From Synechococcus sp. MW101C3 (GTDB lineage: Bacteria > Cyanobacteriota > Cyanobacteriia > PCC-6307 > Cyanobiaceae), in NCBI RefSeq assembly GCF_002252635.1, contig NZ_NQKX01000011.1, positions 1-64,000 of the forward strand: 64,000 bases of DNA, given 5' to 3'. Position 1 is the stretch's first letter; every line of letters starts with the position of its first letter. Under the pieces are notes generated by a model. That model did not search any database. It saw only the letters and a program-made list of their open reading frames with translations, and was not told where the DNA came from. Below, piece after piece: positions 1 through 64,000 of this stretch. The position numbers were made by a program, and so were the translations under genes.

Positions 1-490
1 GCCAGTGCCAGAGACGGTGAAGACCGCGAAGGGCGAGTTTTCGTTGACGGAGATGTTGTCAACAGAGATGGCGCGATCGTCGTCTTTGAGAGCGTTTGGA
101 TCGATGTTACCGGTGTTGTTATCCGGGTAGATATTGCCGGTGCCGTCATCAAGGATGGTGGCAGTGCCAGTGGAGAGTGAGCCACCGGTTGGTGTGACGG
201 CGAGCTGGAAGGTTTCCGGACCCTCAAAGGTGTCGTCATCGTTGATGGCAACACGAACGAGAAGGGAGCCGTCGATCAGGTTAACGGTGCCGGAGGTGTA
301 GTCGACCCATTCGGAGCCGTTGAAGTATTGGATCTGGGTATCGGTGTCGGTGCCAAGAGCGGCGTCATTGGTGGCACCGTTGGCATCATTCTGCAGAGCA
401 AGAGTAACGGGCTGCTCGCCAGTGCCAGAGACGGTGAAGACCGCGAAGGGCGAGTTTTCGTTGACGGAGATGTTGTCAACAGAGATGGCG
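1..490. repeat. Two identical copies of a Calx-beta module segment (1-73 and 418-490)
   Basis: Bases 1-73 and 418-490 read identically. The spacing is 417 bases, exactly 139 codons of the giant minus-strand gene. Both copies encode the VDNISVNENSPFAVF segment. Perfect identity over more than 70 bases inside a repeat protein indicates very recent duplication or gene conversion, and the array probably continues past the left edge. Confidence 0.85.
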
Positions 491-3400
491 CCGTCATTGT
501 CTATGTTGGTGATGTCAATAACGGCCTTGCGGCCATTAAAGGCAACATCGGACGAGCTACTTGTAGCTGTGATCGTATATGTGATATTGCCGTCAAGGAT
601 GACGTCGTTGACGCCTGTGACGGTTACAATCTGGGGTGAGTTCCAATTGGCTGTTGTAAAGGTCAGTGACGTGGTGCTCAGGCTGCCTTCGGTGGCGTCC
701 AGGCCTGTGAGCGTGACGGTGACGGTTGCAGATGGTTGAGCTGAGAGCTGCAGACTAAACGTTGCTGATGTGCCGGATTCATTGGTTGTGAGCGGACCTC
801 CCGTGAGCACGAGGTCTTTGCTCACCACGTTGGTGAACGTTGGACCTCGACTGAAATCGAGCGCGTAGAACGCAGTGCCTGACCCATTGCCGGCGCCTAC
901 GGTATAGGTGAGTTGCGACACCTCATCAAAACTGACACGCACGCGATAGTTGTCGCCAGTTGTTGTTCCTGGGAGATCGGTGATATTGCCAGGGCTGCTG
1001 CTTGGGTTTGGGGCAAAGCTTGTGGTCGCGCCATTCACTGAAACGGCTAATGCCGTCGAGCTGCTGAGCTCGATGCCGCCGACATCGGTAAACGAAGTGA
1101 ACTGATTGCCGCCGTTACCGCTGGAGCTGCCGCTTGTGCTGTCAAGGTCATATGAATTAGTAAAGACATTTCTAAGAGTGACGGCTGTGCCATTTGGATT
1201 TGTGCCGGCGCTATAACTCCCGCCTTCAATGAATCCCACCGTGAACGAGGCTGAACCCCCGCCGGAGTTCCAGTTGAAGTTTGGCTGAAGGAATCTGGCT
1301 GGGGTTCCGCCGAGAGCAGATGTGCTGTAGGGGTTCGAGGTGCTGTCGAACGCAGTCATCGTGCCCGATGTAATCGAGTTGAATCTGACGATTGCGTCGA
1401 CGACCTGTCCGTCGATCGTGATTACATTCCTGTACAACCATGTTTCGCCGGCTGTGTTGGCGGATCCTGCGATGCGGCGATCGCCGGTGGCGCTTGTATC
1501 GTTGACGCTGAAGTCAAGAGGTTGCCCTGCAACGTCGATGAACGAGGCGGCGAGGGAAACAGACTGACTCTCAGTCGCAGAGACGGAGAAGGCGGCAAAG
1601 GGTGCGTCTTCGTCGACCGAGATAGAGTTAACAGAAACGGCGCGATCAACACCTTTGGCTGCGTTGTTTATGGCTGTACCGTCTGGATTAAAGATGGTAC
1701 CGGTGCCATCGCCGACAATGGTGGCGGTGCCTGAGGTGGCACTGCCGCCAGTGGGAGTGGCGGACAGCGTGAAGGTTGTAGATCCCTTAAAGGTGGCGAC
1801 GTTGAGGATGGGAACGCGGACTAGGAGAGTGCCTTCGTTGCCATTGAGAGCGACAGAGCCAGTGGAGTAGGCAGCCCAGGTGTTGCCGTTATCAGCGGAG
1901 ACTTCCAGTGTGCTGGTGACATTGCTGTCAGCGCCGGAGGCCGCGGAGCCGCCGTTGGCAAGGGAGAGGGAAACGTCTTGCCCGAATGCGCCATCAACGG
2001 TGAAGACGATGAAGGGAGAGGCCTCGTTGACGGTGGGGCTGGTGACGGTGACGACGTTGTCATCGTCCGTGTTGGTGATGTCAATGAGAGCCTTGCGGCC
2101 ATTGAAGGCAAGGTCGGACGAGCTGCTCTTTGCTGTGATCGTATAGGTGATGTTGCCGTCATGGATGATGTCGTCGACGCCAGTGACGGTTACAACCTGG
2201 GGTGAGTTCCAGTTGGCAGTTGTAAATTTCAGGGTAGTGGTGCTCAGGCTGCCTTCGGTGGCGTCTAGGCCTGTGAGCGTGACGGTGACGGTTGCAGATG
2301 GTTGAGCTGACAGCTGCAGACTCAACGTTGCCGATGTGCCGGATTCATTGGTTGTGAGAGGGCCTCCCGTGAGCACGAGATCTTTGCTCACCACGTTGGT
2401 GAACCTTGGGCCTTGGCTGAAATCGAGCGCGTAGAACGCAGTACCTGAACCATTGCCGGCACCTACGGTGTAGGTTAATTCCGACACCTCATCAAAATTG
2501 ACACGTACACGATAGTTGTCGCCAGCCGTTGTTCCTGGGAGCGCAGTGATAATCCCAGGGATGTTGGCTGGGTTTGGGGCAAAGCTTGTGGTCGCGCCAT
2601 TCACTGAAACGACCAATTCCGTTGAGCTGCTGAGCTCGAGGCCGTCGACATCGGCAAATGAAATGAAGCGATTGCCGCCGCTGCCAGTTGGGCTGTTGCT
2701 TGAGCTGCCAAGGCCATATGAATTGACAATGACATTCCTAAGGGTGACGGCTGTGCCCTTCGGATTTGTGCCGTCGCTGTAGCTACCGCCTTGAATGAAT
2801 CTGACCCTGAACGAAGCTGAACCCCCGCTGGAGTTCCAGTTGAAGTTTGGCTGAAGGAATCTGGCTGGCGTTCCGCCGAGGACGGATGTGCTGTATGGGT
2901 TCGATTTGCTGTCGAACGCAGTCATGGTGCCCGATGTAATCGAGTTGAAGGTGACGATTGCGTCGACGACCTGCCCTTCGATCGTGATTACATTTCTGTA
3001 CAACCATGTTTCGCCGGCTGTGTTGGCGGATCCTGCGATGCGGTGATCACCGGTGGCGCTTGGATCGTTGACGCTGAAGTCAAGAGGCTGCCCTGCTACG
3101 TCGATGAACCCGCCGAGGCTCCATGGCCACGTCCCTAACTGACTTGGATTGAAGATGGGTGGCAGCGAGTCTGTCCCGTCGTTCGCTGCGCTGACCGACC
3201 AGGACTCAAGGTTCATGCCTGCAATTCGCCGCGAGGTTGCTGCGACCTTGGCTCCTGTGAGTTCCTGCAGCAGCGCCACGAAGCCACGGTCAGCGCCCAC
3301 CTCGCAGCTCCACAAGGCGATGGTGCCTATCTGCCACTGGTTCAACAGATCAGCATTGGCCATCAGGCTGGCCGCATCAATCCAATGGCCGCCGATCTGG

Positions 3401-3669
3401 ATGGCGCCGGGCCGGCCGTGGCCCACCACGTGCAGGGTGCCCACCGGCTGAGACTTAAGCCGGCGATGGCGAAGCTCTTCGCTGATGGTTCGTAGCGGGT
3501 TGTGGCAATGTCCCAGCGCCACCAGATCGTGCAGGGCGCTCGGAAGCAGCTCGCCGATTCGGGGGCATAGACCATCCGCCACGATCAGGGATTTGGTGGC
3601 GACGGCTGACTGCACCAACGAACGGGTCTGCATCTGGATGGGCACTGCCAAAACATCCTCACCATACAT
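1..3669 (-). CDS. Giant DUF4347 / Calx-beta repeat surface or secreted protein (5' part; C-terminus beyond left edge)
   Basis: An open minus-strand frame runs from an ATG at 3669 to the window edge, 1,223 codons without a stop; I checked the phase at nine points. A GGTGAGG ribosome-binding site lies 9 bases before the ATG. Residues about 20-165 look like DUF4347, with motifs LHVVGHGRPGAIQIGG and ALWSCEVGAD. No classical signal peptide is seen. From about residue 188 the protein consists of long repeats that open with FIDVAGQPLDFSVND and contain ANWNSPQVVTVTGVDD. These are followed by Calx-beta-like modules (VDNISVNENSPFAVF). DUF4347 is known at the N-terminus of very large repetitive bacterial exoproteins, so an adhesin or cell-surface role is likely but inferred. 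The repeats are almost identical in DNA, which points to recent internal duplication. Total length cannot be judged here. Confidence 0.85.
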   Translation of the reverse strand, partial: MYGEDVLAVPIQMQTRSLVQSAVATKSLIVADGLCPRIGELLPSALHDLVALGHCHNPLRTISEELRHRRLKSQPVGTLHVVGHGRPGAIQIGGHWIDAASLMANADLLNQWQIGTIALWSCEVGADRGFVALLQELTGAKVAATSRRIAGMNLESWSVSAANDGTDSLPPIFNPSQLGTWPWSLGGFIDVAGQPLDFSVNDPSATGDHRIAGSANTAGETWLYRNVITIEGQVVDAIVTFNSITSGTMTAFDSKSNPYSTSVLGGTPARFLQPNFNWNSSGGSASFRVRFIQGGSYSDGTNPKGTAVTLRNVIVNSYGLGSSSNSPTGSGGNRFISFADVDGLELSSSTELVVSVNGATTSFAPNPANIPGIITALPGTTAGDNYRVRVNFDEVSELTYTVGAGNGSGTAFYALDFSQGPRFTNVVSKDLVLTGGPLTTNESGTSATLSLQLSAQPSATVTVTLTGLDATEGSLSTTTLKFTTANWNSPQVVTVTGVDDIIHDGNITYTITAKSSSSDLAFNGRKALIDITNTDDDNVVTVTSPTVNEASPFIVFTVDGAFGQDVSLSLANGGSAASGADSNVTSTLEVSADNGNTWAAYSTGSVALNGNEGTLLVRVPILNVATFKGSTTFTLSATPTGGSATSGTATIVGDGTGTIFNPDGTAINNAAKGVDRAVSVNSISVDEDAPFAAFSVSATESQSVSLAASFIDVAGQPLDFSVNDTSATGDRRIAGSANTAGETWLYRNVITIDGQVVDAIVRFNSITSGTMTAFDSTSNPYSTSALGGTPARFLQPNFNWNSGGGSASFTVGFIEGGSYSAGTNPNGTAVTLRNVFTNSYDLDSTSGSSSGNGGNQFTSFTDVGGIELSSSTALAVSVNGATTSFAPNPSSSPGNITDLPGTTTGDNYRVRVSFDEVSQLTYTVGAGNGSGTAFYALDFSRGPTFTNVVSKDLVLTGGPLTTNESGTSATFSLQLSAQPSATVTVTLTGLDATEGSLSTTSLTFTTANWNSPQIVTVTGVNDVILDGNITYTITATSSSSDVAFNGRKAVIDITNIDNDGAISVDNISVNENSPFAVFTVSGTGEQPVTLALQNDANGATNDAALGTDTDTQIQYFNGSEWVDYTSGTVNLIDGSLLVRVAINDDDTFEGPETFQLAVTPTGGSLSTGTATILDDGTGNIYPDNNTGNIDPNALKDDDRAISVDNISVNENSPFAVFTVSGTG
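510..3108. repeat. Long in-frame direct repeat, period 1,566 bases (522 codons)
   Basis: The module starting FIDVAGQPLDFSVND begins at base 3108 and again at base 1542 (minus strand), a period of exactly 522 codons. About 1 kb of each unit aligns: the blocks at 2801-2880 and 1235-1315 are about 95% identical, as are 2281-2340 and 715-774, while 2521-2580 and 955-1014 are nearer 83%. Both units end in a Calx-beta-like segment, which is the more diverged part. Confidence 0.8.
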
Positions 3670-4172
3670 GCAGCAAAACCTCACCAAGCTGTTAGATCTA
3701 AGCCATCTTCCGTTAAGCGAGGAAATGGCGAGACAACGTGATCCCGATGCGATTGGGATGATGCAGAGCGGATGTGCGGCCAACACCGCAGGCAGGCGCT
3801 CAGAAAGGCCTCATTGTTCGGCCAGCGGCGCACGATCGCGGTGGTCTCCAGCTGGGCGAGACCGGGTCACTAGGTCCTGCGCTGCATCTGCTCCCCTGCC
3901 AGCCGTTCGTGCAGCTGCTCGATCAGTCGCTGCAGGCGCTCGGGCTGCAGATGGCCAAGGATTTCACCCTCGGGAGTGGCCTTCGAAGCGGCCAGGTCCA
4001 GCTGGCAGCTCTTTCGGCATCGATCAGCAGGCAGGCCTCAGGCACCATTGACAGCGCCCGGCAGTGTGGCCAGGTTGACAGCTCGCCGGGTTGCCACCGA
4101 CCTGCCAGGGGGCGCCCACGACCGGCCACGTCTTCGCTGGCTCTTTCCTCTCTGGGATTGGCTTTTCTGGGA
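3670..4172. other. Gene-poor stretch with a possible decayed reading frame at 3870-4060 (minus)
   Basis: No convincing intact gene lies between the start of the giant protein and tRNA-Val. On the minus strand two adjacent frames each look coding over part of 3870-4060. One reads PEACLLIDAERAA. A one-base shift then gives QLDLAASKATPEGEILGHL and QPERLQRLIEQLHERL, ending in TAG at 3870-3872, but this second frame has an upstream TGA at 4038-4040 and no start. This pattern suits a frameshifted remnant of an unidentified gene. The apparent plus-strand reading frames run through the tRNA and are unlikely to be real. Confidence is low and the parent family is unknown. Confidence 0.25.
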
Positions 4173-4244
<72 letters not shown>

Positions 4245-4305
4245 CAGGTGCGCATTCTGGCCGTGTCACCCCCCATGCTGGCAACCATCCGGCGCCCGCA
4301 CCTCG

Positions 4306-4839
4306 ATGGCCAGTGGCCGCAGCCACGACCGCGCCATCTGCTGGCTATGCGTGCCCTTCGGGCTGCTGTGGTGGCCGTGGCTGGGTCTGGCCGGGGTGGT
4401 GAGCGGCTGCAGCGGCTTCCTGGTGGGGGGCTTGTGGCTCTCCCCCGACCTCGACACCGTCTCGCGGCCGCTGCGCCGCTGGGGGCCGCTGGCGGTGCTC
4501 TGGTATCCCTATCGCCGCTGCCTGCGGCACCGCTCGATCGCCTCCCACGGTCCGCTGCTGGGCACCGCCCTGCGCCTGGCCTACCTGGCGGTGTGGCTGC
4601 TGGTGCTCAGCCTGCTGCTGCAGCCCTTCGGCGCCCCCTCCCCGCGCACACTCGCCGCTGGACTGCAGACGTTATGGAACGTCCACGGCCCGCTGGTGCT
4701 GGTGGGCCTGGCCGGGCTGGAAGCCAGCAGCTGGCTGCATCTGCTCCAGGACGGCGACCCCGATGTGCGGCTGCCGCGCCGCTGGCGTCGCCAGCGCCGG
4801 CGCCCGCGCGGCGTCAGCGCCCGGTCCGTGAGACGGTGA
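4306..4839 (+). CDS. DUF2227 family predicted metal-binding membrane protein
   Basis: This is a 177-residue protein starting MASGRSHDRA, the typical N-terminus of the cyanobacterial DUF2227 family. His and Asp residues in SGRSHDR, SPDLDT and RHRSIASHGP form the presumed metal site. Hydrophobic segments at about residues 12-45 and 85-110 suggest membrane attachment. The Arg-rich tail (RRWRRQRRRPRG) is consistent with cytoplasmic positive charge. The gene lies 61 bases after tRNA-Val and just upstream of mazG. No experimental function is known to me for the family, and the metal role is inferred from the conserved residues. Confidence 0.8.
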   Translation: MASGRSHDRAICWLCVPFGLLWWPWLGLAGVVSGCSGFLVGGLWLSPDLDTVSRPLRRWGPLAVLWYPYRRCLRHRSIASHGPLLGTALRLAYLAVWLLVLSLLLQPFGAPSPRTLAAGLQTLWNVHGPLVLVGLAGLEASSWLHLLQDGDPDVRLPRRWRRQRRRPRGVSARSVRR

Positions 4840-4874
4840 GGGGCAAGGGCGCTGCGCCCCCCTCATGCCTCGCC

Positions 4875-5789
4875 ATGCCAGCTGAATCCGATCCCAGCGC
4901 ATCGCGTGAAGTCGCGGCTCTGATCGCCGTGGTGGAGCGCCTGCGCGATCCCGTGCAGGGCTGCCCCTGGGACCTGGAGCAGACCCACAGCTCCTTGATC
5001 CCCTACGTGCTGGAGGAGGCCCACGAGGTGGCCGACGCCATCCGCCACGGCGACGACGCCCACCTGCAGGAGGAACTGGGCGACCTGCTGCTGCAGGTGC
5101 TGCTGCATGCGCAGATCGCCAGCGAGGCCGGGCGCTTCGATCTGGCCGCGATCGCTCGCGACCTGCGCCACAAGCTGGTGCGCCGCCATCCCCATGTGTT
5201 CGCCGCCGCGGCTGAGGCCAACCGGGGCCTGGCCGGCGACAGTGCCGCCGTGCGCCGCAGCTGGGAGGCGATCAAGGCCGAGGAGAAGGAACAGGAGCAC
5301 CACCGGCAACAAGAGCAGGTCGCTGCCGCCAGCAGTGAGCCCAACACTGGTGAGCCGTTCACCGGCCAGCCCGGCTCGGCGCCGCTCAGTGCCCGCCTGG
5401 CCCGCAAGCTGCGTGGTCAGCCGGCGCTGGCCGGCGCCATGACCCTCTCGCGCAAGGCCGCCGCCGCCGGCTTCGAGTGGGAAAGCATGGCGGGCGTGTG
5501 GGCCAAGGTGGAAGAGGAACTGGCCGAGTTGCGCGAGGCGGTGGCCAGCGGCGATCGCGCCCATGCCGAGTCGGAGCTGGGCGATGTGATCTTCACGCTG
5601 GTGAATGTGGCCCGCTGGTGCGGGCTCGATCCCGACGAGGGCCTGGCGGGCACCAACCGCCGCTTCCTCGACCGTTTCTCCCGCGTGGAAGCGGCCCTGG
5701 GCGGGGACCTCAGTGGCCAGAGCATCGAACGGCTGGAGGGGCTGTGGCAGCAGGCCAAGGCGCAGATCCGCGCCGCCCAGGACAGCTGA
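4875..5789 (+). CDS. mazG: Nucleoside triphosphate pyrophosphohydrolase MazG
   Basis: MazG hydrolyses (d)NTPs to the monophosphate and pyrophosphate and cleans the nucleotide pool. This 304-residue protein has the two tandem MazG domains of the long form. The first, at about 15-120, carries [19 protein letters not shown] and [14 protein letters not shown]. The second, at about 180-290, carries [18 protein letters not shown] and [13 protein letters not shown]. The EExxE and ExxD metal-binding motifs are present in both. A Gln/Glu-rich linker joins them. The ATG at 4875 was chosen because the family starts just before the first domain. The gene follows DUF2227 by 35 bases and may be co-transcribed with it. 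Confidence 0.95.
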
Positions 5790-5802
5790 AGCCGCTGGCG
5801 TC

Positions 5803-6240
5803 TCAGTCGTCGCTGAGCCCCTGGCGGGAACGGCGCTGGCCCTTGATGGCGCTGCGCAGCCGCTTGGCCGTGAGCCGTCGCTCCACGGCCCCGCGGCCCG
5901 GCCGGGTGGGGCGACGGGGCGGCGGCGGTGGGGCGATCGCCTCCGCCAGCAGCCTCACCAGCCGGCGTTCGGCGGCCTGGCGGTTCAGCCACTGCGAGCG
6001 GTGTTCGGAAGCGGCAATCACCAGCACCCCATCCACCAGGCGCCCCTCCAGCCGGCGCAGGGCCCGCTGGCGCAGCACGGGCGTCAGCGCGCTCGACGAG
6101 GCCAGGGCGAACACCAGCTCCACCCGCGAATCGGTGGTGTTCACGCTCTGCCCCCCCGGGCCGCCCGAGCGCGAGAAGCGCCAGCTCAGTTCGGCGGCCG
6201 GAATCCGCACCGACGCTGTCACGGTCAGATCAGAAGCCAT
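5803..6240 (-). CDS. arfB: Peptidyl-tRNA hydrolase ArfB-type (ribosome rescue, GGQ domain)
   Basis: This 145-residue protein carries the GGQ catalytic motif in [10 protein letters not shown] near residue 30 and a basic C-terminal tail ([19 protein letters not shown]). That is the architecture of ArfB/YaeJ, which enters stalled ribosomes and hydrolyses peptidyl-tRNA. Its size fits the family at about 140 residues. The start MASDLTVT at 6240 is preferred over an in-frame upstream extension because the family begins a few residues before the core fold. It converges on mazG (13-base gap) and diverges from speE. Confidence 0.92.
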
Positions 6241-6340
6241 GGCCCCAGGCTGCCAGAACCCGGCAGGGGGCGCCGGGCGGGCAGGTGCGCCGCGACACCG
6301 CCACGGAACGCTTAGCTGGGAAGCAATGCTCCGCTGTGCG

Positions 6341-7234
6341 ATGCCCGATCCCGTCGTCTTCGATCCCACGCCCAGTTCCAGCGCGGCTGCCGGCCCCGGC
6401 TGGGTGGATGAGATCCACCAGGGCGTCCGCTACGGCCTGGAGGCCGAGGTGCTGGTGGAGCGCTCCAGTGCGTTTCAGCGCATCACCGTGATCGACAGCC
6501 GCACCTACGGCAAGGCCCTGCTGCTCGACGGCTGCTGGATGACGGCCGAGCGGCAGGAACGGCACTACCACGAACCGCTTGTGCACCCTGCCCTCTGCGC
6601 CGCTGAGCGGATCGAGCGGGTGCTGGTGATCGGTGGCGGCGATGGCGGCACGGCCCGCGAATGCCTGCGCCACCCGGGCGTGGTGCAGCTCGACATGGTC
6701 GAGATCGACGGGGAGGTGGTGGAGCTCTGCCGGCAGCATCTGCCTGGGTTGGGGGGCGGCGCCTGGAGCGACCCCCGCTTCCGGCTCACCATCGGCGACG
6801 GCATCGCCTGGGTGGCCGCCGCCGCCACTGCCAGCTACGACGTGGTGATCGTGGATGGCTCCGACCCGGCCGGCCCTGCCGAGGGTCTGTTCAACCGCGC
6901 CTTCTTCGAGCACTGCCGCCGCCTGCTGCGGCCCGGTGGCGTGTTCGCCACCCAGAGCGAATCGCCCGAGGCCTTCCGCGCCGTGCACGTGGCCACGGTG
7001 CGGCTGCTGCGGGAGGTGTTCGGCCATGCCGATCCTCTCTATGGCTGGGTGCCCATGTACCCCAGCGGCTGGTGGAGCTGGACCTTCGCTGCCACCGACG
7101 GACCCCGCTACCGCCGGGCCCTGCCGGAGCGCGCCGCGTCCGTGGCCGAGGGCTGCTCGATCTGGAGCCCCCGCTGGCAGGCCGGTGCCTTCGAGGCGGT
7201 ACCCGCCGCGATCGAACGGGAGCTGCAGGCATGA
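6341..7234 (+). CDS. speE: Spermidine synthase (polyamine aminopropyltransferase)
   Basis: SpeE transfers an aminopropyl group from decarboxylated S-adenosylmethionine to putrescine. This protein of about 297 residues shows the SAM-binding [10 protein letters not shown] motif, an acidic MVEID strand end, the catalytic [13 protein letters not shown] loop, and the WWSWTFA motif near the C-terminus. ATG 6341 was chosen; an in-frame ATG at 6326 would add five residues. Its stop overlaps the speB start by four bases (ATGA), so the two are translationally coupled in one polyamine operon. Confidence 0.95.
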
Positions 7235-8202
7235 GCAACGCCTCTCCCATCGAGCTGTCCGCCGCCGATCCTTCCAGCAGCGAGCCTTCCGCTGCCGAGC
7301 TCTTCGCCACCGAGGGGGCGATCTTCATGGCGGCCCGGCGGGATCCGGCTGGCTGCCGCGTCGGCCTGTTCGGCGTGCCCTACGACGGCACCACCTCCTT
7401 CCGCCCCGGCACCCGCTTCGGGCCGGCGGCGATCCGGGAGGTGAGCAGCGGGCTGGAAACCTACGACCCGCAGCTGGACCTGGATCTGGAGGATCTGGCC
7501 TTCGCCGATCTCGGCGCCGTGGACATTCCCTTCGGAGCGCCCGAGCCGGTGGTGGCGGCCGTGCGCCAGGCCACCGAGGCGGTGCTGGCGCACGGACTGC
7601 GCCCGCTGATGCTGGGCGGCGAGCATTCGATCAGCAGCGGCGCGGTGGCGGCGGTGGCCAGCCGCCATCCGGATCTGGTGATGGTGCAGCTCGATGCCCA
7701 CGCCGATCTGCGTGACAGCTGGCTGGGCACACGCCACAGCCATGCCTGCGCCATGCGCCGCTGTCTGGAGGTGCTTCCCAGTGGCGTGCTGCGCCAGATC
7801 GCCATCCGCAGCGGCACACGCGAGGAGTTCAGCGAGCTGCGCCGCACCGGCCGCCTGGTGGGCCGCGCCGGCGGTTGCGGCCTGGCACCGGAGCTGTTGC
7901 AGGCGGATCTGGCCGCAGCGCTGCAGCCGCTGCGCGGCCGGCCGCTGTATCTCACCGTCGACCTTGACTGGTTCGATCCGGCCGTGATGGCGGGCACCGG
8001 CACACCGGAACCGGGCGGCTTCCTCTGGGGCCACTTCGCCGCCCTGCTGGAGGAGCTGCGCCACCACGATCTGGTGGCGGCAGATGTGGTGGAACTGGCG
8101 CCGATGCTTGACCCCAGCGGCTGCAGCGCCGTGCTGGCCGCCAAGGTGACCCGCAGCCTGCTGCTGCTGCTGGGGCGCGAACGCCCCAGTGCGGGTCAGT
8201 AG
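7231..8202 (+). CDS. speB: Agmatinase / ureohydrolase
   Basis: This is a 323-residue arginase-family enzyme. The binuclear Mn site residues are visible in [15 protein letters not shown] and [10 protein letters not shown]. Pairing with speE makes agmatinase (agmatine to putrescine plus urea) the most likely activity, since it would supply the speE substrate. Homologues are annotated as agmatinase but specificity within the family varies, and cyanobacterial members have been reported to act on other guanidino compounds. The start ATG overlaps the speE stop. The 3' end overlaps the convergent cyclic-nucleotide-binding gene by seven bases. Confidence 0.92.
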
Positions 8203-8591
8203 CAATAGGAGCCGCTGGTGCGTTGCTCGCGCAATCGCTCGTGCTGCTGACCGATCAACACCACCGCCAGGGTGGGGTGGTTGTGGAGCAGGTTGAGGAA
8301 GCGCAGGCGACCGAGTCGCACCAGCTCCACCGGGGTGCGTGCCAGGGCCTCGTTGCGGAAGAAGCCCCCCCGCCAGACGATGTCCTGGTAACTGAACAGT
8401 TCGCCGGGGCGGTAACAGAGCCGCTCGCCGCTGGGATCGATCAACTCAACGATCCCTTTGCGGACGGCGTAGATGGCACTGGCGGTGTCACCGCGTTTGA
8501 AAATCGAAGATCCGGTGGGGAGCGTGAGGATGTCTCCGTCCACCTGTCGGGCCATCAGGTCAACCGGGGTCGTGCTGGCAAGAGTGAGCAA
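8196..8591 (-). CDS. Cyclic-nucleotide-binding-domain protein (Crp-like sensor domain without HTH)
   Basis: This 131-residue protein is almost entirely one Crp-type beta-roll domain. Its signatures are LPTGSSIFKRGDTASAIYAV, KGIVELIDPSGERLC and RPGELFS. It ends after [13 protein letters not shown] with no helix-turn-helix, so it cannot bind DNA in the Crp manner. The PxGxxIFxxGD pattern is conserved, but the RxA phosphate-binding motif of cAMP receptors is not obvious, so the ligand is unknown. It is monocistronic and convergent with speB. Related stand-alone domains occur in many picocyanobacteria. Confidence 0.85.
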   Translation of the reverse strand: MLTLASTTPVDLMARQVDGDILTLPTGSSIFKRGDTASAIYAVRKGIVELIDPSGERLCYRPGELFSYQDIVWRGGFFRNEALARTPVELVRLGRLRFLNLLHNHPTLAVVLIGQQHERLREQRTSGSYCY

Positions 8592-8727
8592 TCATCTACC
8601 TCCTGAAATCGGGGGAAAGAGCCACCCTTTCAGCAGCGGCGCAGGCCGTTGCTGGCAGCAGTGACAGCCCAAGAGCGTAACGTCAACTCACACGCAATCA
8701 AGCGTGAAACCGCCGGAATGTGCTCGG

Positions 8728-8979
8728 CTACACCGAAGCGGGCAGCAGGTCGGTGAGGGCCAGTTGGCGGATGGTCGGTGCCGCCCCGGGGTGTGGATGG
8801 CTGTAGGGAAGAATTTCTGACACGGGCAGCCGCGGGCTGCGTGCCGTCCAGTGGTGGCACCAGAGATCAGAGGCCAGCTCCTGATGGATCTCCAGGCGGC
8901 GCAGATGGCACCAGCCCATGGCCTCAGCGCTGGGGGGGCTGCAGTGCCGACAGCTGCGGCAGGAGGAACGCTGGCCCAT
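8728..8979 (-). CDS. Small Cys/His-rich conserved protein
   Basis: This 83-residue protein starts MGQRSSCRSCRHCS, so three Cys lie in the pattern CxxCxxC, followed by GWCHLRRLEIH and LWCHHWTARSPRLP. The Cys and His residues could bind zinc. I recall similar short proteins in other picocyanobacteria but know no function. The C-terminal 30 residues look unstructured. It is divergent from gcvT with 143 bases between the starts, so the two may share a regulatory region. The residue composition and start context support a real gene rather than a shadow. Confidence 0.65.
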   Translation of the reverse strand: MGQRSSCRSCRHCSPPSAEAMGWCHLRRLEIHQELASDLWCHHWTARSPRLPVSEILPYSHPHPGAAPTIRQLALTDLLPASV

Positions 8980-9122
8980 TGCTGGCCGATTTTTGGTTCC
9001 TCAAGGTAATGACTGCTGCAGCGCATTAACAGAGAAAGAACCGAACCAGCGGGAAGTCTTCGGATTTGCAGACGCGTCTCCATAGGATCGCGCCACTTCT
9101 TTCCCTGGCGAGGCGACAGCCC

Positions 9123-10277
9123 ATGGCCGATCCCTCCGTGCCCGCCGCTCCCCTCAGGCACACGCCCCTGGCCGACGCCTGCCGCGGAGCCGGTGGGCGC
9201 ATGGTGCCCTTCGCCGGCTGGGAGATGGCGGTGCAGTTCTCGGGGCTGGTGGCGGAGCACCAGGCCGTGCGCCAGCACTGTGGTGTCTTCGACATCTCCC
9301 ACATGGGGGTGCTGACCCTGCGGGGGGACGGCGTCAAGGACGCCCTCCAGGCGCTGGTGCCCAGCGACCTGCACCGCATCGGCCCTGGCGAGGCCTGCTA
9401 CACGGTGCTGCTCAATGCGGCCGGCGGCATCCGCGACGACCTGATCGTCTACGACTGCGGGCGCCAGCCCGGGCCGGAGGGCGACGCCGATGTGCTGGTG
9501 CTGGTGATCAACGCCGCCTGCGCCGAGGCAGACACCACCTGGCTGCGTTCCCAGCTGGAACCACACGGGATCGTCGTGGCCGACCGCAAGGGGGAGGGGG
9601 TGCTGCTGGCCCTGCAGGGCCCGGAGGCCGAAGCCCGGCTGGCCGCCCTCAGCGGCGCCGATCTGACCGGCCTGCCCCGTTTTGGTCACCGCACGTTGCC
9701 GTTGGCGGGCAGTGCGGCGGGGGCAGCACGTGGCGCCATGGCGTTCGTGGGCCGCACCGGCTACACCGGCGAAGACGGCTTCGAGCTGCTGCTGGCGGCC
9801 GGCCCCGGCCAGGCCCTGTGGCAGCAACTGCTGGCCGAAGGGGTGACCCCCTGCGGGCTCGGTGCCCGTGACACCCTGCGCCTGGAGGCGGCCATGCACC
9901 TCTACGGCAACGACATGGACGCCACCACCTCCCCCCTGGAGGCCTCGCTGGGCTGGCTGGTGCACCTGGAGATGCCGGCGGCGTTCATCGGCCGCGATGT
10001 GCTCGAACGCCAGACCGCCACAGGGGTGAGCCGCCGCTTGGTGGGCCTGAAGTTGCAGGGCCGGGCGATCGCCCGCCATGGCTACCCGGTGCTGCGCGAC
10101 GGCCAGGTGGTGGGCGAGGTCACCAGCGGCACCTGGTCGCCCACGCTTGCCGAGGCGATCGCGCTTGCCTATGTACCCGCCGACGCGGCCCGGCCCGGCA
10201 CGGCGCTGACGGTGGAGATCCGCGGCCGCCAGGAGCCGGCGGTGGTGGTGCGACGTCCGTTCTACCGGCGTCCCTGA
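9123..10277 (+). CDS. gcvT: Aminomethyltransferase, glycine cleavage system T protein
   Basis: GcvT transfers the methylene group of aminomethylated H-protein to tetrahydrofolate and releases ammonia. In cyanobacteria this is important for photorespiratory glycine. The protein is 384 residues, close to the usual 365. It has PFAGWEMAVQFSG, DISHMGVLTL, LALQGPEAEARLA, and the folate-site region GRTGYTGEDGFELLL. ATG 9123 (MADPSVPAAP) fits the family start; an upstream in-frame extension is not family-like. The other gcv genes are not adjacent. aspS follows on the same strand after 85 bases. Confidence 0.95.
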   Translation: MADPSVPAAPLRHTPLADACRGAGGRMVPFAGWEMAVQFSGLVAEHQAVRQHCGVFDISHMGVLTLRGDGVKDALQALVPSDLHRIGPGEACYTVLLNAAGGIRDDLIVYDCGRQPGPEGDADVLVLVINAACAEADTTWLRSQLEPHGIVVADRKGEGVLLALQGPEAEARLAALSGADLTGLPRFGHRTLPLAGSAAGAARGAMAFVGRTGYTGEDGFELLLAAGPGQALWQQLLAEGVTPCGLGARDTLRLEAAMHLYGNDMDATTSPLEASLGWLVHLEMPAAFIGRDVLERQTATGVSRRLVGLKLQGRAIARHGYPVLRDGQVVGEVTSGTWSPTLAEAIALAYVPADAARPGTALTVEIRGRQEPAVVVRRPFYRRP

Positions 10278-10362
10278 GCCGCCCGGGCACTGGCGCGCGA
10301 GCCGCTGGGGGCCTGGCGCCTGAGGCCCTGTGGGAAACTCGCCCTTCCCCTCGATTTCCCCC

Positions 10363-12186
10363 ATGCGCAGCCACGGATGCGGCGACCTGCGCAGCGATGC
10401 CACGGGCCAGGCCGTGTCGCTGTGCGGCTGGGTGGACCGGCGGCGTGATCACGGCGGTGTGATCTTCATCGATCTGCGCGACCGCAGCGGCACCGTGCAG
10501 ATCACGGTGGATCCCGATCTTTCCCCCGCCGCGTTCGCCGTGGCCGAGCGGCTGCGCAACGAAACCGTGCTGAAGGTGTCGGGCACAGTGCGCGATCGCC
10601 CCGCCGACTCCCGCAACGAGCGGCTCGCCACCGGCGCCGTCGAGGTGCTGGCCGCCGCGATCGAGGTGCTCAACGAGGTGCGGGGCAATCTGCCCTTCCC
10701 GGTGTCGGTGCACGACGACACGCCGGTGCGGGAGGAACTGCGCCTGCGCCACCGCTATCTGGATCTGCGCCGCGAGCGCATGAACGGCAACCTGCGCCTG
10801 CGCGCCCAGACCATCCAGGCGGCCCGCCGCTTCCTCGAGGCCGAGGGCTTCATCGAGGTGGAAACGCCCGTGCTCACCCGCTCCACCCCCGAGGGTGCCC
10901 GTGACTACCTGGTGCCGAGCCGGGTGTGCGGCGGGGAGTGGTTCGCCCTGCCCCAGTCGCCCCAGCTGTTCAAGCAGCTGCTGATGGTGGGTGGCATCGA
11001 GCGCTACTACCAGGTGGCCCGCTGCTTCCGCGACGAAGACCTGCGCGCCGACCGCCAGCCGGAGTTCACCCAGCTCGACATCGAGGTGAGCTTCATGGAG
11101 CAGGAGCAGATCCTGCAGCTCAACGAACGGCTGATCGCCACGATCTGGCGTGCCGTCAAGGGCATCGAGCTGCCCAGCCCCTTCCCCCGGCTCACCTGGC
11201 AGGAGGCGATGGACCGCTACGGCACCGACCGGCCCGACACCCGCTATGGCCTGGAGCTCACCAACGTGAGCGACATCGTGGCCACCAGCGGCTTCAAGGT
11301 GTTCTCCGGCGCCGTGGCCGCCGGTGGAGCGGTGAAATGCATCGCGATCCCCGGCGGCAACGACGCGATCAGCAACGTGCGCATCAAGCCCGGCGGCGAC
11401 GTGTTCTCTGAAGCCACCACCGCCGGCGCCGGGGGCCTGGCCTTCATCCGCGTGCGGGAGGGGGGCGAGATCGACAGCATCGGCGCCATCAAGGACAACC
11501 TGAGCGCCGAGGGCAAGGCCGAGCTGCTGCGCCGCACCGGCGCCGAGCCCGGCACCCTGCTGCTGTTCGGTGCCGGCGACACCGCCACAGTGAACAAGGC
11601 GCTCGACCGGGTGCGCCAGTTCCTGGCCCGTGAGCTGGGTCTGGTGCCCGCCAGCGGCGCCGGCGGCGCCTGGAACTTCCTCTGGGTGGTGGATTTCCCG
11701 ATGTTCGAGTTCAACGCTGAGGAGAACCGGCTTGAGGCTCTGCACCATCCCTTCTGCGCGCCCAATGCCACCGATCTCGGCGCCGATCCGGCCGGCTGGT
11801 CCACGGCCCTGCCCACCGCCCGCGCCCAGGCCTACGACCTGGTGCTCAACGGCCTGGAACTGGGGGGTGGTTCGCTGCGCATCCACGACGCCGCCCTGCA
11901 GAAACAGGTGCTGCAGACGATCGGCCTGCCGCTGGAAGAGGCCGAGCGGCAGTTCGGCTTCCTGATCGAAGCGCTCGACATGGGCGCCCCGCCCCACGGC
12001 GGCATCGCCTTCGGTCTCGATCGCATGGTGATGCTGCTGGCGGGTGAGGAGTCGATCCGCGACACGATCGCCTTCCCCAAGACGCAGCAGGCCCGTTGCC
12101 TGCTCACCCAGGCCCCGGCCGACGTGTCCATGAAGCAGCTGGACGAGCTGCATGTGGCCAGCACCTGGGTGGCGGAGGAGGGCTGA
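10363..12186 (+). CDS. aspS: Aspartyl-tRNA synthetase
   Basis: This class II synthetase charges tRNA-Asp, or possibly both tRNA-Asp and tRNA-Asn in organisms that use the transamidation route. It is 607 residues, typical of the bacterial form with a GAD insertion. The order is an OB-fold anticodon domain ([20 protein letters not shown]), motif 1-2 core ([38 protein letters not shown]), the bacterial insertion, and motif 3 ([13 protein letters not shown]). The start [10 protein letters not shown] at 10363 is the family start. It lies between gcvT and dps on the same strand. Confidence 0.97.
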
Positions 12187-12289
12187 GCCCGCAGCGGCCG
12201 CCAATGTTTCCCACGGGCTGTGGCGTTGTTGCCGCAGGCCGTATCCCCACGGCTAGAACGAGGTTCCCACCTCTCCCCCGAACGCCCCC

Positions 12290-12775
12290 ATGGCCGTCAC
12301 CGCTCCTCCGATCGACATCGGCATTCCTGAGAGCCAGCGGCTGCAGATCGCCGCTGGCCTCGGCAACGTGCTGGCCGATTCCTACGTGCTCTACGCCAAG
12401 ACCCACGGCTTCCACTGGAACGTCACCGGGCCGATGTTCAACACGCTCCACCTGATGTTCATGGACCAGTACACGGAGTTGTGGACGGCCCTCGACCTGA
12501 TCGCCGAGCGGATCCGTGCCCTCGGTTGCCCGGCCCCCTACGGCGGCGCCACCTATGCGGGCCTCTCCTCGATCCCCGAAACCGAAGGTGTGCCCACCGC
12601 CCTCGCCATGGTGCGCGAGCTGGTGGAGGGCCACGAAGCGGTGGCTCGCACGATCCGCTCGGTGTTCACCGTGGCTGATGAGGCCAATGACCAACCCACC
12701 GCCGACCTGCTGACCCAGCGCCTGCAGATCCACGAGAAAACCGCGTGGATGCTGCGCAGCCTGCTGGAGGGCTGA
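12290..12775 (+). CDS. dps: Dps-family ferritin-like protein
   Basis: This 161-residue protein is a DNA-protection-during-starvation / mini-ferritin homologue. Such proteins oxidise Fe(II) with peroxide and store iron in a 12-mer. The inter-subunit ferroxidase motif is clear: [14 protein letters not shown] (His), then [18 protein letters not shown] (Asp and Glu). The ending [12 protein letters not shown] is also typical. It follows aspS by 103 bases and precedes pyrG, so it is probably transcribed alone. DNA binding is not implied, since the N-terminal tail is short and not very basic. Confidence 0.95.
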
Positions 12776-12860
12776 GTCTCGCGGTGGTGGCGCAGGCCGT
12801 GTTGCCCGCGCAGCGGGCCTGGTGGCGGCGGCTTCAGTGCGGGCGGAGGACGCTCGATAG

Positions 12861-14591
<1,731 letters not shown>

Positions 14592-14639
14592 GTCTGTTCT
14601 CCTGAGCCTTTCCCGTTGAGCCTTGCCCTGCCCGTGGCC

Positions 14640-15284
14640 ATGACTCCGCCGGCGTCCGCTGCCCTGCCGGTGGTGGAAACCTTCCACTCGATCCAGGGGG
14701 AAGGAAGCCACGCTGGTCGCAGTGCGTTCTTCCTGCGGCTGGCGGGCTGCACAGTGGGTTGTCCCTGGTGTGACACCAAGGGCTCCTGGCCGCAGCAGGC
14801 CCATCCGCTGCAGCCCCTGGCGGCGCTGGCGGCGGAGATGACCGCGGCGGCGGCGGCCGGAGCGGCCTTTGTGGTGATCACCGGCGGAGAACCGCTGCAC
14901 CACGACCTCACGGCCCTGTGCGCCCAGCTGCGCGGCGCCGTGGATCCGCCGCTGCCCCTGCACCTGGAAACCAGCGGTGTCGATCACCTCAGCGGCCATT
15001 TCGACTGGATCACCCTCTCGCCCAAACGCCACCGGCCGCCGCTGCAGGAGCTGCTCAGCTGCTGCGACGAGCTCAAGGTGGTGGTGCACGAGCCCGACGA
15101 CCTCGCCTTCGCCACCGCCATGGCCGCGGCGGCCCGGCAGGAGCGGCACACGGCTCCGCCCCAGCTGCTGCTGCAACCCGGTTGGCAGAGCAGCCAGGGG
15201 CGGGCGCTGGCCTTGGAGTTCGTGCGCGCCAGTCCCGACTGGCGGCTCAGCCTGCAGAGCCACAAGTGGCTGGGGGTGCGCTGA
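14640..15284 (+). CDS. queE: 7-carboxy-7-deazaguanine synthase (radical SAM)
   Basis: QueE forms the 7-deazaguanine ring in queuosine biosynthesis by radical SAM chemistry. The protein of about 214 residues has the substrate loop [11 protein letters not shown] followed by the cluster motif CTVGCPWC (Cys-x3-Cys-x2-Cys), typical of the radical SAM superfamily. ITGGEPL supplies the SAM-binding GGEP-type motif. LSPKRH and ELKVV further down are QueE-like. ATG 14640 was preferred over a TTG at 14616 eight codons upstream. It sits 48 bases after pyrG and 34 bases before hisS. Confidence 0.9.
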
Positions 15285-15318
15285 GCGGCGATCCCGCAAA
15301 CTGTCCCCAGACCTGGAC

Positions 15319-16590
15319 ATGGGCGTGGAGAAACTGCAGAGCCTGCGCGGCATGGTGGATCTGCTGCCGGCGCAGCTGCCGGTCTGGCAGCACGTGGAGG
15401 CGGTGGCCCGCGATCACTTCCGCCGTGCCGGGCTGAGTGAGATCCGCACGCCGCTGCTGGAGGTCACCGAGCTGTTCGCCCGGGGCATCGGCGAGGCCAC
15501 CGATGTGGTGGGCAAGGAGATGTACAGCTTCGAAGACCGGGGTCAGCGCCGCTGCACGCTGCGGCCGGAAGGCACCGCCTCGGTGGTGCGGGCGGTGCTG
15601 GAGCACGGCCTGCTCAGCCAGGGCCCGCAGCGGCTCTGGTACGGCGGCCCGATGTTCCGCTACGAACGGCCCCAGGCCGGGCGTCAGCGCCAGTTCCACC
15701 AGATCGGCCTGGAGTTTCTCGGTGCTACCGATCCCCGCAGCGATGCCGAAGCGATCGCGATCGCCTGGGATCTGCTCACCGCCCTGGGCGTCAGCGGCCT
15801 GGCGCTGGAGCTCAACTCCCTGGGCGATGCCAGCGACCGGGCGGCGTACCGGCAGGCGCTGGTGGGCTGGCTGGAGCAGCGGCGCGAGCAGCTCGACCCG
15901 GAGGCGTGCGAGCGCATCGCCACCAACCCGCTGCGCATCCTCGACAGCAAGAACCCGGCCACCCAGGCCGTCCTGGCGGACGCGCCGCTGCTGATCGACC
16001 ACCTCAGCGCGGCGAGCCGCCAGCGCTTCGAGCAGGTGCGCGAGCTGCTCGATCGCCTCGCGATTCCTTACCAGCTCAACCCCCGCCTGGTGCGCGGGCT
16101 CGACTACTACGCCCACACGGCGTTCGAGATCACCAGCGATCAGCTGGGTGCCCAGGCCACCGTCTGTGGCGGCGGCCGCTACGACGGGCTGGTGGAGCAG
16201 CTGGGCGGGCCAGCCACAGCGGCGATCGGCTGGGCGATCGGCATGGAGCGGCTGGTCGTGCTGCTGGAGCGTGCCGGTGCGACCGGCGCCGCGGCGCCGG
16301 TGCCGGCGGTGTACGTGGTGAGCCGCGGGCCCCTGGCGGAAGCGATGGCGCTCGATCTCGCCACGCAGCTGCGGCGCCGGGGCCAGGCGGCGGAGCTGGA
16401 TCTCTCCGGTGCCGCCTTCGCGCGGCAGCTCAAGCGCGCCGACCGCTCCGGCGCCCCCTGGGCGGTGGTGATCGGCGAAAGCGAAGCGGAACAGGGCCTG
16501 GTGCTGCTGAAGAATCTGCTGGGCGGCGGTGCCGAGCAGCGGCTCAGCCCGTCGGCCGTTCTTGCCCAGCTCGCCGGATCCGCCGGCTGA
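15319..16590 (+). CDS. hisS: Histidyl-tRNA synthetase
   Basis: This 423-residue class IIa synthetase charges tRNA-His. Motif 1 region [17 protein letters not shown], motif 2 ([36 protein letters not shown]), the HisA signature [14 protein letters not shown], and motif 3 ([15 protein letters not shown]) are all present. A C-terminal anticodon-binding domain follows (AVYVVSRG onward). The start [12 protein letters not shown] at 15319 fits the family. It closes the run pyrG-queE-hisS, and a 155-base spacer separates it from the nucleotide-sugar cassette. Confidence 0.97.
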
Positions 16591-16745
16591 CTGGATCAGC
16601 CGGTTCACCAGTGCCCGCCGGCCCGGATCACCCCGTCGACCTGAACACCAGAGCGACCGGATCAGCAAGTTGACTCCGCAACGGCAAGAGGCCCGGCCAG
16701 CGGGGATAATTTCCGGAACAGGATGAATGGATTCAGGGTGAGCCG

Positions 16746-18194
16746 TTGGACGTAGTGCATCCGCCCGAGGTTCGCTCCATCTGCTGCATCGGTGCCGGGT
16801 ATGTCGGCGGGCCGACGATGGCGGTGATTGCCGATCGCTGCCCGCACCTCCAGGTCACCCTGGTGGACCTCAACGCCGCCAGGATCGCCGCCTGGAACGA
16901 CCCGGATCTCGCCAACCTGCCGGTCTATGAGCCGGGACTGGCGGAGGTGGTGGGCCGCTGCCGCGGTCGCAATCTGCACTTCACCACCGAGGTGGATGAC
17001 GCCATCGCCAGCGCCGACATGGTGTTCCTCTCGGTGAACACCCCCACCAAGACCCGCGGTCTGGGAGCGGGGCAGGCCTCCGACCTGCGCTGGATCGAAG
17101 CTTCGGCCCGCCAGGTGGCGGCGCAGGCCACGGGCCACACGATCGTGGTGGAGAAAAGCACCCTGCCGGTGCGCACGGCCGAAACGATCAAGCAGATCCT
17201 GATGGGATCCCAGAGCCTGGCCGGCGGTGCCAGTCCGGGCGGCGAGTCCGGCCTGGAGGCGAAAACCTTCTCGGTGCTCTCCAATCCGGAATTCCTGGCA
17301 GAGGGCACCGCCATTCGCGATCTTGAGCATCCCGACCGGGTGCTGATCGGTGGCGAAGACCCTGCAGCGATCGCCGCGCTGTCGGCCATCTATGGCCATT
17401 GGGTGGACCCGGAGCGCATCCTGCACACCAACCTGTGGAGCAGCGAGCTCTCCAAGCTCACCGCCAACGCCTTCCTGGCCCAGCGCATCTCTTCGATCAA
17501 CGCCGTGGGTGCGCTGTGCGAGGCCACTGGCGCTGACATCACCGAAGTGGCGCGGGCAATCGGCAGCGACTCGCGCATCGGCATGAAGTTTCTCGCCGCG
17601 GGCCCCGGCTTCGGCGGCAGTTGCTTCCAGAAGGACATTCTCAACCTTGTCTACCTCTGCCGCCATTACGGCCTCGACGACGCTGCCAGCTACTGGGAGC
17701 AGGTGGTGGTTTTCAACAGCTGGCAGCAGCAGCGCATTGCCCGACTTGTGGTGAGCCGGCTGTTCGGCACCGTGAGCGGTAAGCGCCTGGCGGTGCTGGG
17801 TTTCGCCTTCAAGGCCGACACCAACGACACCCGCGAGTCACCGGCCATTGCGATCTGCCGTGGTCTGCTTGAGGAAGGGGCTCACCTGGTGATTCACGAC
17901 CCCAAGGTGGCCACCACCCAGATCAGCGCCGATCTGGGCCGCCCACCCGATGCCTGCGAGCGTGGCTTTGCCGATGACGGCAAGTGGCAGCGGGCGGAAA
18001 CCCCACTGGAGGCCGTGACGGGCGCCGATGCGGTGATCGTGCTCACTGAATGGGGCGCTTACCGCACGCTTGACTGGCCGGCGATCGCCGCCGCAATGCG
18101 ACGGCCGGCCTGGCTGTTCGACGTGCGTGACATCACCGACACCGCAGCGGCACGACAGGCTGGTCTGCAAGTGTGGTCCGTGGGCAAGGGCTGA
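16746..18194 (+). CDS. ugd: UDP-glucose 6-dehydrogenase
   Basis: This enzyme oxidises UDP-glucose to UDP-glucuronate with two NAD+. It is 482 residues. The N-terminal Rossmann motif is CIGAGYVGGPTM, followed by SVNTPTK and EKSTLPVRTAE. The catalytic Cys lies in FGGSCFQKDILNLVYLC, and the C-terminal substrate domain has GFAFKADTNDTRESPA. The start appears to be TTG at 16746 after an AGGGTGAG site; a GTG nine bases on is an alternative. It directly abuts uxs (no gap), which uses its product. N-terminal RSICCIGAGYVGG resembles the animal/plant-like long form of the family. Confidence 0.95.
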   Translation: MDVVHPPEVRSICCIGAGYVGGPTMAVIADRCPHLQVTLVDLNAARIAAWNDPDLANLPVYEPGLAEVVGRCRGRNLHFTTEVDDAIASADMVFLSVNTPTKTRGLGAGQASDLRWIEASARQVAAQATGHTIVVEKSTLPVRTAETIKQILMGSQSLAGGASPGGESGLEAKTFSVLSNPEFLAEGTAIRDLEHPDRVLIGGEDPAAIAALSAIYGHWVDPERILHTNLWSSELSKLTANAFLAQRISSINAVGALCEATGADITEVARAIGSDSRIGMKFLAAGPGFGGSCFQKDILNLVYLCRHYGLDDAASYWEQVVVFNSWQQQRIARLVVSRLFGTVSGKRLAVLGFAFKADTNDTRESPAIAICRGLLEEGAHLVIHDPKVATTQISADLGRPPDACERGFADDGKWQRAETPLEAVTGADAVIVLTEWGAYRTLDWPAIAAAMRRPAWLFDVRDITDTAAARQAGLQVWSVGKG

Positions 18195-19151
18195 GTGACG
18201 GCACCTGTGGCTTCAAGGCGCAACCTGGTGACCGGTGGCGCCGGCTTTCTCGGTTCCACCCTGGTGGACCGGTTGATGGAAGCTGGCGAGGAGGTGATCT
18301 GCCTCGACAACTACTTCACTGGCACCAAGGTCAACGTCGCCCGCTGGATCGGGCATCCCAGCTTCGAGCTGATTCGCCATGACGTGACCGAGCCGATCCT
18401 GCTGGAGGTTGACCGGATCTGGCACCTGGCTTGCCCCGCTTCGCCGCGGTACTACCAGGCCAACCCGATCAAGACCGCCAAGACGAGTTTTCTCGGCACC
18501 TACAACATGCTGGGTCTGGCCCGCCGGGTCGGAGCCCGCTTGCTGATGGCCAGCACCAGCGAGGTGTATGGCGATCCGGAAGTGCATCCACAGCCCGAGA
18601 GTTATCGCGGTTGCGTGAACACCACCGGCATTCGCTCCTGTTACGACGAAGGCAAGCGCATTGCCGAGGCGCTCTGCTTCGATTACCACCGAATGCATGG
18701 CACGGAGATTCGCGTGGCGCGCATCTTCAACACCTACGGACCGCGCATGTTTTCTGATGATGGCCGTGTGGTGAGTAACTTCGTGGTCCAGGCCTTGCGC
18801 GGTCAACCCCTTACCCTGTACGGCGACGGAAGCCAGACCCGCAGCTTCTGCTATGTCGATGATCTTGTGGAAGGATTGATTCGCTTAATGAACGCGAACC
18901 ATAATGGACCGATCAATATCGGCAATCCAGGTGAATTCACCATCCGCCAGCTGGCTGATCTGGTGCGCGCTCGCATCAACCCATCGCTGCCCTTTGTCTA
19001 TCTGCCGCTGCCGCAGGATGACCCGCTCCAGCGCCAGCCGGTGATCGACCTGGCCCGCCGCGAACTGGGCTGGGAACCCAAGGTGTCCTTGGAAGAGGGG
19101 TTGGACCCCACGATCGCCTACTTTCGCCGCAGCCTGGGGCTCGATTCATGA
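18195..19151 (+). CDS. uxs: UDP-glucuronate decarboxylase (UDP-xylose synthase)
   Basis: This short-chain dehydrogenase converts UDP-glucuronate to UDP-xylose. It is 318 residues with the NAD motif TGGAGFLGS, the Ser of [11 protein letters not shown], the catalytic YxxxK in YDEGKRIAE, and the UXS-typical [15 protein letters not shown] and [10 protein letters not shown]. The GTG start at 18195 begins right after the ugd stop, so translation is coupled. The 3' end overlaps galE by four bases. Codon use in 18.7-19.0 kb is slightly AT-richer than in the neighbours. Confidence 0.94.
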
Positions 19152-20191
19152 CCCTGCTTGTGACTGGAGGGGCTGGCTACATCGGCAGCCATACGGTGCG
19201 TGCCCTGCAGCAGGCGGGCCACCGGCCTGTGGTGCTCGACAACCTCGTGTATGGGCACCGTTCCATCGTGGAAGAGGTGCTGCGAGTGCCGCTGGTGCAG
19301 GGCCAGGTGGGTGATCGTGCCTTGATTGAGGCCTTGCTCAGCGGCCGCCATCCCGCCTGCGGCGGTGTGCCAGTGCGTGCTGTGCTGCATTTCGCCGCCT
19401 ATGCCTATGTGGGCGAATCGGTTCTGGATCCTGCCAAGTATTACCGCAACAATCTCGGCGACACCCTCACCTTGCTCGAAGCGCTCGTGGAGCCGGTGCG
19501 CACCGGCCAAGGGCCGGCCATTCCGATCGTGTTCTCCTCCACCTGCGCAACGTATGGCAGCCCGGAGACGGTGCCGATCACGGAGGACACCCCCCAGCGG
19601 CCGATCAATTCCTATGGACGCAGCAAGTGGATGGTGGAGCAGATGCTGGCAGATTTCGCGGCCGCCTATGGGCTGCCCAGCGTGATCTTCCGCTATTTCA
19701 ATGCGGCCGGCGCTGATCCGCACGGTGACCTCGGCGAAGACCACGACCCCGAAACCCACCTGATCCCGCTGGTGCTCGATGCGATTTCCGGCCGGCGCGA
19801 GAGCATCAAGATCTTCGGCACCGATTACCCCACCCCCGATGGCACCTGCCTGCGGGATTACATCCACGTCAGTGATCTGGCCGACGCCCATGTGCTGGGC
19901 CTTGAGCATCTTCTGGCCGGCGGGGCGCACCAGCCGGTTGAGCCGTTGATCTTCAACCTCGGCACGGGCACGGCCTTTTCGGTCCAGGAGGTGCTCACCG
20001 CGGCCCAGGAGGTCACGCAACGCCCGCTCACCGCCGTGGTGGCGCCGCGCCGGCCTGGCGATCCGCCGACCCTGGTGGCCAGCGCGCAGAAGGCCCGGCA
20101 GGTGCTGGGCTGGGAGCCCCGTTACCCGGATCTGCGCGAGATCATCGCCCACGCCTGGGCGTGGCACCAGCGCACCGGACCCACCCCCTGA
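19148..20191 (+). CDS. galE: UDP-glucose 4-epimerase
   Basis: GalE interconverts UDP-glucose and UDP-galactose through a 4-keto intermediate held with NAD+. The 347-residue protein has [34 protein letters not shown], the catalytic YGRSKWMVE (YxxxK), and [13 protein letters not shown], all typical of GalE. Its ATG overlaps the uxs stop by four bases (ATGA). The fourth cassette gene follows after three bases, so all four appear to be one operon. Confidence 0.93.
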
Positions 20192-20194
20192 ACC

Positions 20195-21229
20195 ATGGCG
20201 TCACCCGTGTTGCCTCCAGCTGGACCCATCCTCGTGACTGGCGCTGCCGGGTTCATTGGCGCGGCGCTCTGCGAGCGCCTGCTGGCCCGTGGCGAACGGG
20301 TGATCGGCCTCGACAACCTCAACAGCTACTACGACCCGGCCCTCAAGCAGGCACGGCTGGCCCGGCTTGAGCGCAGCGATGGCTTCCGGTTTCACCGCCT
20401 GGATCTGGAGAATGGGGAGGCCATGGCGGCGCTGTTCGCGGCCGAGCGCCCCGCACGGGTGGTGCATCTGGCCGCCCAGGCGGGGGTGCGCTACTCGCTG
20501 GAGAACCCCGCCGCCTACATCCAGAGCAACCTGGTGGGGTTCGGCCACATCCTGGAGGGGTGCCGCCATCACGGCGCCGGCCACCTTGTGTATGCCTCCA
20601 GCAGCTCCGTGTATGGCGGCAACCGCCGCATGCCCTTCGGCGAGCAGGACGCGGTCAACCATCCGGTGAGCCTGTACGCGGCCACCAAGAAGGCCAACGA
20701 GCTCATGGCGCACACCTACAGCCACCTCTATGGGCTGCCCGCCACCGGTCTGCGCTTTTTCACCGTCTATGGCCCCTGGGGCCGGCCGGACATGGCCCCG
20801 ATGCTGTTCGCCCGCGCCATCCTGGCCGGCGAGCCGATCCGGGTGTTCAACCACGGCCGCATGCAGCGGGATTTCACCTACATCGACGACATCGTTGAGG
20901 GGGTGGTGCGCTGCCTCGATAAACCGGCCACCGCCGATCCGCTCTTCGACCCACTGGGCCCCAATCCCGCCACCGCGGCGGTGCCCCACCGGGTGTTCAA
21001 CATCGGCAACAGCCAGCCCACGCCTCTGCTCGAGTTCATCGGGGTGATGGAGGCGGCACTCGGCACCCCGGCGATCCAGAGCCTGGAGCCGATGCAGCCT
21101 GGAGACGTGGAGGCCACCGCTGCCGACACCGCCGCCCTCGAGGCTTGGGTGGGCTTTGCGCCCCACACCCCGATCACAGAGGGTGTGGCCCGCTTCGCCC
21201 ACTGGTACCGCAGCTACTACCAGGCCTGA
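20195..21229 (+). CDS. UDP-glucuronate 4-epimerase
   Basis: This 344-residue SDR epimerase has TGAAGFIGAALCERL, LAAQAGVRYSLENPAAYI, SSSSVYGGNRRMPF and the catalytic YAATKKANELMAH. The QAGVRYS and YG..TGLRFFTVYGPWGRPDMA motifs are characteristic of the UDP-glucuronate 4-epimerase group that makes UDP-galacturonate. This fits its position three bases after galE in an operon that starts with ugd. A role in capsule or lipopolysaccharide sugar supply is inferred. It converges on psbJ, with the psb terminator between. Confidence 0.9.
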   Translation: MASPVLPPAGPILVTGAAGFIGAALCERLLARGERVIGLDNLNSYYDPALKQARLARLERSDGFRFHRLDLENGEAMAALFAAERPARVVHLAAQAGVRYSLENPAAYIQSNLVGFGHILEGCRHHGAGHLVYASSSSVYGGNRRMPFGEQDAVNHPVSLYAATKKANELMAHTYSHLYGLPATGLRFFTVYGPWGRPDMAPMLFARAILAGEPIRVFNHGRMQRDFTYIDDIVEGVVRCLDKPATADPLFDPLGPNPATAAVPHRVFNIGNSQPTPLLEFIGVMEAALGTPAIQSLEPMQPGDVEATAADTAALEAWVGFAPHTPITEGVARFAHWYRSYYQA

Positions 21230-21280
21230 GCGGTTCCGCTGGAGCCGCCCAAAGAAAGGCGCAGGAAGGAAAAGCACAAC

Positions 21281-21305
21281 AAAAAAAGCGGGCCCTCGGG
21301 CCCGC
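21281..21305 (-). terminator. Rho-independent terminator of the psbE-F-L-J cluster
   Basis: On the minus strand a perfect 8-bp GC stem, GCGGGCCC with GGGCCCGC and a two-base loop (21288-21305), is followed by seven T residues (21281-21287). It lies 25 bases after the psbJ stop and is oriented to end psbEFLJ transcription. The stem itself can also stop transcripts from the convergent sugar operon, but without a T-run on that side. Confidence 0.9.
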
Positions 21306-21330
21306 GAAGCTTGAAGCCGAGCAGGGGGAA

Positions 21331-21531
21331 TCAGGCCGAACCCACACCCACATAGGAGCCGTAGAAGAACAGGCCGACCACGAAGATCACGGCGATACCG
21401 CCGGCGGTGGCCACCAACCAGAGGGGAAGAACCCCTTCGGTCCAGCGGCTCTTCCAGGCCACGGCCGGTCGGCCGTCAGGCAGGCGATCGGGAATGCGAC
21501 CGTCAGGTAGTGCGGATTTCTTGCCGCTCAT
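21331..21531 (-). CDS. psbJ: Photosystem II protein J
   Basis: This 66-residue protein has a single transmembrane helix at about residues 35-57 ([20 protein letters not shown]) and the C-terminal [14 protein letters not shown] that identifies PsbJ, a small photosystem II subunit near cytochrome b559. The N-terminal extension [20 protein letters not shown] is typical of cyanobacterial forms. It is the last gene of the psbE-F-L-J cluster, 15 bases after psbL, and is followed by a strong terminator. Confidence 0.97.
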
Positions 21532-21546
21532 GGCTGAATCTCCCGA

Positions 21547-21666
21547 TCAGTTGAAGAAGTAGCTGGTGAACAGAACGCCGATGACGAACACAAACAGCAG
21601 GCCCAGATAAAGGCTGGTGCGGTTGAGTTCGACCGGCAGATTGTTCGGGTTGGGATTGCGCTGCAT
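21547..21666 (-). CDS. psbL: Photosystem II protein L
   Basis: This 39-residue protein starts [20 protein letters not shown] and ends in LFTSYFFN, the diagnostic PsbL sequence. It has one transmembrane helix and sits at the photosystem II monomer interface. An in-frame upstream extension overlaps psbF and is not real. Eight bases separate it from the psbF stop. The order psbE-psbF-psbL-psbJ is conserved across cyanobacteria and plastids. Confidence 0.98.
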
Positions 21667-21674
21667 GGCGGAAA

Positions 21675-21812
21675 TCAGCGGCGGACGAATTGCATGGCCG
21701 CCAGGGCTCCCAGGAAGAAAACCGTGGGGATGCCCAGCGCATGAACCGACAACCACCGCACCGTGAAGATGGGGTAGTTGCGTGGCGTGGTGGAGACAGA
21801 AGACTGGGTCAT
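21675..21812 (-). CDS. psbF: Cytochrome b559 beta subunit
   Basis: I translated this 45-residue gene directly; it starts [20 protein letters not shown] and ends [10 protein letters not shown]. The heme-ligand His is in [14 protein letters not shown], inside the single transmembrane helix. With PsbE it forms the b559 heme site of photosystem II. It lies four bases after psbE and eight before psbL. Confidence 0.97.
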
Positions 21813-21816
21813 GGCG

Positions 21817-22065
21817 TTACTTGAGGCGCAGGTCAAGCTGGCTCTTGCCCTCGTAACGCTGGCTCACCACCGGTGCCTTGGCTTCCTGGGGTTGGAAGTA
21901 GGCATCGGGGCGAGGCGTTCCGAAGGCGTCGTACGCCAAGCCAGTGGAGACGAAGAGGAATCCGGCCAGGAAGATCGCCGGCAAGGTGACGGCGTGGATG
22001 ACCCAGTAGCGGATGCTCGTAATGATCTCGAAGAACGGGCGTTCCCCGGTGGAGCCGGCAGCCAT
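21817..22065 (-). CDS. psbE: Cytochrome b559 alpha subunit
   Basis: This 82-residue protein begins [20 protein letters not shown], the standard PsbE N-terminus. The heme-ligand His lies in [17 protein letters not shown] at the start of the helix. The lumenal part contains [15 protein letters not shown] 22065 was chosen over an upstream in-frame ATG at 22077 because of family agreement. It opens the psbE-F-L-J cluster, 102 bases after ycf48, whose product is needed to assemble photosystem II. Confidence 0.97.
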
Positions 22066-22167
22066 AGCAGCGGGCAAATCAGCTACGGAATCTTAAGGGT
22101 CGGGCTGTGACCGGCGAGAGGCGGAGCGGCGGTTGGTTACACAGGGATGCAGTTGGGCCGGCTGGCC

Positions 22168-23163
22168 CTAGCCCACCCAGCGCAGCAGGTTGCCCCGTTC
22201 GCCCAGCACGAAGCCCTTGCCGTCGCTGGTGAAGCTGATCCGGGTGAAGTTCGTGGGCTGGACGGCGCCCACCGGATCGCGCTCCCAGTGGCTGCCGCCG
22301 TCGTGGCTTACCAGCAGGGTGCCGCTGCCGCCGCCTGTCCACACGTCACCATTCGGCCCCCAGGCCATGTCGAGGTAGCCGAAGCCGTTGGTGATCGGGA
22401 TCACCGGCTTGCTCCAGGCCTCCGGATCGGTGGCATCGTCGTTGAAGCGCAGCTGGGCGCCCCGGGTGACCATCCAGAGGTGGCCGTCGGGTTGGAAGCC
22501 CATGCTCTGAAGGCGCTGGCTGCTCACCCGCTGGTGGGGCTGCCAGACCGCCTGGCCCGGCTCCCAGGTGGCGAAGAAGTTGCCGAGGCTGGACACGCTC
22601 ACGTAGCGGCCGTCGGAGGAGCGGCGCAGGTCGCGCACGGCGCCGGCCGCATCGCTCACTTCCGCCTGCCAGGTGACGCCCGCATCGCCGGTGCTGTAGA
22701 TCGCCCCCACGGTGGTGGCCAGCTCCGCACTGCCCCGACCGGTGGCGGTGACGGTATAGGGATCGCCAGGCAGCTTGGTGTCGAGCAGCAGGCGTTCCCA
22801 GCTCCTGCCGGCATCAGCGGTATGCAACAGCAGGCCCGGTTGACCCACGATCCAGCCCTCGGCTCCGCTGAAGTCGATGCTGATCAGACGGAAGTTCTCC
22901 CCATCGGGCAGATCAAGGGAGCGCTCCTCCCAGCTGGCCCCGCCGTTGTCGGTTTCGAGGATCAGCCGGTTGCTGCCCACCAGGAAGCCGTGCTTGGCAT
23001 CGGTGAAGGCCACATCGAGAGGGTTGGCGCTGGTGGACAGCGCCACGGGCTGCCAGGGGCTGGTGGCGGCCACGGGCAGGCCGGTGGTGACGCAGCCGCC
23101 GAGGCCGAAGCTGAGGCCGAGCGTGATCAGCACGGCCAGCAGGGGAGAGAACAGGCGCTTCAC
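22168..23163 (-). CDS. ycf48: Photosystem II assembly/repair factor Ycf48 (HCF136)
   Basis: Ycf48 is a lumenal seven-bladed beta-propeller that binds D1 precursor during photosystem II assembly and repair. The sequence has a lipoprotein-type signal peptide ending at LSFGLGGC, then repeated propeller motifs such as [21 protein letters not shown] and [11 protein letters not shown]. At about 331 residues the length fits. The start is ambiguous: GTG 23163 (VKRLFSP) is preferred for the signal peptide, while TTG 23172 overlaps the rubA stop. It lies between rubA and psbE, the conserved cyanobacterial order. Confidence 0.95.
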
Positions 23164-23168
23164 GGGGG

Positions 23169-23615
23169 TCAACGCAGGGAATAGAGGGACAGGAAGAAGG
23201 CGAAGGCCAGGGCGAAGCCGCCGAAGATGAGCACGTTTTTCTGGCCGGGGGTGAGGGTGTTCACCCCGAAGCCGTAGCTGAGGTTCTCCTCGAAGCCGCT
23301 CGGCTTGTTGCGGGGGCCGATGTCCTTGAAGGCCCCCACCCGGCTGCGGCAGACCGGACAGCGGAAGCCCACCGGATCAAGGCTGCTGAAGGGCGTGCCG
23401 GCGGGAATCGCCAGCTTGCGCACCCCCTCGCCCGGGTCGTAGACGAAGCCGCAGCTGCGGCACTCGAACCGGTGGGTGTCGGGATCGGTGCCGGCGCTCT
23501 CGGGCGCCGCCTCGCCCACCGGCTGGTCGCCGGCTGGCGGCGCGTCCTGCGCAGCGGCTGGTCCAACGTCCTGATCTGGTCCAACGTCCTGATCAGTGTC
23601 CTGGCCATTGACCAT
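23169..23615 (-). CDS. rubA: Membrane-anchored rubredoxin (photosystem assembly)
   Basis: This 148-residue protein has a rubredoxin domain at about residues 50-90, with iron ligands in ECRSCGFVY (CxxC) and FRCPVCRSR (CxxC). A C-terminal transmembrane helix follows ([19 protein letters not shown]). This matches RubA, which is required for photosystem assembly in cyanobacteria. The acidic, Pro-rich N-terminal extension includes a duplicated DQDVGP. It is the first gene of rubA-ycf48-psbEFLJ and is divergent from ndhC with 123 bases between starts. Confidence 0.95.
23559..23594. repeat. Perfect 18-bp tandem duplication inside rubA
   Basis: TGGTCCAACGTCCTGATC occurs twice in direct succession (23559-23576 and 23577-23594). 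It is in frame and encodes the doubled DQDVGP in the disordered N-terminal extension of rubredoxin. Being a multiple of three, it keeps the frame and looks like replication slippage. Confidence 0.9.
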
Positions 23616-23738
23616 GGCGTTGGGCCCCGCTGCCGTGAAAAGAAACTCTATCCAGGCCCTTGTCGCGGCAGCACCTTTGGCGGCAGCGACCGTTTGACGG
23701 GCGCGGATGCCAGACTCTGCGCCGGGTTCAGCCTCGCG

Positions 23739-24101
23739 ATGTTCGTCTTACCTGGCTACGACGCCTTCCTGGGCTTTCTGCTGATCTCAGCAGCGGTTCC
23801 GGTCCTGGCCCTGGTCACCAACAAACTGGTGTCGCCGAAATCGCGTGACGGCGAACGCCGACTCACCTATGAATCCGGCATGGAGCCGATCGGCGGTGCC
23901 TGGATTCAGTTCAACATCCGTTATTACATGTTCGCGTTGGTCTTCGTGATCTTCGACGTGGAAACGGTGTTTCTGTACCCCTGGGCCGTGGCGTTCAGCC
24001 GGCTCGGCCTGCTCGCCTTCATCGAGGCCCTGATCTTCATCACCATCCTGGTGGTTGCCCTCGCCTACGCCTGGCGCAAGGGCGCCCTCGAGTGGAGCTG
24101 A
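23739..24101 (+). CDS. ndhC: NAD(P)H-plastoquinone oxidoreductase (NDH-1) subunit 3
   Basis: NdhC is a membrane-arm subunit of the cyanobacterial NDH-1 complex used in respiratory and cyclic electron flow. The 120-residue protein has three transmembrane segments and the conserved loop [30 protein letters not shown] follows in helix two. The start [13 protein letters not shown] at 23739 is the family start. ndhK follows after 13 bases and ndhJ overlaps ndhK, giving the conserved ndhC-K-J operon. Confidence 0.97.
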
Positions 24102-24114
24102 CGCCCTTTCCACC

Positions 24115-24888
24115 ATGACCCTCACTCCCACCTCCGCCTCCAGCACCCCTTCGATCGACGCCCTGCGCGATCTGCGGGCGTCCAGTTGCAACCCGGTCGG
24201 TGCTCCGCAGATCACCTCGGATCTTTCCGAGAACGTGATCCTCACCAGCCTCGACGACCTGCACAACTGGGCACGGCTCAGCAGCCTCTGGCCCCTGCTC
24301 TACGGCACGGCCTGCTGCTTCATCGAGTTCGCGGCACTGCTCGGCTCCCGCTTCGACTTCGACCGCTTCGGTCTGGTGCCCCGCTCCAGCCCCCGCCAGG
24401 CTGATCTGCTGATCACGGCCGGCACCGTGACCATGAAGATGGCCCCGGCCCTGGTGCGGCTCTATGAGCAGATGCCCGAGCCCAAGTACGTGATCGCCAT
24501 GGGCGCCTGCACGATCACCGGCGGCATGTTCAGCGCCGACTCCACCACGGCAGTGCGCGGCGTCGACAAGCTGATTCCGGTGGACCTCTACATCCCCGGC
24601 TGCCCGCCCCGGCCCGAGGCGATCTTCGATGCCGTGATCAAGCTGCGCAAGAAGGTGGGCAACGAAGCTCTGGCCGAGCGGGGCAACAACCTCCCCACCC
24701 ACCGCTACCTCACCATCGGCCACGCCATGAAAGCGGTGGCGCCGATCGTCACCGGGGCCTATCTCAAGGCCGAAACCCAGGTGGCCGCTCTCGCCGATCC
24801 CACCGCTCTCCCCCTCGACACCTCCACTCCATCGGAGGTTGTTGCGGCCGAACCGATCCCCACAGCCAGCGCCTCCAGCGATGCCTGA
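24115..24888 (+). CDS. ndhK: NDH-1 subunit K (4Fe-4S cluster N2 subunit)
   Basis: NdhK carries the terminal iron-sulfur cluster at the quinone site. The Cys ligands are visible in [11 protein letters not shown] (adjacent Cys pair), [11 protein letters not shown] and [10 protein letters not shown]. At 257 residues it has a low-complexity Ala/Ser/Pro C-terminal tail beyond the core, typical of cyanobacterial forms. ATG 24115 was chosen over an upstream in-frame extension that overlaps ndhC. The last eight bases overlap ndhJ. Confidence 0.97.
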
Positions 24889-25456
24889 TCCCACCCCCGC
24901 CCCCGAGGGCGCCCCATCCGGCGCCAGCGACTCCGCCACCACCCTCGCCGCACCGGTGATCGGCCCGGTGAGCCAGTGGCTCAGCCAGCAGGGCTTCGAC
25001 CACCAGCCGCTGGAGTCTGATCACTGCGGCATTGAAATGCTGGCCGTGGAGCCCCTGTTCCTGCCGGCGGTGGCCGCGGCGCTCAAGGCCTATGGCTTCG
25101 ATTACCTCCAGTGCCAGGGCGGCTATGACGAAGGTCCGGGCGCCCGGCTGGTGAGCTTCTATCACCTGGTGAAACTCGGCGCTGGCGCCGATCCCTGCCC
25201 CGCCCCTGACAGCAAGCCGCAGGAAGTGCGGGTCAAGGTGTTCCTCGCCCGCGACGGCGACCTCACCATTCCCAGCCTCTACCGCCTCTTCCGCGGTGCC
25301 GACTGGCAGGAGCGCGAAACCTACGACATGTACGGCATCGTGTTCGAAGGCCATCCCCATCCCAAGCGGCTGCTGATGCCCGAAGACTGGAAGGGCTTCC
25401 CGCTGCGCAAGGACTACGTGCAGCCGGACTTCTACGAGATGCAGGACGCTTACTGA
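24881..25456 (+). CDS. ndhJ: NDH-1 subunit J
   Basis: NdhJ is the peripheral-arm subunit homologous to NuoC. This 191-residue protein has a variable Pro/Ala-rich N-terminus and then the family core: [46 protein letters not shown] and the C-terminal LPLRKDY-like [20 protein letters not shown]. The start at 24881 overlaps the end of ndhK, suggesting translational coupling. It converges on the yvcK-like gene with only 17 bases between stops. Confidence 0.96.
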
Positions 25457-25473
25457 ATCCGGCAGGCCCGCTC

Positions 25474-26811
25474 TCAGACTGTTTCCAGCACCGGTCGGCC
25501 GCCTTTGTGCCGGCGGTAGAAGCGCATCACCGCCAGGGCGAGGCTGCGTGGGTCATGGCGCAGGGTGCCGGTGGGACGGGCCCCCTGCAGCGCCGTGACC
25601 ATCACCTCGTAACCCTTGGCGCGCAGGCTGCGCACATCACACTGCACGGGCTCGGCGCCGCGGGCGCGGTAGTGATCCACTAGGGCTACATCGTGGATCG
25701 GTTCCTGAGCCAGCACGGCGGTGAACAGGCGCCGGGTCACCCCCAGGCTGGCCAGCTGGGCCTCGATCGCCCGCACGTGGCCCTCCACATCCAGCCGGTC
25801 GGTTTCGCCGGGCTGGGTCATCAGGTTGCAGATGTAGAGGCGTGGCGCCTTGCTGCGGCTGATCGCCTGCACCAGCTCCGGCACCAGCAGATTCGGCAGC
25901 AGCGAGGTGTAGAGGCTGCCGGGCCCAAGCACGATCAGCTCAGCGTTGGCGATCGCCTCCAGGGCGCGCGGCAGCGCAGGTGGCCGCTCGGGGGTGCAGC
26001 CCAGCCGCACGATCGGGCTGGGGGAATGGCCGATGCGGGATTCTCCCTCGATGCGGTCGCCGTTCTCGAGCTCCGCCCAGAGGCGCACATCGGCGTTGGT
26101 GGCCGGCACCACCTGGCCCTGCACCGCCAGCACGCGGCTGCTGGCGGTGATCGCCGATTCGAGGCTGCCGGTGATGGCCGTGAGCGCAGTGAGGAAGAGG
26201 TTGCCGAAGCTGTGCCCCTCCAGCCCACTGCCCGATCGGAAGCGGTACTGGAACAGACGGGTCAGCAGCGGTTCCTCGCGGGCCAGGGCCGCCAGGCAGT
26301 TGCGGATGTCGCCGGGGGGTTGCACGCCGAACTCACGGCGCAGCACCCCGCTGCTGCCGCCGTCATCGGCCACCGTGACGATCGCGGTGATGTTGCTGCT
26401 GTAGCGCTTCAGGCCGCTCAGCAGGGTGGCCAGGCCCGTGCCACCGCCGATCGCCACCACGTTGGGGCCGCGGTTCAGCCGGCGCTGGGCCAGCAGTGCC
26501 TCCACCAGCAAGGTGTCTTTTTCAGGGGCGAGCGCCTGCTGGATCGAGCCGAAGCTGCGGCTCTGGCCCCACACCACCAAGGCGGCGCCACCCAGCAGCA
26601 CGAGCGGGCCGGTCACGCCGCGCGGCAGCACCCGCGTCATGTTCGAGAGCACCCAGTTGAGCGACTCCAGTGACCAGTAGATCGGCTTGAGATCGGCCAG
26701 GATCGCGGCTCCCAGCAGGGCCAGCAGCAGGCCCAGGCCGGAGGTGAGCATCCAGCGCTTCACCACCAGCCCCGGCTGCAGCCAGCGCACCGCCCGCCGC
26801 GAGCGGCTCAT
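25474..26811 (-). CDS. YvcK/CofD-like gluconeogenesis-factor protein with N-terminal membrane helices
   Basis: The core, from about residue 115, is a YvcK domain: VVAIGGGTGLATLLSGLKRY, TVADDGGSSGVLRREF, GDIRNCLAAL, EGHSFGNLFL and GPGSLYTSLLPNLLV. In Bacillus and mycobacteria YvcK binds UDP-sugars and influences cell-wall synthesis and carbon use. About 85 N-terminal residues form two transmembrane segments (MLTSGLGLLLALLGAAIL and GPLVLLGGAALVVWG), a form common in cyanobacteria, so the protein is membrane-anchored. ATG 26811 is preferred because AGAAAG lies just upstream; in-frame starts at 26844 and 26910 are alternatives. It diverges from the MCE ABC gene. Confidence 0.9.
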   Translation of the reverse strand: MSRSRRAVRWLQPGLVVKRWMLTSGLGLLLALLGAAILADLKPIYWSLESLNWVLSNMTRVLPRGVTGPLVLLGGAALVVWGQSRSFGSIQQALAPEKDTLLVEALLAQRRLNRGPNVVAIGGGTGLATLLSGLKRYSSNITAIVTVADDGGSSGVLRREFGVQPPGDIRNCLAALAREEPLLTRLFQYRFRSGSGLEGHSFGNLFLTALTAITGSLESAITASSRVLAVQGQVVPATNADVRLWAELENGDRIEGESRIGHSPSPIVRLGCTPERPPALPRALEAIANAELIVLGPGSLYTSLLPNLLVPELVQAISRSKAPRLYICNLMTQPGETDRLDVEGHVRAIEAQLASLGVTRRLFTAVLAQEPIHDVALVDHYRARGAEPVQCDVRSLRAKGYEVMVTALQGARPTGTLRHDPRSLALAVMRFYRRHKGGRPVLETV

Positions 26812-26957
26812 CAGGTCTTTCTGGCGCAGATCCCCGCGACCCATCCAGCCAGGGCGCCGGGCTGACCGTGTGCTGAGGCGTCGTGGCGGGAGAGGGCGCT
26901 GGGAAGTCAAGCCGAAGGGGCGTTACGCCACAGCACGGAGCTGTAGGAACTGTAAGG

Positions 26958-27851
26958 ATGAAAGGTGTCGGCGAACCAGAACCCAGCGAGGCTCCTCCTC
27001 ACGCCTGCAGGCCCTCACCACCGTCGTCCGTGTCGTCAACCCTTTCGTCCACCACCACTGGCCTTCTGCCGTCGGCTGTGCCGGTGGTGGAACTTCACGA
27101 CATTTCCATGCGCTGGGGTTCGCGCACCGTGCTGGAGGGCATCCACCTCACCCTGCTGGAGGGGGAACGGCTGGCGGTGGTGGGGCCTTCAGGCACCGGC
27201 AAATCCACCGTGCTGCGCATTCTGGCGGGCCTGTTGTTGCCCACCAGCGGAACCTTCCGCCTGCATGGCGTTCCACAGCGATACCTGCGCCTGGATCAGC
27301 GCCGCCCCGCTGATGTGCGCCTGGTCTTCCAGAACCCTGCCTTGCTGGCCTCGCTCACGGTGGCGGAGAACGTGGGCTTTCTGCTCTACCGCCACAGCAA
27401 ATTGCCGGAGCCAGAAATCCGTCAGCGGGTGCAGCGGGCACTGGAGGCGGTGGGCCTCTACGGCATCGAAGACCAGCTGCCCGGTGAACTCAGCGGCGGC
27501 ATGCAGAAACGAGTGAGCTTTGCGCGCGCCCTGATCGATGATCCCAGCAAGGCCTCCGGCCAGCATCCCTTGCTCCTGTTTGATGAGCCCACCGCGGGGC
27601 TGGATCCGGTGGCCTGCACCCGCATCGAGGATTTGATCGTGAAGGCGAATCAGGTGGCGGCCGGTTGTTCGGTGGTGGTGAGCCACGTGATGAGCACGAT
27701 CGTGCGCTCGGCCCAGCGCGTGGCCATGCTCTACGACGGGCAGATCCAATGGTGCGGATCCACCGAAGACTTCGGCCGCACCGACAATCCTTATGTCGTG
27801 CAGTTCCGTACCGGTAGCCTGAACGGCCCGATGCAGCCGGCGGAGCTTTGA
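26958..27851 (+). CDS. ABC transporter ATPase of an MCE/Mla-type lipid transport system
   Basis: This is an ABC ATPase of about 297 residues. Walker A is VVGPSGTGKSTV, the signature is ELSGGMQKRVSFARAL and Walker B is LLLFDEPTAGLDP, with the H-loop in VVSHVM. The LSGGMQKRV signature and the adjacent MCE gene place it in the MlaF group that drives lipid trafficking between membranes. The first 45 residues are Pro/Ser-rich and not part of the fold; ATG 26958 was chosen but the true start could be further in. The MCE-domain gene follows after six bases. No MlaE permease lies in this operon. Confidence 0.93.
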   Translation: MKGVGEPEPSEAPPHACRPSPPSSVSSTLSSTTTGLLPSAVPVVELHDISMRWGSRTVLEGIHLTLLEGERLAVVGPSGTGKSTVLRILAGLLLPTSGTFRLHGVPQRYLRLDQRRPADVRLVFQNPALLASLTVAENVGFLLYRHSKLPEPEIRQRVQRALEAVGLYGIEDQLPGELSGGMQKRVSFARALIDDPSKASGQHPLLLFDEPTAGLDPVACTRIEDLIVKANQVAAGCSVVVSHVMSTIVRSAQRVAMLYDGQIQWCGSTEDFGRTDNPYVVQFRTGSLNGPMQPAEL

Positions 27852-27857
27852 CACCCT

Positions 27858-28919
27858 ATGCGTCGTAGCGTCCGCGAGGCCTTGGTGGGTTTCACCCTGC
27901 TGGGAGCTGTGATCGGTGGGCTCAGCCTTTGGTTCTGGCTGCGGGGTGTTTCGCTGGGCCGCAGCAATTGGACGCTGACGGTGCGTTTCGCCGATGCCGC
28001 CGGCCTGGCCGACCGCTCCGCGGTTGTGTTCCGTGGGGTGCAGGTGGGCAATGTGCGGCGGATCTCGCCCACCTCATCGGCCGTGGTAGCCGAACTGGAG
28101 ATCACTGATCCAAGTCTGCAGCTGGCGCGGCCGGTGGTGGCCCAGGTGCAGTCGGCCTCGCTGCTGGGCGGTGACGCCCAGGTGGCGTTGATCAGCTCCG
28201 GGCCGCCGCTGCCCGCATCGGCTCCGCGGCCAGGCGACAAGGTCTGCAATAACACCCGCATGGTCTGCAACGGCTCCTCGCTCGAAGGGGTCAGCTCCGC
28301 CAGCTTGAGCAGCGTCACCGAGTTGATGCAGAGCCTGCTGCTCGAGGCCGAAAAGCAGAACCTGGTGCCCGAGATCGCCAGCACTACCAAGAGCTTTGAT
28401 GCCACCTCCAAGGAGGCGACCCGCTTCCTCAAAGAATCCCAGAAGATCGCCGTTCAATTGGACGTGCTGATCCGCCAGCTCAACGTGGTGGCCGGAAAGG
28501 CCGACCCCATGCTTGCGTCGCTCACCACGGCCAGCGCCGATGCCGCGGCCGCCAGCCGCCACGTGCGCAACCTCACGGCCGCCCTCGACAACCCCCGCAC
28601 TCTGGCCGAGCTCAAGGCCACGGTGAGCAACGCCGAGAGGCTCACAGCACGGATCGATGCGGTGGGCGGCGATGTGAGCAAGCTCACCGGTGACCCCCGC
28701 TTCATGGATGGGGTACGCAGTCTGGCCATCGGCCTGGGCCAGTTGTTCGATGAGCTTTATCCCGCCCAGACGGGCCTGGCCAAAGACAAAGCAGCCAAGG
28801 ACAAGCCAGAGAAGGTCAGCACGGAGAAGCCAGGCAGCGGCTCGATCGGTGGTGGCAGGCAGGGCGCCGCGGGTGGCACCCGGCTACCGGCAGAGGCTCC
28901 CCGCCGGCTCGATCCCTGA
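27858..28919 (+). CDS. MCE-domain (MlaD-like) lipid-transport protein
   Basis: This 353-residue protein has an N-terminal transmembrane anchor (VGFTLLGAVIGGLSLWFWL) and then one MCE domain at about residues 35-115 (VRFADAAGLADRSAVVFRGVQVGNV). A long helical region follows that is rich in Ala, Ser, Thr and Lys. It ends in a disordered Lys/Gly-rich tail. MCE proteins form hexameric rings that shuttle phospholipids. It is co-transcribed with its ATPase. Two Cys in KVCNNTRMVCNG may form a disulfide. It converges on chlD. Confidence 0.9.
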   Translation: MRRSVREALVGFTLLGAVIGGLSLWFWLRGVSLGRSNWTLTVRFADAAGLADRSAVVFRGVQVGNVRRISPTSSAVVAELEITDPSLQLARPVVAQVQSASLLGGDAQVALISSGPPLPASAPRPGDKVCNNTRMVCNGSSLEGVSSASLSSVTELMQSLLLEAEKQNLVPEIASTTKSFDATSKEATRFLKESQKIAVQLDVLIRQLNVVAGKADPMLASLTTASADAAAASRHVRNLTAALDNPRTLAELKATVSNAERLTARIDAVGGDVSKLTGDPRFMDGVRSLAIGLGQLFDELYPAQTGLAKDKAAKDKPEKVSTEKPGSGSIGGGRQGAAGGTRLPAEAPRRLDP

Positions 28920-28967
28920 GCCGTTGGCCTTCAGCCGTTGCTGGCGAGCAGCGGCGCCGCCCCGCAC

Positions 28968-31082
28968 TCAGGGGGCGTTCAGTGCCTCCAGGGCGATGGC
29001 CGCAATCGCCTGGTCGCTGGCCTTGGGCAGTTGCACGTAGCGGCCGCCGGCCGCCTCCGCCAGCTCCTTGCCCATGCCGCTGCCGATGAACTTGCGCTCG
29101 GTGTCGATCACCAGCAGCTTGATGCCGAGGGCGCGGTAGCGGGACGCCACCCCCTTCACCTCCTCGCGCAGGTCCACCGGCTCCTCCCCTTCCAGTTGGG
29201 GCTGGCCCAGGGAGCGGCTCAGCGGTACGTTGCCGCGGCCGTCGGTGATCGCCACCACCACCACCTGGCCCAGATCGCCCTTGGACAGTGCATTGGCGCC
29301 CACCCGCGCCGCCTGGGACAGGCCATGGGCGAGCGGTGAGCCGCCGCCGCAGGGCATCTGCTCCAGCCGACGGCGTGCGGCGGTGATGGAGCGGGTGGGC
29401 GGCAGCAGCACCTCCGCCTGCTCGCCACGGAATGGGATCAGAGCCACTTCGTCGCGGTTTTCGTAGGCCTCGGTGAGCAGCCGGATCACGGCGCCCTTGG
29501 CGCTCTGCATGCGGTTGAGCGCCATCGAGCCGCTGGCGTCCACCAGAAAAATCACCAGGGCGCCCGCCTTGCGCTGCAGTTGCTTGGCGCGCAGGTCGCC
29601 GTCTTCGACGATCACGCGGCGGTGCGGTTCCCGCTCACGGCGGCTCTTCTGATGCGGTGCCGCCGCCCGCAGGGTGGCATCCACGGCAATACGTCGCACG
29701 GGCCCGCGCGGCAGCATCGGCTTCACGTAGCGGCCGCGCGACTCGCTCTGCACCAGGGAGCGCTTGCCGCTGCCGCCCCCACGGGAGCGGGCGGCGGCGA
29801 ACAGCAGCAGGTCGGGGTCGATGGCGGTGGCCTCCGGATCGAGCAGGAATTCCTCCGGAATCGATGGCGGCGCCTGGTCGTCGGGGCTGTCGTCGTCGTC
29901 TTCGGGCGGGTCTTCTTCCGGGGCGTCGTCGTCGCTGGCCTCGGGGGGTTCGGGCGGTTCCGGCTCCTGGGGCTGCTGCTCCGCCTGGGGCGGCGGCGGC
30001 GGCTCCAGCGGCTGGTCGGGATCGGGCGGCGGCAGCTGCAGGGCCCGCGGGGCGATCACCAGACGCACCGCCACCTGCAGGTCGTCGGCCTCCACCCGGT
30101 CGCGGCCGCTCAGCGCCGCATGGGCCCGGGCAACCCGCACCGCGTACAACTCGGCCCGGTGCCCCTCCACACCGCCACGGATCGCCTCGGTGACCAGATA
30201 GCGGACCTGCTCGCGCTCGATCACCACATCCTTCAACCACTGGCGGGCCAGCAGCAGCTGGGTGGCCAGGGCGTCGGTCTCCTCCTGCCAGCGGGAGCGG
30301 AACGCCTCGCTGGATTCGCCGTGGTCGAGGGCTGAGCGGGTGATCGTCACCCGTTCCTCCGTGCTCACCAGCTGATTGGCCGACAGGGCGATGGCGAAGC
30401 GGTCGAGCAGGTGATCGCTCACCGCCCCCTCCTCGGGGTTGTAGGTGGCGATCAGCAGGGTGCGGCAGGGGTGCACAAGGCTCAACCCCTCGCGCTCGAT
30501 CCGGTTGATGCCGGATCCCACCGCCGCCAGCAGCAGGTTGGTGATGCCGTCATCGAGCAGGTTCAGTTCGTCGATGTAAAGCACGCCGCGGTGGGCCTCC
30601 GCCAGCAGCCCCGGCTGGAACACCGGCGTGCCACTGCTCAGGGAGGCGGCCACGTCCACCGCCCCCAGCAGCCGGTCTTCGGTGACGCCGAGGGGGACCT
30701 GCACGAAGGGGGCGGGAATCACCCGGGTGGGAAGCAGGGTGGTGGGATCGGCGCCGCTGGGATCGCCCCCGCGCGCTGTAATGCGCTGATGAATAGCGGT
30801 ATCCCAGTCGTCGGGCCGCTGGGGATCCACGTTGCGGCTGCTCACCCCCTCGCCCAGATCGAGCACGTCGATCGGCGGCAGGAGCGCATGCAGCCCGCGG
30901 GCCAGCACCGACTTGCCGGTGCCGCGGCCCCCGGCGATCACCACCCCACCGAGCCCCGGGTCCACCGCCGCCAGCAGCAGGGCCAGCTTCAAGGTGCCAT
31001 GCCCGGTGATCGCGGCGAGCGGAAAGGCGCGTGCGGCGGCGCCGGCGGCGGCCGGAGTGGCAGCGGACCCGCTGACGACCAT
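28968..31082 (-). CDS. chlD: Magnesium chelatase ATPase subunit D
   Basis: ChlD is part of the ChlI-ChlD-ChlH complex that inserts Mg into protoporphyrin IX, the committed step of chlorophyll synthesis. The 704-residue protein has an N-terminal AAA+ module with an intact Walker A ([15 protein letters not shown]), then a Pro/Asp/Glu-rich linker of about 60 residues. A C-terminal von Willebrand/integrin-I domain carries the MIDAS motif [12 protein letters not shown]. This order is diagnostic. It is transcribed alone, convergent with the MCE gene and divergent from the J-domain gene. Confidence 0.97.
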
Positions 31083-31260
31083 GGGGCAGAGGCTGGAGAA
31101 GGGGGTTCAGTCTCGCTGACGGTGCTGCGCCACCCATGGCGGCGGCTGGGGGTGCTGGGGCGAACAGCCTTGTGGCCGGCAGAACCTACACTTTTGCAAC
31201 GAGGCCGGGCGGTGTTTCCGCACGCCTGGCATTTCTTTCTGCTATCGCTGCGGCCCCGTC

Positions 31261-31701
31261 ATGGTGTTGTTTTCCCGGGTCGATCGTCCTGGCCGCACCA
31301 GTGAATCCAAGGCGTCACGCCGGAACGCCGCCGAAGCTGGCGCCGCTGCGGCGCGCGGCTTCGGTGGTGGCACCGGCGCTGGTGCCACCACCAAGGCTTC
31401 CCGCAGCAGCAACAAGCGGCGCAAGGGGCTCAGCCGCGCCGACTGGGGCCCGCTCGGCAAGCACCCGGATGTGGACGCGATCGTGGCCCGCCAGCGTCTG
31501 CATCTGCCCCTGTCCGGCCGCCTCAGCGTGGAGGAGGTGAACCGGGCCTGGAAGCTGGCTGCAGCCGAGCACCACCCCGATCGCGGCGGCGCCCACGACA
31601 CCATGCAGCTGGTGAACGGCGCCCGGGATCTGCTGCTCGGCCGCGACGGCGACACCCCGCTGGAGCGGCCGGAGGAGCGCCGCCGCTCGGACTTCTACTG
31701 A
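31261..31701 (+). CDS. J-domain (DnaJ-like) protein
   Basis: This 146-residue protein has a basic, Ala/Gly-rich N-terminus (residues 1-60) and a C-terminal J-domain-like segment: LSVEEVNRAWKLAAAEHHPD with the HPD motif, then RGGAHDTMQLVNGARDLLLG. The HPD tripeptide stimulates Hsp70 ATPase activity, so it is probably a DnaK co-chaperone, but the client is unknown. The reversed layout, with the J-domain at the C-terminus, differs from DnaJ. folK starts eight bases after its stop, so the genes are likely co-transcribed. Confidence 0.85.
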   Translation: MVLFSRVDRPGRTSESKASRRNAAEAGAAAARGFGGGTGAGATTKASRSSNKRRKGLSRADWGPLGKHPDVDAIVARQRLHLPLSGRLSVEEVNRAWKLAAAEHHPDRGGAHDTMQLVNGARDLLLGRDGDTPLERPEERRRSDFY

Positions 31702-31709
31702 TCCCCCGC

Positions 31710-32396
31710 GTGCCGTGCGGCCCGTTCGAGCGCACGCTCGCGATCGCGCTCGGGGCCAATCTCGACGACCCCGGCGCCACCCTGGCGGCGGTGCGACCCC
31801 TGCTGGCCGCCGAACTGGTGGCCTGGGCCGGTACCTCCCCGCTGGGGGCGCCGGAGGCCGGGCTGCAACTGCACTGGTCGCCGCTCTTTCGCACTGCGCC
31901 GGTGGGGGGACCGCCTGGTCAGCCGCCCTATCTCAATGCTGTGCTGCTGGTTCACCACAGCCCTCTGCCCGCCACAGCGCCCGCCGCTCACGCGACCTGG
32001 CCCGCTGCCGAGGAGCTGTTGCGGCGGTTGCAGCGTTTGGAAGCCGCCTTCGGCCGTGAGCGCTCGGTGCACTGGGGGCCGCGCACCCTCGACCTCGACC
32101 TGCTCTGGTGCGGCCGCCAGGTCTGCTGCACCGCCACACTCACCTTGCCCCACCCGCGCCTGCGCGAGCGGGCCTTCGTGCTGGCCCCGCTGGCGGCCCT
32201 CGATCCGCTGCTGATCCCGCCTGGCGGGGCGGTCACGGCGGCGGAGCTGCTGGCTGCTGCCCTGCTCTGTGGCGCCGAGCCCCCGCCGCTGGCGCTGGCG
32301 GGGGTACCGGGCTGGCCCGACACCGCGCCCGTGGCGGCAGACGGTCACACTGGAAGCCCGAAGCGCGCCGTGCATGGCCCCCTTGCCGCCCCCTGA
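31710..32396 (+). CDS. folK: 2-amino-4-hydroxy-6-hydroxymethyldihydropteridine pyrophosphokinase
   Basis: FolK pyrophosphorylates 6-hydroxymethyl-dihydropterin in folate synthesis. The 228-residue protein starts at a GTG and shows LAIALGANLDDPGATLAAV, the HPPK signature ERSVHWGPRTLDLDLLW (pterin/ATP-Mg site) and LPHPRLRERAFVLAPL. It is longer than the usual 160 residues because of an insertion around residues 45-60 and an extra C-terminal tail. The tail overlaps the NUDIX gene by 23 bases. Confidence 0.93.
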   Translation: MPCGPFERTLAIALGANLDDPGATLAAVRPLLAAELVAWAGTSPLGAPEAGLQLHWSPLFRTAPVGGPPGQPPYLNAVLLVHHSPLPATAPAAHATWPAAEELLRRLQRLEAAFGRERSVHWGPRTLDLDLLWCGRQVCCTATLTLPHPRLRERAFVLAPLAALDPLLIPPGGAVTAAELLAAALLCGAEPPPLALAGVPGWPDTAPVAADGHTGSPKRAVHGPLAAP

Positions 32397-32934
32397 GCCC
32401 TCCACTCGTCTGGCCACGGTGGGGGCTCTCGATGCCCGCAAGATCCGCTTTGAGCTCAACCGCGTGGTGCTGCCCAAAGGCGTGGAAGGCACCTACGGGA
32501 TCATCCGCCACCCTGGCGCGTCCCTGGCGGTGCCCGTGCTTGACGACGGCCGGGTGGTGATCCTGCGCCAGTACCGCTTCGCGGTGGAACGGCGCATCCT
32601 TGAATTCCCCGCCGGCACTCTGGAAGATGGCGAGGACCCGTTGGCTTCGATGCAGCGGGAACTGGCGGAGGAAGCGGGCTACAGCGCCAGCCGCTGGGAT
32701 TCGCTGGGCCTGATGTTGCCCTGCCCCGGCTATTCCGATGAGGTGATCCACCTGTTCCTGGCCCGCGCCCTCACGCTCCTGCAGCAGCAGCCCGCTGGCG
32801 ATGACGATGAAGACATGGAGGTGCTGCTGATGGAGCCGCAGGCCCTCGATGCGGCCCTGGCCAGCGGCGATGAGGCCCTGGATGGCAAGAGCGTGACCGC
32901 CTGGTTCCGCGCCCGTCAGCTGCTGGGTTGCTGA
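32374..32934 (+). CDS. NUDIX hydrolase, ADP-ribose pyrophosphatase type
   Basis: This 186-residue protein has a complete Nudix box: G-x5-E-x7-REL-x-EE-x-G in GTLEDGEDPLASMQRELAEE. The upstream GRVVILRQYRFAVERRILEFP is characteristic of the ADP-ribose pyrophosphatase branch (NudF-like). A likely role is hydrolysis of ADP-ribose or another nucleoside diphosphate sugar. ATG 32374 lies inside the 3' end of folK. The class I photolyase begins 21 bases after its stop. Confidence 0.92.
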   Translation: MAPLPPPEPSTRLATVGALDARKIRFELNRVVLPKGVEGTYGIIRHPGASLAVPVLDDGRVVILRQYRFAVERRILEFPAGTLEDGEDPLASMQRELAEEAGYSASRWDSLGLMLPCPGYSDEVIHLFLARALTLLQQQPAGDDDEDMEVLLMEPQALDAALASGDEALDGKSVTAWFRARQLLGC

Positions 32935-32955
32935 AGCGGTGCAGGAACGGTTGCG

Positions 32956-34455
32956 ATGACCCCGCCCCGCTGGCTGTTCTGGCACCGCCGTGACCTGCGG
33001 CTGGCCGACAATCTCGGCCTGGCGGCAGCCGCTCGCGCCACGCCCGCCGTGACCGGCGTGTTCGTGCTTGATCCGGCCCTGCTGGAGGCGAGCGACCTGG
33101 CCCCGGCGCGGCTGTGGTTTCTGCTGGAAAGCCTGCGGGAGCTGGAGCAGCGCTGGCGTGAGGCCGGCAGCCAGCTGCTGCTGCTTCGGGGGGATCCAGC
33201 CGAGCTGCTGCCCCAGCTGGCGCTAGCGATCGGCGCGGAGGTGGTCGCCTGGAACCGCGATGTGGAACCCTTCGGCCGCGAGCGCGACCGCCGCGTCGCC
33301 GCCGCGCTGCAGCAGGACGGGCTGAAGGTGCTGGCGGGCTGGGATCAGCTGCTGGTTCCCCCCGACAGCCTCTTCACCGGCGGTGGCGCTCCCTATCGGG
33401 TGTATGGGCCGTTCTTCCGTGCCTGGCGGCGCCGGCTGGAGCCGGCCGGGCCGGCGGCCGCCGGTGCTGGCGGGCTGGAGCTGGCGCCGGTAGCGGCTCC
33501 CAGCGGCCTGCTGGCTCTTGATCCCACCGCCCTGCCCGGCCGCGGCCAGGCCCTCTGGGCGCGCCTGCCGCTCCTGGACGCCGTGCCTACGACCGGCGAC
33601 AGCGCCGCTTCCCTTGGCCATGCCGGCTTCGCCGGCGCCGATCTCTGCCCCTGCCGCCCGGGAGAAGCCGCTGCCGCCGATCAGCTGGCCCTTTTCGCCG
33701 ATGGCGCCCTGCTGCGGTACGAACCCGGCCGCAACCTGCCAGGCGAAGCGGGCACCTCCTGCCTGAGTGCGGCCCTCAAGTTCGGCACGCTCAGTCCGCG
33801 GCAGGCCTGGGCGGCGGCCCAGCAGCAGCGGCCCCGCGCCCGCAGCGACGAGGACCTGCAGGCGATCACGGTGTGGGAGCAGGAACTGGCCTGGCGCGAG
33901 TTCTACCAACAGGCCCTGTTTCACTTTCCCGAGCTGGCTGACGGGCCCTATCGCCCCCAGTGGCGCCGCTTTCCCTGGGAGAACGACACGGGCCGTTTCG
34001 AGGCCTGGTGCGCGGGCCTCACCGGCGTGCCGATCGTGGATGCGGCGATGCGGCAGCTGAACACCAGCGGCTGGATGCACAACCGCTGCCGCATGATCGT
34101 GGCCTCCTTTCTGGTGAAGGATCTGATCTGCGACTGGCGCTGGGGCGAACGCCAGTTCATGCGCCTGCTGGTGGATGGGGATCTGGCTGCCAACAACGGG
34201 GGCTGGCAGTGGAGCGCCAGCAGCGGCATGGATCCCAAACCCCTGCGCATCTTCAATCCCTACACCCAGGCGGCCCGCTTCGATCCCGAGGCTCAGTACA
34301 TCCGCCGTTGGCTGCCGGAACTGGCGCACGTGGCCACTGCCGATCTGATCAGCGGGGCGATCGCGCCCCTGGAACGGCGGGGTTACCCCGCACCGATCGT
34401 GGACCACAAGCAGCAGCAGGCGCGCTTCAAGGGGCTCTACGCAGGGCTAGCCTGA
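32956..34455 (+). CDS. phrA: Class I CPD DNA photolyase
   Basis: This 499-residue flavoenzyme repairs cyclobutane pyrimidine dimers with blue light. The normal order is present: an N-terminal alpha/beta antenna domain (LFWHRRDLRLADN, FVLDPALLEASDL, LLLRGDPAELL) and then a helical FAD domain from about residue 210. FAD-domain motifs are TSCLSAALKFGTLSPRQ, WREFYQQ, MRQLNTSGWMHNR and the class I signature DGDLAANNGGWQW. The electron-transfer Trp region is intact. It follows folK and the NUDIX gene on the same strand and converges on the DegT gene. A second, rearranged photolyase homologue lies 2.7 kb away. Confidence 0.96.
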   Translation: MTPPRWLFWHRRDLRLADNLGLAAAARATPAVTGVFVLDPALLEASDLAPARLWFLLESLRELEQRWREAGSQLLLLRGDPAELLPQLALAIGAEVVAWNRDVEPFGRERDRRVAAALQQDGLKVLAGWDQLLVPPDSLFTGGGAPYRVYGPFFRAWRRRLEPAGPAAAGAGGLELAPVAAPSGLLALDPTALPGRGQALWARLPLLDAVPTTGDSAASLGHAGFAGADLCPCRPGEAAAADQLALFADGALLRYEPGRNLPGEAGTSCLSAALKFGTLSPRQAWAAAQQQRPRARSDEDLQAITVWEQELAWREFYQQALFHFPELADGPYRPQWRRFPWENDTGRFEAWCAGLTGVPIVDAAMRQLNTSGWMHNRCRMIVASFLVKDLICDWRWGERQFMRLLVDGDLAANNGGWQWSASSGMDPKPLRIFNPYTQAARFDPEAQYIRRWLPELAHVATADLISGAIAPLERRGYPAPIVDHKQQQARFKGLYAGLA

Positions 34456-34504
34456 GCCGGCCGAGACTGGCGTCGGTGGGGAGGATCTGGCCGGCGGCCG
34501 TGGC

Positions 34505-35749
34505 TCAGACCCGCACCTGGGCGCGGGACTCGGCAGGGGCAGAGGCGGGCGCTGCAGCCGCTGAGCTGCTTGCGAGCTGGCGCAAGGCAGTGATCACAGC
34601 TTGTTGTTGCTCGGAAGTGAGTTCGGGGAAGATCGGCAGGCTGAGCACCTGGGAGGTGAGCCGCTCGGTGGCCGGCAGGCTGCCGGGGCCATAGCCCAGC
34701 TGGGCGTAGGCCGGCTGGCGGTGAATCGGAATCGGGTAGTAGATGATCGTGTTGACGCCGGCGGCGGCCAGCTCCTGCTTGAGCCAGTCGCGGCAGCAGC
34801 TTTCGGGCAGGCCGTAAGTGGCGCTGGTGCTGGAGGGGGCGCAGCTGCCGCCGCAGGTGTTCGCGCCCGCTGGGCAGAACGGGACGCGCACCACGAACTG
34901 GTTCCAGCTGTGGCCGTCGGGACCCGCCTCGGGCAGGGCGATTCCAGCAAGGCCCGCCAGCTCACGCTGGTAGGTGGCGGCGAGCTGGCGGCGTCGCTCG
35001 ATCCAGCGCTCCAGATGGGGGAGCTTCACGGCCAGCACCGTGGCCTGGAGAGCATCGAGGCGGCTGTTGTAGCCCAGCGACGTGTGCAGATAGCGCTCCG
35101 GCATGCCATGCACGGCCAGCTCGCGGATGCGCTGGGCCAGCTCTGGGTCGCTGCAGAGCACAGCGCCGCCATCGCCGGCACCGCCGAGGTTCTTGGTGGG
35201 GAAGAAGCTGAAGCAGCCCGCATCCCCCCAGCTGCCCACCGGCTGCCCCGCCCAGCTGGCGCCGGTGGCCTGGGCGCAGTCTTCGATCACCTTCAGGCCA
35301 TGCACCGAGGCGATCGCGGTGATCCGCTCCATGTCGACTGGACGGCCGAACAGGTGCACCGGCATCAGGGCGCGGGTGGCGGGCGTGATCGCCGCCTCGA
35401 TCCGATCGAGATCGATCAGATAGGAGCTTTCCTCCACATCCACGAACACCGGCGTGGCCCCCACGCTGCTGATCGCTTCGGCCGTGGCGAAGAAGCTGAA
35501 CGAACTGGTGATGACCTCATCACCCGGACCGATCCCCAGGCCTCTCAGGGCCAGCACCAAGGCGTCGGTGCCGCTGTTGCAGCCGATGGCATGGGGGCTG
35601 GCGCAGACAGCGGCGAACTGTTGCTCGAAGGCCGCAATCCGGGCCCCCCCGATGTACTGGCCGCTGCGCAACACCTGCAGAACGGCGTCTTCGAGGCCTT
35701 CACCAAGCTGATGAAGTTGCTCGGTGAGATCGAAGGGGGGCACCTGCAT
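34505..35749 (-). CDS. DegT/DnrJ/EryC1-family PLP sugar aminotransferase
   Basis: This 414-residue protein is a fold-type I PLP enzyme of the sugar 3- or 4-aminotransferase group. Motifs are GCNSGTDALVLALRGLGI, FVDVEESSYLIDLD, MPVHLFGRPVDM, EDCAQATGASW and the PLP-Lys region CFSFFPTKNLGGAGDGG. An unusual Cys-rich insertion lies near residues 305-330 (CPAGANTCGGSC..., ending ESCCRDWLKQE). The C-terminus is Ala/Ser-rich. ATG 35749 (MQVPPFDL) is the family start. It probably amino-modifies a nucleotide sugar, but the substrate cannot be told. It may be co-transcribed with the upstream redoxin gene (19-base gap). Confidence 0.92.
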   Translation of the reverse strand: MQVPPFDLTEQLHQLGEGLEDAVLQVLRSGQYIGGARIAAFEQQFAAVCASPHAIGCNSGTDALVLALRGLGIGPGDEVITSSFSFFATAEAISSVGATPVFVDVEESSYLIDLDRIEAAITPATRALMPVHLFGRPVDMERITAIASVHGLKVIEDCAQATGASWAGQPVGSWGDAGCFSFFPTKNLGGAGDGGAVLCSDPELAQRIRELAVHGMPERYLHTSLGYNSRLDALQATVLAVKLPHLERWIERRRQLAATYQRELAGLAGIALPEAGPDGHSWNQFVVRVPFCPAGANTCGGSCAPSSTSATYGLPESCCRDWLKQELAAAGVNTIIYYPIPIHRQPAYAQLGYGPGSLPATERLTSQVLSLPIFPELTSEQQQAVITALRQLASSSAAAAPASAPAESRAQVRV

Positions 35750-35768
35750 GCGGGCAACCTTAATCCCC

Positions 35769-36344
35769 TCAGCCTTCGGTTCCAGGGGGCGCTTGGCCAG
35801 GGTGCCACTTGATGTTGCAGCCGATGGCGGGCCGCTGATCGGGGTCCGGGGCCTGGCCGCTGAGCACCGCATCGAGCGCCTCTCGCAGGGCGCTGCCATC
35901 TGCGGCCTGGCCCGTTCCGGGGCGGCTGGCATCGAGCTGGCCGCGGTAGGCAAGCCGGTGGTCTGCACCGTAGAGATAGAGGTCTGGAGTGCAGGCGGCG
36001 TGGAAGGCCCGGGCCACGTTCTGGTCGCTGTCCAGCAGGTAGGGGAAGCGCCAGCCGTGCCGCCGGCGTTGGTCGTTCAGCCCCTCAGGGCCATCCCCGG
36101 GGTGGGTGCGGACGCTGTTGCTGGCGATCGCCAGGATCACCACCCGGTCGTGGTAGTCGTGCTCAAGCCGCGTGAGCTCCGGTTCGATGTGCTTCACGAA
36201 CGGGCAGTGGGCGCAGAGGAACAGCACCAGCAGCGGCTGGGGCGGCAGGGCGGTGCTGTCATGGAGGCGGCCATCGAGATCGGCGAGCCGAAACGGGGGC
36301 AGGGCCGTGCCCAGCGGCAGCATGGTGGAGGGGGTGAGGGCCAT
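35769..36344 (-). CDS. Thioredoxin-fold / AhpC-TSA-like redoxin
   Basis: This 191-residue protein has a thioredoxin-like fold with the motif LVLFLCAHCPFVKHIEPEL, a CxxC (Cys-Ala-His-Cys) active site. AIASNSVRTHPGDGPEGL and FPYLLDSDQNVARAFHAACTPDLYLY follow, typical of the cyanobacterial thioredoxin-family protein resembling a peroxiredoxin. It probably acts as a thiol-disulfide reductase or peroxidase. The start MALTPSTMLPLG at 36344 is preferred over a long upstream Arg-rich extension. It runs into the DegT gene and diverges from the lipoprotein gene. Confidence 0.88.
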   Translation of the reverse strand: MALTPSTMLPLGTALPPFRLADLDGRLHDSTALPPQPLLVLFLCAHCPFVKHIEPELTRLEHDYHDRVVILAIASNSVRTHPGDGPEGLNDQRRRHGWRFPYLLDSDQNVARAFHAACTPDLYLYGADHRLAYRGQLDASRPGTGQAADGSALREALDAVLSGQAPDPDQRPAIGCNIKWHPGQAPPGTEG

Positions 36345-36486
36345 GGCGCCAGGCTCCGCGGCGGGACTTCCGCTGTGATTGTGGCGTCCGCGCCGGCGCC
36401 GCCACTGGGGCAGGATCGGCGCCCCCCGGTTCGCCTGCGAGAGCCCCTTGAAGTCTTCCTGGCGTTTGTCTTCATGGCGCCGCCTT

Positions 36487-37104
36487 GTGGCGTTGCCGGC
36501 GCGGCTGCGAACGGCGCGCTGGTCGCCAAGGCGGCCCTTGCTGCGGCCGTCGGCGCTGGTGGTGGTGACGCTGCTGGTGACGTCTTCCCTGCTGGCGAGT
36601 TGTGTTCCCGCCACCAACAGGGCCAGCTGGCGAATCTTCCCCCTGCAGCGCCGTCAGCCCCACGACGGCCTGGCGGTGGTCAACCAGCCCGACGGTTTCG
36701 GTGTGCACCTGTGGCTCGAAACCGACACCCGCCAGCGGGGGGTCTGCCGGCCGCGCTGGTTGCCGGATCCGCCCCGTCTGTTCAACGGCAACGGCAGTGC
36801 GCCGTTCAGCTCTGGCCTGGCGACCCGCCAGGAGTTTTTTGAGGTGGTGGCCCGCGGCGATGTGCGCCGGGCGCTGCAGCGCGAACTGGAGGCGCTCTGC
36901 CAGGCGCGCGCCCCGCGCAGCCGCTGGGAGTGGACCGATCCGCCCCGCCGTGCGGATCAGGTGAAGCAGGAGAGCTTCCCGATGCTGCAGGAGGAGGATC
37001 TGTTGCCCGATCCCAACGAGGTGCGGGCCCGTGAGGAGGCGCTGGAGCAGGGAGCTGGAGCTGAGGCCCCGGCACCGTCTGCAGCACCGGAGGCTGCGCC
37101 CTAG
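36487..37104 (+). CDS. Conserved hypothetical lipoprotein
   Basis: The protein has an Arg-rich N-terminus, a hydrophobic stretch (SALVVVTLLVTSSLLASC) and a lipobox-like LLAS-C, so it is probably a lipoprotein. The mature part contains DGLAVVNQPDGFGVHLWLET and RQEFFEVVARGDVRRALQREL, then an acidic tail (EEDLLPDPNEVRAREEALEQG). I do not recognise a family. GTG 36487 was chosen; the same frame is open to a TTG at 36379. It converges on the domain-swapped photolyase homologue. Confidence 0.65.
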   Translation: MALPARLRTARWSPRRPLLRPSALVVVTLLVTSSLLASCVPATNRASWRIFPLQRRQPHDGLAVVNQPDGFGVHLWLETDTRQRGVCRPRWLPDPPRLFNGNGSAPFSSGLATRQEFFEVVARGDVRRALQRELEALCQARAPRSRWEWTDPPRRADQVKQESFPMLQEEDLLPDPNEVRAREEALEQGAGAEAPAPSAAPEAAP

Positions 37105-37202
37105 TCCCTGTCTCCCGGCGCGCTCAGCCCTTTCCCTCGTCGGCCTTGAAGCGGGACAGGGCCAGACCCCCGCCGACCAGGCCTGCAGTGGTGCAGGCGT
37201 GC

Positions 37203-38660
37203 TCAAGCGGCGGTGAGGCGTGGCCCCTCGAAACCGGCCCAGACCGCCCGCTCGGCCCGCTTCCAATAGCGGCTGAAGCGCTGCAGATCCACGGGGCCCT
37301 CCAGCTGCACGAACGGCTCGGGCTCCAGCACCACCAGCGGCAGGGCGGCGCCGATCGTCGCGGAAAGGTCTGCAAAGCGGGGATCCACCGCCCGGCTGGT
37401 CACCACCCCGTCGGCGCCATGGCGAGCGGCGAAAGCGAGCAACTCCTCCGCCACAGCTCCGGCCCGTAGCACCACCGGCAGATCCAGCAGGCATTCGTAG
37501 AGGAAGCCGAGCCGCTTGAGGCTGATCGCCGGGCCCTGGCCGGCGCTTCCCTCGATCAGGGCCCGGTCGAACACGAACAGGGCCGGTCGACCGGGATGGG
37601 CGCGCCAGGCGGGGTTGGCCTGCCCCAACGCCTCGCCGTGGATCCAGAGCACCGGCCGCTGCAAAAGGCCGGTTGGAGCGACGGTGGCCTGCTCGGGTGG
37701 GCCAGCGGCTGACCTGCCGGCGGTAGGGGCTGGCGGCAGGGTCTGGTCCTGCAGCGGCGGTTCCGGCAGGCTGAGCGGCGCCTCGCTGCGGAACAGCCGC
37801 TCGCCCAGCCGTTCGTAGCTGGCCTCGAACGGGCAGCCACCCGGCCGGCCGGCGCCGCCGGCTGGCGCCTTCGGGCAGGCGCGGCAGAAGCGGCCGCCGC
37901 TGAAGCGCTCCAGGTTGGCGCGGTTGAACAGGTAGGGCTTGGCACTGAAGGTTCCGGCCACCCATTGCCAGCTGAGGTTGTTGCTGGCCGGATCGCCGTC
38001 GAGCAGGTGGCGCAGGAACCAGCGGGCGCCGGTCTGCCAGCGCACCCGCCGCCAGTGCACCAGGTAGGCCGCCAGCCACATCCGGGCATGGTTGTGCAGC
38101 CAGCCCTCGTGCACCAGCTGGTGGCGAAAGGCATCGATGCAGGCCAGACCGGTGCTGCCGCCGGCGATGTCGTCGGGCAGGTCTGCGCGGTAGGCCGTGG
38201 GCGGCAGGCCGCTGGCGCCCTGCTCGCGGTCGTCCCAGATGCCCTCGCCCAGCTGCTGCCAGACGCGCTGCCAGTAGTCACGCCAGCCGAGCTCGTTGAT
38301 CAGCTTCTCCCCGGCGCTGCGGCCCAGCCCCCGGGCGGCCAGGGCCGCGAACACCGCCTGCCGCATCTCCGCCAGGGTGAGCACCCCGTGGCGGATGTAG
38401 GGGGAGAGGCGGGTCACGGCGCCATCGAGATGGTTGCGGCTGGTGGCGTAGGCCACCGGGTCGAGCGCAGCCAGCGCCGCCAGCGCCGCTGCCCGGCCAC
38501 CGCGCATCGGGCTCAGCGGTGGGGCGTCTTCGGCATCCGGGGCGGCCGGTTGCTGGCCGAAACGGGCCTGCAGCTCGACGGCCAGCTCGTGCCGATCGGC
38601 GAAGGTGCGGGGCAGATCGCCGGCGGCAGGCGGCCAGGCGAGGGGGACAGCGGGCTCCAT
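37203..38660 (-). CDS. Photolyase/cryptochrome homologue with swapped domain order
   Basis: The 485-residue protein holds both halves of a photolyase, but reversed. Residues about 60-270 are a helical FAD domain: RNHLDGAVTRLSPYIRHGVL, INELGWRDYWQRVWQQL, EGWLHNHARMWLAAYLVHW and LLDGDPASNNLSWQWVAGTF. Residues about 275-295 hold a Cys cluster (FCRACPKAP and GGCPFEASYERL). Residues about 335-470 resemble the normal N-terminal alpha/beta domain: RPVLWIHGEALGQANP, FVFDRALIEG, LKRLGFLYECLLDLP, VVLRAGAVAEELLAF and GADGVVTSRAVDPRF. These line up with the same segments of the phrA gene at 32.9 kb. The order is seen in the sequence; calling it a circular permutation is inference. Whether it repairs DNA or senses light is unknown. 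fabI is divergent. Confidence 0.88.
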   Translation of the reverse strand: MEPAVPLAWPPAAGDLPRTFADRHELAVELQARFGQQPAAPDAEDAPPLSPMRGGRAAALAALAALDPVAYATSRNHLDGAVTRLSPYIRHGVLTLAEMRQAVFAALAARGLGRSAGEKLINELGWRDYWQRVWQQLGEGIWDDREQGASGLPPTAYRADLPDDIAGGSTGLACIDAFRHQLVHEGWLHNHARMWLAAYLVHWRRVRWQTGARWFLRHLLDGDPASNNLSWQWVAGTFSAKPYLFNRANLERFSGGRFCRACPKAPAGGAGRPGGCPFEASYERLGERLFRSEAPLSLPEPPLQDQTLPPAPTAGRSAAGPPEQATVAPTGLLQRPVLWIHGEALGQANPAWRAHPGRPALFVFDRALIEGSAGQGPAISLKRLGFLYECLLDLPVVLRAGAVAEELLAFAARHGADGVVTSRAVDPRFADLSATIGAALPLVVLEPEPFVQLEGPVDLQRFSRYWKRAERAVWAGFEGPRLTAA

Positions 38661-38728
38661 GGCACCGATCGTGGCGCGGGCAGGGCGCCAGCGCTGCGGG
38701 AGAATCGCTGCCAGCTCGCTCCCCGGAC

Positions 38729-39511
38729 ATGCTTCTCGATCTGCGCGGCAAGAAGGCCCTGGTCACCGGCATCGCCAACAACCGCTCGATCGCCTGGGGC
38801 ATCGCTCAGCAGCTGGCCGCGGCGGGCTGCGAGCTGGCGGTCACCTACCTGCCCGACGACAAGGGCCGCTTCGAGGGCAAGGTGCGTGAGCTCACGGCCC
38901 CGCTGGCCCCCAGCCTGGTGCTGCCGCTCAACGTGCAGATCCCCGCGCAGATCGAGGCCGCCTTCGCCGCGATCCAGGAGCAGTGGGGCAGCCTCGATGT
39001 GCTGATCCACTGCCTGGCCTTCGCCGGCAAGGAGGAGCTGGTGGGCGACTACAGCGCCATCACCCCCGAAGGGTTCGGCCGGGCGCTGGAGGTGAGCGCC
39101 TATTCGCTGGCGCCGCTCTGCCGCTATGCCAAGCCCCTGTTCAATCCTGGCGCCAGCGTGATCACGCTCAGCTACCTGGGCGCCGAGCGGGCGATTCCCA
39201 ACTACAACGTGATGGGGGTGGCCAAGGCGGCCCTTGAGGCCTCGGTGCGCTACCTGGCCGCCGAACTGGGCCCCGACAACCAGGTGCGGGTGAACGCCAT
39301 CAGCGCCGGCCCGATCCGCACCCTGGCCAGCTCCGCCATCGGCGGCATCCTCGACATGATCCACAACGTGGAGGAGAAGGCCCCGCTGCGGCGCACCGTT
39401 ACCCAGGACGAAGTGGGCGCCACCGCCGCCTTTCTGGCCAGCCCGCTGGCCTCGGGCATCACCGGCCAGGTGATCTATGTGGACGGCGGCTACTGCATCA
39501 CGGGGATGTGA
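38729..39511 (+). CDS. fabI: Enoyl-[acyl-carrier-protein] reductase (NADH)
   Basis: FabI performs the last reduction of each fatty-acid elongation cycle. The 260-residue protein has the FabI version of the cofactor motif, VTGIANNRSIAWGIAQQL, and HCLAFAGKEEL. The catalytic Y-x6-K is YNVMGVAK, and VNAISAGPIRTLASSAI is the substrate-flap region. The ending ITGQVIYVDGGYCITGM is diagnostic. The start MLLDLRGKKALVTG at 38729 is the family start. It converges on the carbonic anhydrase gene with 13 bases between stops. Confidence 0.97.
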   Translation: MLLDLRGKKALVTGIANNRSIAWGIAQQLAAAGCELAVTYLPDDKGRFEGKVRELTAPLAPSLVLPLNVQIPAQIEAAFAAIQEQWGSLDVLIHCLAFAGKEELVGDYSAITPEGFGRALEVSAYSLAPLCRYAKPLFNPGASVITLSYLGAERAIPNYNVMGVAKAALEASVRYLAAELGPDNQVRVNAISAGPIRTLASSAIGGILDMIHNVEEKAPLRRTVTQDEVGATAAFLASPLASGITGQVIYVDGGYCITGM

Positions 39512-39524
39512 GCGCCCTCCCGCC

Positions 39525-40145
39525 TCACGGTGCACCCATCAGCTCGTCCGAGCGCATCGGCATCACCGATCCCATCCAGTCGATCGTGGTGGTGTGCAGG
39601 TTGTAGAAGGCGGCTTCCACCTGCAGGCGGCCGCTGCGCATCAGATCGGTGAGCAGCACGCTGGAGTCGACCAGGTTGCGCGCCGCGTTGAGGGTGTGGT
39701 GGCGGGCGGCCTGATCCAGGTCGTCATGGCCGCCGAGGTGGAGCAGCTCCATGCGCAGCTGCCCCACCACCTGGGCCAGGCTCGGGGTGAGGATCAGCGC
39801 CGGGTTGAAGGCCGCTTCCATGGCGCCACAGCGCTCATGGCCCAGCACCACGATCACGGGCACGCCTAGGTGGGCCACGGCGTACTCCAGCGAGGCGATC
39901 GCCGCGGTGGTGGAGAGGGTGCCGGCGTTGCGCACCACGAACAGGTCGCCGAAGCCCGTGTCGAACAGCAGCTCCACCGGCACCCGGGAATCGGCGCAGC
40001 CCAGCACCGCCGCAGCCGGATGCTGGCCCGATTCCACTTCGAGCATGCGCTCGCGGCTGCTGTGGGGATGGAGCGATTCACCGTCAAGGAAGCGCCGGTG
40101 GCCCTCTCGCAGTTCGGCGAGCACCGTCAGGGGACAGTTTTTCAC
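39525..40145 (-). CDS. Beta-class carbonic anhydrase
   Basis: This 206-residue enzyme interconverts CO2 and bicarbonate. The zinc ligands and catalytic dyad are visible in [10 protein letters not shown] (Cys, Asp, Arg) and LGHERCGAM (His, Cys). [12 protein letters not shown] is also typical. It lacks the extension of the carboxysomal CcaA type, so it may be cytoplasmic or peripheral. GTG 40145 ([15 protein letters not shown]) was chosen; the longer frame runs into the divergent hisB start region. A start-to-start gap of 85 bases to hisB holds the promoters of both. Confidence 0.93.
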
Positions 40146-40230
40146 GCAGGGGCCGGATCGGTGCTGGCGATTGTGGACCGAGTCAGGCCTTCGGGTTCGG
40201 CATGATTGGTACTTTCCCGCCCCACAGCCC

Positions 40231-40875
40231 GTGTCCCTCCATCCGGACCTCGATCCCGGCAGTCCGGGAGGCCGTAGCGGCCGTGTCCACCGGGTCACCG
40301 GGGAAACCGATGTGCGGGTGCGCCTGGATCTCGATGGCAGCGGCGCCTGCCAGGTGAGCACCGGGGTGCCGTTCCTGGATCACATGCTGCATCAGCTGGC
40401 CAGCCATGGCCTGCTCGACCTGGAGATCAGCGCCCACGGCGACACCCACATCGACGACCACCACACCAACGAGGACGTGGGCATCGCCGTGGGCCAGGCC
40501 CTGGCGCAGGCCCTGGGCTCCCGCCGCGGCATCCATCGCTTCGGCCATTTCGTGGCGCCGCTCGATGAAGCGCTGGTGCAGGTGGCGCTTGATTGCTCCG
40601 GTCGCCCCCACCTCAGCTACGGGCTCACGATTCCGGCCCAGCGGATCGGCACCTACGACACCGAGCTGGTGCGGGAGTTCTTCGTGGCGGTGGTGAACAA
40701 CTCGGGCCTCACCCTGCACATCCGCCAGCTCGATGGCCTGAACTCCCATCACATCGTGGAGGCCTGCTTCAAGGCGTTTGCCCGGGCGCTGCGGCTGGCG
40801 GTGGAGATCGACCCGCGCCGGGCCGGTGCCGTACCCAGCAGCAAGGGGGTGCTGGAGCAGGCAGGCGCCGCTTAA
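40231..40875 (+). CDS. hisB: Imidazoleglycerol-phosphate dehydratase
   Basis: HisB dehydrates imidazole glycerol phosphate in histidine biosynthesis. The 214-residue single-function protein has the two metal-binding repeats: [18 protein letters not shown] and [33 protein letters not shown] and the C-terminal PSSKGVL are further signatures. The start is GTG 40231 ([10 protein letters not shown]). It is divergent from the carbonic anhydrase gene, and the carotenoid oxygenase gene follows on the same strand. Confidence 0.97.
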
Positions 40876-40922
40876 CACTCCTTTACGTGATGATGGGAGG
40901 AACGCCGTCCGCTCGCCCGTTC

Positions 40923-42545
40923 ATGACCCTGGCCGCCAGCCGCCCCGACCATCCGGACGCACCGGAGTCCGCCGCGAGCCCCACCACCTACGCCCGTGCC
41001 GACTGGGCCAGTGCGTTCCGCAACGTGGGCAGCGAACTCACGGCGGCGCCGCTCACCGCCAGCAAGGGCTCCATCCCCAGTGAGCTCAGCGGCACCCTCT
41101 ACCGCAACGGGCCGGGTCGGCTGGAGCGCGGCGGCCAGTGGGTGCACCACCCCTTTGATGGCGACGGCATGATCACCGCCGTGCGCTTCGACGGTGGCGG
41201 CGCCAGTCTCACCAACCGTTTCGTGCGCACCGAGGGCTGGCTGGCGGAGGAGGAGAAGGGCAGCTTCGTGTACCGCGGCGTGTTCGGTACCCAGAAGCCC
41301 GGCGGTCCCCTCGCCAATGCCTTCGATCTGCGGCTCAAGAACATCGCCAACACCCACGTGGTGCGGTTGGGCGACCGCCTGTTGGCGCTCTGGGAGGCGA
41401 GCCTGCCCCACGGCCTCGATCCCGACACGCTGGAGACCACCGGCCTCGAGCGGCTGGATGGCGTGCTTGCCGCCGGGGAGGCCTTCAGCGCCCACCCCCG
41501 CTTCGATCCCGGTCACCGGGGCGGCCCGCGCATGGTCACCTTCGGCGTGAAGGCGGGGCCCCGCAGCACGATCCGGCTGATGGAGTTCGACGCCTCCACC
41601 AGCCAGGCCAGCAACGGCGAGGCCATCACCAGCCAGGACCCAAGCAGCCACGGCACCAGCGGCGATCACAGCAGCGGTCACCAGGGCAGCGTCACGCGCG
41701 GCAGTGGCCGCCTGCTGGCCGATCAGACCCGCAGCTTCATGGGGTTCGCCTTTCTGCACGATTTCGCGATCACCCCCAACTGGGCCGTGTTCCTGCAGAA
41801 CGCCATGGCCTTCAACCCGCTGGGCTTCGTGTTCGGCCTGAAGGGGGCCGCCCAGTGCCTGGCCTCCAAGCCCGGCGAGCAGGGTCAGTTCTGGCTGATT
41901 CCCCGCTCCGGAGAAGGCGAGCCCCTGCAGGTGCAGGCGCCGGCTGGCTTCGTGTTCCACCACCTCAACGCCTTCGAAGACCCCGGCGCCGGCGCCGCCG
42001 GCCAGGTGGTGGTGGATTCGATCTACTACGACGACTTCCCCACGATCGGCCCGGACACCGACTTCCGTGCTGTCGACTTCAGCACCCTGCCGGTGGGCCA
42101 GCTGCACCGCTGCCGCATCGATCTGGCCACCGGCACGGTGAGCAGCGAGCGGCTGGAGGAGCGCTGCTGCGAATTCGCGATGGTGAACCCCGCCCGCGTG
42201 GGGCTGGATGCCCGCTACGCCTGGATGGCGGTCACCCACCGGGAGCGGGGCAACGACCCGCTGCAGGCAATCGAGAAGCTTGACCTCCACTCCGGCGAAC
42301 GCTGGGTGTGGAGTGCGGCGCCGCGCGGCTTCGTCAGCGAGCCGCTGATGGTGCCCCGGCCGGCCGTTGGCGCCGGGTCCGCTCCGGCGGAAGACGACGG
42401 CTGGATCCTCTGCGTGGTCTGGAACGGTGCCCGCTCGGCCAGTGACCTGGTGATCCTGCGGGCCGACGACCTCACCGAGCAGGCGGTGATTCCCCTGCCC
42501 CTGGCCATCCCCCACGGGCTGCATGGCAGCTGGAGTGCGGCATGA
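40923..42545 (+). CDS. Carotenoid (apocarotenoid) oxygenase
   Basis: The protein of about 540 residues belongs to the carotenoid cleavage oxygenase/RPE65 family, non-heme iron enzymes that split carotenoids or apocarotenoids. Family landmarks are SGTLYRNGPGRLE, HHPFDGDGMI, FSAHPRFDPGH, FLHDFAITPNW, FHHLNAFED and the final IPHGLHGSW. These contain the candidate His iron ligands. A His/Ser/Gly-rich loop (SSHGTSGDHSSGHQGS) near residue 245 is an unusual insertion. In-frame ATGs at 40890 and 40893 could be the start instead. Its stop overlaps the DUF1499 start (ATGA). Confidence 0.93.
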   Translation: MTLAASRPDHPDAPESAASPTTYARADWASAFRNVGSELTAAPLTASKGSIPSELSGTLYRNGPGRLERGGQWVHHPFDGDGMITAVRFDGGGASLTNRFVRTEGWLAEEEKGSFVYRGVFGTQKPGGPLANAFDLRLKNIANTHVVRLGDRLLALWEASLPHGLDPDTLETTGLERLDGVLAAGEAFSAHPRFDPGHRGGPRMVTFGVKAGPRSTIRLMEFDASTSQASNGEAITSQDPSSHGTSGDHSSGHQGSVTRGSGRLLADQTRSFMGFAFLHDFAITPNWAVFLQNAMAFNPLGFVFGLKGAAQCLASKPGEQGQFWLIPRSGEGEPLQVQAPAGFVFHHLNAFEDPGAGAAGQVVVDSIYYDDFPTIGPDTDFRAVDFSTLPVGQLHRCRIDLATGTVSSERLEERCCEFAMVNPARVGLDARYAWMAVTHRERGNDPLQAIEKLDLHSGERWVWSAAPRGFVSEPLMVPRPAVGAGSAPAEDDGWILCVVWNGARSASDLVILRADDLTEQAVIPLPLAIPHGLHGSWSAA

Positions 42546-43102
42546 ACGCGCACCCGCACGCCACTGGCCCCGCCTCCAGCGCCGCTTCTGGCCTGGCGCC
42601 GCAGCTCTTTTTGCGTCTGGGACGGGTGCTGGTGACGGCCGGTCTGTGGCTGTTGGCCGTCGCAGCTCCGCTCGCCCTTCAGCCGGCGGCCGCTGCTGCT
42701 GCGCTGTTCCACCTGGTGGGGCCGGTGCCGGTGGAGCTCGGCCTGCACGACGGGCGCCTTTCCACCTGCACGGCGCCAAGCCATTGCGTTCGCCAGGACT
42801 GGCCCCTCGCCGATCCGCTGGACGGTCTGCGCCAGCTGCTGCCGGTGCTGAAGGCCACGCCGGGGATCAGGGTGGAGCGCTTCGAGGAGGAGCCGGAGGC
42901 GGCCTATCTCCACGCCACCGCGGAAAGCCGCCTGTTCGGCTTCATCGACGACCTCGAACTGGCGGCCGATGCCCGCAGTGGCGTGCTGCAGGTGCGCTCG
43001 GCCTCACGCCTCGGGGATTCAGACCTGGGGGTGAACCGAGCTCGGCTGGAGAGCCTGAAGCAGGCCCTCGATGCCGGGATCAGCCCCGCTGCTGCCGGCT
43101 GA
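42542..43102 (+). CDS. DUF1499 domain protein with membrane segment
   Basis: This 186-residue protein has a hydrophobic N-terminal segment (VLVTAGLWLLAVAAPLAL), so it is secreted or anchored. A DUF1499 domain follows at about residues 75-175: STCTAPSHCVRQ, IRVERFEEEPEAAYLHATAE, SRLFGFIDDLELAAD and LQVRSASRLGDSDLGVNR. The family is common in cyanobacteria and plastids and has no established activity known to me. Its ATG overlaps the carotenoid oxygenase stop, indicating coupling. Its last 23 bases overlap the Nif11 gene on the other strand. Confidence 0.9.
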   Translation: MNAHPHATGPASSAASGLAPQLFLRLGRVLVTAGLWLLAVAAPLALQPAAAAAALFHLVGPVPVELGLHDGRLSTCTAPSHCVRQDWPLADPLDGLRQLLPVLKATPGIRVERFEEEPEAAYLHATAESRLFGFIDDLELAADARSGVLQVRSASRLGDSDLGVNRARLESLKQALDAGISPAAAG

Positions 43103-43244
43103 GGGTGGCGGCGGAGAACACATGACCAAGCTCGGCGGCAATCAGCACCACCGCAGCGGGATCGGCGGCCCCGTCCACCCTGGCCTTGAGCGCGGGATCG
43201 CCTTCCACCTGCAGCAGGAACGCGTTCAGTTGGGCTTTGGACAT
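43080..43244 (-). CDS. Orphan Nif11-domain peptide
   Basis: I translated this 54-residue protein by hand: it starts MSKAQLNAFLLQVEGDPALK and continues through AADPAAVVLIAAELGHVF. The pattern AQLxAFLxxVxxDPALKxxV and VVxIAxExGxxF is the Nif11 domain, found alone in many bacteria and as the leader of some ribosomal peptide natural products in picocyanobacteria. This one ends right after the domain, with only SAATLSRQQRG as tail. There is no GG cleavage site with a core and no modification enzyme in the window, so it is probably not a lanthipeptide precursor. Function unknown. Confidence 0.85.
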   Translation of the reverse strand: MSKAQLNAFLLQVEGDPALKARVDGAADPAAVVLIAAELGHVFSAATLSRQQRG

Positions 43245-43303
43245 GGTCGTTGACGGCGGAGGCCTGACTCCGTCCTACTCGGGGGCGCTGAGCGCCCCGG
43301 GCC

Positions 43304-44230
43304 TCAAACGTTGCCGAAGGCCACCTGGCAGGCGGCATTAAGCAGTTCCGCCTCCGCGGCGGACTGGGGCTGGCGGCCATCCAGCAGGCCGGCGTTGCAG
43401 TCGGCCGTGAGCTGGTAGGTGCCGCCGTCGGCGGTAACGGCGAAACTCACCACCGAGCTGCTGGTTGGCACCACCGAAGCGAAGATCAGCTGGTAGCTGC
43501 TGTTCGGCACCAGGATGTAGGTCTGGTTGGCGCTGATGGCTGAATTGACGGCGTTGTTGATGATTGAAGCAGTGGCGAGGGTGGCGATGCCCCAGGTGGC
43601 GGCGCGGGCGCCCCACCAGCCCCATGTTGGGGTGCTCCAACCGCCATACCAGCCGTAGTTCCACGGCCGCGCCACGCCCCAGCCTGGCCGCGCCCAGCCG
43701 GCATTGACGTTCACGTTGTTGATGTTGACGCGCCGATCCCAGTTGACGTTGGCGGTGCGATTCACGTTGACGTTTCTGTTGATATCGCGATTCACCTCCC
43801 GATTCACGTTCCAGTTGTTGTCCAGATTGCGATTCACACTACGGTTGGTGTCGCGGTTCAGGTTGCGGTTGCCGGCCACGGTGTTGCCGCTGGGCCGGTT
43901 GAGCGAGGGGTTTAGGCCGGGTTGACGCACTTGGTTGCTCCAGCCGCCGCTGGGCCTGGAGGATCCACGGCTGAGACCGCTACTGGCGTTGCCAAAGCCT
44001 GTGTTGCCCCTGCTGCCGCCCTGGGATCCAAGGCTGGCCCGTGAGGCACCACCCCCACCACCTCCACCACCACGGGAGCCGCCGCCGCGGGAGCCACCAC
44101 CACCTCCCCGAGCGATCAGTTGTGTGGGAGGGGAGGCAGTTGCCGTTGAGGAATCAAAAGCGAAGCCGGCACCAGCGGGAAGTGTGACCATGCCAGCCAA
44201 CACAAGGGCGAATCCGGAGAGTTGGTTCAT
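43304..44230 (-). CDS. Secreted Gly-rich and Asn-Arg-repeat protein
   Basis: This 308-residue protein has an N-terminal signal-like segment (FALVLAGMVTLPAGAGFAF). Next is a Gly/Ser/Arg-rich block (about residues 41-95), then a stretch of about 55 residues built of Asn-Arg pairs such as NRNLNRDTNRSVNRN and NREVNRDINRNVN. A Trp/Gly-rich block follows (WNYGWYGGWSTPTWGWWG). The C-terminal 95 residues look like a folded domain (NQTYILVPNSSYQLIFASVV, TYQLTADCNAGLLDG). I do not recognise a family. Its ATG overlaps the stop of the upstream gene (44227) by four bases. Confidence 0.8.
   Translation of the reverse strand: MNQLSGFALVLAGMVTLPAGAGFAFDSSTATASPPTQLIARGGGGGSRGGGSRGGGGGGGGASRASLGSQGGSRGNTGFGNASSGLSRGSSRPSGGWSNQVRQPGLNPSLNRPSGNTVAGNRNLNRDTNRSVNRNLDNNWNVNREVNRDINRNVNVNRTANVNWDRRVNINNVNVNAGWARPGWGVARPWNYGWYGGWSTPTWGWWGARAATWGIATLATASIINNAVNSAISANQTYILVPNSSYQLIFASVVPTSSSVVSFAVTADGGTYQLTADCNAGLLDGRQPQSAAEAELLNAACQVAFGNV
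43703..43870 (-). repeat. Asn-Arg codon repeat tract
   Basis: Residues 121-176 of the secreted protein alternate Asn with Arg, Val, Asp and Glu. In DNA the element GCGATTCAC or close variants recur about every 15-40 bases on the plus strand. The tract is an imperfect short-period repeat. Confidence 0.7.
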
Positions 44231-44730
44231 TTCAGGACAAGATCACATCCGTCGTCGTAGCAGCTCGCGTTGGTGCGCCCGCTGCTGTCGAAGTGCACGC
44301 GAACCAGATCCCGCCCAGTCATCAGATCGGGTCGGTTCTCTTGCACGCTGTTGAGGTAGTTGGGATTGACGACGCAGAGATCCCGGCCGTTGAAGCACAC
44401 CGTGTTGGCTGAAAACCGTGCCGACGCGCTTTGCAGGGTCTCCCACTTCTTGCGCTCGGCGTTGTAGAGCTCCATTTTCAGAGGGGAGTCGGTCACACGG
44501 ATCGTTTTGGTCACTGCGCCGATGCGGTGTCGATACAACGTGACGCTGCCGAAATCCTCGGCTTCAACTGTGCAGGCCTGGGGATCCGCTCCCGCCAGGC
44601 TGCATCTGGTGGAAAGCTTGTAGAGCAACTCTGCACAGGCCGGTGCCGCAAGCAGGGCGAGTGCGCAGCTCGCCAGAGCTCCGCTGAACAGGACGATCGC
44701 TTTCTGGGGCATTGGGGTGGAAGGCTTCAC
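44227..44730 (-). CDS. Secreted conserved hypothetical protein, partner of the Asn-Arg-rich protein
   Basis: This protein has a clear signal peptide (AIVLFSGALASCALALLAAPACA). The mature part of about 135 residues has six Cys, in CSLAGADPQAC, VCFNGRDLC and ASCYDDGC, which suggests disulfides in the periplasm or outside. I know no family. The GTG at 44730 is the longest start, but a GC-rich hairpin covers it. An ATG at 44712 (MPQKAIVLFSG) keeps the signal peptide and may be the true start. The stop overlaps the next gene by four bases, so the two are coupled. Confidence 0.8.
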   Translation of the reverse strand: MKPSTPMPQKAIVLFSGALASCALALLAAPACAELLYKLSTRCSLAGADPQACTVEAEDFGSVTLYRHRIGAVTKTIRVTDSPLKMELYNAERKKWETLQSASARFSANTVCFNGRDLCVVNPNYLNSVQENRPDLMTGRDLVRVHFDSSGRTNASCYDDGCDLVLK

Positions 44731-44751
44731 CCTGCGGACAACCGCAGGGTG
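44728..44751 (-). promoter_or_regulatory. Perfect 10-bp hairpin at the start of the secreted-protein operon
   Basis: CACCCTGCGG, a four-base loop and CCGCAGGGTG form a perfect inverted repeat (44728-44737, 44742-44751). On the minus-strand mRNA the hairpin ends exactly on the GTG at 44730 and sits 15 bases before the ATG at 44712. No U-run follows, so it is not an obvious terminator. It may occlude translation initiation or stabilise the 5' end. Confidence 0.55.
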
Positions 44752-45333
44752 GAGGTAGGTGTTGCCTCACTGTGGCTGGGACGACTACATCGCCGCCACG
44801 GAGCGAATGGGTCCGCAACATTCTGACTCACATCCAGCGGCGCCGATCTTCGGAACCCAGGCGAGGACGTGGGTTGGTGGACACGGTGGGTCCCTGAAGG
44901 TACGTGAAACCTGTTGGCATGATCCGCTTGAGCCCCGGTCTCTCGCTGAATCCAACTTGGAGTCAACTCCCTGCCTGATGATGGTGTTGAGGGTATGGGT
45001 GAGTGCCGATCTCCACAGCGTCCGGGTTGTGCGCATCGCCCAAAGAATCGTATTTGCAGCGCGGGCTTTCAACTACTCCGGCGACGTCCCCTCCTTTGGC
45101 AGGAGAACGTTGTTCTCGTGAAGAAAGGCCACAGGCAACGCCTCGCCCCCAGCCTGCTGGAAAGGGTGGCGCGCGACACCTTCAATGGGCAGATGTCTTC
45201 GCCGCCCCGATGGGCGCATCTCGATCGCCTTCACCACCCCACGCGCATCCTGACCTGTGCCATCCGATTCAGGCCCGCAGCCGCTGCCGTTTTCGCCAGC
45301 GCACAAAGGGCAGCGCCAGCGCCACGGCCGGAT
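44752..45333. other. Intergenic stretch of about 580 bases without a supported gene
   Basis: This lies between the secreted-protein operon start and the DUF202 stop. Short reading frames on both strands have no family-like features or plausible ribosome-binding sites. Base composition is slightly less GC-rich than the flanks. It must contain the promoter of the operon reading toward 44730. I see no tRNA or clear terminator. Confidence 0.5.
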
Positions 45334-45723
45334 TCACATCGGCCTCGCACCGGTGATCAACAGGATCAGGGCGACGCTGCCGATCAGGGTGAGGGCCATG
45401 GCGGTGGCGATGCCGATCGAGGTCTGGTCGAGATAGACGAAGTCGTCACGCTGGAGTCGCTTGAGCGTGCGCAGGTGTTCCCGCGCAGCGGCGGCCATGG
45501 CCAGGATGCCGGTGAGCACGAAGCCGATCGCCACCAGCCGCACGCCGAGGCCGGCATGGACGGGCCGCTCGAAGCGATTGGTGTTGATGGCGCCGATGAT
45601 CTTGTCGAGACCAAAGCCGAAGCTGATCAGCGCCAGGCAGGTGCGGATCCAGGCCATCAAGGTGCGCTCTGCCGCCGCCCGGTTGCGTTCCTTGGCCAGC
45701 TCGTTGGTGAGATTGACTGCCAT
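45334..45723 (-). CDS. DUF202 (YidH) family inner-membrane protein
   Basis: This 129-residue protein has the DUF202 signature NELAKERNRAAAERTLMAWI at its N-terminus, then three transmembrane segments (LALISFGFGLDKIIGAI, LVAIGFVLTGILAMAAA and MALTLIGSVALILLITG). The family is widespread with no firm function. It starts at the base where the rdgB stop ends and is probably the last gene of pgm-rdgB-DUF202. Confidence 0.9.
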   Translation of the reverse strand: MAVNLTNELAKERNRAAAERTLMAWIRTCLALISFGFGLDKIIGAINTNRFERPVHAGLGVRLVAIGFVLTGILAMAAAAREHLRTLKRLQRDDFVYLDQTSIGIATAMALTLIGSVALILLITGARPM

Positions 45724-46376
45724 CAGGGCTGCAGCAGCGGCCCGAGCTGCGGCAGCAGCGCCGCCAGGGCCCGGCCGCGGTGGCCGAGGCGGCGCTTCAG
45801 ATCGAGGTCCATCTCCGCGAAGGTGAGGCCGGCCTCCGGCACCAGGAACACCGGGTCGTAGCCGAAGCCGCCGCTGCCGCGCGGCGCCGTGAGGATCTCC
45901 CCAGGGCAGACCCCTTCCACCGTGAGCACGGTGTGGCCGCTGGGATCTGCCAGAGCCAGGGCGGCGGTGAAGCAGGCGCGGCGGTTGGCGGTGGGCGCCT
46001 GGGCTGCAGCTTGTTCGCCCAGTTCCCGCAGCAGCCGGGCGATGCGCTCGCTGTCGCTGGTGGCGTAGCGGGCCGAATGGATGCCGGGGGCGCCGCCGAG
46101 TGCCTCCACACTCAGGCCCGAGTCGTCGGCGAGTGCCCAGCAGCCGGTGGCCAATGCCACGGCTTCAGCCTTGAGCCGGGCATTGGCGGCAAAGCTCTCG
46201 CCTGTTTCCTCCACCTCGAAGCCACTGGGCTGGGGGCGCACATCAAGCGGTGGCAGGCCGGCGGCGCGGGCCGCCTCGCCGTTGAGGGCGGCGTTGAATT
46301 CCCGCAGCTTGCCAGCATTGCCGCTGGCCAGCACCAGCACGGTGGCGGGAGAGCCGGGCGGGGTGGTGGGGGTCAT
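45723..46376 (-). CDS. rdgB: XTP/dITP diphosphatase (non-canonical purine NTP pyrophosphatase)
   Basis: RdgB removes inosine and xanthosine triphosphates from the nucleotide pool. The 217-residue protein has LVLASGNAGKLREFNAAL, the typical SFAANARLKAEAVA, the metal/catalytic region ALADDSGLSVEALGGAPGIHSARYA, and GSGGFGYDPVFLVPE. The start at 46376 overlaps the stop of the upstream phosphoglucomutase gene by four bases, so the genes are coupled. Confidence 0.96.
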   Translation of the reverse strand: MTPTTPPGSPATVLVLASGNAGKLREFNAALNGEAARAAGLPPLDVRPQPSGFEVEETGESFAANARLKAEAVALATGCWALADDSGLSVEALGGAPGIHSARYATSDSERIARLLRELGEQAAAQAPTANRRACFTAALALADPSGHTVLTVEGVCPGEILTAPRGSGGFGYDPVFLVPEAGLTFAEMDLDLKRRLGHRGRALAALLPQLGPLLQP

Positions 46377-47860
46377 GCCGCCTCCGCGTACTGGCGCGCC
46401 CAGGCGAGCACCGCGGCCACCCGCTCGGGGCTGGGGCCTTCGCAGTAGAGACGCAGCAGCGGTTCGGTGCCGGAGAAGCGCAGCATCAGCCAGTGGCTGG
46501 CGCCGAGCCGCAGCTTGACGCCATCGGTGCGGATCACCTCCAGCACAGGCGCTCCGGCCACCTCCGTGGGGGCGGCATCGGCCAGCTGGTGTTCCAGCCG
46601 CTGGCGGGTGGCCATGTCCCGCAGCCGCAGGTCGAGGCGGTCATAGGTGCCGGCGCCGCCGTGGGCCTCGCGCAGCTGATCGAGCCGCTCTCCCAGCGGC
46701 AGCCCCCCTTCCACCACCGCTTCCACCACCAGCAGGGCCACGAACAGGGCATCCCGCTCCGGCAGGTGCATGCCCAGCCCCACCCCACCGGATTCCTCCC
46801 CGCCGATCAGCACATCGCCGCTCAACATCTCGGCGGCGATGTACTTGAAGCCCACCGGCTTCTCGATCACGCGCCGGCCGAGGCCTTCGGCCACCTGCTG
46901 CATCAGGTCGGAGCCGCTCACGGTTTTGACCACGGCGCCGGGCAGGCCGCGGGCGCGGGCCAGGTGATCGATCAGCAGTGGCATCAGCAGCTGGGTACTG
47001 CAGTAGCGGCCCCGCTCGTCGATGGCGGCGATGCGGTCGCCGTCGCCATCGAACACGATGCCCAGCGCCGGCTGGCCGGCGGCGGTGCTGGCGCGCACCG
47101 CTGCGATCAGTTCGCCCAGATAAGGCTCCAGCGGTTCGGGGGGATGGCCGCCGAACAGCGGATCGCGGTTCGAGCGGATCTCCTGGATGCCGCCGGTTTC
47201 AGCCGGGTGGGGTGCAGCGGCAGGCGGCTGGCCCAGCAGCGCCGGCAGGCCACCGGCGGCCGAGCCGTGCATGGGATCCACGATCACCGCCATGCCCAGC
47301 CGTGCCAGGCCCTGGCGCAGGGCGCCGGTGTCGACCAGCCGGCGCAGCCCCGCCAGGTAGCCGGCCCAGCCATCGAAGCGGGGGGTGTCGCCGGCGATCG
47401 GCACGGTGATGCCGCCGGCCTCCAGGCGCTTCTCCACCCGGGCGGTGAAGTCGCCTTCCACCGAGCCGCCGAAGTGGCCCTTGATCTTGAGCCCGAGCCA
47501 TTCCGGTGGGTTGTGGCTGGCGGTGATCACCAGGGCGCCCAGGGCGCCGCGCTCCACCACCGCCCAGCTGCAGGCGGGGGTGGGCACGGGCGTGTCGGTG
47601 AGCAGGGGCTCCAGGTCGGCGCCCCGCACGGCGGCGGCGATCGCCTCGGCCAGTTCGGGCGCGAGGAAGCGGCGGTCGTAGCCGATCACCACCTCCCGGC
47701 TGTGCAGGCCCGGCGGGGCGGAATGCTCCAGCTCGCGGGCGGCGGCGGCTGCCACCGGCAACAGCCGCTCCACCGTGATGTCGACGCCAAGGATGCCGCG
47801 CCAGCCATCGGTGCCGAACCGGATCGGGCTGGGCTCCAGGGGCAGGGGGGCGGACGCCAT
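46373..47860 (-). CDS. Phosphoglucomutase/phosphomannomutase family protein
   Basis: This 495-residue alpha-D-phosphohexomutase has all four domains. They show IRFGTDGWRGILG, the phosphoserine loop LVITASHNPPEWLGLK, the metal-binding FDGDGDRIAAID, the sugar-binding IGGEESGGVGLG and the phosphate-binding MLRFSGTEPLLRLY. Sugar specificity (glucose against mannose) cannot be told, but GEESGG is typical of enzymes acting on glucose. ATG 47860 (MASAPLPLEP) was chosen; a longer in-frame start at 47902 lacks family support. It is the first gene of the run with rdgB and DUF202. Confidence 0.93.
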   Translation of the reverse strand: MASAPLPLEPSPIRFGTDGWRGILGVDITVERLLPVAAAAARELEHSAPPGLHSREVVIGYDRRFLAPELAEAIAAAVRGADLEPLLTDTPVPTPACSWAVVERGALGALVITASHNPPEWLGLKIKGHFGGSVEGDFTARVEKRLEAGGITVPIAGDTPRFDGWAGYLAGLRRLVDTGALRQGLARLGMAVIVDPMHGSAAGGLPALLGQPPAAAPHPAETGGIQEIRSNRDPLFGGHPPEPLEPYLGELIAAVRASTAAGQPALGIVFDGDGDRIAAIDERGRYCSTQLLMPLLIDHLARARGLPGAVVKTVSGSDLMQQVAEGLGRRVIEKPVGFKYIAAEMLSGDVLIGGEESGGVGLGMHLPERDALFVALLVVEAVVEGGLPLGERLDQLREAHGGAGTYDRLDLRLRDMATRQRLEHQLADAAPTEVAGAPVLEVIRTDGVKLRLGASHWLMLRFSGTEPLLRLYCEGPSPERVAAVLAWARQYAEAA

Positions 47861-47963
47861 GGGGGGGAGGGGAAGTGCCAGGGTCGTAGCAGCGTGACGC
47901 ATCCTGCGGGGCAGAGCGCGTGCCGGCCTCTGGGCAGGCCACCGTTCCCTTTAGCTTGGCCGC

Positions 47964-49487
47964 ATGCCTTCCGCCCACCCCGATCGGGTGCTCACCGACC
48001 GGTTGCTGCGCAGCTGGGTCCGCTGCCGTCGCCGCGCCTGGCTCGACCGCCATGGCCCCCAGGAGCGACGACTCTGGACGGCCCACCGCACCCTGCAGCT
48101 GGACGATCAGCAGCGCTGCTTTGTGCAGTTGCTGGGCCGCAAGCCCCAGCGGGGTGAGGCGGGTTGCGCCGACGCCGCGCCCGCCGTGGTGGGGCTGCGG
48201 CTGGCCGGCGAGGGCCCGGGCGGGCTGGCGCTGCAGGCCCACCCGCCCCTGCTGCTGCGCACCAGCGGCAGCAGCCGCTGGGGCGCCCATGCCTATCTGC
48301 CGGTGATGGCGCGCCACGGCCGGCGGCTCACGCGGGAACACCGCCTGCTGATGACGCTCTGGGGCCGGCTGCTGGGGGAGCACCAGGACGCCAGCGTGGG
48401 AGAGGGCCTGGTGCTGGCCCACGGCGCCCGCGGGCTGGAGCAGGAACACCTGGCGCTGGGCCCTGGACTGCAGCGCCAGCTCGACGACAGCCTGCCGAAA
48501 CTGGCGGACGATCTGCAACGGTCTCAGCCGCCACCGCTGGTCAACGACCGCAAAAAGTGCGTGCTCTGCTCCTGGCGGGGCCTGTGCGACCAGGAGGCGG
48601 CCCAGCAGGGCCACCTCAGCGAAGTGAGCGGCATCGGCGGCAAACGCCGCGAGCTGCTGCTGGATCTCCATGTGGGCGGGGTGGCGGATCTGGCGGCGGC
48701 CGACCCCGGTGCCCTTGCCGATGCGCTGGAGGTGCACGGCGAGCAGCACCGTGAGGTGGCTGAGCGGCTGGTGGCCCAGGCGCGGGTGCAGCGCGACGGC
48801 GCTCCGCAACGGATCGCGCCTCTCCCCGGCCAGCCTCTGCTGGCGCTGCCGGAGCTGGCCGCGGCCCCCGGCGTGCTCGTCTACGACATCGAATCCGACC
48901 CGGACGCCCGCGACGACTTTCTGCACGGCTTTCTGCGGATCGAGCGGCAGGCCGATGGCCGCTGGCCCACGGCCGCCGCCGCCGGCAGCCGTTACCAGCC
49001 GCTGCTGGCCCTGCACGAGCACGGCGAAGCCTTGCTGTGGCAGCGCCTGCGGCGGGCGCTGGCGCGCAGCCCGGGGTGGCCCCTGCTCCACTACGGCGAA
49101 ACCGAGGCGGTGGCGCTGGTGCGGCTTGCCCAGCGCCAGGGCGCCAGCGAACGGGAGGTGGCGGCGCTGCGGGCGCGGTTGGTGGACCTGCACGTGCGCC
49201 TGCGGCGCCACTGGTTGCTGCCGGTGAGCAGCTACGGGCTCAAGGGGGTGGCTGGCTGGCTCGGCTTCCGTTGGAGCCAGAAGGGGGTGGATGGGGCCCG
49301 CTGCCTGCTGTGGTGGCGCCAGTGGCGCGGCGATGGCACCGCTGCGGGTCGCGGCAGCCACCACAACCTGCGCTGGATCCTCCGCTACAACCACGACGAC
49401 GTCCGAGCCACCTGGGCGGTGGCCCGCTGGCTGCTGGAGCAGGACCAATCGCCCCCGCACCAGGACCCGCCGGCACCACTGGCTTAG
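47964..49487 (+). CDS. TM0106-family RecB-like nuclease with RNase H-like domain
   Basis: This 507-residue protein begins with a RecB/Cas4-like region (LTDRLLRSWVRCRRRAWLD). It has a Cys motif CVLCSWRGLCD near residue 200, a helix-hairpin-helix (LSEVSGIGGKRRELLLDLHV) and a C-terminal RNase H-like fold starting VYDIESDPDARDDF and ending NHDDVRATWAVARWL. This matches the TM0106 family of predicted nucleases. The substrate and role are unknown; the layout suggests structure-specific nucleic acid cleavage. It is divergent from pgm and overlaps ygfZ tail to tail by four bases. Confidence 0.88.
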   Translation: MPSAHPDRVLTDRLLRSWVRCRRRAWLDRHGPQERRLWTAHRTLQLDDQQRCFVQLLGRKPQRGEAGCADAAPAVVGLRLAGEGPGGLALQAHPPLLLRTSGSSRWGAHAYLPVMARHGRRLTREHRLLMTLWGRLLGEHQDASVGEGLVLAHGARGLEQEHLALGPGLQRQLDDSLPKLADDLQRSQPPPLVNDRKKCVLCSWRGLCDQEAAQQGHLSEVSGIGGKRRELLLDLHVGGVADLAAADPGALADALEVHGEQHREVAERLVAQARVQRDGAPQRIAPLPGQPLLALPELAAAPGVLVYDIESDPDARDDFLHGFLRIERQADGRWPTAAAAGSRYQPLLALHEHGEALLWQRLRRALARSPGWPLLHYGETEAVALVRLAQRQGASEREVAALRARLVDLHVRLRRHWLLPVSSYGLKGVAGWLGFRWSQKGVDGARCLLWWRQWRGDGTAAGRGSHHNLRWILRYNHDDVRATWAVARWLLEQDQSPPHQDPPAPLA

Positions 49488-50458
49488 AGCTTGCCCGCCC
49501 CGCCGCCGGCGCCCACCGGCGGGGTTACGAACGCCTCCGGGATGGAGAGCGCCAGTTCCAGCCCGCCCTCGGCCTGCAGGCACGCCTCCGCCAGTGCCTG
49601 CCGCCGCACCAGGGCCAGCCCCAGCCAGCAGGCCGGCTGCTGAGCAGTGGCGGGCAGCTCCAGACACGAGGTGATGCGCCCGGCCCGGTCGCCCGCCGGG
49701 GTGTGCAGGCTGCCGCCCGGCAGCGGCAGCGGGCCACCGGCGGGAGGCGTGCACACCCAGCGGCGCAGTTGCTGCTTGACGCCGTCGTAGGTGGCCAGCT
49801 TGGCCAGGGTTTCCTGGCCCACGTAGCAGCCCTTCGAGAGGCTCACCCGCCCTGCCAGGCCCAGCTCGAACGGGTTCACCTCCTCGTTGATCTCGGCGGG
49901 CGCGGCGGGGTGGCCGCCCTGCAGCCGCCAGCGCTCGGCCTCGGCGGCAGAGAGGGCCGGCAGCGCCTGGAGCGCCTCTGGCTCCGGCGTCTCGGCCGGC
50001 AGCACCATCCGGCCGCCCGGCAGCAGAAAGCCCTCGGCGCCGTCGGCCGCGCCGAGGGGTTGCCATTGCCCGGTGGGCGCCAGCAAGGGGCCGGGAGCCT
50101 CAAACAGCGTGAACAACCTGACCGGCTGGGGCGCCCCCAGCACCACCTGATCGGCCGGAAACAGCACCCGATCGAGTGCCTGATGCACGGCGCCGCCATC
50201 ACCGGCGCTCACCAGCAGCCAGGCGCCTGCGCCATCCACCAGCACCTCGGCCAGCGCGCGCAGACGGCCGGTGGGGCTGATGCAGCAGGTGGCCAGGCAC
50301 TGGCCGCTCCGGGCCCGCTCCAGGTCCTGGCTGGTCTGGCCGTGCAGGAAGCGCAGGGTGTCGGCCCCTTCCAGGCGGATCAGCACCGCCGGCTGCTGCA
50401 GACGGCTGGGGCGGGGCGGCTGCCAGGCCCATGGGTCGGGCTGGGGATGGGGCGTCAC
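49484..50458 (-). CDS. ygfZ: YgfZ-like folate-binding Fe-S/tRNA-modification protein
   Basis: This protein is related to GcvT and carries the YgfZ signature KGCYVGQETLAKL, with the essential Cys. RLEGADTLRFLHGQTSQDL and NPFELGLAG are further family motifs. In E. coli YgfZ uses folate and supports the Fe-S enzyme MiaB and other cluster proteins. GTG 50458 was chosen; the frame stays open to another GTG at 50497. The genes ygfZ and pyrE lie in the same direction, 58 bases apart. Confidence 0.9.
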   Translation of the reverse strand: MTPHPQPDPWAWQPPRPSRLQQPAVLIRLEGADTLRFLHGQTSQDLERARSGQCLATCCISPTGRLRALAEVLVDGAGAWLLVSAGDGGAVHQALDRVLFPADQVVLGAPQPVRLFTLFEAPGPLLAPTGQWQPLGAADGAEGFLLPGGRMVLPAETPEPEALQALPALSAAEAERWRLQGGHPAAPAEINEEVNPFELGLAGRVSLSKGCYVGQETLAKLATYDGVKQQLRRWVCTPPAGGPLPLPGGSLHTPAGDRAGRITSCLELPATAQQPACWLGLALVRRQALAEACLQAEGGLELALSIPEAFVTPPVGAGGGAGKL

Positions 50459-50516
50459 GGTGGGGGAGCATCCGGCGCCCTTACCCTTGCAAATCACCGC
50501 CGGGATCGGGGCGGGA

Positions 50517-51173
50517 TCAGTTGCTGGTGGTTGGGGAGTGGTTGCTTGCGGCTGCTTCGTTGTTGCTGGCGGCCGCGGCGATCTCCTCCAGCAGGAACAG
50601 GCTGCGCAGTTCCAGCCCGGCTGCGGTCATCGCCTCGAGGCCGCCTTCCTGCCGATCCACGATCGTGACCACCCGCTGCACCACATAGCCGGCCTCCCGC
50701 AGTTGTCGCACCGCCTTGAGCGACGACCCGCCGGTGGTGACCACGTCTTCCAGCACGGTGATCGTGCTGCCGGCGGCGGGGAGGGGGCCTTCCAGCCAGG
50801 CACCGGTGCCGTGGCCTTTTGCCTCCTTGCGCACGATCAAGGCATCCAGCGGCCGTCCCACCAGCGCCGCCGCCAACGCGACGCCGCTCACCAACGGATC
50901 GGCGCCGAGGGTGAGCCCGGCGACGGCCAGCGCGCCGTCTTCCACCTGCTCCAGCATCAGCTCCGCCAGCAGGGCCAGCCCGTAACCGCTGAGGCTCACC
51001 GGTTTGCAGTTCACGTAATGGTCGCTGCTGCGCCCGGAGGCCAGGGTGAAACGGCCATGGCGATAGGCGCGGTCGGCCAGCAGCGGCAGCAGGGCGCGGC
51101 GCCGTTCCGCCGGATCAGCGGGGGGCAGCGGGGTGGCCGGAGCGGCGGCAAGGGAGTCGGGAACGGCGGACAC
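50517..51173 (-). CDS. pyrE: Orotate phosphoribosyltransferase
   Basis: PyrE joins orotate to PRPP to make orotidine monophosphate in pyrimidine synthesis. The 218-residue protein has [45 protein letters not shown] and the PRPP motif [16 protein letters not shown]. The GTG at 51173, after GGAAAG, is the likely start; the frame extends upstream to 51350 with no family-like sequence. The C-terminus is Asn/Ser/Ala-rich. It diverges from the secreted protein at 51260. Confidence 0.95.
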
Positions 51174-51259
51174 TGGCAACTTTCCGGCTTGCTGACTTAG
51201 TTTGCGCTCAAATAGCCAGCTCCTGCCTGCAACGGGCACGGGCGTCTCTGGTGCTTCCG

Positions 51260-51865
51260 ATGACCCGCCCCACCCCTTCTGCTGTGGCTCCCACCCGCTC
51301 CGTTGCATCCCTGGCGTGGCCTTCCATGATGCGGCCGGGTCTCGTTGCATGGCTGGTGGCGGTTGGTGGCCTGGCGGTCATGACCACAGCCCCTGCGTTG
51401 GCCGACCCGGTGGTCTGCACCACAACGGTGGAGGCCGGTGCCTCCGGTTCGGGCCCAGGCCGCGCGGCGCCGGTGGAGGTCACCCGCTGCGGCGTGGTGG
51501 AAGCCACCGACACCCTCTTCATGCGGCGCGCCTTCAGTTGGCGCTCACCGTTTGCGGCGGGGGTGAACATCCTTCATCAGGCCACCGATATCCTCGGCAT
51601 CGCGATGGGTGGGCCGGAAGGCAACCGCGTGATGGGACTGGGCTTTCCTGATCAGGCGATCATCTGGGATGGGAGCGCCATCAACAACACCGTCAACGCG
51701 GCGATGGAAGAACTCAGCTCGCCGATTCCGTTTCGCACAGCTGACCTGCCCAGCCAGTTCACCGGCAGTCTGCAGGGTTCCGGTGAATCGATGGCACCGC
51801 ATCAGCTGGATGATGGCGCAGTACCCCCGTCGATGTGGTCACGGCCGATCCGCGGCTTGTGGTGA
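51260..51865 (+). CDS. Secreted conserved hypothetical protein
   Basis: This 201-residue protein has a signal peptide ([21 protein letters not shown], cleavage after ALA). The mature part has two Cys ([24 protein letters not shown]) and a conserved-looking segment: [17 protein letters not shown] and [18 protein letters not shown] recall similar proteins in other picocyanobacteria but no function. ATG 51260 was chosen; a GTG at 51251 is in frame. It ends ten bases before the tRNA gene. Confidence 0.75.
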
Positions 51866-51875
51866 GCGGCACGCT

Positions 51876-51948
51876 GGGGGTCTAGCAATCTGGTGAATGC
51901 AGCGGACTCATAATCCGCCTAAGCCGGGTTCGATCCCCGGGACCCCCA
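51876..51948 (+). tRNA. tRNA with CAT anticodon, probably tRNA-Ile2 (lysidine-modified)
   Basis: This 73-base tRNA has a perfect 7-bp acceptor stem (GGGGGTC with GACCCCC). Its anticodon stem GCGGA/TCCGC holds loop CTCATAA, so the anticodon is CAT. The T arm is CCGGG-TTCGATC-CCCGG, and the discriminator is A with no encoded CCA. The GGACTCATAATCC arm resembles known Ile-CAT tRNAs more than initiator or elongator Met, but identity from sequence alone is not certain. It lies in the same direction as the gene before it and upstream of fba. Confidence 0.9.
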
Positions 51949-52112
51949 TCAAACAATTGTCGTCGGCTCATTGCGGCGCAAGCGGTGCGGCTTTCCGGAA
52001 GCAGACTCCAGCTGGATTCATTCCACACCGCGCCGTTGACACCGCCCTCTGCCCCACTTAAGGAGAGGTCGGAGCCGATCGGTTCTGCTGTTTGTTTCCC
52101 GCACCGGAATCG

Positions 52113-53195
52113 ATGAGCCTCGAGAGCTTTCGCGATGAACTGGCCAGCACAGCCTGCACGCTGGCGGCCCGGGGCAAGGGACTGCTGGCCGCCGATGAAT
52201 CCACCGGCACGATCGGCAAACGCTTCGAGGCCATCGGTGTGGACAACACCGAGGCGAACCGCCGCGCTTACCGCAGCCTGCTGGCCACCACACCTGAGCT
52301 CAACGAGCACATCAGCGGCGTGATCCTGTTTGAGGAAACCTTGTTTCAAGACAGCGTGAATGCGCTGGGCGAACCAGGTGCGCCGCTCGTGGACTTGTTC
52401 CGCAGCAGCGGCATCGTTCCCGGCATCAAGGTGGACCAGGGTCTGGAGCCGCTGGCGGGCGGACTGGAGGGAGAGAGCTGGTGCACCGGCCTGAAGGGAC
52501 TGCAGGAGCGGGCAACGCACGCCTATGCGCGCGGCGCCCGTTTCGCCAAGTGGCGGGCGGTGCTGAAGATTTCCGCCGAGGGATCCCCCTCGGATCTGTG
52601 CGTGCGCGAGAACGCCTGGGGCCTGGCCCGCTATGCGCGCACGGTGCAGGAGGCGGGGCTGGTGCCGATCGTGGAGCCGGAAATCCTGATGGATGGAGAC
52701 CACGACATCGAAACCACTGCCGCCGTGCAGGAGTGGGTGCTGCGCACGGTGTACAGCGCCCTCAGCCACTGCGGTGTGTTCCTGGAGGGCAGCCTGCTCA
52801 AGCCGTCGCTCACCCTGCCGGGCATGGCCTGCGCCACCCCGCCCAGCCCCGACCTGGTGGCTGAGTACACCTTGCGCACGCTGGAGCGCACGGTGCCGGT
52901 GAGTGTGCCGGCTGTGCTGTTCCTCTCCGGTGGCCTGAGCGAAGAGGAGGCGAGTGTGTATCTCAACGGCATCAATCAAGCCACCACGCCAGCGCCGTGG
53001 CACCTGGGCTTTTCCTACGGCCGTGCGCTGCAGCAGTCGTGCCTGAAGCACTGGGCTGGCCACGATCTGGCCTCCGGCCAGCAGGCGCTGTTGGCGCGTG
53101 CCCGGGCCAATGGCCTGGCGTCTCAGGGCCTCTATGCGCCCGGCTCAGAACCCTCCGATGGTGCGCCGTTGTTTGAGGCGAATTACAGCTATTAG
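52113..53195 (+). CDS. fba: Class I fructose-bisphosphate aldolase
   Basis: This 360-residue enzyme cleaves fructose 1,6-bisphosphate by Schiff-base chemistry. Motifs are GLLAADESTGTIGKRFEAIG, GVILFEETLFQ, GIKVDQGL, FAKWRAVLKI and the Schiff-base Lys region FLEGSLLKPSLTLPG. It ends SY, with the C-terminal Tyr typical of class I. Most cyanobacteria also have a class II aldolase elsewhere. ATG 52113 (MSLESFRDEL) is the family start. It is probably monocistronic. Confidence 0.96.
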   Translation: MSLESFRDELASTACTLAARGKGLLAADESTGTIGKRFEAIGVDNTEANRRAYRSLLATTPELNEHISGVILFEETLFQDSVNALGEPGAPLVDLFRSSGIVPGIKVDQGLEPLAGGLEGESWCTGLKGLQERATHAYARGARFAKWRAVLKISAEGSPSDLCVRENAWGLARYARTVQEAGLVPIVEPEILMDGDHDIETTAAVQEWVLRTVYSALSHCGVFLEGSLLKPSLTLPGMACATPPSPDLVAEYTLRTLERTVPVSVPAVLFLSGGLSEEEASVYLNGINQATTPAPWHLGFSYGRALQQSCLKHWAGHDLASGQQALLARARANGLASQGLYAPGSEPSDGAPLFEANYSY

Positions 53196-53527
53196 GGGTG
53201 GGTTTTGATACGACGTTGGTGCGTTCCGGGCTGTGGGGTTGAATGCCTGACGATCTGAGCGGTTGACTGTTCGAGGACCTGAGACCTTGGACGCTGGTCA
53301 TGGATAAGGTCGTCGTCAGTTCCTGTATTGATTGACACCCATCTGCCGAATGGGTGGCAGATGGATGTTCTGCTCTTCCTTGATGGCCATGTAGGCAGGA
53401 TGTTGATGGCAATGGCGTTTGGCTGTCGTGAGTGGCAGAAGGCAGTGGGAGCGCCCAGATCCCTCTTGGCTGTGATGGCAAACGTCTGGAGAGAGTCTAA
53501 GATTGAACACTATCAGTTGATCTCGTT
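53196..53527. other. Intergenic stretch of about 330 bases with an 8-bp inverted repeat
   Basis: No supported gene lies here. CATCTGCC (53340-53347) and GGCAGATG (53356-53363) form a perfect 8-bp inverted repeat with an 8-base loop. No T-run follows. Base composition turns AT-richer toward the methyltransferase. It may hold the promoter of that gene. Confidence 0.5.
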
Positions 53528-54193
53528 GTGGCCTCAGTTGATTGCGGCGGATTCCTGCATCGCTACTTCTTGGAAAACTCTTCCAAGCTCATGCATAAAT
53601 GGATTCATTACTTTGATATCTATGAGCGACATTTCTCAAGATTCCGCAACGCCGCTCCGGTGATCCTTGAGATCGGGGTTTTTGGTGGCGGTTCTTTAGC
53701 TATGTGGAAGGAGTATTTCGGTCCCGGCGCACAGGTTCTTGGTCTTGACATCAATCCAGAATGCAAGCAGCATGAGGGCGAAGGTGTTGAGATCTTCATT
53801 GGTAGCCAGGATGATCCTGCGGTGATCGAGCGGATCCTCAGTCGCTATCCACGAATCGATATTGTCTTGGATGATGGCAGCCATCGGATGAGCCACATGG
53901 TCTCTTCGTTTGAATTGCTTTATGAACGCATTCATCCCAGAGGCGTGTACATGGTGGAAGATACGCATACTTGCTATTGGGATGAGTATGAAGGTGGAAT
54001 TGGAAGATCGGGGAGCTTTATAGAGTTCGCGAAGGGAAAGATTGATGAGATCAATGCCGTGCATACGCGGGGTGCCTTGCCGATTTCCTCGTTCACCCGC
54101 ACCACAGACTGCATCTCGATCTACGACAGTGTGGTCGTCTTTGAAAAGCAACCTCAAGGTACGAGGCAGGCGCCGATTACAGAGCCATTATGA
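53528..54193 (+). CDS. SAM-dependent class I methyltransferase
   Basis: This 221-residue protein has a Rossmann methyltransferase core: the SAM motif VILEIGVFGGGSLAMWKEYF, the acidic strand end VLGLDINPEC, and IDIVLDDGSHRMSHMVSSFE followed by RGVYMVEDTHTCYWDEYEGG. The DDGSH and EDTH motifs match the Methyltransf_24 / cephalosporin-hydroxylase-like group often found in glycan or natural-product modification. The substrate is unknown. GTG 53528 was chosen; ATG 53591 is an alternative. Its codons are clearly AT-richer than those of its neighbours, which suggests recent acquisition. Confidence 0.85.
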   Translation: MASVDCGGFLHRYFLENSSKLMHKWIHYFDIYERHFSRFRNAAPVILEIGVFGGGSLAMWKEYFGPGAQVLGLDINPECKQHEGEGVEIFIGSQDDPAVIERILSRYPRIDIVLDDGSHRMSHMVSSFELLYERIHPRGVYMVEDTHTCYWDEYEGGIGRSGSFIEFAKGKIDEINAVHTRGALPISSFTRTTDCISIYDSVVVFEKQPQGTRQAPITEPL

Positions 54194-54625
54194 TGTTTCG
54201 TCTTCAAGCGATGGGACCAATTTCTGGCTTTTGGTCTTGTGGCATCGTTGGTCTTTTCCTTGGATCATTGAATTGATCATCGATCTTCAAATTGCTTCGC
54301 GGAGTTGCGGCGCGTTGTGGTCAGGTGTTTTTTCACAGAGCTGAGCCCAGGTCTTGTGAAGGCTCCACGACGGTCGGTCCGATCGGGAGGATACCTGCAC
54401 ACTTGTCAGCGAGAACCACGGGATCGAACACATCGGCTCTGCTGCTAATTGATCGTCAGCGACCATCTGGCTGATTATCTTTGGTCCATCTCCCCCACAC
54501 CATGACCATGGTGATCTCAGCGCTCCAGCATCACCTCCTGCTCAGGATTCAGTCGTCCAACAAAAGCCTGCTGGCTTTTCACTTTCCTCCCATACAATCC
54601 AGCTCCCGGCTGGATCGGTGCGAGC
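54194..54625. other. Intergenic stretch of about 430 bases, AT-richer
   Basis: No supported gene. Short reading frames lack family features. A perfect 7-bp hairpin, AAAAGCC-TGCT-GGCTTTT (54562-54579), sits 46 bases before the GAP-family gene and could be a weak bidirectional terminator. CCAGC-TCCCG-GCTGG (54599-54613) is a second small stem. Confidence 0.45.
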
Positions 54626-55330
54626 GTGGGCCTGCTTCTTGTTTTGGTGGCGATCGGCCTGGTTGACAGTCTGTCGATGGTTCCCCTGGCTCTGGTGCCG
54701 ATGACGGTGGCGCTTGGTAGCCGTCGTCCCGTGGCCCTTGCGGGTTCGTTTGTGGCGGGGGTTTATGTGGTGTATGTGTGCTTTGGCCTTTTGTTGTTGT
54801 TAGGAGCAGAAGCCTTCACAGCGCACTTCGGTGCAGGTCTTGCACGTCTCTGGAATCAACCCCAGGCACTGGAGTTGGTGATTCAGATCCTGGTGGGACT
54901 GTTGCTGCTGGCCTCCCCCTGGCTCATGCAGCGATCAACCACCGCCAAACCACAGGAGGCCCCAGCAACCGGCAATTCACCGGCCGCCATGGCGGTGCTC
55001 GGGGGCAGCTTGGTGTTGGTGGGCCTTCCGGGCGCCGTGCCCTACCTCGCGGCTGTGGAGCGGATCGTGCAATATGACCCACAGGGGCTGGCGGGAGTCG
55101 CTTATCTCCTCGTTTACAACCTCATCTTTGTGCTGCCTCTGCTCAGCCTGATCGGGCTGCGTTTCCTCTTTCCCCAGCGGGCCGGCAGGATCTTTCAGTC
55201 GTTGGCCTCGCTCAGTCTGTCGGTGCTGCCGAAGCTCACAGCGGCGGTGGTGGTGGTGCTTGGCTTGGTGCTGGTGGCCGACGGCATCGGTTGGTTTCTC
55301 GGTCATCCCTTGCTGCCGGTGTCGAGCTGA
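54626..55330 (+). CDS. GAP-family (Sap/SfLAP-like) membrane protein
   Basis: This 234-residue protein has about six transmembrane segments, starting GLLLVLVAIGLVDSLSMVPL. LGSRRPVALAGSFVAGVYVV and GGSLVLVGLPGAVPYLAAVE are typical of the GAP/Sap family (LysE-like fold). In mycobacteria related proteins help export peptidoglycolipids. The substrate here is unknown. It starts at GTG 54626. It is flanked by long non-coding stretches, so it is probably transcribed alone. Confidence 0.8.
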   Translation: MGLLLVLVAIGLVDSLSMVPLALVPMTVALGSRRPVALAGSFVAGVYVVYVCFGLLLLLGAEAFTAHFGAGLARLWNQPQALELVIQILVGLLLLASPWLMQRSTTAKPQEAPATGNSPAAMAVLGGSLVLVGLPGAVPYLAAVERIVQYDPQGLAGVAYLLVYNLIFVLPLLSLIGLRFLFPQRAGRIFQSLASLSLSVLPKLTAAVVVVLGLVLVADGIGWFLGHPLLPVSS

Positions 55331-55568
55331 CGTGCACGAGTGGTTCATTCACCTGTGCCAGCTACGGTCCATCTCCGATCACCATGGTTTTGCATCCACG
55401 GGCCAGAGGATGGAAACCTCAACCCATCAGCAGAACCATCAGGAGCAGGCTCAGTCCCTGCCTGGCAGTGGCTGGCAAGCTGCTGCCGCGCTTGTTCGTG
55501 ATGTGGTTAGCGCGGAGTAGGCCTTTACCAATGATGACACTTGCCAGACAGGTGGGCCTCATTCAGTT

Positions 55569-56141
55569 ATGTTTGCGCTTCGGATGATGGGTGTAGTCAT
55601 GGGGTTGCAATCTTTGTTTCTCAAGTCCTTGCACTTGCTTTGTTCTGCTAGGCCGGTTCGGCGTTCGTTCCGTCTTCCGGGTGAATCTTCGCGGCCTCTT
55701 TCGGCGGCTTGTTCGGCGCCACACTCCTTGCAAAGGTCTGCGCGCCGCTGGTGGGCCATCCCCTTGCTGGTGATTCCGTTCACAGTGGCGCAGGCCCCAA
55801 TCGCCTCCGCTCAGTCAACGAAGTTTGCCTTGGCCTGCATCGGCACCGAAACCGGTTATTCCGTGAACTTCGCTTATCGCTGGGGCAGCTCAGGTGAGTG
55901 GACGTCTGCCACCGTGGCACCCGGAAAGTGGCTGAAATTGACCTGGAACTACAAGTTTGCAGGCGAGAATAAATCGCCTGCGCTCAATGTGCGCTACGAC
56001 GACAACACCACCGGCGTCACCAATATCGTGCGCACCCCTCTGAAGGCTTACGCGGCCACCCAATCCGATTGCGAAGACCAGGGTAAAACCTTCAACTTCT
56101 ACCAGCGAGGCACGGAGCTGTACATCTCCGAGGAAGACTGA
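55569..56141 (+). CDS. Secreted hypothetical protein
   Basis: The 190-residue frame has a long basic N-terminus, then a signal peptide (WWAIPLLVIPFTVAQAPIASA, likely cleaved after ASA). The mature part of about 110 residues is beta-rich in appearance: YSVNFAYRWGSSGEWTSATV, KWLKLTWNYKFAGENKSPAL and TFNFYQRGTELYISEED. Two Cys remain. I do not recognise a family. The true start may be further in (for example Leu/Val codons near the signal peptide), since the first 55 residues look non-conserved. Confidence 0.65.
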   Translation: MFALRMMGVVMGLQSLFLKSLHLLCSARPVRRSFRLPGESSRPLSAACSAPHSLQRSARRWWAIPLLVIPFTVAQAPIASAQSTKFALACIGTETGYSVNFAYRWGSSGEWTSATVAPGKWLKLTWNYKFAGENKSPALNVRYDDNTTGVTNIVRTPLKAYAATQSDCEDQGKTFNFYQRGTELYISEED

Positions 56142-56294
56142 CCACCGGCTTCGCTGATGGGGCGGCCTTACCTTCCCGACCATTGCTGCTGCCGCCACGT
56201 CTGTCGTCGCTGCTGCTGCCTCCTTGCTGCAGGCAGTGGTTCTCCCCTGTGCGTCTGCTCTACAGTTGCTCTGACAGTTCTGGGGTTTGGGTGA

Positions 56295-56342
56295 TGGGCT
56301 CAGTGCCTTTCATGACCTTGGGCTCAATGCTTTGCATGGCCT
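56295..56342. repeat. Imperfect 24-bp tandem repeat, two copies
   Basis: TGGGCTCAGTGCCTTTCAT... (56295-56318) is repeated with 20 of 24 matches at 56319-56342, and the next five bases begin a third copy. It lies in the spacer between the secreted protein and the LigB gene. It may affect the promoter or leader of the LigB gene; no function is evident. Confidence 0.5.
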
Positions 56343-56403
56343 TGGGCACTGGCGCTCATCCACCCAGGCAGCTGTGCAAGCAGCTTTGCATCAGGAGTGA
56401 TCA

Positions 56404-57210
56404 GTGCAACGACTCCGGGCCCTGTTTCTCTCCCATGGTGGTGGTCCATTGCCTTTGCTTGGTGATGCGGCCCATGCCGAAATGGTTGCTTGCCTGACAA
56501 CCATTGCCGCCACGATCGAGCGGCCTTCCGCCATCCTTGTCGTGAGTGCCCATTGGGAAGAGCAGCAACCCACTGTGACTGCCGGCGCGAATCCGTCGCT
56601 TCTCTACGACTACAGCGGATTTCCAAACGAGTCGTACGAGATTCAGTATCCATGCCCGGGTGATCCGCCGCTGGCGTGCGCCATCGCTGCGGCGCTGGCT
56701 GAAGCTGGCATCGAGGCCCGCCTCACGACCACGAGAGGATTGGATCATGGCCTGTTCGTGCCTCTGAAGATCATGTTTCCCGCGGCAGAGATCCCGTGCG
56801 TGCAGCTGTCTTTGCTTCGCAGCCTGGACCCTGCCCAGCATCTGGCCCTGGGCCGTGCCCTGCAAGGCCTGGCAGATCCGGGGTTGCTGCTGATCGGTTC
56901 GGGCTTCTCCTTCCACAACATGAAGGCCTTCTTCACGCCCGATACAGCTGAATCCAAGGCGATGAATGGGGCCTTCGAGAACTGGTTGCTCGACACCTGT
57001 TCCAACCGCCAGCTCGCTGAACAGGAGCGCAGCCAGCGTCTGCTCCATTGGCAGGACGCCCCTTTTGCCCGCTACTGCCATCCCAGGGAAGAGCATCTTC
57101 TGCCGCTGCATGTCTGCTATGGCTATGCGGCCTCGGCCTGTTCCAGCAGCTACGAACTACAGATCCTTCACAAGCGAGCGTGCATGGTGCTCTGGGAGGT
57201 TGAGGCCTAG
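56404..57210 (+). CDS. Class III extradiol ring-cleavage dioxygenase (LigB / DODA-type)
   Basis: This 268-residue protein begins at GTG 56404 and has the LigB-type metal site: FLSHGGGPLPLLGD (His), VVSAHWEEQQ (His) and TRGLDHGLFVPLKIMFP (His). GLLLIGSGFSFHNMKAFF and YCHPREEHLLPLHVCYG follow. These features match the bacterial 4,5-DOPA dioxygenase-like (YgiD) branch, which opens catechol rings using non-heme iron or zinc. The natural substrate is unknown. The TetR gene follows on the same strand after about 260 bases. Confidence 0.9.
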   Translation: MQRLRALFLSHGGGPLPLLGDAAHAEMVACLTTIAATIERPSAILVVSAHWEEQQPTVTAGANPSLLYDYSGFPNESYEIQYPCPGDPPLACAIAAALAEAGIEARLTTTRGLDHGLFVPLKIMFPAAEIPCVQLSLLRSLDPAQHLALGRALQGLADPGLLLIGSGFSFHNMKAFFTPDTAESKAMNGAFENWLLDTCSNRQLAEQERSQRLLHWQDAPFARYCHPREEHLLPLHVCYGYAASACSSSYELQILHKRACMVLWEVEA

Positions 57211-57462
57211 GAGGCTGCTGACACTGTCTGGGGAAGCCGGGTGATGCGGGGTGAACACTTCAAATCCATCTCCTGCTGCGCCCCTGAATGACTGCCGCTC
57301 GCCGAGATACGGCTTGAAGTGCCTCTCTGTTCAGCCTCACGGAATTGCGACGGGAGCGCCCAAACGTTGTTCCGCAGCTTCCCAGCTGTGCTTTCCCATC
57401 GGGGTTGTTCATGCCTGCAGCTGAGCCACCCGCTGCGGGGCGGGTGAGGCCCACAGATTCAT
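57211..57462. other. Spacer upstream of tetR, no gene seen
   Basis: About 250 bases without a credible gene. AACACTTCAAA near 57252 and GCTTGAAGTGCC near 57311 contain an 8-base inverted pair separated by about 50 bases, of unknown meaning. The tetR promoter must lie here or just before the palindrome at 57463. Confidence 0.4.
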
Positions 57463-57481
57463 GGCATGATGCTCATCATGC
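57463..57481. promoter_or_regulatory. Candidate TetR operator over the tetR start
   Basis: GCATGATG (57464-57471), CT, CATCATGC (57474-57481) is a perfect 8-2-8 palindrome. It covers both candidate tetR start codons (57466 and 57478). The same pattern, with symmetric changes, recurs at 58126-58143 before the SDR gene. Autoregulation by TetR proteins from such sites is well established for the family; here it is inferred. Confidence 0.7.
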
Positions 57482-58077
57482 GATACGCCGACGGTCACAA
57501 GCAAGCTGTGCGTGAGCGCATCCTGCGCGCTGCCGCTGCTGAGTTACGCCGTCAGGGGCTCTCGGGTATCGGCATCCCGGCGCTGATGAAACAGGCCGGC
57601 CTCACCCATGGCGCCTTCTATTCCCATTTCCAGAGCCGCGATGCCCTGGTGGCTGAAGCCATCCGCACGGCGGCCGCCGCCAGCGCCGAGGGGCCGCTGG
57701 CTGAGGAGCTTTCGCTGGAGCAGAGCCTTGCCTTCTACCTCTCGCCCGAGCACGTCGCTCACCCGGAGCGGGGCTGCGTGATTGCGGCGCTTGGGGGTGA
57801 GGGGGGTCGCCAGCCGGCGTCCGTGCGCGCCGCCTTTGCCGCTGCGGCCCATGGGTTGCTCGCGGCGATCGAGCGCAAGTTGCCCGCCCGCCCACCCGCC
57901 AAGGCGCCCTGCGGGGACGAGCCCGGCGATGCCACTCCCAGTGATGCAGCGCTGCAGCTGGCGTCGGCCATGGTGGGAGCGGTGCTGCTGGCGCGCCTGG
58001 TCGACGATCCCGTTCTGGCCAGGCGCCTGCTGGAGGCGGTGGCCCGCCCTGTTGGCCCCGGAGCCGGAGGTGGCTGA
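57478..58077 (+). CDS. TetR/AcrR-family transcriptional regulator
   Basis: This protein of about 199 residues starts MRYADGHKQAVRERILRAAA and has the TetR helix-turn-helix in IGIPALMKQAGLTHGAFYSH, followed by FQSRDALVAEAI. The C-terminal ligand domain is Ala-rich (FYLSPEHVAHPERGCVIAALG, then QLASAMVGAVLLARLVDDPV). It resembles regulators that control short-chain dehydrogenase or detoxification genes. An in-frame ATG at 57466 is also possible. A palindrome overlaps the start, and a matching palindrome precedes the downstream SDR gene, so autoregulation and control of the SDR are likely. Confidence 0.92.
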   Translation: MRYADGHKQAVRERILRAAAAELRRQGLSGIGIPALMKQAGLTHGAFYSHFQSRDALVAEAIRTAAAASAEGPLAEELSLEQSLAFYLSPEHVAHPERGCVIAALGGEGGRQPASVRAAFAAAAHGLLAAIERKLPARPPAKAPCGDEPGDATPSDAALQLASAMVGAVLLARLVDDPVLARRLLEAVARPVGPGAGGG

Positions 58078-58125
58078 GCTGGGCCACGCCCCTGCCGGAT
58101 CTGTCCCCTCTCTTTTTTGCTCAAT

Positions 58126-58143
58126 GGCATGACGCACGTCATG
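58126..58143. promoter_or_regulatory. Candidate TetR operator upstream of the SDR gene
   Basis: CATGACG (58128-58134), CA, CGTCATG (58137-58143) is a perfect palindrome. Including the leading GG it matches the tetR site at 57463-57480 in 15 of 18 positions. Two of the three differences are paired across the dyad (T-A in one site, C-G in the other), so the symmetry is kept. It lies about 120 bases before the SDR start. Confidence 0.7.
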
Positions 58144-58265
58144 GCTAACACCTGGAACTGCCGCTCGCCTGCCGCTGCCTATCCCCGCCGCGCTCCAATC
58201 CACTCCCCGCCTGTACACCAGCCGCGCTCCATCCGTTCCCCAGTCGTTCCAGTCGCTACCCAGCA

Positions 58266-59102
58266 ATGACAGCCGCCCGTACCCGCCGTCAGCAGCATTT
58301 CCTCAGCCGCTACGGACCCTGGGCCGTGGTGACCGGGGCCTCTTCCGGCATCGGCCGTGCCCTGGCCTGCCGCCTGGCGGAGACGGGGCTGAACCTGGTG
58401 CTGGTGGCCCGCAGCCGCCCTGCGCTCGATGGCCTTGCCGCCCAGCTCGCTGCCCGGCACGGCGTGCAGGTGCGCGTGCTGGATCTGGATCTGGCGCGGG
58501 ACGACCAGCTCGCTGTGCTTCGTGCCGCCACGGATCCGCTGGAGGTGGGTCTGGTGGTGGCCGCCGCGGGTTTCGGCAGCTCGGGCCCCTTTCTCGATGC
58601 CGACCTCACCAGCGAAACCGAGCTGCTGATGGTGAACGGCCGAGCGCTGATGCAGGCCTGTTTCCATTTCGGGCGCCGCTTTCGCGCCCGGGGCCGGGGT
58701 GGTCTGGTGTTGCTCAGCTCGATCGTGGGCTTTCAGGGGATGCCCTACGCCGCCCATTACGCCGCCACCAAGGCCTACGTGCAGGCCCTGGCGGAAGCGC
58801 TGCAGGTGGAGCTCAGCGCCTGCGGCGTGGATGTGCTGGCGGCTGCGCCGGGGCCCACCCACAGCGGTTTCGCGAGCCGGGCCGGCCTGCGCCTTGGCCA
58901 TGCTCTCGACCCCGAAGCGATCGCCCAGCCGATCCTTGAGGCCCTCGGGCGTCAAGGCACCGTGCTGCCCGGCGCCCTCTCCAAGCTGTTGACCTACGCC
59001 CTGGTCCCCCTGCCGCGCTGGGTGCGGGTGAGGATCATGGGCCAGGTCATGCGTGGGATGACCAGCACACACTCGCCAGCAACGAAGACAAGCAGGAGCT
59101 GA
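58266..59102 (+). CDS. Short-chain dehydrogenase/reductase
   Basis: This 278-residue classical SDR has the cofactor motif VVTGASSGIGRALACRLAE, the Arg-containing LVARSRPALDGL that favours NADP(H), the catalytic Ser in LLSSIVGFQGMPY and the YxxxK in YAATKAYVQ. The C-terminus has a hydrophobic stretch (KLLTYALVPLPRW) and a Thr/Ser-rich tail. The substrate is unknown. It lies downstream of tetR on the same strand, with a candidate TetR site between. A 42-codon reading frame (58141-58269) overlaps its start but is probably fortuitous. Confidence 0.9.
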   Translation: MTAARTRRQQHFLSRYGPWAVVTGASSGIGRALACRLAETGLNLVLVARSRPALDGLAAQLAARHGVQVRVLDLDLARDDQLAVLRAATDPLEVGLVVAAAGFGSSGPFLDADLTSETELLMVNGRALMQACFHFGRRFRARGRGGLVLLSSIVGFQGMPYAAHYAATKAYVQALAEALQVELSACGVDVLAAAPGPTHSGFASRAGLRLGHALDPEAIAQPILEALGRQGTVLPGALSKLLTYALVPLPRWVRVRIMGQVMRGMTSTHSPATKTSRS

Positions 59103-59258
59103 AGAGCGAGGACTGGGAAGCAACAACTGAGGTGCAGCACAAGCAGCACCAGCAGTAGCTGAGGAGCAGCCTCGAAGCAGAAGGCCCGAACCGTTCCTCC
59201 TGACCTGAACTGTTCCTCCTGGAATGCCAAGGCCTGCGCGGCGCCACCCTGACGGGGT

Positions 59259-59651
59259 TCAGCCCAGCCTGGCGAGCACACCCACCAGGGCCATGACCAG
59301 CAGCACGATGCTGCTGGTGAAGCTGATCGCGAAACCGGCGGCCCGTTTCTCGGCCGCCTGGAGGTAGCCGACGGCGAAGGCCACGCGGCCGCCCACCCAG
59401 ACGAAGCCCAGCGCTGTGGCCACCGGCTCACTGCTGAACGCCACCGCCAGCCAGAAGCAGGGCAGGAAGACCATCAGCTGTTCCAGAGTGTTCTGCTGCA
59501 CCCGCAGCGCCCGCTCAAACGGTTCGGGACCCACCACCGAGGGCGGTTTGACGCCGTGCTTGACGCGAGCCGCGCCCACCAGCATCACGGTGGCAAGAAA
59601 GCCGACCATGGCCACGAGGGTGACCAGGGCCGGTAGTGGGGGAATCGGCAT
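59259..59651 (-). CDS. MAPEG-family membrane protein
   Basis: This 130-residue protein has four transmembrane segments and the MAPEG pattern RALRVQQNTLEQLMVFLPCF, followed by GFVWVGGRVAFAVGYLQA. MAPEG proteins include microsomal glutathione transferases and leukotriene synthases; bacterial members may conjugate electrophiles to glutathione. Activity is inferred. The start at 59651 is 26 bases after the DoxX stop, so the two genes are probably co-transcribed. Confidence 0.9.
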   Translation of the reverse strand: MPIPPLPALVTLVAMVGFLATVMLVGAARVKHGVKPPSVVGPEPFERALRVQQNTLEQLMVFLPCFWLAVAFSSEPVATALGFVWVGGRVAFAVGYLQAAEKRAAGFAISFTSSIVLLVMALVGVLARLG

Positions 59652-59677
59652 GTCCGCTCAGCGGGGAGATTCGATTC

Positions 59678-60208
59678 TCAGAGGGAGGTCGGAGCAGCGG
59701 TGGCTGCGCGGTTGAGGGGCACGCTGCTGGACATGGCCGCGCTGCCGGCGGCTGCGGCGGTCTGGGGCTGGCGGGCGCCGAGCAGGCCGCTGAGGATGCC
59801 GGCATCAAAGGAGAAGCGGCCCGGGCCGTTCAGCAGGATCGCCAGGCTGCCGCCCAGGTACAGCACCACCAGTTCCAGCACGTAGATGTTGAAGCCGCTG
59901 GTGAGGATGTGGTGGTAAGCCGCCACGCCCATCGTTCCGGCCAGGGCCAGCGCACCGATCGGTGTGAAGAAACCCAGGATCACGCACCAGGAGCCGAGGA
60001 TTTCCGAGAAGCCCGCCACTTCGGCGAAGAACACCGGGAAGGGCAGGTGCAACGGCACCACGTAATTGGTGGCGAAGGTCTGCGGATCTGCCAGCTTCTC
60101 CTGGCCGTGGTGGATCATCATCGCGCCGATGGCCAGGCGCAGGATCAGCAGGCCGGTGTTGGCGAGGAAGCCTTCCCGCAGCACGTAGCGGGACAGAAAG
60201 GAGGTCAT
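59678..60208 (-). CDS. DoxX-family membrane protein
   Basis: This 176-residue protein has four transmembrane segments with the DoxX signature GLLILRLAIGAMMIHHGQEK, then FFAEVAGFSEILGSWCVILG and GTMGVAAYHHILTSG. Members of the family act in thiosulfate oxidation or oxidative-stress complexes, but the role here is not known. The C-terminal 35 residues are Ala/Ser-rich. It is upstream of the MAPEG gene in the same direction. Confidence 0.9.
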   Translation of the reverse strand: MTSFLSRYVLREGFLANTGLLILRLAIGAMMIHHGQEKLADPQTFATNYVVPLHLPFPVFFAEVAGFSEILGSWCVILGFFTPIGALALAGTMGVAAYHHILTSGFNIYVLELVVLYLGGSLAILLNGPGRFSFDAGILSGLLGARQPQTAAAAGSAAMSSSVPLNRAATAAPTSL

Positions 60209-60298
60209 GGGTGCAGCCGGAGCGGTGGTGAGGGGGGAAGAAGGGGGAAAGGGACGGGGGGCGGGAATTCTGAGAAAGGCGGAGCTGGCAGCGCCGGC

Positions 60299-60400
60299 TC
60301 AGAGCTGTCCCTGGGAAGGGCCGGCCAGACCGGCGGCCCATAGGGCAACGGCCGCGGTGAGGAAACCGAGGAACACTTCCAGCAGGGTGAGGGTGGTCAT
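60299..60400 (-). CDS. Possible small single-helix membrane protein
   Basis: A 33-codon frame starts MTTLTLLEVFLGFLTAAVAL and ends WAAGLAGPSQGQL. It would be one transmembrane helix with short tails, the size of small photosynthetic or regulatory peptides. It does not match any photosystem small subunit I know. The weak upstream site (GAAATGAAAAG) and its position just before doxX in the same direction are modest support. Confidence 0.4.
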   Translation of the reverse strand: MTTLTLLEVFLGFLTAAVALWAAGLAGPSQGQL

Positions 60401-60725
60401 GGACTTTTCATTTCTTTACACACGATGGCGCGACAGGTGAAGAAGTGTGAGGAGACCGGCTTGTGGGCGGGGTCGAGGTCGGGGGGTGGGGTCGGGGCCG
60501 AGCGGCTGCGGCGATGACGCGGGTGCGGACTTGGAGCCGTTGGGCCGCAGGAGGGCGCCGTGCGCCTGAGCGATTGGTGCACGGAAGTGGCGCCGCACAG
60601 GAGCGCTGGAGGCAAGGCAGCGGCTGGCCCTGCGGCTGACTCGGTCTGGCCGTGTGCGGCTCTCGGCCGGGCCCGCGCCGGCCCGCGTCTCGCGACAGGA
60701 TGTTTACATTCCGCAACATCGGTTC
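60401..60725. other. Intergenic stretch of about 325 bases, no gene seen
   Basis: Very GC-rich sequence between the small minus-strand frame and the gene at 60726. Reading frames across it are shadows of no recognisable family. TGTTTACATT near 60699 could be part of the promoter of the downstream gene. Confidence 0.4.
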
Positions 60726-60977
60726 ATGACCGTCGGCGAACTCTTCATCGAAACCCTCGCCACCGGGGTGATCACCCCGTCGGAGCTCGATTGGGTCGTG
60801 GCCCGTCAGCAGGGCTTTTCGCGGGTCGAGGAGGCCACGGCGCTGCGTCTCGGTCGCCTGCTGGACGACGGCGAAATCCAGCTGGGCTGCCGCCTCTCCT
60901 CCGCCAAGCTGCACAACGACCTGATCCGCCAGGAGTGGATCGAACCGCTCGGCCGCCGGCGCCATCGCCAGGGCTGA
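60726..60977 (+). CDS. Small conserved cyanobacterial protein
   Basis: This 83-residue protein starts MTVGELFIETLATGVITPSE and contains LDWVVARQQGFSRVEEATAL, LGRLLDDGEIQLGCRL and LHNDLIRQEWIEPLGRRRHR. It is helical in appearance, cytoplasmic and basic at the end. I recall similar short proteins in picocyanobacteria with no known role. The start at 60726 is preferred over an in-frame upstream start at 60654. The peroxiredoxin-like gene follows after 28 bases. Confidence 0.8.
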   Translation: MTVGELFIETLATGVITPSELDWVVARQQGFSRVEEATALRLGRLLDDGEIQLGCRLSSAKLHNDLIRQEWIEPLGRRRHRQG

Positions 60978-61005
60978 GTCCGCTCCCTTCTCCTTCTCCC
61001 CCGCC

Positions 61006-61719
61006 ATGACCGCTGCCCCCGCCCCTGAAGCGGCCCCAGCTCCCGCCGCAGGAGTGGCCGTCGGCTGCCGCGCCCCTGCCGCGCTGCTGGAGCGCCTGGC
61101 TGGCCTGCCCGCCATGGGGCCGGGCCGTCGTCGCCTAGTGCTGCTGTGGCCCCAGCTCGGTGATTTCGACAGCCTCGAGTACGCCCAGGCGCTGGTGCCT
61201 GCCCTGCCCCGGCTGCAGTCCGCCGGCATCGAGGTGCTGGCCATCGGTATCAGCCATGGCCCCGGGCGTGAGCGCTTCTGCGCGTTCACCGGCTTCCCCC
61301 CGGAGCGGCTGCTGGTGGATTCCGAGCCCAGGCTGCACCGCGCCCTTGACCTGGCGGAGGGTCTGGGGGCCAGCGCCGGCCCCTGGCCAGGCCTGCTGCT
61401 GATGTGCGCCGGGATCAGCTCGCCGGGCACGCTGGCGGAAGTGCTGCGTGGCTACACCGGCGATCGCCGCACGCCGCTGCGGCCCTTCGAGCTGGCCACC
61501 ACCCGGTTGCGCAACATGATCGAAGTGCTGGGCCATTGGCGCACCTATGTGCCCCGCGACGACTTCCTCACCCAGCGCGGCGGCACCTTCCTGATCGACG
61601 CCGACGACCGTCTGCTCGCCGTGCACCGCGATCCGGGGCTGCTGGGCTTCTCGGCCACCATGCACCGGCCGCTCCAGTTTCTCGAGCCCTTTCTGGAGGG
61701 GGAAGCGCTCCCGGATTGA
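61006..61719 (+). CDS. Peroxiredoxin-like family protein without obvious catalytic Cys
   Basis: This 237-residue protein resembles the cyanobacterial AhpC/TSA-related (Prx-like2) group: LVLLWPQLGDFDSLEYAQAL, IEVLAIGISHGPGRERFCAF, LRGYTGDRRTPLRPFELA and GGTFLIDADDRLLAVHRDPG. The usual PxxxTxxC peroxidatic motif is not seen. The Cys in RFCAF and LLMCAG are at other positions. A redox role is therefore uncertain. It follows the small gene at 60726 and is probably co-transcribed with it. Confidence 0.8.
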   Translation: MTAAPAPEAAPAPAAGVAVGCRAPAALLERLAGLPAMGPGRRRLVLLWPQLGDFDSLEYAQALVPALPRLQSAGIEVLAIGISHGPGRERFCAFTGFPPERLLVDSEPRLHRALDLAEGLGASAGPWPGLLLMCAGISSPGTLAEVLRGYTGDRRTPLRPFELATTRLRNMIEVLGHWRTYVPRDDFLTQRGGTFLIDADDRLLAVHRDPGLLGFSATMHRPLQFLEPFLEGEALPD

Positions 61720-61743
61720 GCGTGTTCTGGCGGCACAGGCGGC

Positions 61744-62313
61744 TCAGGGATTGAGCGCCTCGCACTGCCAGCCGGTGGCTTCCCGCCAGCGCTGACGGCG
61801 GTGCGGTGTGCCGCTGAGCTCCAGCAACTCCACCTGCTGCACCGCAATGCGCAGCAGCAGAAAGTGGGGCGGCAAGGGCGTGCCGTCGGCCAGTTCGCTC
61901 GGAAACGCCGCCTGCGGATCGAGTGCCTGCCCCGGCGGCGGCCAGCCCCACAACGCCCGCCCCGCCGGGCTCAGCTGGCGCCAGTGCCGCTCGCGCGCCG
62001 CCAGCAGGTCTGCGCCGACCGGCAGCTCCAGGCGCCCGCGCAGGCGGAACTGGCTGCGGGCCTTCGGCAGCAGCCAGCAGAGTTCCACCGCCGGCTGGGT
62101 CGCCAGCTCCTCGGCTTTGGCGCTGCGCCCGTCGCTGAGCAGATCGAGCCGCACCGCATCTGCCCAGCCGCGGAACACCAGCGTGCGCACCCGTGGCGTG
62201 CCATCGGCGCCCACGCTGGCCAGCTGCAGCCAGCGCGCTGCCGGCGAGCGACCCTCCCGCTCCCGTGCACCGCGCAGCAACACGCGCCAGGCGGGCAGGG
62301 CGCTGCTGCTCAA
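61744..62313 (-). CDS. Pyridoxamine 5'-phosphate oxidase-like FMN-binding protein
   Basis: This protein of about 189 residues has the split-barrel flavin fold: RWLQLASVGADGTPRVRTLV, FRGWADAVRLDLLSDGRSAK, and ELCWLLPKARSQFRLRGRLE. It matches the cyanobacterial PPOX-type flavoprotein group related to Npun_F5749. Whether it oxidises pyridoxamine phosphate is doubtful. The start appears to be TTG 62313, which overlaps the stop of the upstream gene (TTGA). It is the last gene of a three-gene overlapping operon. Confidence 0.85.
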   Translation of the reverse strand: MSSSALPAWRVLLRGAREREGRSPAARWLQLASVGADGTPRVRTLVFRGWADAVRLDLLSDGRSAKAEELATQPAVELCWLLPKARSQFRLRGRLELPVGADLLAARERHWRQLSPAGRALWGWPPPGQALDPQAAFPSELADGTPLPPHFLLLRIAVQQVELLELSGTPHRRQRWREATGWQCEALNP

Positions 62314-62810
62314 GCGGCGCGCTCGCAGGCGTAGCTGATCACGCCCCCCTGCCGCTGCTGGAAGCGCGGCGCCGCCGGATCCTCCAGGCTCCACCACCAC
62401 TTGCCGTCGGTGTAGCTGGGGGCGCCGGCGTTGTTGGTGCGCGGCAGCTGCAGCGTCACCCCGCGCCACCGCAGCACCACGAACGCGCCCGGCACCGTGC
62501 CCGCCGCCGTGTTGGGAATGCCGATGGCATCAACGGCGCCGTTGTCGGCCAGGGCCAGCAAGGGATCGCCATCGCAGCGGTAAGCCTCGGGGCTCGCCGC
62601 CAGCGCCGGGGCGGGGGTCTGCAGGAGCGGCAGCAGCACCAGAGCCAGCACAGCAACCATCGCCGCTGCGGCGCGCCCGGCCGTGGCGAACCAGTGGCCG
62701 GCCGAGCGCCCGGCTTGGCGCGGCAGTGGCCCTGCCTGGCGCTTCAGTTGCTGCGCCAGAGCCTGCGGCCGGCACATCGGGGGCATGGGCGGCAGGCGGG
62801 GCTCAGCCAT
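62310..62810 (-). CDS. Conserved hypothetical protein with transmembrane/signal segment
   Basis: This 166-residue protein has a Pro-rich N-terminus (MAEPRLPPMPPMCRPQ), a hydrophobic segment (MVAVLALVLLPLLQTPAPALA) that may be a signal peptide, and a C-terminal domain: SPEAYRCDGDPLLALADNGA, VPGAFVVLRWRGVTLQLPRT and YTDGKWWWSLEDPAAPRF. The end part resembles a small lysozyme-inhibitor-like or MliC-type beta-barrel in style, which is only a guess. It overlaps the oxidoreductase stop by eight bases and the PPOX start by four. Confidence 0.75.
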   Translation of the reverse strand: MAEPRLPPMPPMCRPQALAQQLKRQAGPLPRQAGRSAGHWFATAGRAAAAMVAVLALVLLPLLQTPAPALAASPEAYRCDGDPLLALADNGAVDAIGIPNTAAGTVPGAFVVLRWRGVTLQLPRTNNAGAPSYTDGKWWWSLEDPAAPRFQQRQGGVISYACERAA

Positions 62811-64000
62811 TGTCTTGCCTCCCTCGGGCCGCCGTGTCGGGACGCGCGTTCCACGCTGAAGACGAACGCCTACCCCCAGCCGTGGCCGTAGCTGAAGCCT
62901 CACCGGTGGCCGCAGTAGAAGCCTCATGCGCTTCTGCAGCCAGACAGCCCGAAGCCGCGCCCACTGCTGGCGTGCCAGGGGGGCTCAGCAGCCCCATCAG
63001 GCGCTCGGCCAGGTGTTCGCCGCTGCGCCACGCCCCTTCGGCGCGGCCGAATCCGGGCCCGGCCAGGTAGTCACCGCAGAACGCCAGGCGGCTGCGGGCG
63101 CAGAGGCTGAGGTCGGCGGGCAACCCCTCGCCGCGGGGAAAAGCGGCGCTCCAGCGCATCAGCTGCCGCTCTCCCGCCGGCGGCTGGCCGGTCGCCTCAG
63201 GGAGCCAGGCGGCTAGCGCGGCCTGCACGGCGGCCGTGAGTTGCGCGATCAGGGCCTGCTCGCGCTCCGGGTCGAGCTTCACCCCCGGCAGCTGCACAGC
63301 GGCGGAGCCCGAGCCCACCGTCTGCAGATGGTCGGCGGCGAGCGCGGCGCTGGAGTGGGCCACCACCGCGCAGCGGCCCTGCGCACCGGGCTGGATCGAC
63401 ACGCGCCGCAGTCCCCAGCGGTGCTGGGCGCCGGCATCGAACTCCAGCAGGCGAAACGGCAGGGCCAGCCAGGGTTCCGCCGCCGCCCCCTCCAGCTGCC
63501 AGATCAGGTTGCTGCAAGGCTCCGCGCCCAGGGTGGCGATCACGCGCAGCGCCGCCGCCAGCTGCGGGTCGCCGGCCGCCAGCGCCGCCAGCGGTGCGGG
63601 TGCAGCGCCCAGCAGGGCCCGCCCGCGCGGATGCACCAGCAGGGTGCCGCTCAGCACGAGCCAGTCGGCGTCTGCCAGGTGTTCGCCATCGCCGCCGAGC
63701 AGGCGCCAGCCGCCGCCTGCCCGTGGTTCCAGCCGCTGGATCAGGCGGGAGCTGTGCAGCGTGCAGCCGGCGCCGGCCAGGGCCAGCAACCCGGCACACA
63801 CCTGCTCCATGCCACCGCGGCCGCGGTAGAGGCTGCCCTGCAGCAACGGCTCCGGCCCGATCGGCTGCAGGGCGCCGCTGGCATCAAGGCGGGCGCAGGG
63901 TTCAGGCCAGGGTTCGATCCAGCCACCCGCCAGCAGTGGCGCCAGCAGCGCCGGCGGCGGATCGGTGGTGATGGTGAGCAGTGGAGCACCGTGGTCGGCC
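62803..64000 (-). CDS. NAD(P)/FAD-dependent (renalase-like) oxidoreductase, 5' end beyond the right edge
   Basis: The frame is open from 62803 to the window edge, about 399 codons. It has GRGGMEQVCAGLLALAGAGC, ADWLVLSGTL, the C-terminal FAD-contact region LCARSRLAFCGDYLAGPGFG and EGAWRSGEHLAERLMGLL. These are typical of the amine-oxidase/renalase-like flavoproteins of cyanobacteria. The N-terminal dinucleotide-binding GxGxxG lies outside the window. The last 45 residues are an Ala/Thr/Arg-rich tail. The stop overlaps the next gene's start, so it leads a three-gene operon. Confidence 0.85.
   Translation of the reverse strand, partial: ADHGAPLLTITTDPPPALLAPLLAGGWIEPWPEPCARLDASGALQPIGPEPLLQGSLYRGRGGMEQVCAGLLALAGAGCTLHSSRLIQRLEPRAGGGWRLLGGDGEHLADADWLVLSGTLLVHPRGRALLGAAPAPLAALAAGDPQLAAALRVIATLGAEPCSNLIWQLEGAAAEPWLALPFRLLEFDAGAQHRWGLRRVSIQPGAQGRCAVVAHSSAALAADHLQTVGSGSAAVQLPGVKLDPEREQALIAQLTAAVQAALAAWLPEATGQPPAGERQLMRWSAAFPRGEGLPADLSLCARSRLAFCGDYLAGPGFGRAEGAWRSGEHLAERLMGLLSPPGTPAVGAASGCLAAEAHEASTAATGEASATATAGGRRSSSAWNARPDTAARGRQDNG

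Follow-up and report, generated by a model that had tools for sequence, protein, structure and literature searches.

How a photolyase comes to carry its two domains in the reverse of the conventional order, and what kind of enzyme results, is the question raised by a minus-strand open reading frame (positions 37203..38660; 485 amino acids, ATG start) in a stretch of 64,000 nucleotides from Synechococcus sp. MW101C3, referred to here as the window. In this Phr6-type protein the FAD-binding catalytic half, orthologous to Phr4/short photolyase-like (SPL) proteins, comes first (about residues 41-292; 37785..38540, minus strand), followed by a variable linker of low model confidence (residues 293-333; 37662..37784, minus strand), in which split relatives have a stop and a start codon, and by a C-terminal photolyase-type alpha/beta domain orthologous to Phr5 (about residues 334-479; 37224..37661, minus strand). 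From end to end the motifs read RNHLDGAVTRLSPYIRHG, DGDPASNNLSWQWVAG, CRACPK (C259, C262), GGCPF (C276), FVFDRALIEG, LKRLGFLYECLLDLP and VVLRAGAVAEELL. The Pfam family PF03441 matches residues 121-243 (E 4e-24) over the first 126 of its 203 profile positions only; the rest of the profile is replaced by a cysteine module, C259-x2-C262-x13-C276 (37833..37886, minus strand), which together with C174 (codon at 38139..38141, minus strand), the putative fourth Fe-S ligand, aligns with the residues that bind the [4Fe-4S] cluster in FeS-BCP photolyases. An internal control lies close by: phrA (32956..34455, plus strand), a conventional, Phr3-like class I photolyase whose end is 2748 bp from the Phr6 gene, carries PF00875 followed by PF03441. 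An earlier note, made from the letters alone and without naming the strand, had described a photolyase homologue with reversed domains, a cysteine cluster at their junction and the same motifs in normal order in phrA; the reversal is borne out by Pfam, profile comparison and fold, and the other two features are present as described. Both halves are under purifying selection, with a dN/dS between two species of 0.19 for the FAD half and 0.15 for the C-terminal half, and the linker is relaxed (0.80).

The reversed-order protein is a known form, published in 2022 as Phr6. In marine Synechococcus phr4, which encodes an FAD domain, lies next to phr5, which encodes a photolyase domain, and in two Cyanobium strains these genes are merged into phr6, which has the reverse domain order and four Fe-S cysteines and lies a few genes from phr3 (Haney et al. 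2022, PMC9426592). The window protein is the Phr6 of that study: it has the FAD domain first and the photolyase domain last in one open reading frame, shares the four cysteines, corresponds to a merger of adjacent phr4 and phr5 and is likewise encoded near phr3; no difference from the published protein was detected, and it is a member of this family. The earlier note knew of no characterised photolyase with such an order and treated a prior description of the family as fatal to its novelty; that description exists in the Phr6/Phr4-Phr5 work and in the published NewPHLs of inverted topology. In the same study, interruption of phr4 in strain RS9916 lowered survival after UV-C and left survival after UV-B unaffected, and E. 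coli was protected by phr4/phr5 after UV-C with no significant dependence on light. A (6-4) activity was proposed for Phr4/5/6 from the cysteine pattern, and a programmed +1 frameshift at phr4/phr5 was raised (PMC9426592). Neither proposal is favoured by the present data. The domain reversal itself being already known, the result added here is the co-occurrence of the two halves where their genes are unlinked.

Assignment of the C-terminal half to the photolyase alpha/beta domains required profiles, since searches with the single sequence were marginal or irrelevant (PF00875 at E 0.07 in a single-model search; ThiG at E 0.7). Searching the PDB with the profile of the C-terminal half likewise gave marginal matches (0.2-0.4). 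When the orthologue profile was compared with 26 canonical photolyase alpha/beta domains taken from cyanobacterial genomes, the match extended end to end over 136 columns with a probability of 98% (E 2e-13), column-shuffled controls staying under 0.4%. The resemblance of this part to the photolyase N-terminal domain, as the earlier note had it, is thus marginal by single-model search and clear by profile-profile comparison. A fold search with the whole model returned top matches covering the FAD half only, and the C-terminal domain was therefore modelled and searched separately. Modelled alone with AlphaFold2, it forms a five-strand alpha/beta domain (pLDDT 88), and it resembles photolyase and cryptochrome N-terminal domains most closely (VIA Z 12.6-11.3 over 139-151 residues; 3zxs 12.6, PhrB 12.5, E. 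coli photolyase 11.9), so that prediction and superposition, too, bear out an alpha/beta domain at this end of the protein. Universal stress proteins of the same superfamily follow close behind (Z 10.8 over 112 residues, photolyases reaching 12.6 over 147), which means that the fold alone is not decisive and that the sequence profile decides. For full-length Phr6 (pTM 0.89) the model predicts a fixed packing of the two domains.

The origin of the order was approached through a survey of 200 genomes of the window's order, in which many matches consisted of two neighbouring pieces. Detailed reading of 81 loci gave 61 split ones and 20 fused into one open reading frame, always with the FAD half first; a survey of picocyanobacterial genomes for this order had been suggested in the earlier note. 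The survey found no cyanobacterial C-terminal half in an open frame longer than 187 amino acids outside the window's family, that is, none that is fused. Split junctions range from small overlaps (ATGA, TGATG) to spacers of 30 bases, and 16 loci are in relative frame 0, 8 in frame 1 and 37 in frame 2. The one-open-reading-frame form is explained by gene fusion, most relatives being in the two-gene state. When both halves are combined in one tree, three changes between the fused and split states are needed within the picocyanobacterial clade (100/100), and the FAD-half tree requires four; some of these changes may be losses that followed a single fusion. Fused Fe-S forms also occur on Deinococcus plasmids, in an Acidobacteria MAG, in Planctomycetes and in Methylotenera, and Deinococcus sp. 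QL22 has a split pair with a 4-base overlap. The simplest account is that the halves have been fused more than once.

Two other histories have to be weighed against fusion. The earlier note put forward a circular permutation, with tandem duplication of a conventional photolyase gene followed by loss, and this would fit the homology of both domains to those of a conventional photolyase and their permuted order. Against it, the one-open-reading-frame state of the window's family lies among two-gene states, all cyanobacteria sampled outside the family have two genes, partner genes can be unlinked, and no duplicated or intermediate domain was seen; with relatives that keep two genes, FAD half first or unlinked, the permutation gives way to fusion and is given very little credence. 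The split form might instead produce a single protein by a programmed +1 frameshift at phr4/phr5, with Phr6 as its frame-corrected form, and the short, stop-overlapping junctions found at many loci would suit such a mechanism. Yet the 61 split loci show three different relative frames, the stop codon of in-frame splits could not be bridged by a frameshift, and in at least 12 genomes a distance of 25 kb to 4.9 Mb separates the genes. A single junction type was present in the published sample; with three frames in the wider sample, a conserved programmed frameshift is disfavoured and, judged from the junctions, appears unlikely, and the reading of Phr6 as the frame-corrected form is scarcely credible. 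Fusion of two separate genes is retained here.

Among 386 cyanobacterial genomes the C-terminal half occurs in 83, the Fe-S FAD half in 82 and both in 81 (Fisher's test, 4e-80, a value that is overstated as the genomes are related). The exceptions are two genomes with the C-terminal half only and one with a weak N-terminal match only. In the first of the former (G046) the locus meets a contig edge; in the second (G527; L328/L333) the C-terminal half is in two pieces and apparently decaying, and no FAD half was found. The N-only genome (G225) has a weak and different FAD match. Of the 54 genomes from beyond the window's family, 27 have the two genes side by side, 5 have them no more than 2 kb apart, 12 keep them on one contig at a distance of 25 kb or more and 10 have them on separate contigs; the FAD half is upstream in 32 of 32 linked pairs. 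Two further checks, made after the pattern had been seen, agree with halves that travel together. The genus to which G288 belongs has unlinked genes; there the FAD half is present in 9 of 11 genomes, and the C-terminal half in the same 9. A different phylum includes three genomes in which the Fe-S FAD gene stands alone and a separate Phr5 gene lies about 1 Mb from it (E 3e-20 to 7e-20), and two genomes with a fused, Cys-free NewPHL-like protein that have no stand-alone C-half gene. The two halves are almost always co-inherited, even when their genes are far apart, and the simplest account is that they are two subunits of one enzyme. In the papers accessible, no statement of unlinked but co-inherited subunits was found. 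Two loci in the survey deserve separate mention: the protein of G225 (L185), a genome outside the window's class and in the same phylum, is a fused, Betaproteobacteria-like NewPHL without the cysteines that was possibly transferred, and in an apparently decaying copy (G418, L131) the FAD half changes frame just ahead of the Cys module.

The FAD half combines features of two photolyase classes. In the alignment, C174, C259, C262 and C276 occupy the columns that hold the Fe-S ligands in FeS-BCP photolyases, the CPF motif included, and its structure is best matched by an FeS-BCP (PhrB 5kcm, Z 16.8, against 13.7 for the class I enzyme 1iqr). Its sequence, in contrast, is far nearer to class I CPD photolyases (3e-27) than to FeS-BCPs (8e-5). 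E123, W126, N190 and M194 match the active site of class I CPD photolyases, FeS-BCPs having Q, H and L in place of E123, N190 and M194, and these residues are invariant in 54 picocyanobacterial homologues save for M194, present in 50. PF04244, the N-terminal DPRP domain, gave no match in the window protein at E values up to 10. With an FeS-BCP-like cysteine pattern and a CPD-type active site, Phr6 is best read, on these residues, as an Fe-S CPD photolyase.

The (6-4) photolyase of FeS-BCP type that Haney et al. proposed from the four cysteines would account for the ligand alignment, for the structural scores of the FAD half and for a phr4 mutant sensitive to UV-C and not to UV-B (PMC9426592), but it conflicts with the sequence similarity and the class I-like residues just described. 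Moreover, the SPL class, including SePhrC of S. elongatus, is described as CPD-repairing. A (6-4) enzyme is therefore considered rather improbable. The earlier note had also entertained a new light-sensing role. The cryptochrome/photolyase family comprises receptors as well as repair enzymes, which counts for a cryptochrome-like light receptor in place of a repair enzyme. No pointer to such a role was found; the catalytic residues are of CPD type and their near-complete conservation argues against it, as does the loss of UV-C survival in phr4 mutants (PMC9426592). DASH and plant cryptochrome models, too, score below their cut-offs, the NCBIfam Cry-DASH model TIGR02765 reaching 87.7 bits against a cut-off of 317 over the N-terminal half only. 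A receptor is accordingly held to be very doubtful, and Phr6 continues to be treated here as an Fe-S CPD photolyase. A natural Fe-S-less variant exists in three split FAD-half genes (L132 in G407, L276 and L280), which lack any junction cysteine, have PGDPRQGDPFDASYE in place of the CxxC module and still adjoin a Phr5-like gene.

Comparison with the established classes places the enzyme more closely. SPLs are described as CPD photolyases with an Fe-S cluster and without an alpha/beta domain (Xu et al. 2021, as reported in PMC9178010 and PMC9649867); SePhrC of S. elongatus is classed as an SPL, and SPLs have been proposed as the antenna-less forms from which the whole photolyase/cryptochrome family descends. 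The Phr6 FAD half resembles them in being class I/III-like, with a class I-like CPD active site and Fe-S cysteines, and Phr4 may on these features be assigned to the SPLs. Phr6 differs from their description in having a C-terminal alpha/beta domain, which split relatives encode in a separate gene. If Phr4 is taken as an SPL, the presence of the partner gene implies that SPLs in these genomes do not lack an alpha/beta domain but have it encoded elsewhere. The NewPHL photolyases share the inverted topology (Emmerich et al. 2020, as given in PMC13274461). By hhalign the C-terminal domain of NewPHL-like proteins is homologous to Phr5, with 97% (E 1e-10) for the set from Bacteroidota and others and a weaker 76% (2e-5) for Betaproteobacteria, and a terminal FxxYW-type motif is common to Phr5 and the NewPHL-like domains; that of Prochlorococcus Phr7 (NewPHL) gave no hhalign match to Phr5 and is too divergent to decide. 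In 15 NewPHL-like and 4 Phr7 sequences the Fe-S cysteine module is absent, whereas window Phr6 has all four cysteines. The whole inverted-order group lies on one side of a branch separating it from canonical photolyases (99 SH-aLRT). FeS-BCPs (PhrB, CryB), which share the four ligand positions, the CPF motif and the fold of the FAD half, differ by their conventional order, their PF04244 N-domain and an active site with H-H and Q. Class I CPD photolyases (window phrA; 1owl) share the active-site E, W, N and M, the FAD motifs and a homologous alpha/beta domain, but have the conventional order and no Fe-S cysteines.

The best explanation, held with good confidence, is that Phr6 is a fusion of the FAD/Fe-S SPL protein Phr4 with its alpha/beta partner Phr5. 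In such an enzyme the N-terminal half would bind FAD in the manner of class I enzymes, and the four cysteines would hold a [4Fe-4S] cluster; the alpha/beta domain would dock on the FAD domain from the other end of the chain, covalently in Phr6 and as a second subunit in the split forms. Photo-excited FADH- would then repair cyclobutane pyrimidine dimers, probably in single-stranded DNA if the analogy with NewPHL holds. For Phr6 we infer CPD repair as well as occupancy by Fe-S and FAD; its alpha/beta domain may bind an antenna chromophore or may serve only to close off the FAD site. Against this explanation stands the UV-C protection of E. coli by phr4/phr5 without significant need for light (PMC9426592), which is odd for a photolyase.

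For the SPL FAD protein there appears, then, to be a partner encoded by a gene of its own, and the enzyme probably has two subunits. That SPL/Phr4 is in general the catalytic subunit of a two-gene enzyme, whose Phr5 gene is separate, in many cases by hundreds of kilobases, and has been reverse-fused in several lineages, is somewhat favoured. If the catalytic half does need a separate partner, short photolyases become weaker evidence for a primitive state of the family, the question of a frameshift at phr4/phr5 is answered in the negative, and the enzyme provides a natural system for testing whether domain connectivity matters in photolyases.

The genome of the window contains four cryptochrome/photolyase genes, namely phrA, Phr6, a PF04244 FeS-BCP with four cysteines and another PF00875 protein; the loci are C7 22731 (L181), C8 111533 (L003) and contig C11. 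Outside the cyanobacteria, two fused reversed-order photolyases on Deinococcus plasmids (L296, L299) are found near transposase genes and are annotated only as FAD-binding domain-containing proteins.
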